NCBI RefSeq assembly: GCF_007859855.1
Contig: NZ_SJPK01000002.1
Span: 62,001 to 126,000 of the forward strand
DNA length: 64,000 nt
DNA from: Allorhodopirellula solitaria
GTDB taxonomy: Bacteria; Planctomycetota; Planctomycetia; Pirellulales; Pirellulaceae
Direction of reading: 5' to 3'
The notes under the pieces: generated by a model
The model's database searches: none
What the model saw: only the letters and a program-made list of their open reading frames with translations
Told to the model about the DNA's origin: nothing
Translations under genes and position numbers: made by a program
Shown: piece after piece, positions 1 to 64,000 of the stretch
Layout of the letters: every line of letters begins with the position of its first letter
Numbering within the stretch: the first letter of the stretch is position 1

Positions 1-624
1 CTGCAGCACGAAATCAAAAACCCCCTGGCGGCCCTCGCTCTCCACATCCAGTTGCTCAGCGAACGTTTGGCCGAAGAGACCGACGATGCTGAAATCAACG
101 AATCACTTAGCATCCTCAATGCGGAGGTCAAACGAATTGGCAACGTGCTCGACGGTTTCCGCAATTATGCGTCGATCAATGACATTGGGCGCTCTCCCGT
201 CGACGTCAGCGAATTGATTGAAAAGCTCGTTCGCTTACTCCGCCCTCATGCTGAAAAGCAGAATGTCCGCTTGCTGGTCTCCGGCCCTGAACAACCGCTC
301 GACACCATCGAGGCGGATTCAGCACGACTCGAACAAGTGTTCCTCAATCTTGCCCTCAACGCCATCGCGGCGATGCCCGCTGGCGGCAGCTTGCGTTTTG
401 CGGTCTCCGGAGAAGACGGTGGTATACGTATCGACGTGACCGACTCCGGCAATGGAATCCCGGCCGAAGTGCAACCTAAAATCTTCGACCCTTACTTCAC
501 GACTCGTAGCGACGGCACCGGCATGGGACTCGCCCTGTGCGACAAGATCATCCGCCAGCACAATGGAAGTCTCGATTTCGAAACCGGCCCAAATGGCACC
601 ACTTTCACGGTCCAGCTCCACTAG
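1..624 (+). CDS. Sensor histidine kinase, C-terminal part (5' end outside window)
   Basis: The frame is open from base 1 and ends at a TAG at 622-624, so only the last 207 residues are present. The phospho-acceptor H-box HEIKNPLAAL begins at visible residue 3, followed by a dimerisation helix pair. The HATPase domain follows with an N-box (LEQVFLNLALNAI), a G1 box (DSGNGIP) and a G2 box (GTGMGLALCDKII). The kinase would autophosphorylate on His and pass phosphate to a response regulator. The H-box and N-box wording resembles the NtrB/AtoS/ZraS group that partners sigma-54 activators. The sensor domain and partner regulator are not visible, so the signal is unknown. Confidence 0.93.
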   Translation: MQHEIKNPLAALALHIQLLSERLAEETDDAEINESLSILNAEVKRIGNVLDGFRNYASINDIGRSPVDVSELIEKLVRLLRPHAEKQNVRLLVSGPEQPLDTIEADSARLEQVFLNLALNAIAAMPAGGSLRFAVSGEDGGIRIDVTDSGNGIPAEVQPKIFDPYFTTRSDGTGMGLALCDKIIRQHNGSLDFETGPNGTTFTVQLH

Positions 625-639
625 CGGGCTGTCGGTTCC

Positions 640-1110
640 AGTGAGCCGAGACACATCAGCGGCCTGGCGATTGGGAACGCGGGAGTAATGAATGTCGTAT
701 CGGACGAGGCAATGAGCTGTTGATTCCCCACAAAACCAGATCCCCTGTCAGCTTGTCTGACAGGAATCGCCGTTTTGTGATTAGAACAATGGAGCGTTCA
801 CCCCGCTCCCATGCGGGCTTGCCCCGCATGACAGCAAAGTCTGTCGGCTTGGTTTCCTGTCAGACAAGCTGACAGGGGAACGCGTGTCGATGCCGCGGTT
901 TTCTAATTTCAAAACTTAGCTTCCCGTGTGACAAGCACACGGGGGAGCAAACTGGCGGGAATCAACAACTCGTCGCCTCGTCCACTACAGAAAAGATCTC
1001 GCAAAATTCGACACTTATTGATCACGTGATGCTTAGTTGAGCCGAGACGCATAAGTGGGCGGCGTTACCCGGGGCCTGAACGGCACTCGTCCCGCTTTGC
1101 GGCACCAGCG
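640..1110. repeat. Composite spacer of dispersed palindromic repeats
   Basis: The 511-bp spacer between the kinase and the ABC ATPase contains no convincing gene. Outer arms at about 695-730 and 955-987 (GGACGAGGC, then GTTGATTCCC, in opposite orientation) enclose two inverted copies of a CCTGTCAG/CTGACAGG palindrome at 744-764 and 856-876. The stretch 839-962 is about 85% identical by eye, on the opposite strand, to 39389-39510. A TGAGCCGAGAC repeat at about 1038-1085, with a shorter relative at 641, is seen again near 57319. The repeats lie just past the convergent 3' ends of two genes. Confidence 0.8.
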
Positions 1111-1135
1111 TCGATTCAATCGCCTGCCCGCTCGC

Positions 1136-2092
1136 CTAGACCTGGTCCAAGAATGCCTTGCCGGTCTTGGCTACGAAGACGTCTTCCAAACTCGCTCGTC
1201 CCAGCGAAATGGACTCGACCGAGTCACCGAGCCGCTCGGCAATCGGGGACAGCAAGTCGGCCAGGTCACGCGATCCGGATTGCTCACTCGTCAATCGCAG
1301 CGTCTTGCCGATACGCAGCGGGATCAGATCCATTTCATCTCGCAGATAGGACTCCGCTCCTGAGAGATCCTCGGCGACGATACTCAGCACGCGATCCCCC
1401 ACGGCTCGCTGCAACTCCGCCGGCGGGGCATCCGCGATCTTTTTCCCGGCGTCGAGCAATACCACCCGCGACGCCTTGGCCGCCTCGTCCATGAGATGGG
1501 TCGTCAACATCACCGCCACACCTTCGGCAGCGAGTGACTCCAACGCATCCCACAACGCCAACCGCGCCGCGGGGTCGAGCCCGGTGCTCGGTTCGTCCAG
1601 CAGCATCACCGGCGGCCGGTGTAACAGACCTTTGGCCAACTCGACTCGCCGCTTCAGCCCGCCCGACAACGTCTGGCAGAATTCGTCTCGGCGGTCCTCC
1701 AGCGAAAACTGTTTCAGCAACTCATCGCAACGATTCCGCAGCCGATCACCCGCCAGACCATACAGGGCACCTTGGCAGCGTAGATTCTCGAGCACAGTAA
1801 GCTTGATATCCAAACTCGGCGACTGAAAGATAATGCCGAGCCGACCACGGGCCGCCATCGTCTCGCTGCGGACGTCGGCACCGGCGATCGATACCTGCCC
1901 CTGCTGGACCGGCAACAGCGTGCTCAAGAGGCGAAACAGAGTCGTTTTCCCACTGCCGTTCTGACCGAGCACCGCCACGATCTCACCGCCATGGACACTC
2001 AGGTCCAATTCATTGACAGCGTATGTCTGGTCATATCGATGGCTCAATCCCGCCACCGAAACCGCGGCAAGAGCTTGCTTCTTGTCTTCCAT
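1136..2092 (-). CDS. ABC transporter ATP-binding protein (ABC-2 export type)
   Basis: This 318-residue ATPase has Walker A GQNGSGKT, signature LSGGLKRRVELAKG, Walker B VMLLDEP, a D-loop (STGLDP) and the switch His in TTHLMDE. The C-terminal tail ending SLEDVFVAKTGK is typical of the DrrA/NodI/CcmA-like branch that energises ABC-2 permeases. The ATG at 2092 is chosen because it sits 5 bp after the ctaB stop and is followed directly by MEDKKQ; the upstream ATG at 2161 would overlap ctaB by 64 bp. It is the last gene of the heme A cluster, and no permease gene follows because the next gene downstream is the convergent kinase. Its substrate is unknown, and a role in oxidase assembly is only inferred from position. 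Confidence 0.9.
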   Translation of the reverse strand: MEDKKQALAAVSVAGLSHRYDQTYAVNELDLSVHGGEIVAVLGQNGSGKTTLFRLLSTLLPVQQGQVSIAGADVRSETMAARGRLGIIFQSPSLDIKLTVLENLRCQGALYGLAGDRLRNRCDELLKQFSLEDRRDEFCQTLSGGLKRRVELAKGLLHRPPVMLLDEPSTGLDPAARLALWDALESLAAEGVAVMLTTHLMDEAAKASRVVLLDAGKKIADAPPAELQRAVGDRVLSIVAEDLSGAESYLRDEMDLIPLRIGKTLRLTSEQSGSRDLADLLSPIAERLGDSVESISLGRASLEDVFVAKTGKAFLDQV

Positions 2093-2097
2093 TGCTA

Positions 2098-3204
2098 TCA
2101 CAGACCGATCACTCGTAGCGTCATTACCAATAATACCGCAGGCAAGACAACTAACGACCAACGCATCATCTTGCGAGCGTGCTGATCGTCACGCTGGCGG
2201 GCAAATCGCACTGCCGCGACGAACAGCGGCCACGTCGCCGCGACCACCAACAACGAGGTTACCAAACTCGCCACCGACAAAATCAAATCGCCCGCCGGAG
2301 CCAAGCACATCGTCACACCGCAAGCAGCCAAGGCAATCGAACCAACGATACTTTGCCAGCCAGCGCTTCGGCCGCTCGGTTGAATCGTCGTGGTCATCTG
2401 AAAACCTGCCTCGGCGTACTGATGCCGACACAACCACGCGATCGCCATGAAGTGTGGGTACTGCCAACAAGCCAGAACGCCAAACAACATCCATCCTGCC
2501 AAATCGGTCATCTGTCCGCCCGCCGCGGTATACCCCATGAACACGGGCAAAGCACCGGCGATCGCGCCCACGGTCGTATTCCAAGCTGTCCGTGTTTTCA
2601 TCGGGGTATAAACAAGCACATAAACACCCCAGGTGGCCAATCCCACCAATGCCGGGGCAGGACCAAACTGCCACGCCAGAACCACTGTGCCCAGCAAACC
2701 CAGGACCGCTGTAAACGCTACCCCTGTGGCCACCGACATTCGCCGTGATGCCAACGGACGTGATGCCGTACGCGGCATCAAGGGATCGATCCAACGCTCC
2801 CATACCTGATTAGCCGCACCCGCGCTGCCAGCGACCAACCCCGTTCCCAGGAGCAACGCAAACCACTCCGGCAGCGATAGCATCACGCCGGTCTTAGCAG
2901 ACATCCCGATCCAAGCTGAGGCCACCGTCGTGACCAAAATCATCGACACAATCCGTGGCTTAGTCAGCTCGATGAAATCCCCGAAACGTGTGGGTTCGCG
3001 TTTGCGACGCTCACGCGGCGGTACCCGAGGCTCCGCGTCGGCCGAATCCGCAACACCGCTGCGCGGTCGGTCGAGCGAACGCGCAGTCTCGCTCGGCGTC
3101 AGCGGCTCGTCGGGCGTCACAGATTCGTCGGGAATCACGAGTGGTTGATCCAAAAGAGCGGTCGACGATTCGCGGCAGTCGGTCGCCATGAGCGGCCCCG
3201 TCAT
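2098..3204 (-). CDS. ctaB: Protoheme IX farnesyltransferase (heme O synthase)
   Basis: This polytopic UbiA-family prenyltransferase transfers farnesyl to the 2-vinyl group of heme B to give heme O, the substrate of the neighbouring CtaA. The first Asp-rich motif is visible as NQVWERWIDPLMPRT followed by RPL. The second loop contains YTPMKTRTAWNT and GAIAGALPVFMGY, and ELTKPRIVSMI opens the first helix. An N-terminal extension of about 75 hydrophilic residues, rich in Ser, Asp and Arg, precedes the membrane core, giving 368 residues against roughly 300 in many homologues. The start may instead be the second Met (3189). It lies 75 bp after ctaA and 5 bp before the ABC ATPase, so the three probably form one transcript. 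Confidence 0.95.
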   Translation of the reverse strand: MTGPLMATDCRESSTALLDQPLVIPDESVTPDEPLTPSETARSLDRPRSGVADSADAEPRVPPRERRKREPTRFGDFIELTKPRIVSMILVTTVASAWIGMSAKTGVMLSLPEWFALLLGTGLVAGSAGAANQVWERWIDPLMPRTASRPLASRRMSVATGVAFTAVLGLLGTVVLAWQFGPAPALVGLATWGVYVLVYTPMKTRTAWNTTVGAIAGALPVFMGYTAAGGQMTDLAGWMLFGVLACWQYPHFMAIAWLCRHQYAEAGFQMTTTIQPSGRSAGWQSIVGSIALAACGVTMCLAPAGDLILSVASLVTSLLVVAATWPLFVAAVRFARQRDDQHARKMMRWSLVVLPAVLLVMTLRVIGL

Positions 3205-3279
3205 GAGAGAAAATCAGAATAGAAAAAAGTGCGTCAGATGTTGAGGTCGCTCGCCACGATTCAGGCGGCAAACGCCGAG

Positions 3280-4374
3280 CTACCTCTGCGGCACGTGGGC
3301 CAGCACCCAGCGCCGTCGCCGCAACCGCACAGCCAATAAAGTCGATACGGCCAAAATCAAGGAACCTGTCGCCACATGCCCCGTCACAATCCACGCATCG
3401 AGCATGTTTTTAGACGCCAGCCGGTAGGAGGAACTGCCAGGAAACGAATCCATGATCGCGGGATAACCGTAGTTCACGATCCACGTCCCCACCCCTAGCA
3501 AGAGCTGCAACGCCACAAAGCATACCAAGCCTGCCGCAGGACGCGAGAGCGTCAAATCGCCGCACCCCCGCATCACCCCCCAAACAACCCAGGCCAGCAA
3601 CCACAGGGCGACCCCCGTCGCAACATGAGTCATCGCGGTGTGTGCGAACATCCCCGGGCTCGATGTCGGCAAGGCGTGCCGCAACTGAGCCCCGAGCAGA
3701 ATCTGCAGATAAGCGACACCCACCAACAAGATCGGCCATACCATCCGCGGTGAAGTCGTCTCGGGCTGCGCTCGGCCCACAACACGCAGCTCACCGCTCG
3801 TCGATTCCGTCTCATTCTCTCGCTCGACCCCAGCGGCATCGAGTACCGCATCCGGCCGCCAGCGACGCCCTGTCACACAAGCAGCCACCACGCACAAGGC
3901 AAAGAAGACTGGCCCGGTGCAGCCATGGACCATCGCCAACACACGCGCGCTCATCGTCACCCGCAGCCCACCCAATACTCCCTGACCGATCACCGCCACC
4001 AAGACCACAGCGGCCAGCACAGTCACCCAGCGGCGACGGTCACCATGCCATGCTGCGACCAGAAACCCGATCGCAATGAACCCCACCAGAGCTCCCAGCA
4101 ATCGGTGACCATGCTCGATGAACAAATCAAACGGCCCCAACAACCAGGTCGACAGCGGATACAAAAATAAATTGTATCCATACGTCCCCGGCCAATCGGG
4201 AACCGACATGCCTGCGTCATAGGTCGTGACCAGACCACCGACCCAAATCAGCGGCCAGACGAGAATGACCAGCGTGCAGGCCAACCGTCGCGGCCACGGC
4301 GAAACTGCTACCGATGAACCAGACAGATCCGCCGCTGGGGCGGTGTAGGCAGTCGTGGAGGCTGGCGTGGTCAC
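3280..4374 (-). CDS. ctaA: Heme A synthase (COX15/CtaA)
   Basis: CtaA hydroxylates the heme O methyl group to make heme A for aa3-type oxidase. The 364-residue membrane protein has the expected conserved histidines in paired helices: EHGHRLLG near residues 87-94, VHGCTGP near 149-155, HTAMTHVATG near 245-254 and TGHVATG near 331-337. The N-terminal GGLVTTYDAGMSVPDWP motif is characteristic of the family. The loop at about residues 168-210 between the two four-helix halves is longer and more charged than usual. Translation starts at a GTG (4374) inside the stop of the preceding small gene (GTGA, 4374-4371), which indicates translational coupling. With ctaB it forms the heme A pathway. Confidence 0.95.
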   Translation of the reverse strand: MTTPASTTAYTAPAADLSGSSVAVSPWPRRLACTLVILVWPLIWVGGLVTTYDAGMSVPDWPGTYGYNLFLYPLSTWLLGPFDLFIEHGHRLLGALVGFIAIGFLVAAWHGDRRRWVTVLAAVVLVAVIGQGVLGGLRVTMSARVLAMVHGCTGPVFFALCVVAACVTGRRWRPDAVLDAAGVERENETESTSGELRVVGRAQPETTSPRMVWPILLVGVAYLQILLGAQLRHALPTSSPGMFAHTAMTHVATGVALWLLAWVVWGVMRGCGDLTLSRPAAGLVCFVALQLLLGVGTWIVNYGYPAIMDSFPGSSSYRLASKNMLDAWIVTGHVATGSLILAVSTLLAVRLRRRRWVLAHVPQR

Positions 4375-4547
4375 TTCAAGCGCCCCCCTCGGTCCGCCAG
4401 ACGCTCACCGCTCATGCCACCGATCACGGCCCCACCGGCACCGAAAATTGCCGCCGGCACCATGCCGCCCAGTCCCAATAGCCACATCAGGGCCAGACCC
4501 AGGGCCAGACCCACAATGGCACCAACGCTTCGATAGGTATCACGCAT
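4371..4547 (-). CDS. Small glycine-rich membrane protein coupled to ctaA
   Basis: This 58-residue reading frame starts at ATG 4547 (MRDTYRSVGAIVG) and stops at TGA 4373-4371. It has one long or two short hydrophobic stretches at about residues 8-28 and 30-45 with a Gly-zipper-like pattern (GAGGAVIGG), and a charged tail SGERLADRGGRLK. I do not recognise the family. Support for its being real comes from the GTGA overlap with the heme A synthase start, its position filling the gap between the cytochrome gene and ctaA, and its plausible membrane-protein composition. A small assembly factor or oxidase subunit is a guess from context only. No strong ribosome binding site is visible. Confidence 0.6.
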   Translation of the reverse strand: MRDTYRSVGAIVGLALGLALMWLLGLGGMVPAAIFGAGGAVIGGMSGERLADRGGRLK

Positions 4548-4588
4548 GCTAGAGAGTTCAAGAAAAACGGGGGCGGACGGACGGGCTC

Positions 4589-6046
4589 TTAGTTCTTCAT
4601 CGCTTCTAAGAAATTCACGAGATCCCAGACGTCCCTGGGTGACACTCCCGTTCCTTCCTCGCTGGGCACGACAATCTCGATCCCTGGCATCGGGGTCCCT
4701 GCGATGCCGTGATGAATCCGGCGATACAGTGTTTCGGGATCGTCGCCGCCCCGCAACAAACCCTCGGCGAGCACCCGCGGTTCAATCTTCCGCGGTGGCA
4801 GGGCCCCGGCTTTGCGAAATGGCTTGACTGCTTCGGTGTCCTCGGGGGTGATCCCAATCCGCGTCGTGAATTCTTTCGTCCAATCGTCATAGTCCAATGA
4901 CGGCAGACCGCCCACGCCATCCTGGCCATGGCAGCCCGCGCAGGCCACGACAGGCCCGTTAAAGAGTTCGCGGCCACGGGCAACCGATGCCGCCAACGCC
5001 TCTCCCTCATCGGAGGGCTGCGGTGGAACCGGTGACGACTCGGCGCTGACCCACCGGCCGACGACATCATGGATCACATCGGCAATCGCCCGCTGCCCAT
5101 CACTTAGCTCATCGAGCTGCATCGACGCGGTGGAGTCCGCTCCGCTCTGCTGGGCGAGAGCCTCTTCATCTCGCAACTGAATTCGCAACTCGTCCGCCGG
5201 CGCCGATTCGTCATAATCGAGCATATCCACGGCGTGAGCGAGCAGTCGGCGTTCGACTTCACCCCGCACCGACAGATAAATCACATAGTCCACCAACGCA
5301 TCGCGATCGGACGAAGGCAGCGTCCGGAAACTGGGCATGGGCGTCCCCGGGATGCCCGACACCAACGCTCGCTCGAGATCATCACGAGTCGGCTTCTCCG
5401 AGCGAGTGGTCGATTTCCATTTGAAAACTCCTGCCCGGAAATCGCGTGGGTAAGGCACTTGCAATCGCGAGGCCGCCCCCGTGCCACTGCCCGCGATCCC
5501 GTGACAGATCACGCAGTGCTCCTGGTACAAGCCCGAATGCACGTTGGCCTGATCGCTCCTGACGCCACCAGCTGCAATCTCGAGCCGCTGCAGCGAAACC
5601 AGGTTTTGCTCCGCTTCGCTGCGCATCCAACGACGGGGCCAACGTGGCGATTGTGGCGTTCCGAACAACTTATCCACCACCACCGAGACGTCTTGCATGG
5701 CCGCCTCGGTTGGCAAATCGCGAGAAATTTCCAAGGACATGGCCCGCACACGGTCGTGGCCAAACTCAGGGGCCGACTCGCGGCATCCCACCATCAAAAC
5801 ACTCGGCGAGACCATCAACGCCGCTAGGATCCAGGCCGCTGGACTCGCGATGGAACAGCGATTGGGCGCCGCCCGAACCGTCCTCTCCGGAACGTCAGAG
5901 CAGCCTCCGACGGCGGAAAACCCGACACATCCTGACCGCAGGCGGCAATGCCGACCGATTCGGCGGATCAAAATCGCGAGACAGGACATCAGATGGAGAA
6001 TAAAAAGCAGAGGCAAATGGAACAGCGAGGTGAAACGTCGCCCCAT
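4589..6046 (-). CDS. Diheme cytochrome c protein, membrane anchored
   Basis: Two heme c attachment motifs are present: CVICHG in the first domain and CAGCHG in the second. Each is followed by a distal Met ligand in the same setting (GTPMPSF and GTPMPGI). The two cytochrome c domains are separated by an acidic linker of about 100 residues. A hydrophobic stretch ending in LMVGC about 60 residues before the first domain looks like a lipobox, so the mature protein may be a lipoprotein. The frame is open upstream to a TTG at 6142; ATGs occur at 6046 and 5989, and the true start is uncertain. It opens the heme A cluster and probably carries electrons toward a terminal oxidase. Confidence 0.85.
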   Translation of the reverse strand: MGRRFTSLFHLPLLFILHLMSCLAILIRRIGRHCRLRSGCVGFSAVGGCSDVPERTVRAAPNRCSIASPAAWILAALMVSPSVLMVGCRESAPEFGHDRVRAMSLEISRDLPTEAAMQDVSVVVDKLFGTPQSPRWPRRWMRSEAEQNLVSLQRLEIAAGGVRSDQANVHSGLYQEHCVICHGIAGSGTGAASRLQVPYPRDFRAGVFKWKSTTRSEKPTRDDLERALVSGIPGTPMPSFRTLPSSDRDALVDYVIYLSVRGEVERRLLAHAVDMLDYDESAPADELRIQLRDEEALAQQSGADSTASMQLDELSDGQRAIADVIHDVVGRWVSAESSPVPPQPSDEGEALAASVARGRELFNGPVVACAGCHGQDGVGGLPSLDYDDWTKEFTTRIGITPEDTEAVKPFRKAGALPPRKIEPRVLAEGLLRGGDDPETLYRRIHHGIAGTPMPGIEIVVPSEEGTGVSPRDVWDLVNFLEAMKN

Positions 6047-6204
6047 TGTCCCCAAGCATCTCGTGCTGAACACCACCCAAATCGGCGAAAACCGCGTTCC
6101 GCGACAAAACGCTGCAGGCACCGTCCTCTGCGCCAAACCCAAAACGTGTTATCCTCCGCGAAATTTGGTCCCCACTCCTGACTCACTTTCTGGAATCCAC
6201 GACT

Positions 6205-9200
6205 GTGCCGCGCCGCGAAGACCTCAAAAAAATTCTCCTGATTGGCAGTGGGCCGATCGTGATCGGCCAAGCCTGCGAGTTCGATTACTCAGGGACGCAA
6301 GCCTGCAAGGCGCTCCGCGAGGAGGGATACGAGGTGGTGCTCGTCAACAGCAATCCAGCGACGATCATGACCGACCCCGCGACGGCGGACGCCACCTACA
6401 TCGAGCCTCTGACGTGGCAGGTCGTTGAGAAAGTAATCGCGAAGGAACGTCCGGACGCCCTCCTGCCAACGCTCGGCGGCCAAACGGCACTGAATATCGC
6501 GATGGAACTCGACGCCAATGGCGTGCTCGAGAAATATGGGGTCGAGATGATCGCCGCCAACGCCAAGGTGATCGCCAAAGCCGAAGAGCGAGATCAGTTC
6601 AAAGAGGCCATGGAAAAAATCGGGCTCGATGTGTGCACCGGATTCACTGTCAATTCGCTCGCCGAAGCCCGCGCCGCGCTCGCCGAAGTGGGGCTGCCCG
6701 CTGTCGTGCGGCCGTCCTTCACCATGGGCGGCTCCGGTTCGGCAATCGCCTACAACAAAGATGACTTCGATGCGCTCGTTCAGAATGGGCTCGACCAATC
6801 GCCCGTCACCGAAGTCCTGATCGAGGAATCGATCATCGGTTGGAAAGAGTACGAGATGGAGGTCATGCGCGACCGCGACGATAACGTTGTCGTGATCTGC
6901 AGCATCGAGAACTTTGACGCGATGGGCGTGCACACGGGCGACTCGATCACCGTCGCTCCCGCTCAAACGCTCACGGACAAGGAATACCAGCGGATGCGAG
7001 ACGCTTCGCTGGCAGTGATTCGCGAGATCGGCGTCGAAACTGGCGGCAGCAACATCCAATTCGCGATCCAGCCCGATACCGGACGGATGATCGTGATCGA
7101 GATGAACCCGCGGGTCAGTCGCAGCAGCGCCCTGGCCAGCAAAGCGACTGGTTTTCCGATCGCGAAAATTGCCGCTAAGCTGGCAATCGGCTACCGACTG
7201 TGGGAACTCCCCAACGATATCACGCAGAAAACGAAAGCCTGCTTCGAACCGACGATCGACTACGTCGTGACGAAAATCCCACGCTTCGCCTTCGAGAAGT
7301 TTCCCGAAGCCGATGCGACGTTGACGACCCAGATGAAGAGCGTGGGCGAGACGATGGCCATCGGCCGTACGTTCCAAGAGTCCTTCCAAAAAGCACTCCG
7401 CGGGCTCGAGGTCGGCGCCTTCGGGTTCGGCAGTGACCCCAAAGATAAATGGGGCACCGACGAACAACCCGACCGCGACGAAATTCGCGCCAAACTCAGC
7501 ACCCCTGGTAGCGAACGCGTCTTCTACATCCGCTATGCCATGAAATCGGGCATGAGCGTTGCCGACATCCACGCCCTGACGCACATCGATGAGTGGTTCC
7601 TCGAACACCTCATGCACCTGATCGAGCTCGAGAACGAAATCACCGAACTCGGCTCACTCGACAAGATCGATACTGAGAAACTGCGAGATCTCAAACGCCG
7701 TGGCTTTTCCGATCGACATATCGCCGCGATGACCGGCACAACCGAACTGCAGGTTCGTAGCCATCGCCTCAGCGAGAACATCCGACCGGTCTTCAAAAGC
7801 GTCGACACCTGTGCCGCCGAATTTGAAGCCTTCACGCCGTATTTTTACAGCACCTACGAATCGGAATCGGAAGTCCCTCCTAAAACGGACAAAAAACGCA
7901 TCATGATCCTCGGCGGCGGACCTAACCGTATCGGCCAAGGAATTGAATTCGACTACTGCTGCTGCCATGCTTCCTTCGCACTGCAGGAACTCGGCATCGA
8001 ATCGATCATGGTCAATAGCAACCCGGAAACGGTCTCGACCGATTACGACACGTCGGACATGCTGTTCTTTGAACCGCTGACGATCGAGGATGTCTTGAAC
8101 ATCTGCGACGAGATCCAACCCGACGGCGTCATCGTGCAGTTCGGCGGGCAAACGCCACTGAACCTGGCCCGGGGCCTGCAACAATCCGGCGTCCCGATCA
8201 TCGGCACGAGCGTGGACACGATCGACGCGGCCGAAGACCGTGAACTGTTCCAAAGCTTGATCAATGAACTCGGGCTGCGGCAACCGCCGTCGGGAATCGC
8301 TCGCAACATGGAAGAGGCGCGCGTCGAAGCCAAGCGAATCGGCTTTCCCGCCCTGGTCCGTCCCAGTTTCGTGCTCGGCGGACGCGCGATGGAAATCTGC
8401 TACGACCGCGCCCAGTTCGAACGGTACGTTGCCGAAGCCTTCATCGTCGCCGATGGACAACCCGTCCTCATCGACCGCTTCCTCGAAGATGCCACCGAAG
8501 TGGATGTCGATGCGATCAGCGACGGCACCGATTGTGTCATCATGGGCATCATGGAACATATCGAGGAAGCTGGTGTTCACTCCGGTGATTCGGCCTGTTG
8601 CATCCCACCGTTCAGCTTGCCCCAACCGGTGCTCGCCGATATCCGCGACGCCACGCGAAAACTGGCCGCCCGGCTCAACGTGATTGGACTGATGAACATC
8701 CAATTCGCGGTCAAGATCGAAGCCGATGGACCTCAGGTCTACATACTCGAGGTCAACCCGCGGGCCAGCCGCACGGTACCCTTCGTTGCCAAAGCCACGG
8801 GTGTCCCCGTCGCGGGAATCGCCACCAAAGTCATGGCGGGCAAGACGCTCGCCGAACTCGGGATCACCACTGAACCGATCCCCCGCCACGTTTCCATCAA
8901 AGAGAGCGTGTTCCCGTTCCGCAAATTCGCTGGCGTCGACATCGTCCTCGGCCCCGAGATGCGCAGCACTGGTGAAGTGATGGGGATCAGCCAAGTGTTC
9001 TCCATGGCATTCGCCAAGAGCCAACTCGCCGCCGGCACTGTCTTGCCCGAATCGGGCAAGATCTTCCTTTCGCTCTCGGCGCGGCATAAAGACGACGTGG
9101 TCGAACTCGGTAAATCTCTCAACGAACTCGGGTTTGAACTACTCGCCACCGAAGGCACCGCGCAGCGATTGAGCGAAGCTGGTATCGCGGTCACGCAGGT

Positions 9201-9462
9201 TAAAAAGATCGCCGAAGGACACCCCAACCTGATCGACTATCTCAAGAACGACGACGTCCAATTGATCCTCAACACGCCCAGCGGTAAAGGAGCACGCACC
9301 GACGAAGGTAAAATCCGAGCCGCCGGTGTTCAACATGGCGTTCCCTGCATCACCACTCTGGCCGCAGCCGATGCCGCCGTCCGCGCGATGAGAGCCGTCC
9401 GAGAACGAGAGATGGAAGTCGAGTCGCTGCAACAACGCTACGCGCTAAGCAATCAGTCGTAA
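6205..9462 (+). CDS. carB: Carbamoyl-phosphate synthase large subunit
   Basis: CarB makes carbamoyl phosphate from bicarbonate, ammonia (from the CarA glutaminase) and two ATP, for arginine and pyrimidine synthesis. The 1085-residue protein shows the internal duplication of the family. The N-half begins [23 protein letters not shown] and the C-half repeats it as [21 protein letters not shown] near residue 567. Both ATP-grasp metal sites are recognisable ([19 protein letters not shown] and [19 protein letters not shown]). An MGS-like allosteric domain occupies roughly the last 140 residues. Length is close to the usual 1070-1080. The start is a GTG. The gene stands alone; carA is not adjacent. 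Confidence 0.98.
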
Positions 9463-9509
9463 GCCGCAGGATCCCTGTCGGCTGAGTAGGGCCGTCGGCT
9501 AGCGATGGA

Positions 9510-11393
9510 TCACTGGTAACCGGCGAGCACTCCGCCGCCGCCGAGCGCCTGGTAGGCATTCACGACAGCCGACAATTGCTCCTGTTTCGTATCGATCAAC
9601 ACCATCTTGGCTTCGTTCATGTCCCGCTGAGCTAACAAGACATCGAGATACTCACCCTCCGCATTCTGAAAGAGCAGCGTGGCGCTGTCGATCGATGCGA
9701 CGAGTGCGTCGAGCTGTTCCTTCTTCTCGATGATGCTCTTGCGATAGTTCTCAACCTTGGCCATGTGGTTGGTGACTTCAATGAATGCTTCCAAAATCGT
9801 ACGCTGGTAGCTGTAGACAGCCTGCAACTGCTCGGCATTGGCATCTTTATAGTCGGCCTGAATCGCCCTTTTATTGATCAGGGGGCCGACGAGGTCGCCT
9901 GCGAGACGGTAGATCAGTGCCTCCGGCGTCCAAAACATGTACCGCGGATTGAATGCCTGATAGCCGACACCCGCAGTCAGAGTCAGCGATGGATAGAATC
10001 GAGCGCGAGCGACTTTGACATCGAGACCGGCAGCACGCAACTCTCGCTCGGCCTGACGAATGTCCGAACGGTTGCGTAACAATTCAGATGGAACACCGAT
10101 GTTGAGCGTCTGCATATTGAGATCGATGTAGTCGATCGACGAACGCTTCACAGGTTGAGGGTAACGTCCGAGCAAGAAATTGATGCGGTTCTCTGCCTCG
10201 ACAATCTGTTGCGAGATGATCAGTTTCTCGCTTTGATTCTTCTGCACCTCCGCCTGGAAACGCTGCACCGCCAACTCGTTGCCGCGCGCCTGTTCCTTCA
10301 TCGCCTTAGCCGTCTCCAGACTCCTTTCCTGAAGCCTGATGGTGGCATCGAGAGTTGCCATTTGGTTGTCGAGAGCCATCAACTCGTAGTAGTTTTCGGC
10401 AACCTCGGAAACCATCCGTGTAACGACATAGTTCCAACCGTCACGCGTGCCTAAGTATCGCATACAGGCAGCGTACTGGGCATTGTGCAGTTTGTTCCAA
10501 ATGTCGATCTCCCACGAAACATTGGTCGCGAGGAGAAAGTCTGGCAGAGGGTCGGGAAAATTGACTCCCGGCACCGGGCTGAGCTGGTCTTCAACCGTCC
10601 CCCGCGCCGAAAACAAACTCGGCTTGTCGACTCCCACTCCCCCACCCAGGGTCACAAACGGCAGATACTCACCACTGCGTTTGTAGACTTCGTTGTGGGC
10701 GATTTGTATATCTTCGGCCAGGATTTTGAGTTCCTGGTTGCCGAGCATCGCCTGGCCAATCAAATCGGAAAGGTTTGCGTCGGCAAAAAATTCGTGCCAT
10801 CCGAGCATCGATGAATTCTGCAGACTCGACGGACCGAAATCCATCGACATCTCGTCAAAGACCAATTCCGTCGCCGCTCCGTCGATGGGAGCTGGATACA
10901 CCTCGGCCGGCGCCACCGCCACCTCAGTCAGTGTGGGATCCAGACTCGAGGTCGATTCATAAGAATCAATCACCACCTCGTCATAGGAATCAATTACCAC
11001 CTCGGCCGGGCTCTCGACGGTATCGGTAGTCGGTGCGTCGCGACGAAGGTCGAGCTCATCCCCGTTCTTGAGAAAGCTAGCGAAGCTCACCGAGCTATCG
11101 CTGTCTTTCGTCGCCACCACATGTTCGTTGAAGTCTGCGGGCTGGGCACTGGACTGCGTAAGAGGATCTTGAACCTGGATCGGCACATCATAAATCTCTC
11201 CACCGTCGTTGTCAGCACTAACGACTCCGTTGTTCCCTGCTGGGTAAGCTTGCGGCAACGGGGCTTGCGTCTGAGGCCGGCGGAGACAGGGAATGTTGCA
11301 CGATGGTAGGACGACGAGCGAACCAGAAACAATCGCGGTGGTAATTGCGATCCGCCTACGGCGTGTGATCGTGAATCTTAAAAAGGTGTTCAT
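9510..11393 (-). CDS. RND efflux outer-membrane channel (TolC/NodT family lipoprotein)
   Basis: This 627-residue protein is the outer-membrane duct of the tripartite pump encoded upstream on the same strand. A signal peptide ends in the lipobox VVLPSC (Cys about residue 32), so it is likely lipidated. A low-complexity acidic region of about 170 residues, with a tandem duplication (VVIDSYDEVVIDSYES), precedes the first outer-membrane efflux domain. The second contains RSDIRQAERELRAAGLDVKV, ARARFYPSLTL and the coiled-coil region common to this family. ATG 11393 is chosen because AAGGAG lies 9 bp upstream. It is longer than typical homologues (about 470) because of the N-terminal acidic linker. 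Confidence 0.93.
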   Translation of the reverse strand: MNTFLRFTITRRRRIAITTAIVSGSLVVLPSCNIPCLRRPQTQAPLPQAYPAGNNGVVSADNDGGEIYDVPIQVQDPLTQSSAQPADFNEHVVATKDSDSSVSFASFLKNGDELDLRRDAPTTDTVESPAEVVIDSYDEVVIDSYESTSSLDPTLTEVAVAPAEVYPAPIDGAATELVFDEMSMDFGPSSLQNSSMLGWHEFFADANLSDLIGQAMLGNQELKILAEDIQIAHNEVYKRSGEYLPFVTLGGGVGVDKPSLFSARGTVEDQLSPVPGVNFPDPLPDFLLATNVSWEIDIWNKLHNAQYAACMRYLGTRDGWNYVVTRMVSEVAENYYELMALDNQMATLDATIRLQERSLETAKAMKEQARGNELAVQRFQAEVQKNQSEKLIISQQIVEAENRINFLLGRYPQPVKRSSIDYIDLNMQTLNIGVPSELLRNRSDIRQAERELRAAGLDVKVARARFYPSLTLTAGVGYQAFNPRYMFWTPEALIYRLAGDLVGPLINKRAIQADYKDANAEQLQAVYSYQRTILEAFIEVTNHMAKVENYRKSIIEKKEQLDALVASIDSATLLFQNAEGEYLDVLLAQRDMNEAKMVLIDTKQEQLSAVVNAYQALGGGGVLAGYQ

Positions 11394-11792
11394 CCTTGTT
11401 ACTCCTTTAACGTCTTGATCCAGAAACAACCGCTTCTGGTTGCCCGGTCAATGGCAGGCAAAATGAAGTGCGTAACCATCGGCTGGCGAGAACCTCAGGC
11501 ATCCTTGCCTGAACCGACTGTTCCGAGCGGACCGTTCTGAGGAATCCCTGTGGACTGGTGTCCCACGAGTACTCTCACGTCGACCAAAACTATTGACCAT
11601 TATCGACTCAATCGGGGTTCCTTCTTTATCAGTCGTGCACATGTTGCGGGTGATATACCTGATTAAAGGCGAGCGAAAAGTTACAACCGGCACAACCGGA
11701 CCCAGGCTCGCTCGATCCGAAAACGGACCTGATAAATGGGTCAGCCCCCCGGGGAAGACAACAACTCTCAGCTGCCAGCAAACGCTGCGCAG
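11394..11792. other. Spacer between RND pump and outer-membrane channel genes
   Basis: No gene is supported in these 399 bp. A perfect 6-bp stem (TCAGGC/GCCTGA) lies at 11495-11512 and a short direct repeat (ACAACCGG twice) near 11685-11700. The gap is unusually long for two genes of one tripartite pump, so the channel gene may have its own promoter or lie after a processing site. No consensus promoter was obvious. Confidence 0.5.
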
Positions 11793-14700
11793 CTACTCCT
11801 GCGGTCTCTCGCTGGCGACGTGAGTCTCGCCTTCAAATATCTCGCTCAGAGGCCCATCGTGTTCATCGCGAATCAGCGTCCTGCCATCGGCCAGCTTCGC
11901 AAAAATGTAGTAGAGCCCTGGGATCACCAGGACACCCACGAGCGTGCCCATCAACATCCCACCGACTGCCGTCGTCCCGATGGTGCGGTTGCCGATCGCC
12001 CCCGCCCCCGTGGCACGAACCAACGGAATCAACCCCGCGATGAAAGCGAAGGACGTCATCAAAATAGGTCGGAATCGCAAGCGACCTCCCTCGATCCCTG
12101 CCTCGACCAAACACAAACCCTCCTGACGACGCTGAACTGCAAACTCGATAATCAAAATAGCGTTCTTGCCCAGCAGTCCAACCAGCATAACCAGACCAAT
12201 TTGACAATAGACATCATTGGCGAGCCCGAGATACTTCAACAACAGAAATGAACCGAACAAACCAACCGGCAACGATGTGATCACCGCCAGCGGCAAAAGA
12301 AAACTCTCGTACTGGCCAACCAGCACCATGTACACAAAGATCACCACAATCAAAAAGATATAGACTGCTGTGTTTCCTTTGTCCGCCTCGTCATAGGCTA
12401 GGCCACGCCACCCAATATCGAATCCATGGGGCAGCGTTTCAGCCGCCACCTCTTGAATCGCAGCAATCGCCTCGCCACTGCTGTAACCCTTCGCCGGGGC
12501 ACCCTGGATCGGAGCGGTTGGATACAAGTTGTAGCGACTGATCTCATTGAGCCCCTGTTTTTTGACGATTCGCATGAACGCGGAGTACGGCACCATTTCA
12601 CCGTCTTCGTTCTTGACGAAAAAGCTCTCGAGATCCTGTGGAAAGCGACGGAACTCGGGTTTGGCCTGAACGTAGACTTTGTAAAACTGTCCAAAGCGTA
12701 CGAAGCCTTGCTCCCAAGTACTCCCGACGACGATGGAAAGGTTGTCCATCGCCTTGCGAATCGAGACGCCTTTCTGCATCGCCTTGTCGTTATCGATGAC
12801 GACCTCATACTGGGGATAATCTGCAGCAAAGAACGTAAACAGACCCTTCAATTCCTTACGCTCCGATAACGCCGCCATGAACTTTTCGGTCTGCTCTCCG
12901 AGCAACTTGTAGTCACCACTATTTGTCTTATCGAGCAGGTTCACTGAAAAACCACCCGCCGCTCCAAAACCCGGGACCGCCGGCGGCTCAAAGAATTCGA
13001 GCTTGACGTTTGCGATCTCTTGGCCCATCTCTTCGAGTTCCTCAATGACCTCCTTCGACGTCAGCTCGCGTTCGGCCCAGGGTTTGAGGTTGATAATGCA
13101 AGTGCCGGCATTGGAACCGCGTCCCTCGGTGAGCACCTCATAACCGGCGATCGAGGAGACCGAGACGACCGCATCGAGTTTCTTGCAAATCGCTTGCAAC
13201 TCATGACACTTGCCGTTGGTGTATTCCAACGTCGATCCCGGTGGTGTCTGCACAATCCCATAGATCATGCCTTGGTCCTCCAATGGAATGAATCCAGTCG
13301 GGAGGGTTTGGTTGACATAGAAGATGCCGTAAGCAAACGCGCCGATAACGAGCATTGTCACCACGCGGCGGCGGATGATGCGGCGCAGGATTCCTGCGTA
13401 CCCGTCCGTGATTTTCTCAACGCCCCGATCAAAGCCATACAGAAACATCCCCAGCGGACTGCGTTTCTTCTCTTCTCCGTCGAAGCCAGAAAACTTCGCT
13501 CGGAAAGCAAACACTGCCAACGCGGTAGCGATCCCAACGATCACCCTGACCGTCGTTTCGGTCAACGCAACCTGCTCGGAGATCACCTCATGGACGATTT
13601 CAACATGCAAGAGTGCGTACACTGCTGCGCCGACGGCCAAGGCCAGCAGAATGCATAACAGGCCCCGCAATAAAAAGGCATTCCCCCCAGCAATTCGCTG
13701 GAAGAGCCGATTGATCCAACCGACAATCCCCGCTTGTCTTGCATGATCAGAATGCGGCTTCAAGATCATCGCACAGAGAACCGGCGTCAGCGTCAATGCC
13801 ACGACGCCGGAAATTACAATGGACATCGCCATCGTTAAGGCAAACTGACGATAGAAAACGCCCACCGGTCCCGTCATGAAGGTCACGGGAATGAATACCG
13901 CGGTCATGACCAACGTGATCGCAATGATCGCACCGCTGATCTCGCGCATCACCTCCTGCGTCGCCTGATACGGCCCGATGTGCTTGGCATGCATTTTTTC
14001 GTGAACTGCCTCGACGACCACGATCGCATCATCAACCACCACCCCGATCGCCAACACCAACGCGAACAACGTGATCAGGTTGATCGACATCCCGAACATC
14101 AGCATAAAGAAGAACGTCCCGATCAGCGAAACGGGCACGGCCAACGTCGGAATCAACGTACTACGAAAGTCGCCGAGGAATAAATAAACCACCAGTGAAA
14201 CGAGGATGAACGCCTCGAAAAGCGTATGGAGCACCTTTTCGATCGAAGCATCCAAGAAATTGGAAACGTCGTAGGTGAAGGCGTAATCCATGCCCGGCGG
14301 AAAAGACTCCTGTTTGATCTGCTCAACCTTCTCTTTGACCTTCTCGATCACGTCGGCGGCATTGGATCCAGGTGTCTGCTTCAACACGATGGCTGCCGAG
14401 GGCAGACGATCGATGTCTGAATAGAGGTCGTAGAATGAGGAACCTAGCTTGATATCCGCGACGTCACCGAGACGCAAGATTTCTCCTTCAGAGTTTGCTT
14501 TCAGAATGATTTTCTCATACTCCTCCGGCGTTTTGTAGCGTCCAATCCACGTCAACACGTACTCCAGCGTTTGCGATGTCGACCCAGTCGCTTGACCGAG
14601 CCGCCCGGGCGAACCGATCATGCTCTGCTCGTCGAGCGCTTCCATGACCCCCTCGGCATCGAGGTTGTAGGCACGCATCCGCTCGAGATCCAACTCGACA

Positions 14701-15257
14701 CGCATCGCATAGGACCGGTTGCCTAAGATCTGGGCGCTCCCCACGCCCTGAATTCGCTGCAACTCACGCTGCACATTGACACTGGCGTAGTTGTAGAGAA
14801 AGTTCTGGTCAACGTTCGGATCGTCACTGAAAATATTGACGTACATCAACATGCTCGTCATGTTTTGACGAACGATGATCCCTTCGCGCTCTACGATCGG
14901 TGGTAGGTTGTTCTTCACCGCCTGGACACGGTTATTGACATTCATCACCGCCACATTGGGGTCGGTGCCCGGCTCAAAGATGATCTGGATCGTTCCCTCA
15001 CCCGCACTGGTCGCGTCGCCCATCATGTAACGCATGTTCTGCACCCCATTGATGGCCTGTTCCAAGAGCACCATCGTTGAATCGATGAGAATCTTGGCAC
15101 TTGCACCCGGATAGGACACCGAGACCCTTACGCTCGGCGGCGCCACCGAAGGAAACTGCGAGATCGGCAGCGTGTTGATCGCCAACCCACCCATGAACAG
15201 GATCAACAGGGAAATGACAATTGCCAGGGCAGGGCGGTGGAGAATTCGTGCGAACAT
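11793..15257 (-). CDS. RND multidrug efflux pump, HAE1/AcrB family, inner-membrane subunit
   Basis: This proton-driven exporter of 1154 residues opens with MFARILHRPALAIVISLLILFMGG-type helix 1 and has the QFPSVAPP segment expected for AcrB/MexF relatives. The TM4 Asp pair is visible in LAIGVVVDDAIVVVE. The second-half motifs PTGFIPLEDQG and GLLGKNAILIIEFA are present. It is about 100 residues longer than AcrB. Most of the excess is an insertion at about residues 525-600, between the cytoplasmic linker helix (WINRLFQR) and the pre-TM7 segment (YAGILRRIIRRR), and this contains two predicted membrane helices. It sits 93 bp after the adaptor gene. Substrates cannot be predicted. Confidence 0.96.
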   Translation of the reverse strand: MFARILHRPALAIVISLLILFMGGLAINTLPISQFPSVAPPSVRVSVSYPGASAKILIDSTMVLLEQAINGVQNMRYMMGDATSAGEGTIQIIFEPGTDPNVAVMNVNNRVQAVKNNLPPIVEREGIIVRQNMTSMLMYVNIFSDDPNVDQNFLYNYASVNVQRELQRIQGVGSAQILGNRSYAMRVELDLERMRAYNLDAEGVMEALDEQSMIGSPGRLGQATGSTSQTLEYVLTWIGRYKTPEEYEKIILKANSEGEILRLGDVADIKLGSSFYDLYSDIDRLPSAAIVLKQTPGSNAADVIEKVKEKVEQIKQESFPPGMDYAFTYDVSNFLDASIEKVLHTLFEAFILVSLVVYLFLGDFRSTLIPTLAVPVSLIGTFFFMLMFGMSINLITLFALVLAIGVVVDDAIVVVEAVHEKMHAKHIGPYQATQEVMREISGAIIAITLVMTAVFIPVTFMTGPVGVFYRQFALTMAMSIVISGVVALTLTPVLCAMILKPHSDHARQAGIVGWINRLFQRIAGGNAFLLRGLLCILLALAVGAAVYALLHVEIVHEVISEQVALTETTVRVIVGIATALAVFAFRAKFSGFDGEEKKRSPLGMFLYGFDRGVEKITDGYAGILRRIIRRRVVTMLVIGAFAYGIFYVNQTLPTGFIPLEDQGMIYGIVQTPPGSTLEYTNGKCHELQAICKKLDAVVSVSSIAGYEVLTEGRGSNAGTCIINLKPWAERELTSKEVIEELEEMGQEIANVKLEFFEPPAVPGFGAAGGFSVNLLDKTNSGDYKLLGEQTEKFMAALSERKELKGLFTFFAADYPQYEVVIDNDKAMQKGVSIRKAMDNLSIVVGSTWEQGFVRFGQFYKVYVQAKPEFRRFPQDLESFFVKNEDGEMVPYSAFMRIVKKQGLNEISRYNLYPTAPIQGAPAKGYSSGEAIAAIQEVAAETLPHGFDIGWRGLAYDEADKGNTAVYIFLIVVIFVYMVLVGQYESFLLPLAVITSLPVGLFGSFLLLKYLGLANDVYCQIGLVMLVGLLGKNAILIIEFAVQRRQEGLCLVEAGIEGGRLRFRPILMTSFAFIAGLIPLVRATGAGAIGNRTIGTTAVGGMLMGTLVGVLVIPGLYYIFAKLADGRTLIRDEHDGPLSEIFEGETHVASERPQE

Positions 15258-15350
15258 AGAGATGCAATGGCTTCGTAGCTGTCGTCACTTGACGATCGAG
15301 AATGCGGAGAAGAACCGGACCGATGGGACACCCCACTCGGGCCGCAGCGT

Positions 15351-16553
15351 TTATTCGGCGTGGTACTTCAGGTTTTTCAAGACTTCTTCCGGAGCCTGAT
15401 ACTCGTATTCAATCTTGTCGCCGTCACGCACCTGCCTGCTCCCCTCGAGAATGATTTTGTCGTTGACATCGAGGCCATCGGCGATCAAGTAGATATCATC
15501 TTTTTCGCTTGCGATCGTGATATCGCGTTGATGGACCACGTTGTCCTCTCCCACGACGAAGGCGTATTTTTTAGCTAGGATCTCATAGGTCGCCCGCTGA
15601 GGAATCACAATGGCGTCCTTGACGTCGCGGCTGAGTAGAATCGTGCCGGTTTGACCGTGCCGCAATAAGCGATCGGGGTTTTCGATATCGGCGCGAAATG
15701 AAATGTTGCCTGTCTCGTTATTGAAATCGGCTTCAATCGCACCAATTTTTCCGTCATGAGGAAAGATTTGGTGATTGGCGAGTTTCAATTGCACCCGCAA
15801 TTGATCGCGGTCTGGATCGGTTTGGTATTCGAGATATCGCGTTTCAGGTACGTTGAAATACACCCACATGGTGCTGTTGTCGGACAGTGTCGTCAGCATG
15901 TCGCCTTCAGAAATCAGGCTGCCCGGTTGATGGTATTGGCGGTCGACAATACCGTCGAAGGGCGCCTTGATATCAGCGAAATCCATCTCGGCTTGGGCGA
16001 GCTTCACCTCTGCCTCAGCCTTGGCCAACTCGGCATTGGCCAAAGCCACCTCGGGCGCCGAAACAATGTTTTGCTCGAATAGTCGTTTCGTGTTGTCACG
16101 TCGAATTCGCATCAATTCCGCGTGAGCCGTTTCCGCCGCTAGTTTGGCTTCATATAGCACTGGAAGAATCTTAAATATCCGCTGGCCTTTCTTGACCAAC
16201 TGCCCCTCCTGCACATCGATCGACTCCAGGTATCCACCCTCAAGGGCGCACACCTCGATATGCCGCCAGGAGTGAATCTGACAAACGTATTCTTGAGTGC
16301 TGACAACGTCCTTCTCAACGGGACTGGTTACCACAATCTTATGCTGATGCTCGTGACCGCCGGCGGCATGCTCGCCATCCCCATGCTCGCCCTCCCCATG
16401 CTCCGGCCCAGCATGCTCTCCTTCTGCGTCCGTTCCCTCGGCGCTATGCGGCGATCCGGAGTACTGATCCTTGAGCCTGCTGATCTTGTCGCACGCCGGC
16501 AGAGACAGCACGAAGAACAACAGCATGAAGACGGCAAAAGGTCGAATTTTCAT
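15351..16553 (-). CDS. RND efflux periplasmic adaptor (membrane fusion protein)
   Basis: This 400-residue lipoprotein starts at ATG 16553 (MKIRPFAVFMLL) and has a lipobox SLPAC at about residues 17-21. A His/Glu/Gly-rich stretch follows at about residues 37-68, with many His in EHGEGEH-type repeats, that could bind metal ions. Lipoyl/biotin-like halves flank an alpha-helical hairpin (about residues 110-175), and the signature FDGIVDRQYHQPGSLISEGD is split across them. A beta-barrel and membrane-proximal domain finish the protein. An ATG 85 codons upstream would remove the lipoprotein signal. It is the first gene of the adaptor-pump-channel set on the minus strand and links the pump to the outer-membrane channel. 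Confidence 0.95.
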   Translation of the reverse strand: MKIRPFAVFMLLFFVLSLPACDKISRLKDQYSGSPHSAEGTDAEGEHAGPEHGEGEHGDGEHAAGGHEHQHKIVVTSPVEKDVVSTQEYVCQIHSWRHIEVCALEGGYLESIDVQEGQLVKKGQRIFKILPVLYEAKLAAETAHAELMRIRRDNTKRLFEQNIVSAPEVALANAELAKAEAEVKLAQAEMDFADIKAPFDGIVDRQYHQPGSLISEGDMLTTLSDNSTMWVYFNVPETRYLEYQTDPDRDQLRVQLKLANHQIFPHDGKIGAIEADFNNETGNISFRADIENPDRLLRHGQTGTILLSRDVKDAIVIPQRATYEILAKKYAFVVGEDNVVHQRDITIASEKDDIYLIADGLDVNDKIILEGSRQVRDGDKIEYEYQAPEEVLKNLKYHAE

Positions 16554-17243
16554 AGTGCAACGTTTGAAGAATCCCGGCGGCGTCGCCATCCGGATCACTT
16601 GGTAGGAAGGAGTTTGTCGGCGCAGAAGATCTGCTCGCCCGCTGGCACCCGACAAGGGCACCCGACAAGGACACCAGCGTGTCTGCAGTCCCCTGACTAC
16701 ATCTGCAAAACACTGCAAGTACCTGCAGAATCTTGCATGCAAGACTTGCAATTCGTGCGACAGGACGCGATCGGCTCGAGGCGGTGTTGGAAGGAAATGA
16801 CTCCGCAAAAAGCGGTCTTTTCTTATCGATCACGTGTTCGGGCACTCACGAATCAGCGGCCGTCACACGGCGGGGTACTCACAAAAAGCAAACACCGGGC
16901 CAAACGCATGCAGAGGGGGCCGTCGACGCACCCACAGAGTGAAGCCGGTCGGGTGAAGTTTTTCGGTGGAATGAGGTGGAATGAGCCGATGGCGCTAGCC
17001 GCTGTTACCCGCGGCTAGCGACGTCGGCTCACAAGAATTGTGCGGAAGCATTTCTCCCGATGTGCTCAAGCAAGCCGAGAACATTGAGTGCCGTGTTGGA
17101 GGAGGCACCGAGTCTGCTTCTCCTGCCTAATCGATTGACCTTCAGCGACTCGTTGCCCACGTGGCTGACTCGATTCCGTAGAATGCTGGTATCCCCATCT
17201 ATCGCTGGGCCGAACTCGCGAACGCAAACCAAAGTGAAATCTC
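16554..17243. promoter_or_regulatory. Divergent promoter region with palindromes (adaptor gene / GH5 gene)
   Basis: This 690-bp region separates the divergent efflux set from the GH5 gene. A perfect 12-bp palindrome CTTGCATGCAAG is at 16732-16743, about 180 bp before the adaptor start. It lies in a cluster of CTGCAG/CTGCAA words at 16680-16730 that includes an imperfect CTGCAAGTACCTGCAG palindrome. These could be operator sites for a regulator of the pump, but no regulator gene is adjacent. No gene is supported here. Confidence 0.4.
16982..17031. repeat. Long hairpin repeat (TGAGCCGA ... TCGGCTCA)
   Basis: Two 21-bp arms match at 19 of 21 positions and flank an 8-base loop (TGTTACCC). The outer word TGAGCCGA and the inner CGCTAGCCGC/GCGGCTAGCG make a stable stem. 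The outer word recurs in the spacers at about 1038 and 57319, so this is one member of a dispersed family. There is no U-tract, so an intrinsic terminator is unlikely. Confidence 0.75.
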
Positions 17244-18380
17244 ATGCGTTGGATCCTGCTAACGATCGTCGGGTGCCTAGCTGCTGCCGCACCGGCGTAC
17301 TGTCAAAGCTCCGTCGACCCGAGCCTCGCACCTCTTGGTATCTCTGAGGACCAAACACATTTCATTCGTACCGACACCGGTGAACGATTTGTCGTTTGGG
17401 GCGTGAACTATGATCACAACGCCGCCGGCGAGCTGCTCGACGAGTACTGGATCGACCGCTGGGACGAAGTCGTCGAAGATTTTGAGGAGATCCGATTGCT
17501 CGGGGCGAACTGCGTTCGCATCCATCTCCAGCTTGGTAAATTCTTAGACTCACACGACCGTGCCAATCCAGCCGCGCTCGATCAATTGCGGAAGCTGCTC
17601 GAACTCGCCGAGCAGCAGGGTTTCTATCTCGATATCACGGGTTTGGCTTGCTATCACAAGGCCAACATTCCGGAGTGGTATGACCGCCAAAGCGAGCAAG
17701 AACGGTGGCGCACGCAAGCCTTCTTTTGGGAATCGGTGGCGTCGGTTTGCCGCGACAGCCCCGCCGTGTTCTGTTACGACCTGATGAACGAACCGATCCT
17801 GGCCGGTAAAACGCCCGAATCCGAGTGGCTCGGCGGCGAACTCGATGGCAAGTTCTTCACGCAACGCCTGACACTCGACATGGCTGGACGCTCCCGACAG
17901 GAGGTTGCTGGGGCTTGGGTCAGTCGCATGGTCGATGCCATCAAGAAAGAGGACGACCGGCACCTCGTGACTGTCGGAGTGATCCCCTGGGTATTTGTCT
18001 TCGGCGGTGGCAAACCGCTGTTCTATTCGCCCGAGGTCGGAGCGCGGCTCGATTTTGTCTCAGTGCATTTCTACCCGAATCAAGGTGAAGTCGCCGAAGC
18101 ACTCGAGGCCCTGCGGGCATACGACATCGGCAAGCCGCTGGTCGTCGAAGAGATGTTCCCGCTGAAGTGCTCCGAAGACGAGCTGGTTGAGTTCATTGAG
18201 AAATCAGCTGAATTTATCGATGGTTGGATCAGCTTCTATTGGGGACAACCGGCTGAACAGCTGCGGCAATCCCCCGACGCTAGCATCGCACACGCCATCA
18301 CAGCCTCCTGGCTCGACAGGTTCCATGCGTTGGCTGCCGAAGTCAGCCGCGATTGGGAAGCACCCAGTCAGGACGAATGA
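17244..18380 (+). CDS. Secreted glycoside hydrolase, GH5/cellulase-like
   Basis: A signal peptide ([20 protein letters not shown], cleavage near residues 20-21) is followed by a TIM-barrel glycosidase. The early barrel motif [10 protein letters not shown], then [10 protein letters not shown], the acid/base glutamate in YDLMNEP (about residue 177), an SVHFYPN strand and the probable nucleophile in VVEEMFP (about residue 301) fit clan GH-A, best family 5 or a close relative. Retaining hydrolysis of a beta-linked glycan is expected, but the substrate cannot be read from the sequence. The length of 378 is normal for a single catalytic domain. The 3' end overlaps the convergent msrA by 38 bp. Confidence 0.85.
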
Positions 18381-18840
18381 AATGGCAGGTATAACCTTGC
18401 GGGACACGTTCTAAGTAGTCTTGGTGCTCGGGTTCGGCTTCCCAGAAATCGCCGACAGGTTCGACCTCGGTAACTACTTTGCCCGGCCAGATCCCAGCGG
18501 CGTCGAGATCGGCAATCGTGTCGACAGCGACCTGTCGCTGCGATTCGTCAACATAGTAAATCGCTGATCGATAGGAGGTGCCGCGATCATTGCCTTGTTG
18601 ATTGCGGGTGGTGGGATCATGGATCTGGAAGAAGAACTCCAGCAGTTCGCGATAGCTGATTTGCTCAGGGTCGAACTCGATCTCAATCGCCTCGGCATGG
18701 GTGCCATGGTTGCGATAGGTCGCATTGGGCACGTCACCACCGCTGTAACCGACCCGGGTTTGATTCACACCGGGCATCTTCCGGATCAGGTCCTGCATCC
18801 CCCAGAAACATCCACCGGCGAGTACTGCGCGTTGAGTCAT
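18343..18840 (-). CDS. msrA: Peptide methionine sulfoxide reductase A
   Basis: MsrA reduces methionine-S-sulfoxide in proteins using thioredoxin. The catalytic motif GGCFWG lies ten residues from the proposed start ([14 protein letters not shown]), followed by [19 protein letters not shown] and [11 protein letters not shown], all family hallmarks. With ATG 18840 the protein is 165 residues, matching the short MsrA type. The frame extends to another ATG at 18975 that would add 45 residues without known similarity, so that start is possible but less likely. No clear ribosome binding site favours either. The last 12 codons overlap the end of the GH5 gene on the other strand. Confidence 0.93.
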
Positions 18841-19009
18841 TTCGGCATCTTTCGTTTCAATCAGATTGGTGAAGGCGTCATCCAATATCTTGTCCGAGTC
18901 GCCTGTTGGCGGCAATCCCTCCCCGACGAGCCATCCCTCTCTCGGCAACAATTCACCTGCATTCCGCTGCGCCATGGGCTAGAATAGAGCTGCACGCTCC
19001 TTTCCCCCA

Positions 19010-19999
19010 ATGCCGTTGATCACCATGTTCGATCGCAAAAGCCCTGATCACATATCTCGCCTGCCTGGCCGCCACTGGATCATGACGGTGGCCGCGTTGT
19101 TCACCTTCGCACTGCCTCTGGCTCCGCACGCCGTCTCCGCCCAGCGGCCTGCCAAGCCCAAAGAGAGCAAGCAGGAAAAGGATCCCGCACTCCAACCGCG
19201 ACCTGAACTCCTGACCACCAAGGACGGCCTCAAGATTACCGCGTACTACTTCCCATCCGCCGAGGGGAAAGAGGGCATCCCCGTGATGATCGTGCACGAA
19301 TGGAAGGGTCAAGCGGCACCCTATCTGAAACTGTGCACTGCCCTCCGCGATGCGGGCTTCGCTGCGATCGTGGTCGAGTATCGTGGCCACGGCAACAGCA
19401 AGACGTACCGTGATCGCACCGGCACCGAACGGGATTTCAACATTTCCACGATGGGAAAGCGGGACACCGACGCGATCGTACGCTATGACCTCGAGGTAGC
19501 GAAGCAATTCCTCAAAGAGGAAAACAACGCCGGGCGTCTGAATCTCAATGCGCTGTGCATGCTCGGCGTGGAAGAGGGAGCGATCCTGGCCGGGTATTGG
19601 TCGATTCGAGACTGGGAGATCCCCAGTGTCGGACGAATGAAACAGGGACAAGACGTCAAGGCGCTTGTCTACGTTTCACCGGAGAAGAATCTGCATGGGC
19701 TCGCGATGAGTGCGCCAGCCACCGACCCAATCTTGATGCGGCTGCCGACGATGATCGTGGCCGGCAAGAGCAGCTCTCAGGGGAGTGAGTCTGAGCGGAT
19801 GGGCAGTCGGCTGGAGACGATGAAAAAACGCTTCAACCGGGGCACGGCGAGCGGCTTTGAAATGGTTTTGCCAAAGACCAATTTGAGTGGCCCCGCATTG
19901 ATCAACGACGACGCCACCGTGATCCCAAAAATCGTTAAATTCTTGCAAGAGAACGTCCAGGTTAGCAAAACGCAGAATCCCTGGATCGAACGGCCCTAA
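19010..19999 (+). CDS. Exported alpha/beta-hydrolase-fold protein with altered nucleophile elbow
   Basis: This 329-residue protein has a hydrophobic segment ending VSAQ near residue 44 that looks like a signal peptide after a basic N-region. A short Lys/Pro-rich linker follows, then a hydrolase-like core with a beta-strand/oxyanion region (IPVMIVHEWKG), VVEYRGHGNSK, the elbow position LGVEEGAILAG and a late strand TMIVAGKSSS. In active serine hydrolases the elbow is GxSxG; here the middle residue is Glu (GVEEG), so the catalytic Ser appears absent. It may be a non-enzymatic hydrolase-fold protein. Its stop overlaps the stop of the next convergent gene by 4 bp. Function unknown. Confidence 0.8.
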   Translation: MPLITMFDRKSPDHISRLPGRHWIMTVAALFTFALPLAPHAVSAQRPAKPKESKQEKDPALQPRPELLTTKDGLKITAYYFPSAEGKEGIPVMIVHEWKGQAAPYLKLCTALRDAGFAAIVVEYRGHGNSKTYRDRTGTERDFNISTMGKRDTDAIVRYDLEVAKQFLKEENNAGRLNLNALCMLGVEEGAILAGYWSIRDWEIPSVGRMKQGQDVKALVYVSPEKNLHGLAMSAPATDPILMRLPTMIVAGKSSSQGSESERMGSRLETMKKRFNRGTASGFEMVLPKTNLSGPALINDDATVIPKIVKFLQENVQVSKTQNPWIERP

Positions 20000-20445
20000 A
20001 ACCGAGGTCGGTTGAGAACTTCGCGGATCAAGAACGCTTGCCGCAAACCATCGGGTCGACGAAACATCTCACGCAGGGCGTCGGCGGGACTGTCTCGCTC
20101 CTGCGAGTGCTGGCTCGGGTTACGATCAGGGCTCCGGATTTTAGCCCTCGCCATCGTGCTCAGCGAGCGTTCTCTGGGCATGCCGTCGCGATCCCGATCA
20201 TCGCTATCTAAATGCACGGCATCGAGAATTTCGATGTCCTGCTCACCGAAGACCTCCTCGTCGAGGTCATCGTAATACCCAGCATCGTCCTCGGCCTCCC
20301 GCTCTCGGCGGGCATCGGAATAGGGGCGTGGCCGCGTCCGCGACCGCCGCTCACGTTGCCGATCGGCATCGGCCCGTCGTTGGACCATCTTACGCTGCCG
20401 CATCGCAGCGGCTTGTCGCAGGAACTCCTCGAGATCATTGGGCAT
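19996..20445 (-). CDS. Charged low-complexity protein next to floA
   Basis: This 149-residue protein is dominated by Arg, Asp and Glu. The N-terminus (MPNDLEEFLRQAAAMRQRKM) is probably helical. An Arg-rich stretch, then an acidic stretch (DDAGYYDDLDEEVFGEQD), and a C-terminal DALREMFRRPDGLRQAF segment ending in EVLNRP follow. AAGGAG lies about 9 bp before the ATG. It begins 23 bp after floA on the same strand, so the two are likely cotranscribed. I recall similar small charged genes beside planctomycete flotillin genes but cannot name a family. A soluble partner of the membrane scaffold is a guess. Confidence 0.75.
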   Translation of the reverse strand: MPNDLEEFLRQAAAMRQRKMVQRRADADRQRERRSRTRPRPYSDARREREAEDDAGYYDDLDEEVFGEQDIEILDAVHLDSDDRDRDGMPRERSLSTMARAKIRSPDRNPSQHSQERDSPADALREMFRRPDGLRQAFLIREVLNRPRF

Positions 20446-20468
20446 TGTCGCAATCTCCTTCTAGGCGA

Positions 20469-21554
20469 TTAATGATGTGCTTCGATACTAGCCGACTCGG
20501 ACCGCTCACCCGAGAGCGAGCGACGCATGTCGGTATCGGCAATGACGTTCTTAATCCGGTAGTAGTCCATGATCATCAGATTCCCGCTGTGGAACGCAGC
20601 GGCCATGGCGTGAGGCACAGCAGCTTCTGCTTCGACAACCTCGGCTCGACTCTGCTCAATCCTGGCCTGCATCTCCTGCTCTTCGGCGACCGCTGCGGCA
20701 CGTTTGCTCTCCGCGTTAGCACGGGCGACCGCCGTGTCCGCCTCGGCTTGATCGGCTTGCAAACGAGCACCAATATTGGCTCCGACATCGATGTCGGCGA
20801 TGTCAATCGAAACGATTTCGAACGCTGTCTGAGAATCGAGCTTCTTGGCCAAAACCGCCTTGCTGATCACGTCGGGATTCTCCAAGACCGCCTTGTGATT
20901 GGCGGCGCTGCCGATCGCGCTAACGATGCCTTCCCCGACACGGGCAATGATCGTCTCCTCGGTCGCACCACCGATCAATTGCTGCAGGTTCGCCCGCACG
21001 GTCACCCGCGCCTTGACCTTCAATTGGATGCCGTCTTTGGCCACCGCATCGAGCGAGGGTTTTGCGGCGCCCCGCGGCGGACAATCGATGACCTTGGGGT
21101 AGACGCTTGTTTGCACTGACTCGAGCACGTCTCGCCCGGCCAAGTCGATGGCGGTCGCCTCCCGAAACGTCAGTGATATCGTCTTGGCTTTCTTTGCCGC
21201 AATCAGCGCCCGTATCACCTGCTGCACATTGCCGCCGGCCAAGTAGTGAGCCTCGAGGGCGCCGCCGGTCAACTCCGGATCGTCCAACCCGGCCTGGGTG
21301 GCCATGATTTTGGCACGCACGATGGAACGCGAGTTGACCTTGCGAAACGTCATCGCGATCAAGTCGGAGAAGCCAATATTGGATTTAGTGAGGACCGACT
21401 GGATCCACAACCCAAAGTATTTGGCGAAAACGAAGAAGATCAGCAGAATGAGGACAAAGACGACTAGCGCGCCAATCAACACCGCCGTGTTGAAATTGCT
21501 CAACCCCGCCCCCAGAAAGGACGCCCCGCTGAGAGTAATCGAGAGAGGATTCAT
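20469..21554 (-). CDS. floA: Flotillin-like protein FloA
   Basis: FloA is a membrane scaffold of functional membrane microdomains. The protein of 361 residues starts at ATG 21554 ([17 protein letters not shown]), has one hydrophobic membrane segment (about residues 22-46, [16 protein letters not shown]) and then an SPFH-like region. Characteristic segments include [10 protein letters not shown], the helix [47 protein letters not shown] and the Ala/Glu-rich coiled coil [33 protein letters not shown] broken into heptads. The frame continues upstream to 21758, but homology begins at the chosen Met. Length is slightly above Bacillus FloA (331). Confidence 0.95.
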
Positions 21555-21781
21555 AGTGTTGCTCAAATCGTAGTTGCAGAGAGAGGCCGTCAGATCATCA
21601 AACGCTCGTCCGCCTATTGTAGCAGCGGCGAGGTGGCTTTTAAGCAAACGATTGGAAATAATCGGGCACGCGGCGTCGTGGCTGTTCGATGCCTCCCCAC
21701 CCGCTATACTCCTGAGCTGCGTATCGGGCCGACCGGCTCGATGAATCAGAGCAAACAACTAGAGCCCAGCGAGCAAAGAAA

Positions 21782-22957
21782 ATGGCGAAGCGACCCCTGA
21801 ATGTTGGTTTGATCGGCGGCGGCGGCGGTGCTTTTATCGTCCAACCTCACCAACGTGCAATTCATTTCGACGGCACTCGCCGGGTGACGGTCGCGGCACT
21901 CCATCCCGATGCGAAAATTGCTCAATCCGAAGCTGAACAATGGGATTACCCCATCAAAGGCTACGACAGCTACGACGAAATGATTGAGCAGGAATCCGCT
22001 AAGCCCGTCGGCGAGCGGATCGACTACGCACTCATCGTCACGCCCAACCACGTTCACTTTGACCCAGCCATCAAGTGTGTCCGGGCGGGCATCCCGGTGT
22101 TCTGCGAGAAACCGCTGACGATCAATCTCGACGAAGCCAAACAGCTCGTTGCAGCAGTCAAGGAAAACAACGTCCCCTTCGCCGTCTCGCACACCTATCT
22201 GGGGCACTGGACCAGCCGCTTCTCACGATTTATCGTCACGAGCGGCTTGTTGGGCGACGTCCGCTGGGTCGATTCCTACTACCTGCAGGGCTGGCTGGCC
22301 GAACGAACGGAAGATTCCGGCAACGCTCAAGCCGAGTGGCGAGTCGATCCCAAAAAGTCCGGGGCGAGCTTGTGCGGCGGTGATATCGGGACGCACGCTC
22401 TGATGCAACTCCGCTACGTCACCGGCCTGAATGTCCAACGCGTGCAAGCCCACCTGGAGACGTACGTGAAGGGCCGCATGCTCGACGATCACTTCACCAG
22501 CTACGTGGAACTGTCCAACGGCGGCAAAGGCATGGTCCGAGCTTCGCAAATCGCGATCGGCCACAAGAATGACCTCGGCATCGAGGTCAACGGCACGAAA
22601 GGCACCCTTTCGTGGCGTCAGGAATTCCCTGAGGAAGTCAAGATCCAGCTGCCCGGCCAACCCGACCGCACCTATTTCCGCGGTGCTGTCTCGGCAAACG
22701 ATGGATTTTTAGGCGATCTGCCCGAAGACCTGATGGCCGAACCCAATGTCCCCGCCGGACACCCCGAAGCGTTTCACGACGCATTCGCACGCCTTCACCG
22801 CTGTTTCGAACAAGACGTCCGGCTGTACAACGACGGGAAACCATTCGACTGTGATGGCAACCTCTACGCCAACATTGACGATGGGTACACCGGGATGGCC
22901 TTCATCGAAGCCGCCGTCAAGAGTTCCCAAGACGGCAACGTCTGGGTCGACATGTAA
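21782..22957 (+). CDS. Gfo/Idh/MocA family NAD(P)-dependent oxidoreductase
   Basis: The N-terminal Rossmann fold has the dinucleotide loop GLIGGGGGAFI, and the family signature CEKPLT follows near residue 104. The C-terminal alpha/beta domain contains the conserved GGDIGTHALMQLRY, with a His in the position expected to take part in catalysis. Members oxidise or reduce sugars, inositols or related cyclic polyols. The 391-residue length is typical. Planctomycetes carry many paralogues, so the exact substrate cannot be assigned. No signal peptide is seen, so it is cytoplasmic. It is divergent from floA and stands alone. Confidence 0.92.
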   Translation: MAKRPLNVGLIGGGGGAFIVQPHQRAIHFDGTRRVTVAALHPDAKIAQSEAEQWDYPIKGYDSYDEMIEQESAKPVGERIDYALIVTPNHVHFDPAIKCVRAGIPVFCEKPLTINLDEAKQLVAAVKENNVPFAVSHTYLGHWTSRFSRFIVTSGLLGDVRWVDSYYLQGWLAERTEDSGNAQAEWRVDPKKSGASLCGGDIGTHALMQLRYVTGLNVQRVQAHLETYVKGRMLDDHFTSYVELSNGGKGMVRASQIAIGHKNDLGIEVNGTKGTLSWRQEFPEEVKIQLPGQPDRTYFRGAVSANDGFLGDLPEDLMAEPNVPAGHPEAFHDAFARLHRCFEQDVRLYNDGKPFDCDGNLYANIDDGYTGMAFIEAAVKSSQDGNVWVDM

Positions 22958-23056
22958 CCAAACCCAGCATCATCGCGCCGGTGGCGATCGCTGAACGGCA
23001 CTTAGCAACACACGATGAATAAGTGCCGGTTTTAGTAGTGGACGAGGCAGCATGCC

Positions 23057-23080
23057 TCCCCGCGGGAAAACCCGCGGGGA
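23057..23080. repeat. Perfect GC-rich hairpin beside a TAGTGGACGAGGC repeat word
   Basis: TCCCCGCGGG and its exact complement CCCGCGGGGA flank an AAAA loop in the 249-bp spacer between the oxidoreductase and lutA. Just upstream (23036-23048) is TAGTGGACGAGGC, which also occurs at 975-987 (minus), 39249-39261 and 57699-57711 (minus). There is no T-run on either side, so it is treated as a member of the dispersed repeats rather than a terminator. Confidence 0.7.
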
Positions 23081-23206
23081 AATGAACAAGACGCCGGTTC
23101 ACACCTCCCACGTGGATGCCGCCTGACTTGCAGTTCGCGACCAGCCCGTTCATGCTACCGGGCACAGCACACGCAATTCTCTGGCTCTGATTTCCTGGCT
23201 CGCTTC

Positions 23207-23965
23207 ATGAATGTCGCCCTATTCGTCCCCTGCTATATCGACCAATTCTTTCCGGACGTAGCGATTGCGACGCTCGAACTGCTCGAAGCCCAAGGGCTCA
23301 CCGTTCACTTTCCACCGTCGCAAACCTGCTGTGGCCAACCGATGGCGAACACAGGGTGCTCGGCCGATGCGGCCCCGGTAGCAAAGCAGTACGTGGAGAT
23401 GTTTTCAGACTACGACGCCATCGTTTGCCCCTCGGGCAGCTGCACGTCGATGATCCGCAACCACTACGCGGATTACTTCGAACCCGACGACGAGAAATAC
23501 CTGCACGTCCGCGACTCGACCTTCGAACTCTGCGAATTCCTCGTCGATCAGCTGGGCCTGCAACAAATCAAAGGACGATTTCCACACAAAGTCAGCATCC
23601 ATGCGAGTTGCCACGGGCTGCGGGAACTGCGGCTCGGACCATCCAGCGAGCGCCCGATACCCCGCGTCAATCGCCTCCGCACCCTGCTCGAATCACTCGA
23701 CGACGTCGAAATCATGCCGATCACCCGCACTGACGAGTGCTGCGGATTCGGCGGCACATTCGCCGTGACTGAACGCGAGACCAGTGTCGCCATGGGCGTC
23801 GACCGGGTCCAAGATCACATCGCTGCCGGCAGTGAGGTTATGATTGCAGGTGACATGAGCTGCCTGATGCACATGCAAGGCCTGATCAGTCGCCGAAAAA
23901 TGCCCCTCCAGGTCATGCATATCGCTCAAGTCCTCGCCGGACGGGAGCTAGCTCCTAGCTCCTAG
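23207..23965 (+). CDS. lutA: L-lactate oxidation iron-sulfur subunit LutA (CCG domain)
   Basis: LutA/YkgE proteins carry two CCG (DUF224) domains that bind an iron-sulfur or noncubane cluster and take part in lactate oxidation with LutB and LutC. The motifs CCGQPMANTGC (about residue 45), ASCHGLRELRLG (about residue 134) and CCGFGGTFAV (about residue 181) are visible. The start FVPCYIDQFFPDVA matches the family N-terminus. The length of 252 is standard. The last codons fall in a short direct repeat (CTAGCTC units), which encodes the ELAPSS tail. It is the first gene of a three-gene lut set, 44 bp before lutB. Confidence 0.95.
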   Translation: MNVALFVPCYIDQFFPDVAIATLELLEAQGLTVHFPPSQTCCGQPMANTGCSADAAPVAKQYVEMFSDYDAIVCPSGSCTSMIRNHYADYFEPDDEKYLHVRDSTFELCEFLVDQLGLQQIKGRFPHKVSIHASCHGLRELRLGPSSERPIPRVNRLRTLLESLDDVEIMPITRTDECCGFGGTFAVTERETSVAMGVDRVQDHIAAGSEVMIAGDMSCLMHMQGLISRRKMPLQVMHIAQVLAGRELAPSS

Positions 23966-24009
23966 CTTCCGAACCTCGACCTCTTTCCTTCTGGACCCCA
24001 CTCTCCCGC

Positions 24010-25410
24010 ATGCTCCCCATCGTCGATCACCCTGAGGCCGCTAAGGACTTCGTTAACAATGTGCCGCGATCGCACTGGCACGACGACGCCCTGTGGTTCG
24101 TCCGCGTCAAGCGAGACCGGCAATCCCAGTCGCTGCCTGAGTGGGAGTACCTGCGCGAGCAAGCGGCGACGATCAAGCGGCACACCATCGCGAATCTGGG
24201 AGACTACCTGCAAGAGTTCGAAGCCAACGCCGCCCGCCTGGGGGCCGTCGTCCACTGGGCCGCCGACGCTGCTGAGCACAACCGGATCGTGCACCAACTG
24301 CTGGTCGAAAACAACGCTCACGAGATCATCAAGAGCAAGTCCATGCTGACCGAGGAGTGCGGCCTCAACGAATACCTGCTTGAGCAGGGTATCGACGTCG
24401 TCGACACCGATCTCGGGGAGCGAATCGTGCAACTGCGGGGCGAGCACCCCAGCCATATCGTGCTGCCTGCCATTCACATTAAAAAAGAAGAGGTTGGCGA
24501 GACGTTCCACGAACACCTCGGCACGACCGCAGGCGAATCCGACCCCCAGGTACTCACCGAGGCGGCCCGCGGACACCTGCGAAGCAAGTTCCTCGGTGGT
24601 GACGTGGGCATCACCGGCGTCAATTTCGCTATCGCGGAGACCGGCGGGATCGTCGTCGTGACCAACGAAGGCAACGCTGACCTCGGCGTTTCCCTGCCTC
24701 GCGTCCACATTGCCTGCATGGGTATCGAGAAACTCGTGCCGAGATTCCATGACCTCGGGGTCTTCACCCGGCTACTCGCGCGGAGCGCCACCGGCCAGCC
24801 AATCACCACCTATACATCCCATTTCCACGGCCCTCGCGACGAAAACAGCGAACTGCACATCGTCCTCGTCGATAACGGCAGATCACAGATCCGGGACAGC
24901 GACACGTTCCGCGATTCGCTCAACTGCATCCGCTGCGGGGCCTGCATGAACACCTGCCCCGTGTACCGTCGCAGCGGCGGACACAGCTACAATGCGACCG
25001 TGCCGGGCCCGATCGGCAGCGTGCTCGGACCGTCGCGAGATCCGAAAGCCCATAAGAGTCTGCCCTATGCCTGCAGCCTTTGCGGATCGTGCACCGACGT
25101 CTGCCCAGTCAAAATTCCGCTCCACCATCAACTCCTCGCATGGCGAAAAGTGCTCGTCGGCAAACGCCTGCTGAATTGGAGCAAACGCACCGGCATGAAA
25201 GCCGCCTCGGTCCTATTCCAACACCCTAAACTCTTCACCCTCGCTGGTTACTCAGGCCGAACTGCGCTGCGTATTCTGCCGAAAGCCCTAACACACAACC
25301 GGTTCAACGAATGGGCGATCGACCGCGACCTCCCCAAGCCGCCGAGACAGAGCTTCCGGGCCTGGTACGCAAAGAACCGAACGGAAACACAGCCTGAGGA
25401 CACAAAATGA
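24010..25410 (+). CDS. lutB: L-lactate oxidation iron-sulfur protein LutB
   Basis: LutB has an N-terminal LUD domain (about residues 60-290) followed by a ferredoxin-like region with two 4Fe-4S motifs, CIRCGACMNTCPVYRR near residue 309 and CSLCGSCTDVCPVKIP near residue 358. The segments KSKSMLTEECGLN and ETGGIVVVTNEGN are typical of the family. It probably passes electrons from lactate oxidation toward the quinone pool together with LutA and LutC. The length of 466 is normal. Its TGA overlaps the ATG of lutC (ATGA at 25407-25410), indicating coupled translation. Confidence 0.96.
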   Translation: MLPIVDHPEAAKDFVNNVPRSHWHDDALWFVRVKRDRQSQSLPEWEYLREQAATIKRHTIANLGDYLQEFEANAARLGAVVHWAADAAEHNRIVHQLLVENNAHEIIKSKSMLTEECGLNEYLLEQGIDVVDTDLGERIVQLRGEHPSHIVLPAIHIKKEEVGETFHEHLGTTAGESDPQVLTEAARGHLRSKFLGGDVGITGVNFAIAETGGIVVVTNEGNADLGVSLPRVHIACMGIEKLVPRFHDLGVFTRLLARSATGQPITTYTSHFHGPRDENSELHIVLVDNGRSQIRDSDTFRDSLNCIRCGACMNTCPVYRRSGGHSYNATVPGPIGSVLGPSRDPKAHKSLPYACSLCGSCTDVCPVKIPLHHQLLAWRKVLVGKRLLNWSKRTGMKAASVLFQHPKLFTLAGYSGRTALRILPKALTHNRFNEWAIDRDLPKPPRQSFRAWYAKNRTETQPEDTK

Positions 25411-26030
25411 ACCACTCCGCGACCAGCACCCCCGAGGCCCATAGCCGCCAAGTCGTCCTCGACCGGCTGCGCGGCCGGGCCGTCAAGTCACCTGGATTGC
25501 CCGAGATCGATCCAGACCAACTCATCCAATTTGACGACCGCCTGACACAGTTTGAGCAGACGCTCGAACTGGTCGGAGGCCAATCCCACCGAGTTGACTC
25601 ACCGCAACAAATCGCTGAGATCCTCAGTGAGCTGGAAGAATTCCGATCCGCCACCTGTATCGCTTCAACGGTCCCCGAAGCGGTGGCACCCACGGTCGAC
25701 CTGAACGCGATCGATGACCCACACGACCTCGCCCCACTGGACTGGACGATCGCCCGCGGCGAGTTCGGCGTCGCCGAGAATGGAGCAATCTGGATCGACG
25801 GCGACACTCTGCCACACCGGGTGATGATCTTCATCGCCCAGTACCTCGCGATCGTCATCTCGCGCGAGCAGATCGTGGACCAGATGCACCAGGCATATAT
25901 GCGGATTGGAACACCCAAGCCCGGTTTTGGAGTTTTTGTGTCTGGGCCGAGCAAAACGGCCGATATCGAACAATCGCTCGTGCTGGGTGCCCACGGCTGC
26001 CGCGAATTGCAAGTCTTCTTGTTGCCTTAA
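25407..26030 (+). CDS. lutC: L-lactate oxidation protein LutC (LUD domain)
   Basis: This 207-residue single LUD (DUF162) domain protein ends with the family-typical FVSGPSKTADIEQSLVLGAHG and ELQVFLLP. The central AVAENGAIWID-like segment (GEFGVAENGAIWID) is also conserved. It forms the third component of LutABC. It is translated from an ATGA junction with lutB. A 7-bp inverted repeat CCGCGAG/CTCGCGG (26043-26070) follows the stop but lacks a T-run. Confidence 0.94.
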   Translation: MNHSATSTPEAHSRQVVLDRLRGRAVKSPGLPEIDPDQLIQFDDRLTQFEQTLELVGGQSHRVDSPQQIAEILSELEEFRSATCIASTVPEAVAPTVDLNAIDDPHDLAPLDWTIARGEFGVAENGAIWIDGDTLPHRVMIFIAQYLAIVISREQIVDQMHQAYMRIGTPKPGFGVFVSGPSKTADIEQSLVLGAHGCRELQVFLLP

Positions 26031-26311
26031 GCCCTGGATCAACCGCGAGCCACGATCCACCACCTCGCGGCTGAACCGACCGAAGCGATAAACGATGCCT
26101 GGCAGGCGGCGTGATCGTCCGGCCATAGCAACATCGCGGCGGAAGTTTCCAGACAAAACCACCAAAAGCGACTCCGCACCGGCGGCAGCCCACACGCTAT
26201 TACGCGTGCGTTTCGGGACGATATTCGCCCATTAACGCAAGTCCGTTGGAACATGATGCAAACGACGCTCCGATTCTCGATATAAATTCTGCATCAAATC
26301 TTCAAAACCCG
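26031..26311. other. Spacer between lutC and the rpsJ promoter
   Basis: No gene was recognised in these 281 bp. The only structure seen is the CCGCGAG/CTCGCGG stem at 26043-26070, a possible weak end signal for lutABC. Ribosomal genes tuf, fusA, rpsL and rpsG, which often precede rpsJ in bacteria, are not here. Confidence 0.5.
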
Positions 26312-26340
26312 TTGACGCTTCGCGCTCTCAACCGTACATT
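26312..26340 (+). promoter_or_regulatory. Putative sigma-70 promoter of the S10-spc cluster
   Basis: TTGACG (26312-26317) and TACATT (26335-26340) are spaced by exactly 17 bp, a close match to housekeeping promoter hexamers. The site is 75 bp before the GTG of rpsJ and downstream of the last lut gene, which is where the main promoter of the ribosomal cluster is expected. Confidence 0.6.
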
Positions 26341-26414
26341 CTCGCCTCCCCGCAGCAAATTGGTTTTGCCACGCAGGGTTCCATGTTCGCCATCAAAGTA
26401 GATAGGTCACGATC

Positions 26415-26741
26415 GTGTCAGCTGGTGCCAGTGAAATCATTCGCATTCGTATGGAAGCATACGACCATGCAGTTCTGGATCAGAGCGCGCGAGACATTGT
26501 CGACACAGTCAAGGCGACTGCGAGCATTGTCCACGGGCCTATCCCATTGCCAACTCGCATTGAGCGATACACCGTTCTGTCGAGCCCCTTTGTTAACAAA
26601 AAGGCTCGCCAGCAATTCGAAATCCGAACGCACAAGCGTTTGGTAGACATCGTCCAGGCTTCGGCCAAGACAATTGAAGCACTTAATAAACTCAGTCTAC
26701 CGGCTGGGGTCGACATCAAGATCAAGGCGTCCGCCCGCTGA
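26415..26741 (+). CDS. rpsJ: 30S ribosomal protein S10
   Basis: S10 (108 residues) is a 30S head protein and, as NusE, a transcription antitermination factor. Recognisable segments are [34 protein letters not shown] and the conserved [12 protein letters not shown]. Start is GTG at 26415; the family N-terminus usually begins close to the IRIRM segment, so a short extension is present. It heads the cluster but is separated from rplC by 348 bp, much more than usual. Confidence 0.98.
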
Positions 26742-27089
26742 TCTGGTCCTCGCGAACAACGCGGGTCGCTTGAGCTGGATGAGCCACGCTCTCCAATGCA
26801 CGCCCCTCGTTCTCGTTCGCCCGCCTGTTTTCCACAGGCGAATGTTTAGCCGGTCCTCTCATGGCATCGATTCCACGAGAGCATGTTTGAGTCCACCCAT
26901 CTCCAGCCGTTGGCGATGGGCTTGTTCATTACTTTTGCAGTCACGGTTTTCCGTATGGTCGGAAGCTGCGGCGATACCGCTTGAGGCAACTCGACCTACC
27001 GAGTGCATTCATGCGAGTCGTCGGGCGGTCCCGGAACTCCTAGCGAATCAACAGGTAGCTCGCCGCTGAAACGGCGGGCAGGAATTGTT
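26742..27089 (+). promoter_or_regulatory. Hairpin-rich leader between rpsJ and rplC
   Basis: No gene is supported in this 348-bp spacer. Three stems can be drawn: CGCCTG/CAGGCG at 26822-26840, TCTCATGG/CCACGAGA (one G-U) at 26857-26880, and CGCCG/CGGCG around CTGAAA at 27061-27076. The last lies just before AGGA and the rplC ATG. A separate leader with autoregulation by a ribosomal protein would explain the gap, but this is inference. Confidence 0.4.
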
Positions 27090-27773
27090 ATGTTACCATC
27101 TATTTTAGGCCGCAAAGTGGGGATGACTCAAGTCTTCCTCGAGGACGGCACCGCTGTCCCGGTCACTGTCGTGCAGGCCGGTCCCTGCCACGTGCTGCAA
27201 ATCCGCAGCAAAGAGCGAGACGGCTACGAAGCGGTTCAGCTAGGATTCGAGGACAAGCCACGTCGCTTGGCCGCTCGCAGTGAGCGAGGGCAAGTCGCCG
27301 CACTGGACAGCAAACGATCCAAGAATCGTGCTGCCGCCGGCGTCGAAGTCGCGGCCAAGGCTGATTGCGAGCCACAACGATTCGTCCGCGAGTTCCGCGG
27401 CCCCGTCAACGCCACTGTCGGCGATGCACTGACGGTCGAACAATTCACCGACGTCAAGAACGTCGACGTCACCGGCACCAGCAAGGGCCGTGGCTTCTCC
27501 GGTGTCATGAAACGACACAACTTCGCTGGCCAGCGTGCTTCTCACGGTGTGAAGAAATGTCACCGTCACGCAGGTGGTACGGGCATGAGCGCCTCGCCGA
27601 GCCGCGTCTTCAAAGGTAAGAAGATGCCCGGCCAATACGGCAACTCACGGGTCACCACTCGCAACCTTCAGGTCGTGAGCATCGACACCGAAAACAATCT
27701 GCTGCTCGTCCGCGGTGCAGTCCCTGGCCCTAACGGCGGATTCGTTTCGATCCGTCAAACCAACAAAGTCTGA
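27090..27773 (+). CDS. rplC: 50S ribosomal protein L3
   Basis: L3 (227 residues) binds near the 3' end of 23S rRNA and contacts the peptidyl-transferase centre. The N-terminus LGRKVGMTQVF and the region KGRGFSGVMKRHNF, then HRHAGGTGMSASPSRVFKG and KKMPGQYG are family hallmarks. The start is ATG 27090, 27 residues of unrelated sequence being possible upstream in frame. AGGA lies 7 bp before the start. It is 11 bp from rplD. Confidence 0.98.
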   Translation: MLPSILGRKVGMTQVFLEDGTAVPVTVVQAGPCHVLQIRSKERDGYEAVQLGFEDKPRRLAARSERGQVAALDSKRSKNRAAAGVEVAAKADCEPQRFVREFRGPVNATVGDALTVEQFTDVKNVDVTGTSKGRGFSGVMKRHNFAGQRASHGVKKCHRHAGGTGMSASPSRVFKGKKMPGQYGNSRVTTRNLQVVSIDTENNLLLVRGAVPGPNGGFVSIRQTNKV

Positions 27774-27784
27774 GGGCGAATACA

Positions 27785-28456
27785 ATGGCAACGATCCCAG
27801 TTTTAGACGCGTCGGGCAAAGAAGTCGGCACGTACGAAATCGACACCACGCAGATCGCTGATCGCATCAGCAAGCAACTTCTGCATGATGTCGTCGTGAT
27901 GTACCAGGCGAACAAACGCCAAGGCTCACACAACACCCGCACCCGCGGTCAAGTCAGCGGCACTAACAAAAAGATGTACCGCCAAAAGGGTACCGGTAAC
28001 GCTCGAGCAGGTTCCAAGCGGACCAACGTTCGCCGCGGTGGTGGCGTCGCTCGCACAGTGAAACCACGCGACTACAGCTATCGTCACCCGAAGAAGGCAA
28101 TCAAGCTCGCCACTCGCATGGCAATCCGTTCGCGGATTGATGACGGCGAAGTGGTATTGATCGACGGCTTTGGCCTCGACGCACCGAAAACCAGCCAAAT
28201 GGCAGGTGTCTTGCGTAGCCTCGGCCTCGATGGCGTCAGCACGCTGATCGCTACCTCCGATGACGACTCCGCCGTGTACAAGAGCGGCCGCAACATCCAG
28301 GGCGTTACCGTTGAGCCGGTTCGCCAGCTCAACGCACTCTCGTTACTGACGCCGAAGAAGGTATTGTTCACAACTGCGGCTCTCGACAAAGTGAAGGACG
28401 GCACCTTCGCAGGTGCTGGCTCGAATAACCGTCAAACCGAGGAGGCCGCCGGCTAG
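27785..28456 (+). CDS. rplD: 50S ribosomal protein L4
   Basis: L4 (223 residues) is an early assembly protein with a loop lining the exit tunnel; in some bacteria it also represses the S10 operon. The tunnel loop region is visible as RGQVSGTNKKMYRQKGTGNARAG with HPKKAIKLATRMAI following. The C-terminal NALSLLTPKKVLFTTAAL segment is typical, followed by a short polar tail rich in Gly, Asn and Glu. It lies 11 bp from rplC and 57 bp from rplW. Confidence 0.98.
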   Translation: MATIPVLDASGKEVGTYEIDTTQIADRISKQLLHDVVVMYQANKRQGSHNTRTRGQVSGTNKKMYRQKGTGNARAGSKRTNVRRGGGVARTVKPRDYSYRHPKKAIKLATRMAIRSRIDDGEVVLIDGFGLDAPKTSQMAGVLRSLGLDGVSTLIATSDDDSAVYKSGRNIQGVTVEPVRQLNALSLLTPKKVLFTTAALDKVKDGTFAGAGSNNRQTEEAAG

Positions 28457-28513
28457 GTTGACAACAGCGAACTCCATGTTCCGCTTGCTCAGCCTCCTGT
28501 CGAAAGAAAAATC

Positions 28514-28837
28514 ATGGCACATATCCTACCCCCCAAGCCCGTTGAACGAACCGTCAAGCTCGAGCCACACCAAGTGCTCTTGCGACCACTCGTCACGGAA
28601 AAGGGCGTTCACCGCGCCAGCCGAAACAATCAGTACGCGTTCCAGATCCACCGCGACGCGACTAAACTGGACGTACGAGCTGCTGTCGAGACGCTCTTCA
28701 ACGTCAAAGTCACCGCCGTTCGGACCCAGACCCGCAAAGGCAAATTTCGTCGCTTCCGCAACCGGATGGGACGCACCAGCGATTGGAAGAAGGCAATCGT
28801 GCAGCTGCACAACGATGACCGCATCGACTTCTTTTAA
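28514..28837 (+). CDS. rplW: 50S ribosomal protein L23
   Basis: L23 (107 residues) sits at the exit of the ribosomal tunnel and docks trigger factor and SRP. The conserved LLRPLVTEKGVH, YAFQIHRDATKLDVRAAVETLFNVKV and the basic loop before DWKKAIVQL identify it. The usual PLxTEK motif is intact. A basic N-terminal extension of about 18 residues precedes the motif. It is followed by a 111-bp spacer before rplB. Confidence 0.97.
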   Translation: MAHILPPKPVERTVKLEPHQVLLRPLVTEKGVHRASRNNQYAFQIHRDATKLDVRAAVETLFNVKVTAVRTQTRKGKFRRFRNRMGRTSDWKKAIVQLHNDDRIDFF

Positions 28838-28918
28838 CAGTTGGCGGTACGTGATTGCCTAATCACCTGACCGCCTCACTCCACCGCATCTATCATTCAC
28901 GCACCCAAACAGCCAAAC

Positions 28919-28944
28919 GCTAATCGCTAACTGCTAAAGCTAAA
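28919..28944 (+). repeat. GCTAA-type short repeat before rplB
   Basis: Four GCTAA words occur in 26 bases and end 4 bp before the rplB ATG. Related strings precede rplX (32724-32746) and, on the minus strand, rpoC (51174-51192). There is no normal Shine-Dalgarno sequence here, so the repeat occupies the ribosome loading region. Confidence 0.7.
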
Positions 28945-28948
28945 TTTC

Positions 28949-29809
28949 ATGGGCATTCGAATCTACAAGCCGACGAGCGCCGGCCGACGCAACGCGTCGG
29001 TCAGTGACTTCAAGGACCTGACCAAGGGTTACAAACCCGAACGGTCGCTGCTGCGTCCCAAACGCAAGACGGGCGGGCGAAACAACCAAGGCAAGATCAC
29101 ATCACGACACCGTGGTGGCGGACACAAACAGATGTACCGCATCGTCGACTTCCGCCGCGTCAAAGACGGCATGGTCGGAATGGTCGAATCGGTACAGTAC
29201 GACCCGAACCGCTCCGCTCGCATCGCATTGCTGAAGTACGCCGACGGCGAAAAGCTGTATGTGATCGCACCACAGGGCGTGAAAGCCGGCGATCGGCTCG
29301 AGAACGGCCCCGACGCTTCGCCCACCCTTGGCAACTGCCTGCCACTGAAGAACATTCCACTGGGTACTTCGGTCTGCTGCATTGAGATGCGAGCCGGACG
29401 GGGTGCGGTCATGTGCCGCTCGGCTGGCACACAAGCCACGCTGCAAGCCCGCGAAGCAGATTGGGCTCAGCTTCTTTTGCCTAGCGGTGAAGTTCGTCGT
29501 GTGCCCAGTGCCTGCCGTGCGACGGTTGGCCAAGTCGGCAACAACGATCACATGAAGGTTGTCATCGGCAAGGCCGGTCGAGCTCGTTGGATGGGCCGCC
29601 GACCTCACGTTCGCGGTACAGCTATGAACCCGATCGATCACCCGCACGGTGGTGGTGAAGGTCGTACCAAGGGCGGCCGTCATCCGGTCAGCCCACAGGG
29701 CAAGAGTGCCAAGGGCGGAGCAACGCGTCAACGACGCAAGCCGAGCAACTCGTCGATCGTTCGTCGTCGCAAGAGTCGTCGATACGGTCAATTGAAACTT
29801 CACAAGTAG
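28949..29809 (+). CDS. rplB: 50S ribosomal protein L2
   Basis: L2 (286 residues) is required for subunit joining and peptidyl-transferase activity. The N-terminal [19 protein letters not shown], the RNA-binding [19 protein letters not shown] and the catalytic-region motif [21 protein letters not shown], with its conserved His, are all intact. The length is slightly above the common 275. It is followed 29 bp later by rpsS. Confidence 0.99.
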
Positions 29810-29838
29810 GCCGGCCAGCAAACGTCTGAGAATCAATC

Positions 29839-30108
29839 ATGAGTCGAAGCAGTAAAAAGGGTCCTTTCGTTGACCCCAAGTTATTTTTCAAGGTCCAAAA
29901 GGCGGCTGAGACCGGTTCGAGCGAACCGATCAAGACGTGGTCACGTGCCTGCACCATCGTTCCCGAGTTTGTCAACGTGACATTCATGGTTCACAACGGT
30001 CGGCAACACCTCAAGGTGTTGGTAACCGAGGACATGGTCGGTCATAAACTCGGTGAATTTTCACCGACCCGGACTTTCCGGGGCCACGGCGGTAAAGGCA
30101 AGCGGTAA
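29839..30108 (+). CDS. rpsS: 30S ribosomal protein S19
   Basis: S19 (89 residues) forms a complex with S13 in the 30S head near the A-site tRNA. It begins [15 protein letters not shown] and contains [21 protein letters not shown] and [20 protein letters not shown], all diagnostic. The length and ends match the family. Nine bases separate it from the strong AGGAG-preceded rplV region. Confidence 0.98.
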
Positions 30109-30126
30109 GCTTAGGAGTTGGTAAAC

Positions 30127-30486
30127 ATGTCTCAGTTCAAAGCACATCACAAGAATGCCCACATCAGCGCCCAAAAGGTGCGTCTGGTGGCCGACATGGT
30201 TCGGGGGATGTACGCCGACGAAGCGCTCGATACGCTCAAGTATCAACCGCAACGTGGTGCCCGCATGCTCGAGAAAGTGATCAAGAGTGCCGTCGGCAAC
30301 GCTCAGGATCCCGACCAAAACAGCGGTCGTGGTTTCCGGATCGAAGAGTTGGTGGTCACCGACGTTCGCGTCGATGGCGGTCCAATGTTCAAGCGAATTC
30401 GCCCACGTGCTCGTGGGATGGCATTCATGATTAAGAAGCGTTCCAGTCACATTCATGTCGGTTTGACACACATCGACGAAATTTAG
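30127..30486 (+). CDS. rplV: 50S ribosomal protein L22
   Basis: L22 (119 residues) lines the exit tunnel. SAQKVRLVADMVRG, an Ala/Leu-rich helix with KVIKSAVGNAQ, and the tunnel hairpin region GPMFKRIRPRARGMAF followed by KRSSHIHVGL are conserved. ATG 30127 is chosen because AGGAG (30113-30117) is spaced 9 bp upstream; a TTG at 30118 overlaps that site. The macrolide-relevant hairpin shows no obvious deletion. Confidence 0.98.
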   Translation: MSQFKAHHKNAHISAQKVRLVADMVRGMYADEALDTLKYQPQRGARMLEKVIKSAVGNAQDPDQNSGRGFRIEELVVTDVRVDGGPMFKRIRPRARGMAFMIKKRSSHIHVGLTHIDEI

Positions 30487-30497
30487 AGAGTTCAAAA

Positions 30498-31563
<1,066 letters not shown>

Positions 31564-31627
31564 GTGGCGACGGAGAGTCGAAACTGGACTGATCCCCCAA
31601 CCATTTCCCTTATTCGTTTGTTGAACG

Positions 31628-31834
31628 ATGACATCATTGACTGAACTTCACGAAATGAGCGATGAGCAGCTCGATGCGACTGCAAAAGAAGCGGCCGAGA
31701 CTTTGTTTCGTCTGCGGTTTCAGTCGCAGTCCGAGCGACTCAACACGCCCAGTGAAATCCGCAAGAATCGTCGGCTGATCGCTCGGATCAAAACGATTCA
31801 AACCCAGCGAACGACCGCGTCGCAAACCGCCTGA
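31628..31834 (+). CDS. rpmC: 50S ribosomal protein L29
   Basis: L29 (68 residues) lies next to the tunnel exit beside L23. The two-helix protein shows LHEMSDEQLDATAKEAAETL, LFRLRFQSQSERL and IRKNRRLIARIKTI, with the typical RRxIARIKT ending. The length is normal. It is preceded by a 64-bp spacer and followed by an 87-bp spacer to rpsQ. Confidence 0.97.
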   Translation: MTSLTELHEMSDEQLDATAKEAAETLFRLRFQSQSERLNTPSEIRKNRRLIARIKTIQTQRTTASQTA

Positions 31835-31921
31835 GTGCGGGCCGCGTCGCTACCGAATCAACCACCGAGGCCTGTTCGGCCTCGCCAGTACAATCCTTCC
31901 ATTTAAATTGTCCGAAACGTC

Positions 31922-32278
31922 ATGCCTAAACGCGTGTTAGCCGGAGTCGTCACCAGCGACAAGATGAACAAGACGCGCCGCGTCGAGATCAATCGCGTGG
32001 TCCAACATCCGAAGTATAAGAAATACGTTCGCAGTCGAACTGTGTGTCACGTCCATGACGAAGACAACGAGTCGGGTGTGGGAGATCGCGTCGAGATCAT
32101 CGAGTCCGAACCGTTGAGCAAGCTCAAACGGTGGCGTCTTGTGCGTGTACTCGAGAAGAGTACCGCCGTGGACGTGGTCGCGCTAAGAGCGGCTCGCAAA
32201 GAGGCCATCAATGCTGCCGAAAGCGAGACCATCGAAGCCGCCCATGCGGGCGAGTCCCCCTCAGGCGACGCGTCGTAA
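31922..32278 (+). CDS. rpsQ: 30S ribosomal protein S17 with C-terminal extension
   Basis: S17 binds 16S rRNA early in assembly. The OB-fold core VLAGVVTSDKMNKTRRVEINR, HPKYKKYVRSRTVCHVHDE and GDRVEIIESEPLSKLKRWRLV are conserved up to about residue 83. The protein then continues for about 35 residues (Ala/Glu-rich, ending in GESPSGDAS), making it 118 residues instead of about 85. The tail looks disordered and its role is unknown. Confidence 0.97.
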   Translation: MPKRVLAGVVTSDKMNKTRRVEINRVVQHPKYKKYVRSRTVCHVHDEDNESGVGDRVEIIESEPLSKLKRWRLVRVLEKSTAVDVVALRAARKEAINAAESETIEAAHAGESPSGDAS

Positions 32279-32326
32279 TTAAGTAAAAGCGTCGGAAACC
32301 ATCTATTTGTCGTTGAAGTAAATTAA

Positions 32327-32695
32327 ATGATCCAACAAGAAACTCGGCTCGACGTCGCGGACAACACCGGTGCTCGTCAAGTGATGTGCATCAAGGTGCT
32401 CGGCGGAAGTCGCCGGCGGTTCGCAACGGTCGGTGACGTGATCGTTTGCAGCGTCAAAAGCGTGATTCCCGGTAGCGAAGTCAAGAAGAAAGCGGTTGTG
32501 CGTGCGGTCATCGTGCGTACGAAAACGCCGACTCGTCGCCCCGATGGAAGCTATATCCGATTCGATTCCAACGCCGTCGTGTTGGTCGACAAGGATCGCA
32601 ACCCCCGTGGTACACGAATTTTTGGTGCCGTCGCTAGAGAGCTTCGGGAGCACAAATTCACCAAGATCGTCAGCTTGGCCAACGAAGTCGTCTGA
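32327..32695 (+). CDS. rplN: 50S ribosomal protein L14
   Basis: L14 (122 residues) forms part of the bridge to 16S r[59 protein letters not shown] and [14 protein letters not shown] are all diagnostic and the length is exact. It is followed by rplX after a 58-bp spacer holding a GCTAA-type repeat. Confidence 0.99.
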
Positions 32696-32723
32696 ACGAG
32701 CTTTCAACTGAGACCGAAACACA

Positions 32724-32746
32724 GCTAGTCGCTAATTGCTAGAAGC
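32724..32746 (+). repeat. GCTAA-type short repeat before rplX
   Basis: GCTAGTCGCTAATTGCTAG lies 8-30 bp before the rplX ATG (32754). It resembles the strings before rplB and rpoC in both composition and position. Confidence 0.65.
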
Positions 32747-32753
32747 AAACAAA

Positions 32754-33101
32754 ATGAATTTTCGAATCAATGACGAAGTGATCGTGATTTCCGGAGCCAG
32801 CAAAGGGCACCAAGGAAAGATTATCAAGATCGATCGCGACGCCAAAAAGGTGATTGTCGAAGGTGCCGCCAAGGTCTGGAAGCACGTTCGTCAAAGCCAA
32901 AAGAACCCGCAGGGTGGTCGTCTCAGCAAAGAGATGCCTATCAGTGCCAGCAACGTGATGATCGTTGACCCGTCGACTGGCAAGCCCAGTCGTATCGGAC
33001 TGCGGTTCCTCCAAGATGGCAGTAAAGAACGGTTCGCCAAACAGAGTGGCACGAGTTTGGGCCAGGTATCGCCCGCCAAATCGAGTCGAGCAGCGAAGTA
33101 A
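32754..33101 (+). CDS. rplX: 50S ribosomal protein L24
   Basis: L24 (115 residues) is an assembly initiator protein. The KOW motif is at the N-terminus (NDEVIVISGASKGHQGKIIKI), and KVIVEGAAKVWKHVRQSQKNPQGG with KEMPISASNVMIVDPSTGKPSRIG follow as in the family. ATG 32754 is preferred over an in-frame start six codons earlier because KOW proteins begin near here. A Ser/Ala/Lys-rich tail ends the protein. Confidence 0.97.
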   Translation: MNFRINDEVIVISGASKGHQGKIIKIDRDAKKVIVEGAAKVWKHVRQSQKNPQGGRLSKEMPISASNVMIVDPSTGKPSRIGLRFLQDGSKERFAKQSGTSLGQVSPAKSSRAAK

Positions 33102-33181
33102 AGTTCTCGGTTGCCGTATCCTCCGGCGACGATCTCCAATTTTAATTTCCACCGCAAATCACACTGGCGCGAACGCCTCCC

Positions 33182-33757
33182 ATGTCCACAAACAAACCAC
33201 GATTGCAAGCTCGCTACGAGGAATCCGTACGGGAAGCCTTGAAAGCGCAGTTCGGTTATACCAACCCACACCAAGTCCCTCGGCTAGAGAAGATCACGCT
33301 GAACATGGGAGTGGGTGCCGCTGTCGCAGACAAAAAAGTCCTCGACATGGCATACGAGTCCATGACCCAGATCACTGGTCAAAAGCCAGTCCTGACTTTG
33401 GCTCGCAAATCGGTTGCTACCTTCCGACTGCGTGAAGGCATGCCAATCGGATGCATGGTGACGCTTCGTCGTCAGCGCATGTATGAGTTCCTCGATCGTT
33501 TGATCTCCGTGGTGCTGCCTCGGGTTCGTGACTTTCGCGGGATCAATCGCAACGCTTTCGATGGCCGCGGCAACTACACGCTGGGCCTGAACGAGCAACT
33601 CGTTTTCCCAGAACTCAACCCCGACAAGTTCGTGCGTCCTCAAGGAATGAACATTAGCATGATCACTTCGGCTCGTACCAACGACGAAGGCCGGGCCTTG
33701 CTTGAACAGTTCGGAATGCCGTTCAAGCAGCCCAAAGAGAAATCCGGCGCGGCGTAA
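33182..33757 (+). CDS. rplE: 50S ribosomal protein L5
   Basis: L5 (191 residues) binds 5S rRNA and contacts P-site t[61 protein letters not shown] and the C-terminal [21 protein letters not shown] are conserved. The length is about ten above the usual 180, from extra residues at both ends. An 80-bp spacer precedes it. Confidence 0.98.
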
Positions 33758-33850
33758 AGCTCTGCCTGTGATCGATTCACATTAAACCACCTCACCGTTA
33801 CGTTTCCCAAATGGGCCTTACCGCCCGCTCCGTTCACCGCAGGTCCTTTC

Positions 33851-34036
33851 GTGGCAAGCAAATCCAAAATCGCCAAGGCGGCTCGCACGCCAAAGTTTTC
33901 CTCACGGAAAGAAAACCGCTGCAACTATTGTGGTCGTCCGCGGTCGGTCTATCGCAAATTCGGCTTGTGCCGGATCTGTTTTCGCCTAAATGCGAACATC
34001 GGGTTGATCCCCGGCGTGCGTAAGGCCAGTTGGTGA
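33851..34036 (+). CDS. rpsZ: 30S ribosomal protein S14, zinc-binding type
   Basis: This 61-residue S14 is the short type with four Cys ligands (CNYCGR and CRICFR). [19 protein letters not shown] and [14 protein letters not shown] with [11 protein letters not shown] match the zinc form closely. Translation starts at GTG 33851. No zinc-free S14 is seen in the cluster, so under zinc shortage any replacement would have to be encoded elsewhere. Confidence 0.97.
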
Positions 34037-34067
34037 GATTGGAAACAGTAAAAGGGAACCCACAGCT

Positions 34068-34463
34068 ATGATGACCGACCCCATTGCCGACATGCTCACA
34101 CGAATCCGTAACGCGGTGCGTGTTGAACGGCCCTATGTTGATATTCCTGCCAGCCGCGTCAAACGCGGATTGGCCGACGTCCTGAAGCGAGAAGGCTTCA
34201 TCTGGGACTGGAAAGAGGAAGACACTGAACCTGTCAAGACGCTGCGTCTGGAGCTGAAGTACGGCCCCAATGGCGAACGTGTGATTCAGACAATCAAGCG
34301 ACTCAGCAAACCGGGACGCCGGATGTACTCACGCAGCAAAGAGCTGCGTCCCGTACTCGGCGGCCTCGGAATCCGAATCATCAGCACCAGCAAAGGTGTG
34401 GTGAGTGACCGGGAAGCTCGGCGCGATAAAATCGGCGGCGAAGTCCTCTGCGAAGTCTCCTGA
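34068..34463 (+). CDS. rpsH: 30S ribosomal protein S8
   Basis: S8 (131 residues) binds helix 21 of 16S rRNA and in Escherichia coli represses the spc operon. TDPIADMLTRIRNAV, VLKREGFIWDW, SKPGRRMYSRSKELRPVLGGLGIRI and STSKGVVSDREARRDKIGGEVLCEV are diagnostic. Two consecutive Met codons occur at the start. It is preceded by a 31-bp spacer after S14. Confidence 0.98.
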   Translation: MMTDPIADMLTRIRNAVRVERPYVDIPASRVKRGLADVLKREGFIWDWKEEDTEPVKTLRLELKYGPNGERVIQTIKRLSKPGRRMYSRSKELRPVLGGLGIRIISTSKGVVSDREARRDKIGGEVLCEVS

Positions 34464-34544
34464 GGCTCTGTCGTTCTACTTTTCAACACCTCGATTGATC
34501 GGGGTGATTCTCCCACATCCCTAGTTTGATCAAGCGAATCAGCC

Positions 34545-35090
34545 ATGAGCCGCATCGGTAAAAAGCCCATTGCGATCCCTGCCGGCGTCACGATTGCAGT
34601 CAACGACCGCACCGTCAATGTAGAAGGCCCTAAAGGTAAGTTGACGTTCACGCATCGTCCTGAAGTCAGCATCAGCGTCGACTCCGATGCCAACGACGTC
34701 AGCGTCACGCGAGCTGACGACTCCCGCCCTTCACGAGAATTCCACGGCCTCACACGTGCCATCGTGGCCAACATGGTCGAGGGTGTGACGCAGGGTTACG
34801 AGAAGAAACTCGAAATCGTTGGGGTGGGTTACCTGGCGTCCATCAGTGGCGATACACTGCAGCTTCGAGTCGGTTTCGCCAACGAGCTGCACCGCAAGAT
34901 CCCGGCTGATTTGACCGTGACCTGTCCCGATCAAACGCACGTTGTCGTGCAAGGCTGTGACAAACAGCGGGTAGGCCAGTTCGCTGCCGACATCCGCTCA
35001 CTGCGCAAACCCGAACCATACAAGGGCAAGGGCGTTCGCTACCAGGGCGAATACGTCAAGATCAAGCCCGGCAAGTCCGCTACCAAATAA
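34545..35090 (+). CDS. rplF: 50S ribosomal protein L6
   Basis: L6 (181 residues) is located near the factor-binding site. MSRIGKKPIAIPAGV, the internally repeated fold, LTRAIVANMVEGVTQGYEKKLEIVGVGY and the C-terminal RKPEPYKGKGVRYQGEYVK identify it. The length and both ends are normal. Confidence 0.98.
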   Translation: MSRIGKKPIAIPAGVTIAVNDRTVNVEGPKGKLTFTHRPEVSISVDSDANDVSVTRADDSRPSREFHGLTRAIVANMVEGVTQGYEKKLEIVGVGYLASISGDTLQLRVGFANELHRKIPADLTVTCPDQTHVVVQGCDKQRVGQFAADIRSLRKPEPYKGKGVRYQGEYVKIKPGKSATK

Positions 35091-35112
35091 TCATCACCAT
35101 CGGTGTATTGTC

Positions 35113-35481
35113 ATGGATAAAAACAAAAAGATTCAGTCGCGGCGACTTCGCCGTCGCCGTCACGTTCGAAACAAATTGCGTGGTGACTCCAACCAACCGC
35201 GTCTCTGCATCGAACGCTCCCTGAAGCACTTCGCTTGCCAGGTCGTCGATGACGAGCAGGGCAAGACGCTCGTTAGTGCGAGCACGCGTGACAAAAGCGT
35301 CCGTGATCAAGTGAAATCCGGTGGCAACTGTGACGCAGCGGCAATCGTTGGTAAGCTGGTCGCCGAACGGGCCGCCGAAGCCGGTATCAAGATCGCCCAA
35401 CTCGATCGGGGTCACAACAAGTATCACGGTCGGGTTCGCGCCTTCGCCGATGCCGCTCGTGAAGCCGGACTCCAGTTCTAA
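35113..35481 (+). CDS. rplR: 50S ribosomal protein L18
   Basis: L18 (122 residues) binds 5S rRNA with L5. A basic N-terminus (RRLRRRRHVRNKLRG) precedes RLCIERSLKHFACQVVDDEQGKT, LVSASTRDK, AAIVGKLVAERAAEAGI and the C-terminal YHGRVRAFADAAREAGLQF. All are conserved and the length is typical. Confidence 0.98.
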   Translation: MDKNKKIQSRRLRRRRHVRNKLRGDSNQPRLCIERSLKHFACQVVDDEQGKTLVSASTRDKSVRDQVKSGGNCDAAAIVGKLVAERAAEAGIKIAQLDRGHNKYHGRVRAFADAAREAGLQF

Positions 35482-35564
35482 CCGTCACACCGCCTTTTTC
35501 ACTCAATAAACCGCAGTCGGCCGCACTCCGCCCCTGCAAACCTTCCAGCAGATTATTTGCCAAA

Positions 35565-36095
35565 ATGAGTAACGCACGCAGCAACAGACGCAAAAACGAA
35601 GAGCCAGCTTTGGAAAGCGGTCTGGTCGACCGGATCGTGAAAATCAAACGCTGTGCCGCTGTCGTCAAGGGCGGTCGTCGTTTCAGCTTTGCCGCCATGG
35701 TCGTCGTGGGCGATAGCAACGGAAGAGTCGGCTGGGGCTACGGCAAGGCCAATGAGGTCCCGCCAAGCGTTCAGAAAGCGACTAAGCAAGCGTCACGCAG
35801 CATGATTGAAGTGCCGCTGGTCGAAGGCAGTATCCCCCACCAAGTCTGGGGCCACTTCGGTGCCGCCAAGGTTGTTCTGATCCCAGCTGGAGCGGGTACC
35901 GGTATCATCGCCGGCCAAGCTGTCCGGGCTGTCTGCGAAGCCTGCGGCATCCACGATATCCTGACCAAGTCCTATGGAACGAACAATCCCGTGACCCTGG
36001 TCAAGGCCACCCTCGACGCCATGAGCAAACTGCGGACTCGCGAACAGATCGCTGCTCTACGTGGTCTGTCCCCCGAAGAGCTCATCGAGGCCTAA
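35565..36095 (+). CDS. rpsE: 30S ribosomal protein S5
   Basis: S5 (176 residues) influences decoding accuracy. LVDRIVKIKRCAAVVKGGRRFSFAAMVVVGD with GRVGWGYGKANEVPPSVQKA, GAAKVVLIPAGAGTGIIAG and GTNNPVTLVKATLDAM are diagnostic. It is directly followed by rplO after 114 bp. In many bacteria rpmD (L30) lies between them, but there is no room for it here. Confidence 0.98.
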   Translation: MSNARSNRRKNEEPALESGLVDRIVKIKRCAAVVKGGRRFSFAAMVVVGDSNGRVGWGYGKANEVPPSVQKATKQASRSMIEVPLVEGSIPHQVWGHFGAAKVVLIPAGAGTGIIAGQAVRAVCEACGIHDILTKSYGTNNPVTLVKATLDAMSKLRTREQIAALRGLSPEELIEA

Positions 36096-36209
36096 ACCGC
36101 GAGACGAAAAGAGGCCCGCCTCTTTTCCGGATAGCTTCCATTCAATCAGAAGGATGTTGAGCGAGCGATTGTCTCAGCCCTCAGTCCTCCCCAACTCAGT
36201 ACCGTTACT

Positions 36210-36707
36210 ATGCAACTCAACGACGTCCATCGCGGAATTACCAAGCACCGCAATCGAAAACGTATCGGCCGCGGCCCCGGTAGCGGCACCGGCAAAACCT
36301 CCGGACGTGGACACAAGGGCCACAAGAGCCGTAGTGGTTACAGCCGCAAACCTAACTTCCAAGGCGGGGCGATGCCCATGTTCCGCCGGATTCCAAAACG
36401 CGGCTTCCATAACAAGTGGGCGGTTTCCGTCTTTGCTGTCAACGTCGAACGTCTCAATGAGATCTTCAACGACGGCGATACCGTTACCCTCGAGGCAATG
36501 GCCGCTAAGAACGTTGCGAAAGGCACGTTCGACGAGGTCAAGATTCTCGGCGATGGTGAGATCACCAAGAAGTTGACAGTGCGAGCGCACCGCTTCAGCA
36601 AGTCCGCCGAAGAGAAGATCACCGCTGCTGGCGGAACGATCGACAAGATCCCAGCGAAACGGACTCCCGATGAACGCGTCGCGGATCTGAAGAAGGAAAA
36701 GGCCTAA
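36210..36707 (+). CDS. rplO: 50S ribosomal protein L15
   Basis: L15 (165 residues) is a late assembly protein. The Gly/Arg-rich N-region ([20 protein letters not shown], then [24 protein letters not shown]) and the C-terminal [21 protein letters not shown] are characteristic. A charged tail of about 15 residues follows. It is the last ribosomal gene before secY, separated by a 350-bp spacer. Confidence 0.98.
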
Positions 36708-37057
36708 ACGGCACCATCCGCGGTTCGCCGTCAGACCCCTGTGACTTCTGCTTGATCGACGTTGATCCATAGTGGGTCGCCTGGAAACTGTCGAACCTAT
36801 TCAGCGGTTCCTACGTGCCAACCGCATTTTGTCGTGCGGCCCTGGCAGTCCAGGGCCCAGCGGCTGAGACGGATCAGCTCTGACTAACAACAATGCCTGC
36901 GTCCCGGCAATTGCCACTCTCAACGGTGGCGAACGCCTTCCCGGCTGATCCCGATTTCGTTTTCCAAAGCGCTCTCGTACTGATCCACGCCGATCGCTAG
37001 ACTCTCCGGCTTGCTAAGCCCCCACTCACCCTCCAACGCTCGACGACGGACGGATCG
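36708..37057. other. Spacer between rplO and secY
   Basis: No gene is supported in this 350-bp gap. It holds the perfect hairpin at 36838-36857. The distance suggests that secY-adk may be served by its own promoter, but no consensus hexamers were clear. Confidence 0.5.
36838..36857 (+). repeat. Perfect 8-bp hairpin in the rplO-secY spacer
   Basis: GGCCCTGG and CCAGGGCC pair perfectly around a CAGT loop. No T-run follows, so it is unlikely to be an efficient intrinsic terminator. RNA processing or a mobile repeat remnant are alternatives. Confidence 0.6.
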
Positions 37058-38452
37058 ATGTTCGAAAAGCTCCGAATCATTTTCTCGATTCCCGAACTCC
37101 GCAAGAAGATCTTGCTGACCATCGGGCTGCTTGCTGTTTACCGGATCGGATTTCACATTCCGCTGCCGATGATTGCCGCCAATCTCGAGGATGCCGCTGG
37201 TGGTGGCGCCTCCGATTTCCTGCAAAAGGTCAGCGTCTTTGCCGCCAGTGATTTGCGTCAAGCAACAATCTTTGGCCTTGGGATCATGCCATATATCTCG
37301 GCATCGATCATCTTCCAACTGCTCGGTAGCGTCTATAAGCCGCTCGAACAGCTGAAGAAGGAAGGTGAGGCCGGCCGTAAGAAGCTCAATGAGTACACCC
37401 GGTACCTGACGGTGTTGATCTGTCTCGTGCAGAGCTACATGTATCTCAAGTTCATGTTGATGGCGGGGGCCGACGGACAGAGCAATATCAACCCCAGCTT
37501 CATGAATGCAGATCAAGAACTGTATTTCGGTTGGCAGATCGTTGCCGTGCTCACCATGACCACGGGTACCGTGTTCCTGATGTGGTTGGGTGAGCAGATT
37601 GATGAGTACGGGATCGGCAACGGTATCAGCTTGCTCATCATGGCAGGCATCCTCGCTCAAATGCCGAAAGCTCTCTACGAGCTCGTCTTGGGAATGAAAC
37701 CCGAACTGACTGGACTCGCCAAAGGGCAGGTCGGTATCGAAACTCTGATTATCCTCGTCGTGTTGTTCGTTGTGGTTGTTTTTGGGGTCGTGTTCATCAC
37801 TCTCGGTCAACGCAAAATCCCCACGCAGTCAGCCAAGTTTACCCGCGGACGCCGAGTCTACGGCGGAACCCGCCAGTTCTTGCCACTGCGAATCAACCAA
37901 GCGGGCGTGATGCCCATCATTTTCGCCAGCAGCTTGTTGATGATCCCAGGCGTGTTCTTCAGCTTCCTGGCCGGCCGCTTTGACTCCTCGGGAACACTCT
38001 TCCGAGCACTCAACACGATGAGTCTGACGCTGAGTGACCAAACGTCATACTTCTTCAACCTGCTGTACGTCGCGTTGATTTTCTTCTTCTGCTACTTCTG
38101 GACGGCGATCACGTTCAATCCGAAGGAGATGAGTGATAACCTCAAGGAAAGCGGCACCTTTATCCCCGGCTATCGGCCAGGCCGCCGAACGACCGATTAC
38201 CTCGAGAAGGTGATGGTCCGGATCACCTACGTCGGTGCAGCATTCCTCGGACTGATCGCCATCGTTCCCACGATCGTCTACGGCTCGCTCGGCGTGCCTT
38301 ATTCGATCGCTGGCTTCTACGGGGGTACCGGTCTCCTGATTGCCGTCAGTGTGGCATTTGACTTGGTCCAGAAGATCGACAGTCACCTCGTGATGCGAAA
38401 CTACCGCGGCCTGCTCGAAGGAGCCGGTGGCGGCACCTCCCCGGTAGTCTAG
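37058..38452 (+). CDS. secY: Protein translocase subunit SecY
   Basis: SecY (464 residues) is the channel of the Sec translocon with ten predicted membrane helices. ELRKKILLTIGLLAVYRIGFHIPLP matches the start of TM1, followed by the plug region, LGIMPYISASIIFQLL, GIGNGISLLIMAGI, and the cytoplasmic loops QRKIPTQSAKFTRGRRVYGG and YFWTAITFNPKEMSDNLKESG. These loops contact SecA and the ribosome. A periplasmic loop near residues 130-155 is slightly extended. It is followed 25 bp later by adk. Confidence 0.98.
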   Translation: MFEKLRIIFSIPELRKKILLTIGLLAVYRIGFHIPLPMIAANLEDAAGGGASDFLQKVSVFAASDLRQATIFGLGIMPYISASIIFQLLGSVYKPLEQLKKEGEAGRKKLNEYTRYLTVLICLVQSYMYLKFMLMAGADGQSNINPSFMNADQELYFGWQIVAVLTMTTGTVFLMWLGEQIDEYGIGNGISLLIMAGILAQMPKALYELVLGMKPELTGLAKGQVGIETLIILVVLFVVVVFGVVFITLGQRKIPTQSAKFTRGRRVYGGTRQFLPLRINQAGVMPIIFASSLLMIPGVFFSFLAGRFDSSGTLFRALNTMSLTLSDQTSYFFNLLYVALIFFFCYFWTAITFNPKEMSDNLKESGTFIPGYRPGRRTTDYLEKVMVRITYVGAAFLGLIAIVPTIVYGSLGVPYSIAGFYGGTGLLIAVSVAFDLVQKIDSHLVMRNYRGLLEGAGGGTSPVV

Positions 38453-38477
38453 TTCTGCCAGCGGGGAATCCAGAATC

Positions 38478-39029
38478 GTGAAGATGGTCTTCATCGGTCC
38501 TCCCGGATCGGGCAAGGGCACCCAGTGCGAACGCTTGAGTAATCACTTCGGCGTTCCGCACATCAGCACCGGGGAGATGCTCCGCTCGCTCGACAGTGAA
38601 ACGGGCCATGCGATTCATTCGAGTATTGATCGCGGCCATTTTGCGCCCGACGATTTCATCATGCAGATGATCGCGCAGCGTTTGCTCGCCGATGATTGCC
38701 AGCGAGGATACCTACTCGATGGGTTTCCCCGGACGCTCGTCCAGGCGCAAGCCTTCGATGCGATCTTGCATCAATGTTCGCAACAGCTCGACCATGTGAT
38801 CCATTTGGTGGTCGACGTTGCCGAATTGGTCCAACGGCTCACCAAACGCTCGCAGTGCGGTCATCGCAGTGACGACTCTCCCGAGTTCATCCACGAGCGG
38901 TTCGAGCTCTACGAAGAGCGGACGGCACCCCTGCTAGCCCACTACGAGCAGCAAAGCCTAGTCCGGTCTGTCGATGGGATGCGGAGCGAAGACGCCGTGT
39001 TCGCCACCATCAACCAGTTCAGCTGCTAA
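38478..39029 (+). CDS. adk: Adenylate kinase (short-LID type)
   Basis: Adk interconverts ATP and AMP with two ADP. The P-loop GPPGSGKGTQ, the AMP-binding STGEMLR and GYLLDGFPRTLVQAQAF, and the LID arginine region LTKRSQCGHRSDDSPE are visible. The LID is short and lacks the four-Cys zinc motif. The length of 183 fits the short form. The start is GTG 38478. The usual next genes, map, infA, rpmJ, rpsM, rpsK, rpsD, rpoA and rplQ, do not follow. Confidence 0.96.
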   Translation: MKMVFIGPPGSGKGTQCERLSNHFGVPHISTGEMLRSLDSETGHAIHSSIDRGHFAPDDFIMQMIAQRLLADDCQRGYLLDGFPRTLVQAQAFDAILHQCSQQLDHVIHLVVDVAELVQRLTKRSQCGHRSDDSPEFIHERFELYEERTAPLLAHYEQQSLVRSVDGMRSEDAVFATINQFSC

Positions 39030-39146
39030 GCAAGCGATGTGCAACGATGGGTAGTAGGGCCGGTTCCCACCGGCCACACCCACCTGGTCGAACTGAACCT
39101 CCCTGCGTTCCCGCACCTACCCGAAGCTCTTCACCAATAATGAGTT

Positions 39147-39221
39147 TAGCCACGAATCTTACGAATCGACACGAATCAAGAAGTGGATTCTATTCGTGTC
39201 CATTCGTGAAATTCGTGGCTA
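39147..39221. repeat. 75-bp inverted repeat with CACGAAT motifs
   Basis: Two 30-bp arms match at 27 of 30 positions around a 15-base loop. Each arm carries three CGAAT words about 10 bp apart. From memory, similar CACGAAT inverted repeats occur in spacers of several environmental bacterial phyla; this is not verified here. Confidence 0.8.
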
Positions 39222-39388
39222 GTGGTTTGTGACGCCTTGATTTTAGGGTAGTGGACGAGGCGTCGAGTCCTCTTCATCCAGCAAATTGCGGAGGACTCGT
39301 TGCCTTGCCCACTCCAGCCGACCCTAATTCTTAGCGGTCCCAGGCCACTAGCTGATACTGGAACGCGTAGGGCCGGTTCCCACCTGTC

Positions 39389-39510
39389 GATTACCCACAA
39401 GTTTGCTCCCCCGTGTGCTTGTCAAACGCCGAAGCGACGTTTTCAAATTAGAAAACCGCGGTATCGACACACGTTCCCCTGTCAGCTTGTCTGACAGGAA
39501 ACCAAGTCGA
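39389..39510 (+). repeat. Dispersed repeat, second copy of the 839-962 sequence
   Basis: The shared elements are GATTACCCACAAGTTTGCTC, CCCCGTGTGCTTGTCA, CAAATTAGAAAACCGCGG, the CCTGTCAGCTTGTCTGACAGG-type palindrome (39478-39498) and GAAACCAAG, in the same order as the reverse complement of 839-962. A shorter relative with CCCCCGTGTG is at 41224-41263 on the minus strand. Confidence 0.85.
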
Positions 39511-39704
39511 TCTGCTGGCGTTTTCAATTCTCTCGAATCATTTCCATTTCATCCCCCGATCACGCCCCGACGTGGTCGCACTCCAGCGGTATCCCACCGA
39601 TATTCGTTCGGCTGGGACTGGACCGGGCGACTTGGTGCGAGCTGGTGAGCGACTTTGGGGGTCTGTTCTGTTGCGTGGCGGGACATCCTGGACGCCTTGC
39701 TGTA

Positions 39705-40937
39705 TCACTCATCGTGAGCTGCCGCAGCATCCGGAAGACCTTCGTCGACCAATCCATATCCAGCCCGACCCTCTGAAACGCGGTATTTCACGTCGTTCAT
39801 GGTTGGTTGCGAATTGGTTTCCCAGAACTTCACGATCACGTCGTCAGGTAGATCTTTCGCGGACCGAAAAATCCGGAAACCCACACCACGCGACGGATCG
39901 TCGGTGTACCACCAGGGACTATTGGGGAAACACGGGTCAGTTTCTTTCCAAAGTTCATCGTCACTGGCAAAGCGTGCGGCACTTCGCAAATCCGGCGAAC
40001 TCATTTCCCAGCTACCACCACGGACGACGCACCCGGCCGAGTCTTTGGGAAGCCGGACGGTGGTCGTCGCGTTGTGAAGATTTTCATCGACGATCCACTG
40101 GTAGCCATTCTCGGTATATTGGTTGACCGTCCATTCGGCAACGTTGCCGTGCATGTCGAACAAGCCGAATGGGTTGGGCTTCTTGGTACCCACGAGTCCT
40201 GGACCGTGGGCACTATTCTCGAAGTGCCATGCGTAGTCATCCATGTCGTCGTCGCTATCACCCCAACTGTACGCGGTATCCGTACCGCCACGCGCCGCGT
40301 ATTCCCATTCCGCCTCAGTCGGAAGTCGGTATTGGATTCCCGATATTCGCGAGAGCCACTTTGTGAATTGTTGGGCTGCGTACTGGGTCATGGTGACGGC
40401 AGGTTGTCGCGACTCGTCGCCGAATTCAAACGTGAACGAGATATCGTAAAGCTCGGTAGGTGCGGTGACCGCGTCGGTGGAGTTCTGACCGTTGATTTCG
40501 CGCATTCCATTGGCCTCAAAGTTCTTGAAGACTGCGTACATACGCATGTATTCCTTGTACATGTCCCAACGTGTTTCGGTGCGTGCGACCCACATTGGAT
40601 CCACTTTCAATTCCACAGTGGGACCTTCGGCCTTGCTACGTTCTTCGTTGTCTACGGGCGTTCCCATCGTGAACTCGCCACCGGGAACAGGGATCATCTC
40701 AAAGGTGATGTCCGTGCCTGGGATCTTCGCTGTGTAAGGAACCATGAACAGTCCGTTTTCCAGCTCAACACTGGGCCCCACGTCCGGTTTAGCCTCGGCA
40801 AGCCCAACGGCGAGCCTAGACGCGGTTTCGGCGCGGGACAGTGACGCTGGCGTCAACACCAGCGATGCGAGTACCAATGCGAACGAACAGTGAAACCCAA
40901 GATAGGCGAGACTCAAAAGACGCGAGCAGTTAGGCAT
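39705..40937 (-). CDS. Exported SUMF1/FGE-fold protein lacking the catalytic cysteines
   Basis: This 410-residue protein has a signal peptide (cleavage near SRAE, about residue 36) followed by a formylglycine-generating-enzyme-like domain. Diagnostic pieces are FEMIPVPGGEFTMGTP, EGPTVELKVDPMWVARTETRW, YRLPTEAEWEYAARGGT, NPFGLFDMHGNVAEWTVN and VVRGGSWEMSSPDLRSAARF. In true sulfatase-activating enzymes the segment after GGSW carries a catalytic Cys (CR.A.R); here it is DLRSAAR. It is therefore probably a non-activating SUMF1 relative, such as a binding or structural domain. Many planctomycetes carry large numbers of these next to sulfatases; none is adjacent here. Confidence 0.88.
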   Translation of the reverse strand: MPNCSRLLSLAYLGFHCSFALVLASLVLTPASLSRAETASRLAVGLAEAKPDVGPSVELENGLFMVPYTAKIPGTDITFEMIPVPGGEFTMGTPVDNEERSKAEGPTVELKVDPMWVARTETRWDMYKEYMRMYAVFKNFEANGMREINGQNSTDAVTAPTELYDISFTFEFGDESRQPAVTMTQYAAQQFTKWLSRISGIQYRLPTEAEWEYAARGGTDTAYSWGDSDDDMDDYAWHFENSAHGPGLVGTKKPNPFGLFDMHGNVAEWTVNQYTENGYQWIVDENLHNATTTVRLPKDSAGCVVRGGSWEMSSPDLRSAARFASDDELWKETDPCFPNSPWWYTDDPSRGVGFRIFRSAKDLPDDVIVKFWETNSQPTMNDVKYRVSEGRAGYGLVDEGLPDAAAAHDE

Positions 40938-41295
40938 CGTTCAACAACGTGGGGTGGGAGGTTGAGGCAAAAGCATCTGTTTTCGAAACGGCAAATCCTC
41001 GATGCATTCTAACCGATCGCTTCGCTGGGTTCGTCGCCAAGCCGTTCTTGCGCTCCGCCGTCTCGCATGATGAATAAGCGTCGAACTGGTTGAGGAACAT
41101 GCGACGAGCTGCCAGTTAAGCACAAGTCTCCCGTGAGGGATGATAGAGAATAGCCGTAGGGTCAGCGCGGCGCCACCTACGGTGGTTCTCAAGACACCAG
41201 CTATTTTCTATCACGCTGTCGGCGTGTGACTAACACACGGGGGAGCTGACTTGTGGGGAATCGACAGCACCGGCCTGCGGCGCGATAGCTGAGTT
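40938..41295. repeat. 358-bp spacer with dispersed repeat copies
   Basis: No gene is supported. Bases 41138-41174 (GATAGAGAATAGCCGTAGG onward to GCGGCGCC) match 57611-57651 in reverse orientation. A second half ending CAGCTATTTTCTATCAC makes the element inverted-repeat bounded. At 41224-41263 is a partial copy of the 39389 repeat (GTGTGACTAACACACGGGGG). Confidence 0.75.
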
Positions 41296-41838
41296 TTACC
41301 CACGGTAGAAATCGATCCAGCGTAGCGTGATCTCCAACGGTTGTTCGGCGAGAAAAGCTGCCGGCAACCGAATTTCAATCCAGCCATCCTTCAACGGGAT
41401 CTCAGCGGCCGGATCTCCCTTGGCATCGAATCGCTTGATCGGCATCCAGTACTCGCTCTCTTTGCCGAGCAAGATCTCTTCTTCGTCATTCTTCCAGCGG
41501 CGGATACGCGGTGTCGAGGGATAGCTCGATAGCGAGGCGTGAAGAGTGATATCACCGCCTGAGACTCGGAAGTCTTCGAGGGCCTTCAAGTGCAGTCGCA
41601 GGACAACACACTCGGGCCACGATGGACCGATCCGCCGGATCGTGGCGTCGCCGATCCCCTTAGCGCTTCGAATCGATATCTGCACACGATCGTCAGCCAC
41701 AACGATCTTGGCAGTGTCCCGTTCTGACCTCAACTTCACCTCCACCCCAGGCTTCTCTTGGTCACCTGCGTTGGCGATTCCGCAATTCAAAAGAACGAGA
41801 GTGGCTGCCAATGCCGTCACAGTTTTCAATCGGTTCAT
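41296..41838 (-). CDS. Small exported protein of unknown function
   Basis: This 180-residue protein starts at ATG 41838 with a signal peptide (MNRLKTVTALAATLVLLNCG, cleavage probably after ANA near residue 24; LLNCG might alternatively be a weak lipobox). The mature part looks mostly beta and has no motif I recognise; it ends in LEITLRWIDFYRG. Its ATG overlaps the TGA of the methyltransferase (ATGA at 41838-41835), so it is translationally coupled and likely last in that operon. Confidence 0.75.
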   Translation of the reverse strand: MNRLKTVTALAATLVLLNCGIANAGDQEKPGVEVKLRSERDTAKIVVADDRVQISIRSAKGIGDATIRRIGPSWPECVVLRLHLKALEDFRVSGGDITLHASLSSYPSTPRIRRWKNDEEEILLGKESEYWMPIKRFDAKGDPAAEIPLKDGWIEIRLPAAFLAEQPLEITLRWIDFYRG

Positions 41839-42884
41839 GGTTGCTTCGTCGCGACGAGGAAACCGCGGTCGCCGATCGTCGGCTCGTAGGGATGAAAATC
41901 GAAACCGTGGGGAGCAAGGAAATCTTGATATTCCGTCACGCTGTAACATTTGCCTTGGGTGATGTTCATCAACAGCGACGAATACTCAGCAACGGGCAAT
42001 GGCCCCGTTTTATCGGCGTTGATAATCGCGCCATGAATGATAATCAGGCCGCCCGGAGAAAGCGAATCTGCGGCACGATCGACAATCGATTGCGCCTCAG
42101 CGTTATCCCAATCGTGGAGCAGGTTCGATAGCAAAATCACATCAGCGTTCTCTGGCCAAGGATCCTGGAACATGTCTCCCGCAACGACATTGACCCGGTC
42201 ACCCAGCCCCAGACGCTCGATCTCGCGGCGGGCAATGGCATCGACCGGCGCCTGTTCGAAAACAGTGGCGTGGAGTTGTTCGTGCCGAGCAACCATCGTG
42301 GTACTGTAAATCCCCGAACCACCGCCAATATCGAGAAGATACTTGTGATCCTGCAAATAGGGCGTCACTGCTTCGGCGAGCTTCTGACCGAAGGCGATGC
42401 CGCGGCAGTTCATCAATTCGGTGAAGCTATTGGCAAACGATTCGTCCTTCATCGACTCGTGCCAATCGGCCCCGCCCGACTTCGCCTGCCAATTCGCAGG
42501 CTTGCCCGTTTTCAAAATGGTGACGAAGTCCTTGAGAACGGGCGAATCTGCGATTGGCCGGTAATACGGACCTAAGAACCAAGGGCTATCGGTTGTTAAA
42601 AACTCCCGACCGACGTCGGTCAACCGATTGCCGCCTGCCTCATCGGTAACCACAAATCCGCTGGCCCGACAAAGTGTCATCAACACATCCGCAGGGCGTG
42701 TCTTCCACGCGTAGTGTTCGCAGATCTCGGCAAACGAGATCCCCTCGCGCTGCTGAAGAAAACTAAACAGATCGAACTCAAGAATCGCCGCCGCGATCAA
42801 GTCGGCAGCGTACTGGCGATCGCGAAAACGCAGGATCGTCGCGGGATCCGTCGTGGGTGACTCAGTCAGCTTGGCAATGGTCAA
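41835..42884 (-). CDS. SAM-dependent O-methyltransferase, family 2 (COMT-like)
   Basis: An N-terminal winged-helix dimerisation domain (about residues 20-100) is followed by a Rossmann methyltransferase domain with the SAM loop LLDIGGGSGIYS (about residue 183), GDRVNVVAGDMFQDPWP and LLSNLLHDWDNAEA, whose His is the usual catalytic base position. Relatives methylate small hydroxylated aromatic or polyketide-like substrates; the true substrate is unknown. Only a TTG (42884) is available as start. It lies 58 bp after the GTPase gene and is coupled to the next gene by ATGA. Confidence 0.88.
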   Translation of the reverse strand: MTIAKLTESPTTDPATILRFRDRQYAADLIAAAILEFDLFSFLQQREGISFAEICEHYAWKTRPADVLMTLCRASGFVVTDEAGGNRLTDVGREFLTTDSPWFLGPYYRPIADSPVLKDFVTILKTGKPANWQAKSGGADWHESMKDESFANSFTELMNCRGIAFGQKLAEAVTPYLQDHKYLLDIGGGSGIYSTTMVARHEQLHATVFEQAPVDAIARREIERLGLGDRVNVVAGDMFQDPWPENADVILLSNLLHDWDNAEAQSIVDRAADSLSPGGLIIIHGAIINADKTGPLPVAEYSSLLMNITQGKCYSVTEYQDFLAPHGFDFHPYEPTIGDRGFLVATKQP

Positions 42885-42942
42885 TCGTGATTCTCTCGAT
42901 AGCAGCGGGACAGACGAAACGTGATCCGCATTCTAGCGGATA

Positions 42943-44043
42943 TCAGAGCGATGTGACCCGGTGGGTGGGCTCGGGGCGTCCTGGACGGAACGCTTCCATC
43001 TGCTCCACCTGTAACGCCGCTTCGTGCTGCTCTGCCATTTGCTCGAGCACATTTTCAACGAGCGGGCGAAGTAACTCCGGTGCTATGCAGACCCGTGCAT
43101 TGACAACCACCTTGATCTCCGAAGCTGCGTTTTGGCTCGACACCGATAACATCGTGTCGGTGTCGCTACTGACCAAATTCGCAACACTGACATCGCGAGC
43201 CGAAGAACAGAGGATCTTCAGGTGAGCCGGCTCTGCATCAGCGACCAGCAACTCGCGACGAATCGACTCCACCAAACCAACGGCAAGATCGTCCAGCGAG
43301 AGCCCCTTGCCAGCGGCCAACGTCGCCGTCGCGTTGAGCCAGCCCAGTTCAGCTTCGCCGTCGGCGTACACGTCGTAATCGACCTCCATCAAGTGGTTAC
43401 GTGACGCAGCAGATGCTCGCAATGCCTCAGAAACTCGATCGAGGTTCTCACCCGTGCGGGCGGAGATACCGATTACCTGCCGACCGGGATACTGCTCGTC
43501 GATATGATCGCGAAGCGTCTGCACCTGCTCGTCACTGAGTTCGTCGATCCGGTTGATCAGCACGAGTTCGGACTCTTCGAGTTGTTTTCGGAAGATGTAC
43601 TCCGCCTTGGGTGAAAATCCAGCTTGGCCGCCGGAAAGAATCCGCAGAGCATGGCTGGGCTTGAGCACCACCGCATAGGGGCTGTGGTCAAACTGCGTGC
43701 CGAGGCGCTGCATCATCGGCAGAGCGATCGTGGCGACCAAATCGGTGCAACTCCCCACCGGTTCGGCGAGCACGACATCGGGTCGTTGACGCGTTTCGAA
43801 CTCCGCCATCGCGTCGGTCAGCCCATTGAAATTACAACAGAAACAGGAACCCCCGACCTCGTTGACGTCCAACCCTTCGCTACGAAGCAATTCGGTATCA
43901 ACCAACCCGGCGGCTTGGTCATTGGTGACGACGCACACGTGCTTCCCATCGGCCTGGAATTGACGCGCCAACTTCGATATCAGCGTGGTCTTCCCCGCAC
44001 CGAGGAAGCCACCGATCATGATGAATTTCGTGGCATTGGGCAT
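42943..44043 (-). CDS. G3E-family GTPase (CobW/YjiA-like)
   Basis: This 366-residue protein starts at ATG 44043 (MPNATKFIMIGGFLGAGKTT). The P-loop is GGFLGAGKTT, the G3E metal motif is present as GSCFCC (CxCC), and the switch/GTP motifs VVLAEPVGSC and LINRIDEL (NKxD-like position reading NRID) are recognisable. Such GTPases deliver metals or cofactors to client enzymes. The C-terminal region differs from the standard CobW-C domain and ends in a Glu/Pro-rich tail. The gene lies between speA and a methyltransferase gene; whether these share a client is unknown. Confidence 0.88.
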   Translation of the reverse strand: MPNATKFIMIGGFLGAGKTTLISKLARQFQADGKHVCVVTNDQAAGLVDTELLRSEGLDVNEVGGSCFCCNFNGLTDAMAEFETRQRPDVVLAEPVGSCTDLVATIALPMMQRLGTQFDHSPYAVVLKPSHALRILSGGQAGFSPKAEYIFRKQLEESELVLINRIDELSDEQVQTLRDHIDEQYPGRQVIGISARTGENLDRVSEALRASAASRNHLMEVDYDVYADGEAELGWLNATATLAAGKGLSLDDLAVGLVESIRRELLVADAEPAHLKILCSSARDVSVANLVSSDTDTMLSVSSQNAASEIKVVVNARVCIAPELLRPLVENVLEQMAEQHEAALQVEQMEAFRPGRPEPTHRVTSL

Positions 44044-44177
44044 GTGTCGACACCTTAGTAAAGCGGAAAAGTTGAACCGGAACACGCAAATAACGCCCGG
44101 CCATCCTAACCATTCATTTCGACATACGCCAGAACGTCCGAATATCGATATTCCCCGGTGATGTTGTCATTCTCGAT

Positions 44178-46301
44178 TCAGGATGAGGCCGCGTTGCCTT
44201 GACGCGACGACGTCAGGTACGTGTAACCCGCCAACGCCTGTTCATACGCGGCGACCGTCCGCCCCGCTTGCTGGTGGTTGATACGACCACTGTCGATCGC
44301 ACTTTCGACGGCTTCCTGGATCGCTTCGACCAGCTCACGATCCTCGTACTGGACGTAGCTTAGAACTTCCGAAACGGTATCGCCTTTGACAATCGACCGG
44401 ATCTTGGTGACACCGCCGTCGAGCTCCACGTGCACGGCATGGGTATCACCGAAGAGATTATGCAGGTCACCGAGGATTTCTTGGTAGGCTCCCACCATGA
44501 AAACAGCGAGTTGGTACGGTTCATCGCTACGCAGCGGATGCAGCATCAGTGTTGGCGTCCGGTGCCCATCCCCGACGAAGGAGTCGATTTTCCCATCGCT
44601 ATCACAGGTGATATCACCGAGTACCGCGTGCCGGGTCGGCCGCTCGAGCAAGCGGTGGATCGGCATGATCGGAAACAACTGATCGATCGCCCATGAATCC
44701 GGCATCGATTGGAACAAAGAAAAGTTAGCGAAGTAGATATCTGACAACATGCGATTGAGATCGCATAGATCCTCGGGAATTTCATCGAGCTGCGCCGCGA
44801 GATCGCGAGCGCGATGACAAATCGCGAAGTACAGCGATTCGGCAGCCACGCGCTGCTCTAGCGGCAGGTAGCCACCGCTGAACAGATTCATGCATAGGTC
44901 GAGGGCCACCTGAGCATCATGAAATGTCTCCAGCATATTGCTGGGAGTCATCAACCTGTATTGCTCCCAGAGATCATGGACGGGTTTCTCAAAATGCTCC
45001 GGCGGACCGTCTGGTTCATCGTTGCGAAGTTGTTGCCGGCGGACTTCTTCGCTCGGTCGGCCATCCCCCAGATTATTATCGTCACCGACAACTGCGGCTT
45101 CGGCAACTTTCGCAGCCTGTTCCTGCTCCGCGGGAACGCGTGCCCAACTCGGCAGACTTGCTTGCCCCTGCGAAGTCACCCCGAGAGTCTCCATGACCAA
45201 CACACTGTGTTGAGCCGCAACCGCGCGGCCACTCTCGGAGATCAGTTGGGGGTGCGGCACGTCTGCCTCATCACAGACACTCTGCACGTGATAAACGACA
45301 TCGTTGGCGTACTCTTGAATCGTATAGTTCATACTCGACTCATTGTCGGATTGCGAACCATCGTAATCCACGCCGAGCCCGCCTCCGACATCGAGGTACC
45401 CCAACGCGGCCCCGCGTTTCTTAAGGTCGGCATAAATACGTGCGGCTTCCAAGATGGCAGACTTCAACTGCCGAATATTGCCGATCTGACTACCAACGTG
45501 AAAATGCAGTAACTGAAAACAATCGCCCATCTCCATCTCGATGAGACGATCGAGCTGGGCGAGCACTTCGGCAACAGTCAATCCGAACTTGCTCCGGTAC
45601 CCACCGCTGGCCTGCCATCGGCCGCTGCCGCGTGTCGCCAACTTCACTCGCATTCCAAAGGTCGGACGCACGCCGACCTCCTCGGCTATCCTGAGAATCA
45701 AATCGAGCTCGCTGACTTTCTCGACAACCGGCATCACTGTCCGTCCGAGCCGCTGAGCATGCAATGCCAAGCGAATGAACTCCTCATCCTTGAATCCATT
45801 ACAGATGATCGGTAGATCGAGCGTTCCCATCGCGACGGCAGCGAGCAACTCCGGTTTACTACCCGCCTCGATCCCAAAACCGAGCTTAGAACCCTCGCTA
45901 ACAATCTGCTGAACCACCTCTCGCTGTTGATTCACCTTGATCGGAAAGACACATCGATACTGACTGGCATAGTCGTGATCGTCGATCGCCTTCTGGAAAC
46001 AATCTGCCAAGCGATGCAGCCGGTCTCGGAGAATCCCGTTGAACCGGATCAGAATCGGCAACTCCAGCCCACGGTCGACCAAGCGGTCAACGAGTGATTT
46101 CAGATCAATCGCCCCGGTTTGGTTCGGGTCCGGTGACACCCGCACCGTGCCCTCCTCGGAAATTGAAAAATACCCGTCCCCCCATCGCTCGATCCCGTAC
46201 ATCGCCGCAGCATCCTCACGCGTCCAGGCATCGCCTCGCGGAGCATCGTCTCGCTCAGAAGCGTCTCGTACGGAATCTTTCGTCGCCAAGGGTTCGTTCA
46301 T
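44178..46301 (-). CDS. speA: Biosynthetic arginine decarboxylase
   Basis: SpeA decarboxylates arginine to agmatine, the first step of putrescine and spermidine synthesis. The PLP lysine is in FPIKVNQQ (about residue 122). LGFGIEAGSKPELLAA, FHVGSQIGN, LDVGGGLGVDYDGS, LISESGRAVAAQHSVLV and the C-terminal AYQEILGDLHNLFGDTHAVHV are hallmarks. An extra polar, Glu/Ala-rich stretch of about 50 residues interrupts the protein after SVLVME. The ATG at 46301 is chosen, and an ATG 11 codons upstream (46334) is possible. Length is about 707, somewhat above E. coli SpeA (658). Confidence 0.97.
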   Translation of the reverse strand: MNEPLATKDSVRDASERDDAPRGDAWTREDAAAMYGIERWGDGYFSISEEGTVRVSPDPNQTGAIDLKSLVDRLVDRGLELPILIRFNGILRDRLHRLADCFQKAIDDHDYASQYRCVFPIKVNQQREVVQQIVSEGSKLGFGIEAGSKPELLAAVAMGTLDLPIICNGFKDEEFIRLALHAQRLGRTVMPVVEKVSELDLILRIAEEVGVRPTFGMRVKLATRGSGRWQASGGYRSKFGLTVAEVLAQLDRLIEMEMGDCFQLLHFHVGSQIGNIRQLKSAILEAARIYADLKKRGAALGYLDVGGGLGVDYDGSQSDNESSMNYTIQEYANDVVYHVQSVCDEADVPHPQLISESGRAVAAQHSVLVMETLGVTSQGQASLPSWARVPAEQEQAAKVAEAAVVGDDNNLGDGRPSEEVRRQQLRNDEPDGPPEHFEKPVHDLWEQYRLMTPSNMLETFHDAQVALDLCMNLFSGGYLPLEQRVAAESLYFAICHRARDLAAQLDEIPEDLCDLNRMLSDIYFANFSLFQSMPDSWAIDQLFPIMPIHRLLERPTRHAVLGDITCDSDGKIDSFVGDGHRTPTLMLHPLRSDEPYQLAVFMVGAYQEILGDLHNLFGDTHAVHVELDGGVTKIRSIVKGDTVSEVLSYVQYEDRELVEAIQEAVESAIDSGRINHQQAGRTVAAYEQALAGYTYLTSSRQGNAASS

Positions 46302-46462
46302 ACGTTTCCAATCCAGGGTGCAAGTTTCCAGCATCTGCCCCCGTTTGGTTCCCCATCGGGCGGCATCTCATTATCCACGAGCCGCCGAGAACCGGCAACG
46401 CCGCTACCGGCGTCCTCATGAATCCTCACAAGTTGTCCTACGCCGAAGGCGCTTTTAGAAAA

Positions 46463-46723
46463 GGTTCTTCTCGGAATTTAGTGGCAATCATTCAGGATGC
46501 GGGATTTTTCGAGGATCGGTCTCGGCACTCAGTAGCTTGCCACCGGAATGTTCCAGGGCGACGATGACTCGGTTGGCGTTGAGATCGAGGTCAACGTCGA
46601 CGACTTTCCATTCGTCGCTGAGCGCAAGAAGTCGTCGGTAGTGTTGGTTGAGATCTTTCATCCCAACAAAATACAGACTCAATGCGTTTCAAGCGATTCA
46701 GGCACTAAATTCCCCGAAGACCC
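46463..46723 (-). mobile_element. ISL3-like insertion sequence remnant (MITE-like, 261 bp)
   Basis: The two ends are imperfect terminal inverted repeats. The right end read on the minus strand, GGGTCTTCGGGGAATTTAGT, and the left end, GGTTCTTCTCGGAATTTAGT, match at 17 of these 20 positions. Inside is only the beginning of a transposase gene (46488-46661); the rest of a normal IS is missing. The flanks 46455-46462 (TTAGAAAA) and 46724-46731 (TAAAAAAT) could be a decayed 8-bp target duplication, as expected for ISL3. Family assignment rests on the transposase N-terminus and end sequence as I remember them. Confidence 0.7.
46488..46661 (-). pseudogene. Truncated ISL3-type transposase (N-terminal fragment)
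   Basis: From ATG 46661 the fragment reads MKDLNQHYRRLLALSDEWKV and continues VVDVDLDLNANRVIVALEH, which resembles the first residues of ISL3-family transposases before their CPxC zinc-finger region. After HSGGKL the reading continues into an unrelated short tail and stops. About 57 of roughly 400 residues remain, so it cannot be active. Confidence 0.65.
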
Positions 46724-46811
46724 TAAAAAATAGCCCGTTGAGCGGAGCGAACACCACCGGATACGACGCCAAGAATCTCTTCACGAGCTCTCAACATCAT
46801 GCTGGACGAAT

Positions 46812-46850
46812 AAAAAACCTCCCCCGCCGCGATGCAGCAGGGGAGGTTTG
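46812..46850 (-). terminator. Intrinsic terminator of rpoC
   Basis: On the minus strand AACCTCCCC (46848-46840) pairs with GGGGAGGTT (46824-46816), followed by a run of T. The stem is 9 bp, GC-rich, and begins 27 bp after the rpoC stop codon. This is the clearest terminator in the window. Confidence 0.9.
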
Positions 46851-46874
46851 GCGTTTTGCAAATCGAGTGGGCGA

Positions 46875-49800
46875 TCAGTTCTCGCTGCTCGTCGCTTCTG
46901 CTTCGGCAGTTTCGCCGTCGCCACCGAGCAGCGGGAAGGATTCTTCGAGCGCCGACACGGGGGTCGCGGCCAGTTCTTCCAACGCTTCGCGGCGATAATT
47001 GACTTCGGAATCTTGGAAGATTCGGAAACCGGTACCAGCCGGGATCAAGTGACCGAGGATCACGTTCTCCTTCAAACCGACCAGCTTGTCGACCTTGCCG
47101 GCCAAAGCGGCTTCGGTCAGCACCTTGGTCGTTTCTTGGAACGATGCCGCACTGATGAAACTGTTCGACTGCACTGCGGCCTTGGTGATCCCAAGCAACT
47201 GGGTACTGGCGGTCGCACTCTTGCAGCGTTTGCTCTTGGCGGTCGCACCGCCCATCGCTTCGACTTCGGCGTTGGTCTGCTCGAACGCTTCCTTCGGTAC
47301 GATCGTGCCCTCGGTGTAATCGGTATCGCCGGGGCTGGCGATCTTCACGCAACCACGCATCTCTTGGTTGGCACGGCGGAAATGGAACCGGTCCATCACG
47401 CTGCCGGGCAAGAGGTTCGTATCGCCGGCCGATTCGATCTTCACCTTCCGCAACATGCGGGCGATGATGATCTCACCGTGCTTGTCGTTGATCTCGACGC
47501 GTTGACTGCGGTAGACCTGTTGGATTTCATGCAACAGGTATTGCTGTACCGCCTCTTCTCCGGTGACCCGCAAGATATCGTGCGGAACCAAAGCACCATC
47601 GACGAGAGCTTGGCCGGCCTTGACGATATCCCCGGTGTGGACGAGGAAGTGCTTGCCGTGAGGCACGAGGTGTTCGCGTTCGATTCCCGAGTCGCTACGG
47701 ACGATGATCGTCCGCTTGCCACGCTTGCGTTCGCTCAAGATTTCGACTTCACCGTCGACCTCAGCGATCACAGCAGGATCCTTCGGCTTGCGAGCTTCGA
47801 AAATCTCGGTAACCCGCGGCAAACCACCGGTGATGTCCGACACACCGCCGGTTTCACGGGGCATTTCGGCGAGCACGGTACCCGGCGTGACCTGGTCGCC
47901 CTCTTTGACCGAGATGGTGGCCCGTTCGGGCAGGTACTGAGCGTGCAGTGCCCGGCCATCGCCGTCTTCGATCACGAGCTGTGGGTGCAAATCACCCTTG
48001 TGATCGATGATCACCATCCGAATGTTACCGCTGGCTTCGCGGTCGACACGCATCGTCTCACCTTCGACCACGTCTTCGAAGCGGATCTTACCGGTCACTT
48101 CGGAGAGAATTGGAATCGAGTACGGGTTCCATTCGCAGAGAACCTGCCCGGCGGTGACCTTGTCACCCTCTTTGACCATCAGCGTCGATCCGGTCGGAAT
48201 GTCGTACGACTCCACTTCACGGCCGCGTTCATCTACCAACATGACTTGGCCGTTACGGGTCAGCACCACGTCGCGACCTTCGGTATTGGTAACCGCCTTC
48301 ATGCGAGTGAAGCGAACTTCACCGTCGCGAGCGGACTTGATGTCCGATTCCTCGACTTGCTTGCTCACGCTACCACCGATGTGGAACGTTCGCATCGTCA
48401 GCTGAGTACCGGGCTCCCCGATCGACTGGGCGGCGATAATACCGACTGCCATGCCTTCTTCGACCATCGATCCAGTAGCCATGTCCATGCCGTAGCAGGA
48501 GCGGCAAACACCCAGAGGTGCGTCGCAGGCCATCGGCGTGCGGACTTGGATCTTCTCCAATCCCATCTGCTCGATCTTGCGGGCGATTTCAGGCGTGATC
48601 ATCTGAGCGGCGTCCACGATCAGTTCATCGGTGACCGGGTTGACGATCGCCTTCAAGCTGACACGGCCATTGATCGAATCGGACAAGGACACTTCGACCT
48701 TTTCACCGCGGTACACGACCCCCTTGGTGATGCCTTGGGTTGTGCCGCAGTCGTGCATGGTGACGACCACGTTCTGCGCGACATCGGCGAGCTTCCGAGT
48801 CAGGTAACCGCTGTCGGCCGTCTTCAAGGCCGTATCGGCCAAGCCCTTGCGGGCACCGTGGGTGGACGAGAAGTACTCGAGCACGGATAGGCCTTCACGG
48901 AAGTTTGCCTTAATCGGCGTCTCGATAATTTCACCGGTTGGCTTGGCCATCAAACCACGCATACCAGCGAGCTGACGGATCTGTTCAATACCGCCCCGTG
49001 CACCCGAGTGCGACATCAAGAACACCGGGTTGATGTACCAACCGCCCTCGCGGATATCGTTCTCCATGGCGCTCATCATGTCCGCCGTGATCGCTTCCCG
49101 AGCGTGCGTCCAAGCATCGAGGACTTGGTTGTATCGCTCCTTACCGGTCATCAAACCGCGGTCATAAGCCTTCTTATGCTTCATGACGGTCTTTTCGGCG
49201 TCCTTGATGAACTTTTGCTTGGTATCGGGCGTGACCAAGTCATCTGTTGCGAACGACAGACCGCTGCGAGTGGATTCACGGAAACCCATCTGCATCATGT
49301 CATCGAGCAGGTGAATGGTTGGCTTGCGGCCGAGACGCTGATAGCAATCGCTAATCGACTTGGCCAAGTCACCGCTACGCATCGCACGGTTGTAGAAATC
49401 CATCCCGTCGGGAAGCATTTCGTTGAACCGGACGCGACCGGGCGTGGTGTCGATCACGGCGCCGTAAACGCCTGACTCATCGTCGGTCTTGAGTTTTTGG
49501 AACTTAGGCAACCGCATCTTGATCCGAGTATGCAGCTCCACCTTGCCTTGGGCGAGTGCATAGTCGACTTCGTCGTATCCACTGAAAACCATCCCCTCGC
49601 CTTTGCGATCGGGCAGGTCCACGGTCATGTAGTAACAACCCATGACGATGTCCTGGGAGGGGCTCATGATCGGCTTCCCGTTGGACGGCGCGAAAACGTT
49701 GTTGGTACTGAGCATCAACGTATGCGCTTCGACCTGGGCTTCGATCGAAAGCGGCAAGTGAACGGCCATCTGGTCACCGTCGAAGTCGGCGTTGAAGCCC

Positions 49801-51161
49801 TTGCAGACGAGCGGGTGCAGATGAATCGCGTTGCCTTCGACCAGCGTGGGCTCGAACGCCTGAATCCCCATCCGGTGCAACGTCGGTGCACGGTTGAGCA
49901 TCACAGGGTGATTCTTGATGACTTGTTCGAGGATATCCCATACCTCTTCATCTTTTCGCTCGAGCATCTTCTTCGCCGATTTAATCGTGTCGGCGTGCCC
50001 GAGCTCTTTGAGACGGCGAATGATGAACGGTTGGTACAATTCCAACGCGATCTTCTTCGGCAGACCGCATTGATGCAGCTTCAACCGCGGCCCCACCACG
50101 ATCACGCTACGTGCGGAATAATCGACCCGTTTGCCGAGCAGGTTCTCGCGGAATCGACCCTGTTTCCCCTTGATCATGTCCGTCAACGACTTCAGCGGTC
50201 GGTTGGACGAACCGAGCACGGGCCGTTTGCAGCGGTTATTGTCAAAGAGTGCGTCGACGGACTGCTGCAACATTCGCTTCTCATTGCGAATAATCACCTC
50301 CGGGGCGTTCAGATCGACCAACTTGCGCAAACGGTTGTTGCGGTTGATGATCCGGCGATACAGGTCGTTCAAATCGCTCGTGGCGAAATTGCCACTATCG
50401 AGCAGCACGAGCGGACGCAAGTCCGGCGGAATCACAGGGATCACATCGAGCACCATCCACTCGGGACGGTTGTCGCTATCACGGATCGATTCAACAATCT
50501 TCAAACGATTGATCAGATCCTTCTTCTTCTGCTTGCTGCCGGTTTCGGCGAGGTCAACACGCAGCTGTTCCGAGAGTGGAACGAGATCGAGCTTATTGAG
50601 CAACTTGCGAACCGCTTCGGCGCCCATGTCGGCTTCAAAGGAGCCTGGGCCGTACTGTTGGCGCGCCGCCCGGTACTCCTCTTCGGTGAGCAGTTGCAGC
50701 GACTCCAGATCCGTTTCGCCTGGGTCGATGACGACATAATCTTGGAAGTAGATCACCTTCTCCAGCGAACTGGTCTTCATGGCGAGCAAGTTGCCCAACC
50801 GCGATGGCATCGCTTTGAAGAACCAGATATGGACCACGGGAGCGGCCAGCTCGATATGGCCCATCCGTTTCCGGCGAACGCGTGAATGAGTGACCTTGAC
50901 GCCGCAGCGGTCGCAGATCATGCCCTTGTACTTCATGCCCCGATACTTGCCACAGGCGCATTCCCAGTCCTTCTCAGGGCCAAAGATTCGCTCGCAGAAC
51001 AGACCGTCTTTTTCCGGTCGGTAGGTACGGTAGTTGATCGTTTCCGGTTTCTTGACTTCGCCGAACGACCAACTCTTGATGTCCTGAGGACGGGCCAATG
51101 AGATGCGGACCGAAGCGTAATCGTTGATGCGATCGTAGTTACTGGTTTCGCCAACTGACAT
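46875..51161 (-). CDS. rpoC: RNA polymerase beta' subunit
   Basis: Beta' (1428 residues) forms the active-site half of RNA polymerase. The N-terminal zinc finger (CACGKYRGM followed by ICDRCGV), the Mg-binding [16 protein letters not shown], the bridge-helix/trigger-loop region ([20 protein letters not shown]) and the C-terminal Cys cluster ([13 protein letters not shown]) are intact. The Rif-independent rudder and lid regions look normal and no large lineage insertion stands out. Two long reading frames run antisense to it but are shadows. It starts 234 bp after rpoB and ends in the terminator at 46812-46850. Confidence 0.99.
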
Positions 51162-51173
51162 GGAAGAAGCCTT

Positions 51174-51192
51174 TAGCTATTAGCTTTTAGCT
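51174..51192 (-). repeat. GCTAA-type short repeat before rpoC
   Basis: On the minus strand AGCTAAAAGCTAATAGCTA lies 12 bp before the rpoC ATG, like the strings before rplB and rplX. The remaining 234-bp rpoB-rpoC spacer (51162-51395) holds no gene. Confidence 0.6.
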
Positions 51193-51395
51193 CGTCGCAT
51201 TCTCGCCGATGGGTTGCCGGCAAGATGATGCGTTGAGCAATTGGGAGTGGAAGGTTTCAAGCGATTGTTATCGCGATAAAGTCAGGCGATGCCCGACATT
51301 CAAATGTCTTTCGAAAGGTGCTATCTCACCCGCCCACCAACGCGCATCACAAGCAGCGAAGCGCGTGGGGCAGGACCGAGTCACCTCGAAGGCCG

Positions 51396-54300
51396 CTAGA
51401 TAGGTCTCTTCTCGAGTTGCATGTTGAGTGCCAAACCACGAATTTCGTTGGTCAACACGTCGAAACTAGCCGGTGTGCCGGCTTCGAGAGTGTTCTCACC
51501 CTTGACCATCGACTCGTAAATCTTGGTGCGTCCCTCGACGTCGTCACTCTTGACCGTCAGCAGTTCCTGCAGAATGTAGGCAGCCCCATAAGCCTCGAGT
51601 GCCCACACTTCCATTTCCCCGAAACGCTGACCGCCGAAGCGAGCCTTGCCGCCGAGCGGTTGTTGGGTAATGAGCGAGTAAGGTCCGGTGCTGCGTGCGT
51701 GGACTTTGTCATCGACGAGGTGGTGCAGTTTCAACATGTAGATGTAACCGACCGTCGTTTCCTGCTCCATCGGTTCACCGGTACGACCATCGGTCAAACG
51801 GATCTTGCCGTGGGCAGGCAATCCAGCCTCCGCCAAGCAATCGTTGATTTCCTCTTCGACAGCACCATCAAAAATCGGGGTCACGGATTGGAAACCGAGT
51901 TTGGCTCCCGCCCATCCCAAGTGCGTTTCGAGAATCTGTCCCACGTTCATCCGCGAGGGCACGCCAAGCGGGTTGAGCATGATCTGGATCGGCGTGCCAT
52001 CGGGCAGGAACGGCATGTCTTCGATCGGCAGGATCTTCGCGATCACACCCTTGTTCCCGTGACGGCCGGCCATTTTGTCACCGACACTGATTGTTCGCTT
52101 CGTCGCAATGTAGATCTTGACCATCTGCAACACGCCGCTGCGAAGCTCATCGCCTCGTTTCATCGCATTGAGTTTCCGATCTCGCTCGTCGATCTCGTTC
52201 TCAACGTTCTGCCACTGGGTCGAGTAAACCTTCTCAACGTCGGCCCGTTTCGCATCAGAAACCTGATCGAGAACTTGATCGAATCGGAACGTGGTGGCAC
52301 GTTCGGCAACGAACTTCGGATCCTGCCCATCGGCGAGCGGGGTGCCGGTGGCATCCTTCAGCTTCGTACCGGCAGCTTCCTCGAGATCCCGCACGAGCGA
52401 TTCGAACGTGCTAGCGATCGCTTCGTTCCCCTCCGTCTCGTGCTGCTTGAGCTCTTTCTCAAACGCCTTGCGCTCCTCGTCACCGAGGCTCATGCGGCGA
52501 GAGAACTTCTGCGTATCGATAACGATCCCTTCGATCCCCGAGGGAACCTCGAGGGAATCGTTCTTGACGTCCTCGCCAGCACGACCGAAGATCGCATGCA
52601 GCAACTTCTCTTCCGGCGTCAATTCCGTCTTGCTCTTCGGGCTGACCTTGCCCACGAGAATATCACCCGGTTTGACGTAGGTTCCCATCTGCACGATCCC
52701 GCCATCGTCGAGATTGCGGAGCGCCTTTTCCGAGACATTGGGGATATCGCGAGTGAACTCTTCACGGCCGAGCTTGGTCTCGCGAATCTCGACATCAAAG
52801 TCCTCGATATGGATCGAGGTATAGGTGTCGTTGCGAACCAGCTCTTCGCTAATGATGATCGCGTCTTCGTAGTTGAATCCGTCGAAGGACATAAATCCAA
52901 CCAGAACGTTTCGCCCGAGCGCGAGTTCACCCAAGCGAGTGGCCGCACCGTCAGCAATAATCTGCCCTTTTTCTACCTTGTCGCCGACCGTCACGAGTGG
53001 CTTCTGGTTCTGGCAGGTACGTTCGTTGAGCCCCTGATATTTCTTCATCGGATAGTGATCGCTACCGACTTCGATGCGGGTGGCATCGGCGTAGGTGACC
53101 TTGCCCGACCGACGAGCACGCACGACCATCGCACTGTTCTTAGCGACCTCTCGCTCCATACCGGTCGCGACAATCGGCGGTTCGGCAACGAGCAGCGGCA
53201 CGGCTTGCCGCTGCATGTTCGAACCCATCAAAGCGCGGTTAGCGTCATCGTGCTCGAGGAACGGAATCAAACCAGCCGAGACGCCGACCATTTGGGCCGG
53301 AGCAACGTCCATGTAACTGACCTGGTCAGGCAGCACGATCTCAAAGTCACTACGGAACCGGGCAATCAAGTTCGGTCCGGGAACGAGCGCCCCATCCTTG
53401 ACCTCGGTATCAGCGGGAGCCACGTACGACTCGCCTTCTTCGTCGGCTCGCAACCAGACGGTCTGCTCACTGATCTTCCCGTCCTGAACCTTGCGGAAAG
53501 GTGTGATCAGGAAGCCATAATCGTCCACGCCAGCAAAAATTGCCAACGAGCTGATCAGACCAATGTTCGTACCTTCGGGGGTCTCAATCGGACAAATCCG
53601 ACCGTAGTGCGAAATGTGAACGTCGCGGACCTCGAACCCGGCTCGCTTACGGTTCAAACCGCCAGGCCCAAGGGCCGACAATCGCCGTTCGTGAGCGAGC
53701 TGGCTGAGCGGATTGGTCTGGTCAACGACCTGAGACAGTTCACCACGACCGAAGAAATAATCAATCGCTGCTGAAACGCTCTTAGGATTGATCAAACTAC
53801 GGGGCGTCATGTCCTGAGCGTCCTTGACACTCATCCGCTCCTGCACCGTCCGACGCAGCTTCAAGAAGCCCTTGCGGAGCTCTTCGCTGGCGAGTTCATC
53901 GATCGTTCGCAAACGACGATTCCCCAGGTGATCGATATCATCAATTTCGGCGTCGCTATCGGCGTCAAACAAGTCAATGAGATATCGAATCGCCGAAATC
54001 ATATCATCCGGACGCAGCGTCATTTCCTGTTCGCTAACGTTCTGTCCCAATTTCCGGTTCAAGCGGAAACGACCGACCTTGCCCAAGCGGTATCGATTCT
54101 CGTCATAGAACTTCTCTTGGAACAGCGTGCGTGCTTTCTCCAACTGGGGCGGGTTCCCCGGACGCAGCCGCTGATAGATCCGCAGCAATGCCTCCTCGTG
54201 ACTCGCTGTCGTATCTTCAGCGAGAGTATGGAAAATCAACGGCACCTTCGGCAGGTCCATCGCCTCGACGCTCTTGACGTCCGCGGCGCAGATCGTCTCA

Positions 54301-55115
54301 GCCAACTCGGCGCTGATCTTGTGCCCCGGCTCGATGATGATCTCCCCGGCACGTTCGTGACCGGACGGGTACACCACGTCATCGACACAGATCTTATTCT
54401 CGATCTTGCCCGCGTCTTGCCCGCCGGAGATCTTGATCGTCTTGGTTTCGTAGAACGCCTCGAGCAACTCGGCGTCGGTGCTGTACTTGGGGTCCATCGC
54501 CCGCAGCAGCATCGTGGCGGGGAACTTACCGCTCTGGTCAATCCGAACGGTCAGCGAATCCTTCTTGGTCACGTTGACCTCGATCCAAGAGCCCCGCTCA
54601 GGAATCACCCGGCACGAAGGCAACTTGCGGTCAGTCGTCGTGTCCTGTTCGAGCACGAAATCGACACCAGGACTCCGGTGCAACTGACTCACAACGACGC
54701 GTTCAGCGCCATTGATCACGAATTCACCGCCACCGAGCATGATCGGCAGGTCCCCGAGGTACACCTCTTCCTCGATCGGCTCCTCCCGATTGAGCTGCAA
54801 CCAAACCCGCAGCGGACGCCCGTAGGTCAACCGCAACTGGCGGCATTCCTGAACCGTGTAGCGAGGCTTGCCAAGCTCATAGCGCAGGTAATCGAGCGTG
54901 GTGTTGCCGTCATAGCTGCTGATCGGGAAAATCTCTTTCAGCACCGACTCCAATCCTTGATCCTTCCGCTCCGTGCTCACCGCATCAGCCTGCAAGAAGG
55001 CGGAATACGAGGCTGTCTGCAGGGCGGTAAGATCAGGCAACTCGAACTGGCCAAGGCCGGTTCCAAAGTTACGGACACTGGTGGGCTCGAGTCGACGCTG
55101 GGTGGTGGTTGCCAT
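51396..55115 (-). CDS. rpoB: RNA polymerase beta subunit
   Basis: Beta (1239 residues) starts at ATG 55115 ([11 protein letters not shown]), with GGAG about 11 bp upstream; an in-frame start 59 codons earlier lacks similarity. [11 protein letters not shown], the rifampicin-pocket segment [58 protein letters not shown] and the C-terminal [21 protein letters not shown] are conserved. In the pocket the E. coli Asp516, His526 and Ser531 equivalents are kept, but Phe514, Met515 and Asn518 read Val, Val and Thr. The rplK-A-J-L genes do not precede it. Confidence 0.99.
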
Positions 55116-55748
55116 CGAGAGGGAAGCTCCTTCGCGGGGAAGAACAAAATCACCACGCACCCGAGCCAGAATCTGCCACCATTCGGGTGCGGCCAGATTC
55201 ATTCCACGTCGGAAGCGAGTGAGATGACTAAACTTAAGTTTGGCTATCGAAACCGGCGATAAACTTGTGCAGGACCGCACACCGCGGGGCAATCTCTACA
55301 AAAATAGCCCAATCGACTCCACTCCTCACGCTCATGCCTAGGGGCAATCAGCGGGAAATGGAAACGAAAACCTCTCAGGAAACGAATCAGGCTTGCCGTG
55401 GAGGGCACAATTCCACGAAAAGTTTGCATCCGAAGAGAAAGACAGCAGAAGTGATGGCGCGCGTTGTGGGATACCGGGTAGCGATAGTCGAAAGTGAAAT
55501 GTAACCCCATTTTCCGAATCCGCAAAGGGCAACACCTCGATTTTGGTCCTGTTTGTGCTCTAGCTTGCCGACTCGCCCCCCCGTGCAGAGCCAAATTCAC
55601 GCCATTTCACACAAAATTGCATGTTTTTGGCACGCCAACACTCTCGCCCGAACTCTCTGATTCAATGGGGCCGGAAAACCGCGTCTGCCCCACCCGCCGC
55701 CGATCTCGCTAATTTTTCTCAGCCTCTCGCCTTTTTGCTGCTCACGCC
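55116..55748. promoter_or_regulatory. Divergent spacer rpoB / malQ (633 bp)
   Basis: No gene is supported. A perfect 12-bp palindrome AAACTTAAGTTT occurs at 55230-55241, about 115 bp before the rpoB start. The length fits a long rpoB leader and a separate malQ promoter, but I could not pick consensus hexamers with confidence. Confidence 0.4.
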
Positions 55749-57278
55749 ATGAAATTCCCTCGATCTTCCGGCGTCCTCCTTCATATTACCAGCCTGCCGG
55801 GGGCAGGGGACACAGGGGACCTCGGGGCCGAAGCCTACCGCTTCGTCGACTTCCTGGCCGCCGCGGGACAGCGTCTCTGGCAGATCCTCCCGCTCTCCCC
55901 ACCGGCCCAAGGCGATTCACCCTATAGCGCCTATTCTGCCTTCGCGGGCAATCCATTGATGATCAGCCTCACAGGACTGGTCGAAGACGGCTTGCTCGAG
56001 CAGGCCGATGTGGCCCCCGCCGCCACAGCGAAGGGCTCGGAGCAAACCAACGCACCGAGAACTCCTGACCAATGCGACTTTACGGCAGCTGCCGAACACA
56101 AAGAGGCTGCATTGACCAAGGCATTTGACCGGTTCCAGAACACGGCGTCCCACCCTCTCCGCGCCCCGCTACTGGCATTCTGCAAAAAGCAAGCTCGGTG
56201 GTTGGACGAGTTCTCTCGCTTCGAAGCCATCATGCGGCATTTCGACGATGCCAATTGGTCTCGTTGGCCCAGCGATCTGGTCACGCGAGAACCCGCCGCC
56301 CTGGCGCACTGGGACGAGGAACTCGCCGAACCAATACAGTACTCTCGGTTCAAACAGTTCCTCTTCGATCGCCAGTGGCATGCGTTGAAACAGTACGCGG
56401 GAGAACGGGACGTCCAAATTTGTGGCGACATGCCGATCTTCGTCGCGTATGAAAGCGTCGATGTCTGGGCCAACCAACCGCTCTTCGCTGTCGATTCGTC
56501 AGGCCAACCCACTCTCGTTGCCGGCGTGCCCCCGGACTACTTCAGCAAAACGGGACAACTCTGGGGCAACCCCCAGTACAACTGGGAAGCCCTCGAGAAA
56601 ACGCACTTCCGCTGGTGGACCGAGCGTTTCGGCGAAGCTCTGCGGCAATTCGACCTCCTCCGCGTCGACCATTTCCGGGGCTTCGAAGCCTACTGGGCAG
56701 TCCCCGCGACCGCGAAAACAGCGGTTTCGGGATCTTGGATCCCTGGACCGGGCGCCAAACCGTTCGACGCCGCCCGCGAGTCACTCGGCGAACTACCCTT
56801 CATCGCCGAAGACCTCGGCCTGATTACCGAAGGGGTCCACCAACTCCGACAACAACTCGGATTCCCCGGCATGCGAGTGCTCCAATTCGGGTTCGATCAG
56901 TTCGAAGATGACTTCCACCGCCCCAACACCTACCCAGAGGATTCGGTTGCCTACACAGGCACACACGATAACGACACCCTCGTCGGCTGGCTCAACGCTA
57001 GAAAACCGGCCGACCCCGATCCACTGGGCCAATGGATCGAGACGCACCAGCGTCCCGATAACGAACCGATCCACTGGCAACTGATCGACGCTGTCGAACA
57101 GTCCGCCAGCAGCATCGCGATCATCCCGATGCAGGACCTGCTCGGCCTGGACAACTCAGCCCGCATGAACATTCCCGGCCAAGCAACAGGAAACTGGACC
57201 TGGCGATTAACCGCCTCCGCGATCACGGACGAATTGACCGACAAGCTGAAAGAGACGACCGAGCGGGCAGGGCGCTAG
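55749..57278 (+). CDS. malQ: 4-alpha-glucanotransferase (amylomaltase, GH77)
   Basis: MalQ transfers alpha-1,4-glucan segments in maltodextrin and glycogen metabolism. The 509-residue protein opens with RSSGVLLHITSLPG and GAEAYRFVDFLAAAGQRLWQILPLSP. It has DMPIFVAYESVDVWANQPLF, GVPPDYFSKTGQLWGNPQYNW, the catalytic nucleophile Asp in LLRVDHFRGFEAYW, and FIAEDLGLIT with the acid/base Glu. YTGTHDNDT and MNIPGQATGNWTWRL complete the set. The length matches short bacterial amylomaltases. It stands alone, divergent from rpoB. Confidence 0.97.
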   Translation: MKFPRSSGVLLHITSLPGAGDTGDLGAEAYRFVDFLAAAGQRLWQILPLSPPAQGDSPYSAYSAFAGNPLMISLTGLVEDGLLEQADVAPAATAKGSEQTNAPRTPDQCDFTAAAEHKEAALTKAFDRFQNTASHPLRAPLLAFCKKQARWLDEFSRFEAIMRHFDDANWSRWPSDLVTREPAALAHWDEELAEPIQYSRFKQFLFDRQWHALKQYAGERDVQICGDMPIFVAYESVDVWANQPLFAVDSSGQPTLVAGVPPDYFSKTGQLWGNPQYNWEALEKTHFRWWTERFGEALRQFDLLRVDHFRGFEAYWAVPATAKTAVSGSWIPGPGAKPFDAARESLGELPFIAEDLGLITEGVHQLRQQLGFPGMRVLQFGFDQFEDDFHRPNTYPEDSVAYTGTHDNDTLVGWLNARKPADPDPLGQWIETHQRPDNEPIHWQLIDAVEQSASSIAIIPMQDLLGLDNSARMNIPGQATGNWTWRLTASAITDELTDKLKETTERAGR

Positions 57279-57317
57279 AGACCAACGGCTTGGCGTTGGC
57301 CGACCGGGCTGTCGATT

Positions 57318-57711
57318 CAATGAGCCGAGACGCGTAAGCGGCCGGGTAGGCGGCGTTACCCGGGGCCTTACCGGCGAATGGCACTTACTTTAGTTCGCGA
57401 GGCGGTCTTGATAACCCGACGCGTGACGTCATGTTGATTACCCACAAGCCTTCGTACGCCGAAGGCGTTTTAGAAAATAGCCGGTGGTTTGAGCGCAAGC
57501 GAACACCACCAGAAACACCCGTGCCAACCCCGAATGGGGCTGAAGATCATTCATGACGAGGTCTGCGACCCACTTCGGGGTCGACGCTCCATCTTCAACG
57601 AACGAACGTAGGGGGCGCTGCGCTGACCTACGGCTATTTTCTATCATCCCTTTCGGGATACTTGGATTGAGAGGACTACGGGTTTGAGAGGACTCGTCGC
57701 CTCGTCCACTA
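57318..57711. repeat. Repeat-filled spacer with a complete AAAATAGCCG element
   Basis: The 447-bp spacer (57279-57725) has no supported gene. It contains TGAGCCGAGACGCGTAAGCGG (57319 on; related to 1038), GATTACCCACAAG (57436 on), an uninterrupted ACGCCGAAGGCGTTTTAGA stretch (57456 on), an element bounded by AAAATAGCCG (57474) and CGGCTATTTT (57634), and GCCTCGTCCACTA (57699-57711). Each has relatives in other spacers of the window. Confidence 0.75.
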
Positions 57712-57725
57712 CGGGACTGCGTTCG

Positions 57726-58196
57726 TTAGCCCTCTTGCTTCTTCTCTGCTTTCTTGTAGGCCTTGGCGAAGGCTTTTTCGCTAAAGACGATCTCTGAAGC
57801 CTCTTTGTCTTCTGCCCCCTCGACCTTGGCCTTGCAATTCTTGCAGCAGAACCCAACCTTCGTGCCGTCGACCTTGATCATGGTCTCTGGATTCAACTTA
57901 CCACCACTGATCGGGCAAGCTTTCTGCACGTATTGGTGCGTTTGAACGAGCTGGCGGTTGGCCTGGGTGGTGAATTTCTTGGGCTCCTTCGCAAACTTCC
58001 CAGCACATCCGCCGCAACAGAAGTACACCTTGCCTTTCTTGAAGTCCACGGACTTCTCCGCTTTGGCTTCGCCGTCAGCGACGGCGCACTTGACACCTTC
58101 CAATTCGACCTTGTCAGACGCCTTCTCCCCCGCAGCAAACACAGAAGCGGAGGCGACCAGAAGCACAGCAAAACTAAAAAACAGACGATTCTTCAT
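57726..58196 (-). CDS. Secreted protein with two YHS/CCxxC metal-binding-like domains
   Basis: A signal peptide (MKNRLFFSFAVLLVASASVFAA) precedes two related modules of about 50-60 residues. The first has VKCAVADGEAKAEKSVDFKKGKVYFCCGGC, and the second ACPISGGKLNPETMIKVDGTKVGFCCKNC, written here as overlapping parts of the same pattern (C-P/A-x-S/D-G ... FCCxxC). The pattern resembles YHS-type domains that bind metal through Cys. A Lys/Glu-rich tail ends the 156-residue protein. The periplasmic location and paired Cys clusters suggest metal binding; the metal and role are unknown. Confidence 0.75.
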   Translation of the reverse strand: MKNRLFFSFAVLLVASASVFAAGEKASDKVELEGVKCAVADGEAKAEKSVDFKKGKVYFCCGGCAGKFAKEPKKFTTQANRQLVQTHQYVQKACPISGGKLNPETMIKVDGTKVGFCCKNCKAKVEGAEDKEASEIVFSEKAFAKAYKKAEKKQEG

Positions 58197-58540
58197 TGAT
58201 TCACTCTCGAGAAAGGGGACTCAGGGGCGGTTCAGACACAGATCGCCTGACCGGAATGATACGGGTTATCCAACATCAGCCTAAGCCAGCGGAGGGGTGA
58301 AAGTCAAATTTATTAATCTGGCTAGTCGCCAGCGAAAGCATTCTGCTAGTCTTCCCGCCATTGGCTACGACATCAGTCAAACCTTGAGGCCGTTCCTTCC
58401 GCTCGATGGAGTGAACCTGCCTCAAATGCCGATGACAACAAGGAACGTGATAGCAGGATGCGGCGGATTCCTCAAATGAGATTCCGCCGTTTCCGATGGA
58501 TCGCGAGAACAGCAACGGATTTCGCTGAAGAGGAAATGAG
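58197..58540. other. Spacer before the DUF1571-type gene
   Basis: No gene is supported in 344 bp between divergent genes. A weak CTGGC/GCCAG stem occurs at about 58318-58332. GAAGAGGAAA shortly before 58541 probably serves as the ribosome binding site of the plus-strand gene. Confidence 0.5.
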
Positions 58541-59461
58541 ATGAATACGCCACGACGCCAATTTTTGGGCTTGAGCACAGGTCTGCTTACCGGTGGTCTG
58601 ATTTCCAGCATCGCGTCCCGCGCCGCTGCCCAGTCTCCGGCCGGCCCATCCAACTGGGCCAACCCTGTCCATCGGGTCGCCAACGCGACGATGTCGGCAG
58701 CGAAAACAACCGTCCCCAAAGAGGAACCGGGTAAGGAAGCATTGCGACGCGGCCTCGACATGGCGCGACAGGCGTTGGAGATCTCACGCAATGACATCCG
58801 CGACTACACCGCGATCCTAGTCAAGCGTGAACAGATCGACGGCACCGTTGGCGATCATGAGTACATGATGATCAAGGTCCGAAACCGCAAAGTATCCGGC
58901 GGACAACTGATTCAGCCCTTCAGCGTGTATATCGGCTTCCTCAAACCCGCGGCCGTGAAAGGCCGTGAAGTCATCTACGTCGAGAACCGCAACGATGGCA
59001 AAATCGTCGCGCACGAGGGCGGCTTCAAAGGCCGGTTCCTTCCCACGGTGAACCTTCCCGTCGACGGCATGCTCGCAATGCGTGGCCAACGCTACCCACT
59101 GACTGAAATCGGCGTCGAAAAGATGATCGTGAAACTCATCGAGCGAGGCGAAAAAGCCTTGCGGCACGAAGATGTGACCTGCGAATTCCGCAAAGGCGCA
59201 AAACTGAAAGATCGTGTTTGCACCGTGCTCGAAGTCACCCAGCCCACACAGCGCCCCGATGCGGAATTCTACCAAGCCCAAGTGTTCATGGACGACCAAC
59301 TGAACATGCCCATCCGCTACGTCGCTTATCACTGGCCCGACCAACCCGGCGGTCAAGGCGAAGTGATCGAGGAGTACAACTACCTCAATCTCAAGGTCAA
59401 CGTGGGACTGACCGATGCCGACTTTGACCCCGCCAACAAAGAATACAACTTTTATTCGTAG
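58541..59461 (+). CDS. Tat-exported DUF1571-like protein
   Basis: The N-terminus MNTPRRQFLGLSTGLLTGG carries a twin-arginine motif, and cleavage is expected near SRAAAQ (about residue 30). The 306-residue protein contains RDYTAILVKREQIDG, the region PFSVYIGFLKPAAVKGREVIYVE and a C-terminal YVAYHWPDQPGGQGEVIEEYNY with NVGLTDADFDPAN, which fit my memory of the planctomycete DUF1571 group. Function is unknown; a lipoprotein-carrier-like fold is possible for this shape of protein but is not shown by motifs. A tandem-repeat array begins 8 bp after the stop. Confidence 0.8.
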   Translation: MNTPRRQFLGLSTGLLTGGLISSIASRAAAQSPAGPSNWANPVHRVANATMSAAKTTVPKEEPGKEALRRGLDMARQALEISRNDIRDYTAILVKREQIDGTVGDHEYMMIKVRNRKVSGGQLIQPFSVYIGFLKPAAVKGREVIYVENRNDGKIVAHEGGFKGRFLPTVNLPVDGMLAMRGQRYPLTEIGVEKMIVKLIERGEKALRHEDVTCEFRKGAKLKDRVCTVLEVTQPTQRPDAEFYQAQVFMDDQLNMPIRYVAYHWPDQPGGQGEVIEEYNYLNLKVNVGLTDADFDPANKEYNFYS

Positions 59462-59468
59462 GCGATTG

Positions 59469-60343
59469 TCGACCGACGGCTCCGACCGTCGCGAGAAGGA
59501 TACACGCCCGGCCCAGCTCAGACGGGCGGAGCCGTCTGGCTACTTTGTCGACCGACGGCTCCGACCGTCGCGAGAAGGATACACGCCCGGCTCAGCTCTG
59601 ACGGGCGGAGCCATCTGGCTACCTTGTCGACCGACGGCTCCGACCGTCGCGAGAAGGATACACGCCCGGCTCAGCTCAGACGGGCGGAGCCGTCTGGCTA
59701 CTTTGTCGACCGACGGCTCCGACCGTCGCGAGAAAGGGCACACGCCCGGCTCAGCTCAGACGGGCGGAGCCGTCTGGCTACCTTGTCGACCGACGGCTCC
59801 GACCGTCGCGAGAAGGATACACGCCCGGCTCAGCTCAGACGGGCGGAGCCGTCTGGCTACTTTGTTGACCGACGGCTCCGACCGTCGCGAGAAAGAATAC
59901 ACGCCCGGCTCAGCTCAGACGGGCGGAGCCGTCTGGCTACTTTGTCGACCGACGGCTCCGACCGTCGCGAGAAAGGACACACGCCCGGCTCAGCTCAGAC
60001 GGGCGGAGCCGTCTGGCTACTTTGTCGACCGACGGCTCCGACCGTCGCGAGAAAGGGCACACGCCCGGCTCAGCTCAGACGGGCGGAGCCGTCTGGCTAC
60101 TTTGTCGACCGACGGCTCCGACCGTCGCGAGAAAGGACACACGCCCGGCCCAGCTCTGACGGGCGGAGCCGTCTGGCTACTTTGTCGAACGACGGCTCCG
60201 ACCGTCGCGAGAAAGGACACACGCCCGGCTCAGCTCAGACGGGCGGAGCCGTCTGGCTACTTTGTTGACCGACGGCTCCGACCGTCGCGAGAAGGATACA
60301 CGCCCGGCCCAGCTCAGACGGGCGGAGCCGTCTGGCTACTTTG
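59469..60343. repeat. Tandem array of eleven 79/80-bp hairpin repeats
   Basis: Unit starts are at 59469, 59548, 59627, 59706, 59786, 59865, 59945, 60025, 60105, 60185 and 60265. Units are 79 bp when they read GAGAAGG and 80 bp with GAGAAAG. Each contains GACGG-CTCCGA-CCGTC and AGACGG-GCGGAG-CCGTCT hairpins. Copies differ at only a few positions. Because 79 is not a multiple of three the array is open in more than one frame, but the Arg/Pro-rich translations are not credible genes. The final unit overlaps the stop of the next gene. Confidence 0.95.
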
Positions 60344-61670
60344 TCACCAACTCGCGTTTGACTTTCTCGATCGCTTGCAAGCGCAGCTCGTTGTTCTCGG
60401 CGGGAAAGCCGATCGCCTGGACGACAAACCCGAATTTGGGATGGAGAGCGCTCTCGTCCAAGTCGAAATCAGCTAGGGACTGGTCACTCAACAGCACGAT
60501 CGTGGCCATGGCGGAATCTCTCAGCTGAGGCTCGATCACGTTCCCTGCGAAATACTGCAGATCGCTGGCGGCCCGCTCGTCATCGAGGAACTTGGCGACC
60601 GCAGCGACATGACTGACGTCGCCGAATCGCGCGACCGCTTGCATGGCCATGGCAAGTGTTGGAGGATCGGTCGATTTTTGCAGCGTTTCCAAGGCTAGCG
60701 GCAGCGATTCAGACAGATCACAATTCAATGCGAACCACAGCATTTTTTGAAGATCTCGAATATCACCGCGAGTCGCCCAGCCACCGAGCAGAGCGCGAAA
60801 CAATCCTGAGAGCTGAGCATCCTGCAACAAAATCGCAGTAGCCTCTCGCTGCAAGACGCTAAACAAAGCATCCTCTTCGACCTGGCTGACGGGCATGTCC
60901 CGGTCGTTGGCGAGCAATAACAACGTGATCACATCGGCCTCGGTCGGCAACCGCTGCTCGACATACATCCCACGCTGGATCTCAATAATCGTGGCTCGGA
61001 ACGCCGCCGATCGATCTGCGGTCGCCCCCTCGAGGGCCGCCGCAGCGGATTCATGCCGCAGCACGATCTCCACAAACAATTCACGCACGCGGCCCCCGTC
61101 ACCGAGGATCGTGCGAGCGACGTCCCAGCCTTCCATGGGGACGTCCTGCCCAGCCAAGAACGCATCGATACGCCCCGCATTTTCAGTGCTGGCGATCCCG
61201 TCAGCGACATCGCGGGCGCGGACGCGAACCTCGAGGTCCGCATGCTCCTCGGCGGCGAGACGCAAGTCCGGTAACGCCGGCTTGCCGAGCGCTCGCAGTT
61301 TGGCGGTCGCCTTTTCACGGACCGCGAACTCCGTCCAACCGAGCTGGTCGACCCACTGCGAGACCTCATTCGGGCCCGCCGACTCTGCCCCACTGGCCGC
61401 ATCACCCTCCTCATCCGGCCCACCCTCTGCCTGTGGGCCCGGGGCGACATCGCGGGCTTGCTCGCGAAAAACGGCTGCAATTTGATCGCCGGCGAGATGT
61501 GGCTGTGAGAACGTCGCGATCCCCTGGGCAGGCTGCGGGGACGCCGCTGGCGATGGGGACACCGCTGGAGTTTCCTGGGCCACCAAGTGCACAGCGGGCG
61601 TGAAGGCCAATGCAAACAGAGTGATCGCGAGCCATGATTGTTCGCCCCCTCGTTGGTTTCTACCTACCAT
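60336..61670 (-). CDS. Exported helical-repeat (HEAT-like) protein, stop codon in repeat unit
   Basis: This 444-residue protein has a signal peptide (LAITLFALAFTPAVHLVAQ) and a Pro/Ala/Gln-rich and acidic linker to about residue 95. A helical region of HEAT-like repeats follows, with WTEFAVREKATAKLRALGKPALPDL as the clearest unit. The family is not recognised. The final codons VTK and TAG lie across the junction with the tandem array (60336-60343 belong to the last repeat unit), so the array has supplied the stop codon. The N-terminal part may associate with the envelope; function is unknown. Confidence 0.8.
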   Translation of the reverse strand: MVGRNQRGGEQSWLAITLFALAFTPAVHLVAQETPAVSPSPAASPQPAQGIATFSQPHLAGDQIAAVFREQARDVAPGPQAEGGPDEEGDAASGAESAGPNEVSQWVDQLGWTEFAVREKATAKLRALGKPALPDLRLAAEEHADLEVRVRARDVADGIASTENAGRIDAFLAGQDVPMEGWDVARTILGDGGRVRELFVEIVLRHESAAAALEGATADRSAAFRATIIEIQRGMYVEQRLPTEADVITLLLLANDRDMPVSQVEEDALFSVLQREATAILLQDAQLSGLFRALLGGWATRGDIRDLQKMLWFALNCDLSESLPLALETLQKSTDPPTLAMAMQAVARFGDVSHVAAVAKFLDDERAASDLQYFAGNVIEPQLRDSAMATIVLLSDQSLADFDLDESALHPKFGFVVQAIGFPAENNELRLQAIEKVKRELVTK

Positions 61671-62065
61671 CTTTTTGATCCACTACAACTGACGCGTTCC
61701 AACCCCTATCCTCACGCAGCCCACCGCTCGGCAGGCCAACGCCACATCGAAGATCCGCTCACCAGAACGGGAACCACCCCAACGACACGCGGGCATTCTA
61801 CGCCATTGCCGGGTGGAAAATCCACCGCGGGGCGATCGTCCATCGATCCATTCCTACTTCAGCGGCGATTTTTCCGCAGCGGGTCTTCGGCGATGGGAAT
61901 GTCCACGCACCGGCTGCGAAGACGAAGATCAAGAAAATCAGTTGCCCAAACCGCTGCCGATCGCTAAGCTGCGAACCACTCTAGTCAAGTTTCGCACGGA
62001 ATTTGGCTCGCAAACTTGTAGGGATTTGCGGCCGCTTGCAGCCTCACTGCTAAAAAGCCATTTCA
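61671..62065. other. Divergent spacer before the PLP enzymes
   Basis: No gene or riboswitch was recognised in these 395 bp. A perfect hairpin GGTGGA-AAA-TCCACC is at 61812-61826. The region must contain the promoters of the exported HEAT-like gene and of the first PLP enzyme, but no consensus could be assigned. Confidence 0.5.
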
Positions 62066-63256
62066 ATGAAAACCAATTCAGAACAATCAATCGGCATCTC
62101 CACTCGCAGCGTCCACGGTGACGAGCGACATCAAAACTCCGAAGGTGCCCTGGCCAGCCCGATCTATGGGGCGTCCACCTTTGCTTTCGACTGCACCGAT
62201 GACCTCATCGAGTTCGTCGAAGGCCGCAGCGACCGGGTCGAGTACGCCCGCTACGGCAACCCCAACGAACGGGTCGTCGAAGCCAAATTGGCGGCCCTCG
62301 ATGGCGCCGAGGATGCAATCCTCTATTCCAGCGGCATGGCGGCCGTCGTCGGCGTGCTACTGAGCCAATTGTCCTCCGGTGACGAAGTCATCTTCTTCGA
62401 TGAGTGCTACCACCGCAGCCGCGAGTTCTGCATCGATCACCTCTCCCGCTACGGGATTGTCACCCGCGAAGTTCGCACCGGCGATATCGCTGCCATGGAG
62501 GCCGCGATCAATCCCAAGACGAAAATGCTGGTGTCTGAATCGCCCACCAACCCGCACCTGACCTGCGTCGATCTCGAAAAGTTCGCCGCCGTCGGCAAGG
62601 CCCATGGCATCGAAACACTCATCGATGCGACCTTGGCCACCCCCTACAACGTCAAGCCGATTGAGTATGGCGTCGATTACGTCCTGCACTCGGCCACCAA
62701 GTATTTCGGCGGGCACAACGATTTGCTCGCCGGCGCCATCTGCGGCAGCGGTGAACGGCTCAAGCCTCTTCGAGAGTTTCGTGGCTACCTCGGCAGCGTC
62801 TGCTCACCGCACAGTCTCTATCTGCTCGAACGGGGACTCAAGACCTTTGCGTTGCGGATGGCGCGGCACAACGAAAATGGCATGGCCGTGGCCGCGTTCC
62901 TGGACAATCACCCCCGCGTCGGCCGCGTCTACTATCCCGGCATCCCATCGCATCCCACCCACGCCGTCGCCAGCGACCAGATGAACGGTTTCGGCGGTCT
63001 GATGACGTTCACGATTAAAGACGCCAGCGGCAAGGAGACGTCCCAGGTTGTCGATGCCGTGAAAATTCCTCGGATCGCAGCGAGCCTCGGCGGCGTTGAG
63101 TCCCTGATCGAACAACCTCTCGTGATGAGCTACCTGCACTACACGCCCGAACAGCGGCAAGCCGTCGGCATTGACGACAACATGATCCGGCTCTCCTGCG
63201 GCATCGAGGATTCCGCAGACCTGATCGCCGATCTCGACCAGGCGCTCAACCGATAA
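62066..63256 (+). CDS. Cys/Met metabolism PLP-dependent enzyme (cystathionine gamma-synthase-like)
   Basis: This 396-residue type I PLP enzyme has ALASPIYGASTFAF, the phosphate-binding YSSGMAAVVGVLL, the Asp of the PLP ring pocket in LIDATLATPYN, and the Schiff-base lysine in HSATKYFGGHNDLLAG. The C-terminal SLGGVESLIEQP is typical of the gamma-synthase/lyase family. It may act as cystathionine gamma-synthase or O-acyl-homoserine sulfhydrylase in methionine synthesis; motifs do not separate these. It is followed 112 bp later by a paralogue, suggesting a transsulfuration pair. Confidence 0.93.
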   Translation: MKTNSEQSIGISTRSVHGDERHQNSEGALASPIYGASTFAFDCTDDLIEFVEGRSDRVEYARYGNPNERVVEAKLAALDGAEDAILYSSGMAAVVGVLLSQLSSGDEVIFFDECYHRSREFCIDHLSRYGIVTREVRTGDIAAMEAAINPKTKMLVSESPTNPHLTCVDLEKFAAVGKAHGIETLIDATLATPYNVKPIEYGVDYVLHSATKYFGGHNDLLAGAICGSGERLKPLREFRGYLGSVCSPHSLYLLERGLKTFALRMARHNENGMAVAAFLDNHPRVGRVYYPGIPSHPTHAVASDQMNGFGGLMTFTIKDASGKETSQVVDAVKIPRIAASLGGVESLIEQPLVMSYLHYTPEQRQAVGIDDNMIRLSCGIEDSADLIADLDQALNR

Positions 63257-63368
63257 ACAGAAGTTGGCTTGGCAGTCTCTCCCCTAGCGGAGAGACAGGT
63301 AGCAAACGCCCTGCATCTCGAATCGCTGAGACGATCGCTGACCGCAAACCCTAGAAGGCCAAACCACG

Positions 63369-64000
63369 ATGTACGACTCTCAATCCAACACACCTCCCAA
63401 CAGCGAATCGCTCGCTGGATTCCGCACCCGTGCGATTCATGTCGGTGGTGAAGTCGATCCAGCGACGGGAGCGGTTGTTCCGCCAGTTCATTTTGCCAGT
63501 ACTTTCCGTCAACCCGGTGCGGGGCAGTGGGGACAGTACGATTACTCACGCAGCGGCAACCCGACCCGCTCGGCGCTGCAGAGTACCCTCGCGTCGCTCG
63601 AGAGTTCAGCGACCACTCCCTGCGCCGGAGCACTTGCGTTTTCCTCTGGGATGGCGGCCATCCACGCCGTGACGATGCTGCTGCGAACGGGCGACCATGT
63701 GCTCGCGGGAACGGATATTTATGGCGGTGCCTACCGATTGCTGCATCAAATCTGCGACGCCAACGGGATCTCCGTATCGCTCGTTGACATGACCGACACC
63801 GCCGCCGTCGAGGCCGCGATCACGGATCAAACCGCGTTGATTTGGGCCGAGACGATTGGCAACCCACGGATGACGATTCCGGACCTACCGGCGATCACCC
63901 GGCTCGCCAAGAAACGGGGTGTGCTCATCGGCGTCGACAATACCTTCGGCACGCCCGTACTCATCCGCCCACTCGACCTGGGCGTTGACATCGTGATGCA
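63369..64000 (+). CDS. Second Cys/Met metabolism PLP enzyme (cut by window end)
   Basis: The frame starts at ATG 63369 and stays open for 210 codons to the window end. FRTRAIHVGGEVDPATGAVV, PPVHFASTFRQ, YDYSRSGNPTRSALQSTLAS, the phosphate loop FSSGMAAIHAV, GTDIYGGAYRL and ETIGNPRM with GVDNTFGTP identify a cystathionine gamma-lyase/synthase. The Asp of the cofactor pocket is visible, but the catalytic Lys lies beyond the end. It is a divergent paralogue of the gene before it and likely cotranscribed. Confidence 0.92.
   Translation, partial: MYDSQSNTPPNSESLAGFRTRAIHVGGEVDPATGAVVPPVHFASTFRQPGAGQWGQYDYSRSGNPTRSALQSTLASLESSATTPCAGALAFSSGMAAIHAVTMLLRTGDHVLAGTDIYGGAYRLLHQICDANGISVSLVDMTDTAAVEAAITDQTALIWAETIGNPRMTIPDLPAITRLAKKRGVLIGVDNTFGTPVLIRPLDLGVDIVM

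Follow-up and report, generated by a model that had tools for sequence, protein, structure and literature searches.

We analysed a window of 64,000 nucleotides from Allorhodopirellula solitaria, in which the ends of two convergent genes are joined by a tandem array of short repeats. The features of this locus are the following:

58541..59461, plus strand: left convergent gene, DUF1571 family (PF07608, E 1.4e-79)
59466..60345, no strand: tandem array of eleven probable REPIN units, 79 or 80 bp each (TRF, unit starts, 96% mean identity)
59468..59491, plus strand: C-type REP of unit 1, tag GTCG with hairpin CGACGG-CTCCGA-CCGTCG; ten others in the array
60315..60339, minus strand: T-type REP of unit 11, GTAG tag with hairpin CAGACGG-CTCCGC-CCGTCTG; ten others in the array
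60336..60338, minus strand: TAG stop of the HEAT-like gene, contributed by the tag of unit 11
60336..61670, minus strand: right convergent gene, 444 aa, with a HEAT match that stays under the Pfam cut-off

The eleven-unit array was detected by TRF at 59466-60345 with a period of 80, 11.1 copies, 95% matches and a score of 1592, the runner-up tandem array within the window scoring only 82. The units start at 59468, 59547, 59626, 59705, 59785, 59864, 59944, 60024, 60104, 60184 and 60264, and are on average 96% identical. A previous sequence-only reading had described eleven near-identical units of 79/80 bp, which these data bear out. The two lengths are real, but they do not strictly alternate as that reading had it, since the steps between unit starts are 79, 79, 79, 80, 79, 80, 80, 80, 80 and 80, with the first three at 79 and the last five at 80. 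The array was also correctly placed just behind the DUF1571 stop codon (59459-59461), the distance to the first tag at 59468 being 6 nt rather than 8 bp.

At the other end, the minus-strand gene finishes with GTG ACA AAG TAG, and its final nine bases, ACAAAGTAG, are repeat sequence. The last unit had been said to supply the stop codon of this gene, and its GTAG tag indeed provides the TAG. The helical-repeat label given to the same gene is a weak one, the single Pfam match, HEAT_2, reaching 13.7 bits against a cut-off of 27.7.

Rfam at gathering scores gave no match in the window, and phage records searched in distant mode gave none either. A 24-base T-type pattern was absent from genome and viral contig collections, from which records of this genome were possibly excluded. 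A CRISPR array, which needs unique spacers, was ruled out, as the spacers are 57-98% identical within loci and 90% identical in the window array.

Anatomy and folding of the repeat unit

Each unit is made of two related hairpins arranged head to head with their tags outside. The C type reads GTCG-AC-CGACGG-CTCCGA-CCGTCG and the T type, on the opposite strand, GTAG-C-CAGACGG-CTCCGC-CCGTCTG, with GACGGCTCCG as the core common to both. Two stems per unit had been noticed from the sequence alone; both exist, with slightly longer arms than described (CGACGG/CCGTCG and CAGACGG/CCGTCTG). A regular expression applied to the window and 31 other repeat loci of the genome recovered 378 tagged cores, mostly GTAGCCAGAC (173) and GTCGACCGAC (156). 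As in GTAG REPs, the unpaired tag lies directly 5' of the palindrome, being strictly GTAG in the T type only, and the core stems of 6 and 7 bp with loops of 6 nt fall within the 5-13 bp stem and short loop of that class.

REPs paired as REPINs or BIMEs have this anatomy, in which a short palindrome carries a tag at its side and two such elements face each other. We consider it probable that the array is a cluster of REPINs, i.e., inverted tagged hairpin pairs of the GTAG REP class, locally amplified after one insertion. The presence of GTCG rather than GTAG in half of the pairs is a point against this REPIN explanation.

When each hairpin is folded by itself as DNA, the second clearly outperforms shuffled sequences (z -3.8), but the first does not (z -0.9): 47 of 200 shuffles fold as well as it does, which also speaks against the REPIN explanation. 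Across 26 units, pairing is kept in 97.6% of cells. The covariation score was reached by none of 500 shuffles, and the count of double-changed pairs by 166 of 500; covariation is thin, a single pair showing changes on both sides (3 of the 26 rows), and has to be counted on the same side as the poorly folding hairpin. An alternative fold, in which the two REPs of a unit form one long hairpin, was considered and rejected: it folds well, yet no pair in it is changed on both sides, and the sole double change observed preserves the separate hairpin while breaking one pair of the long one.

A genome-wide family and its placement relative to genes

Searching the genome with the 80-base unit returned 236 matches, and the 31 loci were picked from about 150 of these, the ones listed; at least one further array (C5:207495-208027) lies outside them. 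The window and the 31 loci contain 419 monomers in a search allowing five substitutions. They form 370 close neighbour pairs, of which 182 are head-to-head C/T pairs, the repeated unit of two inverted REPs with tags outside that characterises REPINs. A further 166 are tail-to-tail C/T pairs and 22 are of other kinds, 20 of these being same-type tandem neighbours.

Head-to-head spacers mostly measure 23-41 nt, with outliers at 61-156. The tail-to-tail junction is 3 nt long in 136 of 166 cases, 129 of which consist of A/T only. Of the 24 loci with such a junction, 19 have one of 3 nt and two have one of 4 nt, and the remaining three loci have 10, 10-11 and 25 nt, respectively. The outer edges of clusters are mostly end-specific, with AAA adjoining GTAG and ATA adjoining GTCG, and few clusters carry the same 3 nt on both sides; thus, the 3-nt junction looks like part of the element. 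It is very unlikely that the unit is instead a MITE of a DDE transposase, with an imperfect terminal inverted repeat and the A/T junction as target duplication or circle spacer. The unit ends, GTCGACCGACGGCTCCG and GTAGCCAGACGGCTCCG, do match as an inverted repeat, and the junction is mostly 3 nt of A/T, but the outer flanks are mostly end-specific and the tags beside the hairpins fit REPs.

Arrays of 4 to 15 units occur at many loci. Units within a locus are on average 78-99% identical, with values of at least 93% in 15 of 20 loci, and the lowest ones belong to L042 and L034, each with more than one array. With one unit taken from each of 27 loci, identity is 94% at the C end and 93% at the T end, but only 43% in the spacer. 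Judged from these alignments, the pattern fits a history in which a single unit was amplified locally at each site while the ends stayed alike across sites. One might also suspect that the copy number in the window results from misassembly of a shorter repeat, the assembly being in 62 contigs and 880 bp of near-identical repeats being hard for short reads. We regard this as extremely improbable, given that the units carry private differences and that many other loci hold arrays with their own spacers.

The 17-mer GTAGCCAGACGGCTCCG occurs 77 + 92 times in this genome and three times in its congener G045; the remaining 197 genomes in a family sample of 199 lack it. A covariance model built from 26 units, one per locus, matched this genome at least 174 times and G045 21 times, and eleven other congeners had 0-2 matches each, with 150 first-look candidates scored per genome. 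Applied more strictly to 80 genomes of the family, it matched three: this genome, G045 and G063, which belongs to another genus. A pattern allowing two mismatches proved too loose for use in the 12 congeners, forward and reverse counts being near or below the reversed control; in G045 the count was somewhat above it (101 vs 71). G045 is the nearest relative found, and the copy number of the family is near species-specific. The proposed search for the unit in the genome and its relatives has revealed a genome-wide family, and the selfish origin suggested by the sequence-only reading is supported.

Simple codon-based gene calls, which are approximate, place 21 of 47 clusters between same-direction genes, 14 between convergent and 8 between divergent genes, with 1 intragenic cluster and 3 missing a neighbour. 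Leaving out these last four, 43 clusters were compared with 126 control junctions; some clusters occupy one common intergenic region and hence are not all independent. Convergent junctions account for 14/43 clusters vs 16/126 controls (p = 0.005). Divergent ones account for 8/43 vs 22/126 (p = 0.82) and are no rarer than in controls; that not every cluster sits at a 3' end is a further point against the REPIN explanation. Of the 21 clusters between same-direction genes, 20 are closer to the stop upstream; 14 overlap that stop or come within 10 nt of it, compared to 2.2 expected under uniform placement. At gene ends beside clusters, chosen by eye, a REP is found at most 11 nt away in 25 of 32 cases; the stop lies inside the REP or its 3-nt flank in 7 of the 32, and in 2 of these 7, the one in the window included, the GTAG tag is the stop. 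The many intergenic copies, mostly downstream of genes, are a further trait of GTAG REPs. Separately, 16 monomers (8 pairs) at L042:2872-3492 lie inside a predicted frame of 1277 codons; they may be translated, or the gene call may be wrong.

A selected role in termination or stability is the main rival to a neutral or mildly useful 3'-end insertion. According to it, the repeats would be kept by selection as 3'-end elements, that is, as terminators or RNA stabilisers insulating convergent and same-direction neighbours, with a mobile origin being secondary. The excess of convergent clusters and the proximity to upstream stops are in its favour, as are 22 terminator-like sites found in a lenient scan against 2.5 in shuffles (20 of the 22 lie in the array, 17 on the plus strand and 3 on the minus strand). 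However, the tail after the hairpin, CTACTTTGTC, has no continuous T-run, the divergent clusters do not fit such a role, and neither does a copy number close to species-specific. We hold this explanation to be somewhat unlikely; the present effect of the array would most likely be neutral or mild, in the form of transcribed hairpins behind both genes.

Known REP systems and Y1 transposases

REPINs are thought to be non-autonomous elements that a Y1 (HUH) transposase mobilises in single-stranded form. The genome itself contains 16 matches to PF01797 (Y1_Tnp) at 15 places. Their flanks, taken to about 4 kb in most cases and to 1.5 kb in three, hold no REPs of the family, bar one tail-to-tail pair about 3.8 kb from a Y1 transposase gene (L051). 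Among the Y1 loci of five relatives, a family REP is present at 1 of 30 scanned, about 1.1 kb away and in a different setting. A link between the transposase pair at L051 and a pair in G045 was dropped, the transposase copies matching but the setting being different. Association with a RAYT gene, a frequent but non-obligatory trait of GTAG REPs, is thus not seen, and the lack of a Y1 gene with the family in the examined flanks counts against the REPIN explanation. REPtrons may be lost, as stated in the accessible part of PMC3733652. A Y1 transposase may once have moved the family.

Several distinct REP-like systems seem to exist in this genome. Y1 genes at no fewer than four loci (L009, L010, L011 and L055) adjoin other tandem hairpin repeat families. 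Three Y1 transposase genes lie within 5 kb at L050 (G000:C20:1-14000), where short repeats containing TCACCTTTTCTTTTC are found. Another Y1 transposase copy, with an in-frame TAA, is located near an intact copy (G000:C1:487176-487520).

Compared to the BIMEs of E. coli (BIME-2), the family has an unrelated sequence and no bulged stem. It resembles the y-z mosaics of E. coli (PMC8266576, in part) in that two REP types of opposite orientation alternate in tandem. GTAG REPs occur in many phyla according to the accessible text of PMC3733652 (Di Nocera 2013), which describes them as dimerised head to head and clustered in tandem, lying behind genes and often supplying TAG stops through their tags. 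The present family shares with them the unpaired tag beside a short palindrome, the head-to-head dimers and the tandem clusters, as well as the position behind same-direction and convergent genes and the tags giving TAG stops. It differs from that account in the GTCG tag on one hairpin of each pair, although the account includes GTMG variants, and in having no adjacent transposase gene. The same text mentions different GTAG REP families in R. baltica, together with many tyrosine transposases with flanking repeats.

REPINs and tandem clusters are known from Pseudomonas fluorescens SBW25 (PMC3116915, in part). There, as here, two inverted REPs form the unit and some tandem clusters consist of near-identical units; the SBW25 REPINs are mostly single, with four in the largest ordered cluster, whereas many loci here have 4 to 15, mostly joined by a fixed 3-nt junction. 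Y1 transposases and guide tags are treated in the available parts of PMC8266576 and PMC6006769. The present family is not named among 29 satellites of R. baltica in the accessible part of PMC6749651. Within the available portions of this literature, no description is recognisable as this sequence family, PMC3733652 being compared without its consensus figure. The family belongs to a described class, with the anatomy of GTAG-class REPs paired as REPINs. Its less usual traits are that arrays are prevalent, that GTCG and GTAG hairpins form heterotypic pairs, that the 3-nt junction is fixed, and that a relative has single copies at some of the same junctions.

Comparison with relatives and history of the array

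In G045, the DUF1571 and HEAT-like genes are still convergent, and the outer neighbour apparently matches by eye. The gene ends joined by the array here are separated there by about 5 kb with two reading frames (L133:5768-10573), the second of which has no close copy in the genome of the window (best 60% among the matches listed). At the same distance as here, exactly 6 nt behind the DUF1571 stop, G045 has a degenerate C-type hairpin scoring 22/30 against the C consensus; among 20,000 random windows, 32 reach at least 20 and 18 reach 22, the G045 site and true REPs included. Behind the HEAT-like gene, a weaker GTAG-like stretch scores 18/30 against the T consensus, a value reached by 87 of 20,000 windows. 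In G141 and G130, inspection by eye shows no comparable remnant behind this DUF1571 gene. These scores suggest that G045 likely retains a remnant of the element at the window locus.

The 21 G045 matches stand singly at the loci examined. Six of these singles (L142, L143, L144, L155, L156 and L160) lie between orthologues of genes that flank repeats here. Our genome has arrays at four of these shared junctions, namely L019, L031 (5308-6479), L033 and L048; at the other two, L039 and L031 (2917-3023), it has short three-monomer clusters. The flanking bases place the insertion identically at L019, L033, L039 and the second L031 site. The junctions were found starting from the G045 copies, so that empty sites lie outside the count. 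Together with the window remnant, the six shared junctions indicate that the insertions predate the split of the lineages. Shared sites combined with copy-number differences fit past mobility, and the element is a small DNA hairpin that was probably once mobile.

The same comparison could be read in reverse, with the arrays being old and G045 having lost copies, i.e., a contraction in the relative rather than an expansion here. This would agree with the shared sites, and with one relative carrying the family, no outgroup fixes the direction. We nevertheless find it unlikely, as the eleven other congeners hold 0-2 matches and the G045 copies are decayed, their ends being 63% and 69% identical to each other (16 of 21, usable length) vs 93-94% between loci here. 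We infer that copies were gained here rather than lost in G045. The proposed expansion into a convergent 3' junction agrees with an array here and remnants only in G045, while the choice between gain and loss rests on one relative, which is again a point against the REPIN explanation.

Following the REPIN explanation, one REPIN would have landed between the two convergent genes before the lineages split, and local tandem amplification in this lineage would have produced the eleven units. Tentatively, single REPINs at separate sites may have turned into arrays in parallel within one lineage, with most units joined by the same 3-nt A/T junction whatever the site. If true, this would fit end-to-end copying by a Y1 transposase in trans, for example through a circular single-stranded intermediate copied into a concatemer, and not chance slippage, and the tagged ends would be kept alike genome-wide while the spacers drift. 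The conversion of single REPINs into long tandem arrays is not well explained so far. With six matched junctions, and singles vs arrays at four of them, this genome and G045 make the step accessible to comparative study, and the constant 3-nt junction offers a testable hint at the enzyme involved. The family is notable for the extent of its array formation.

At the window locus, repeat sequence would have come to cover the last codons and the stop of the right-hand gene. The 444-aa HEAT-like gene is present in 12 of 12 congeners. In G045, the protein is 70% identical and ends in ELVPAK-TAG, one residue longer than ELVTK-TAG here. The longer ancestral C-terminus anticipated from the sequence alone is not borne out to any weight, given this single extra residue and the equal length of the proteins at L061, L062 and L063, which end in ELLPE, ELLPE and ELLSR; the other eight congeners have longer, dissimilar tails. 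Orthologues ending at the same codon without the array had been named as evidence against the sequence-only reading, and for the stop codon this is nearly what is found. By comparison with the 12 congeners, the end of the HEAT-like protein is nearly unchanged.
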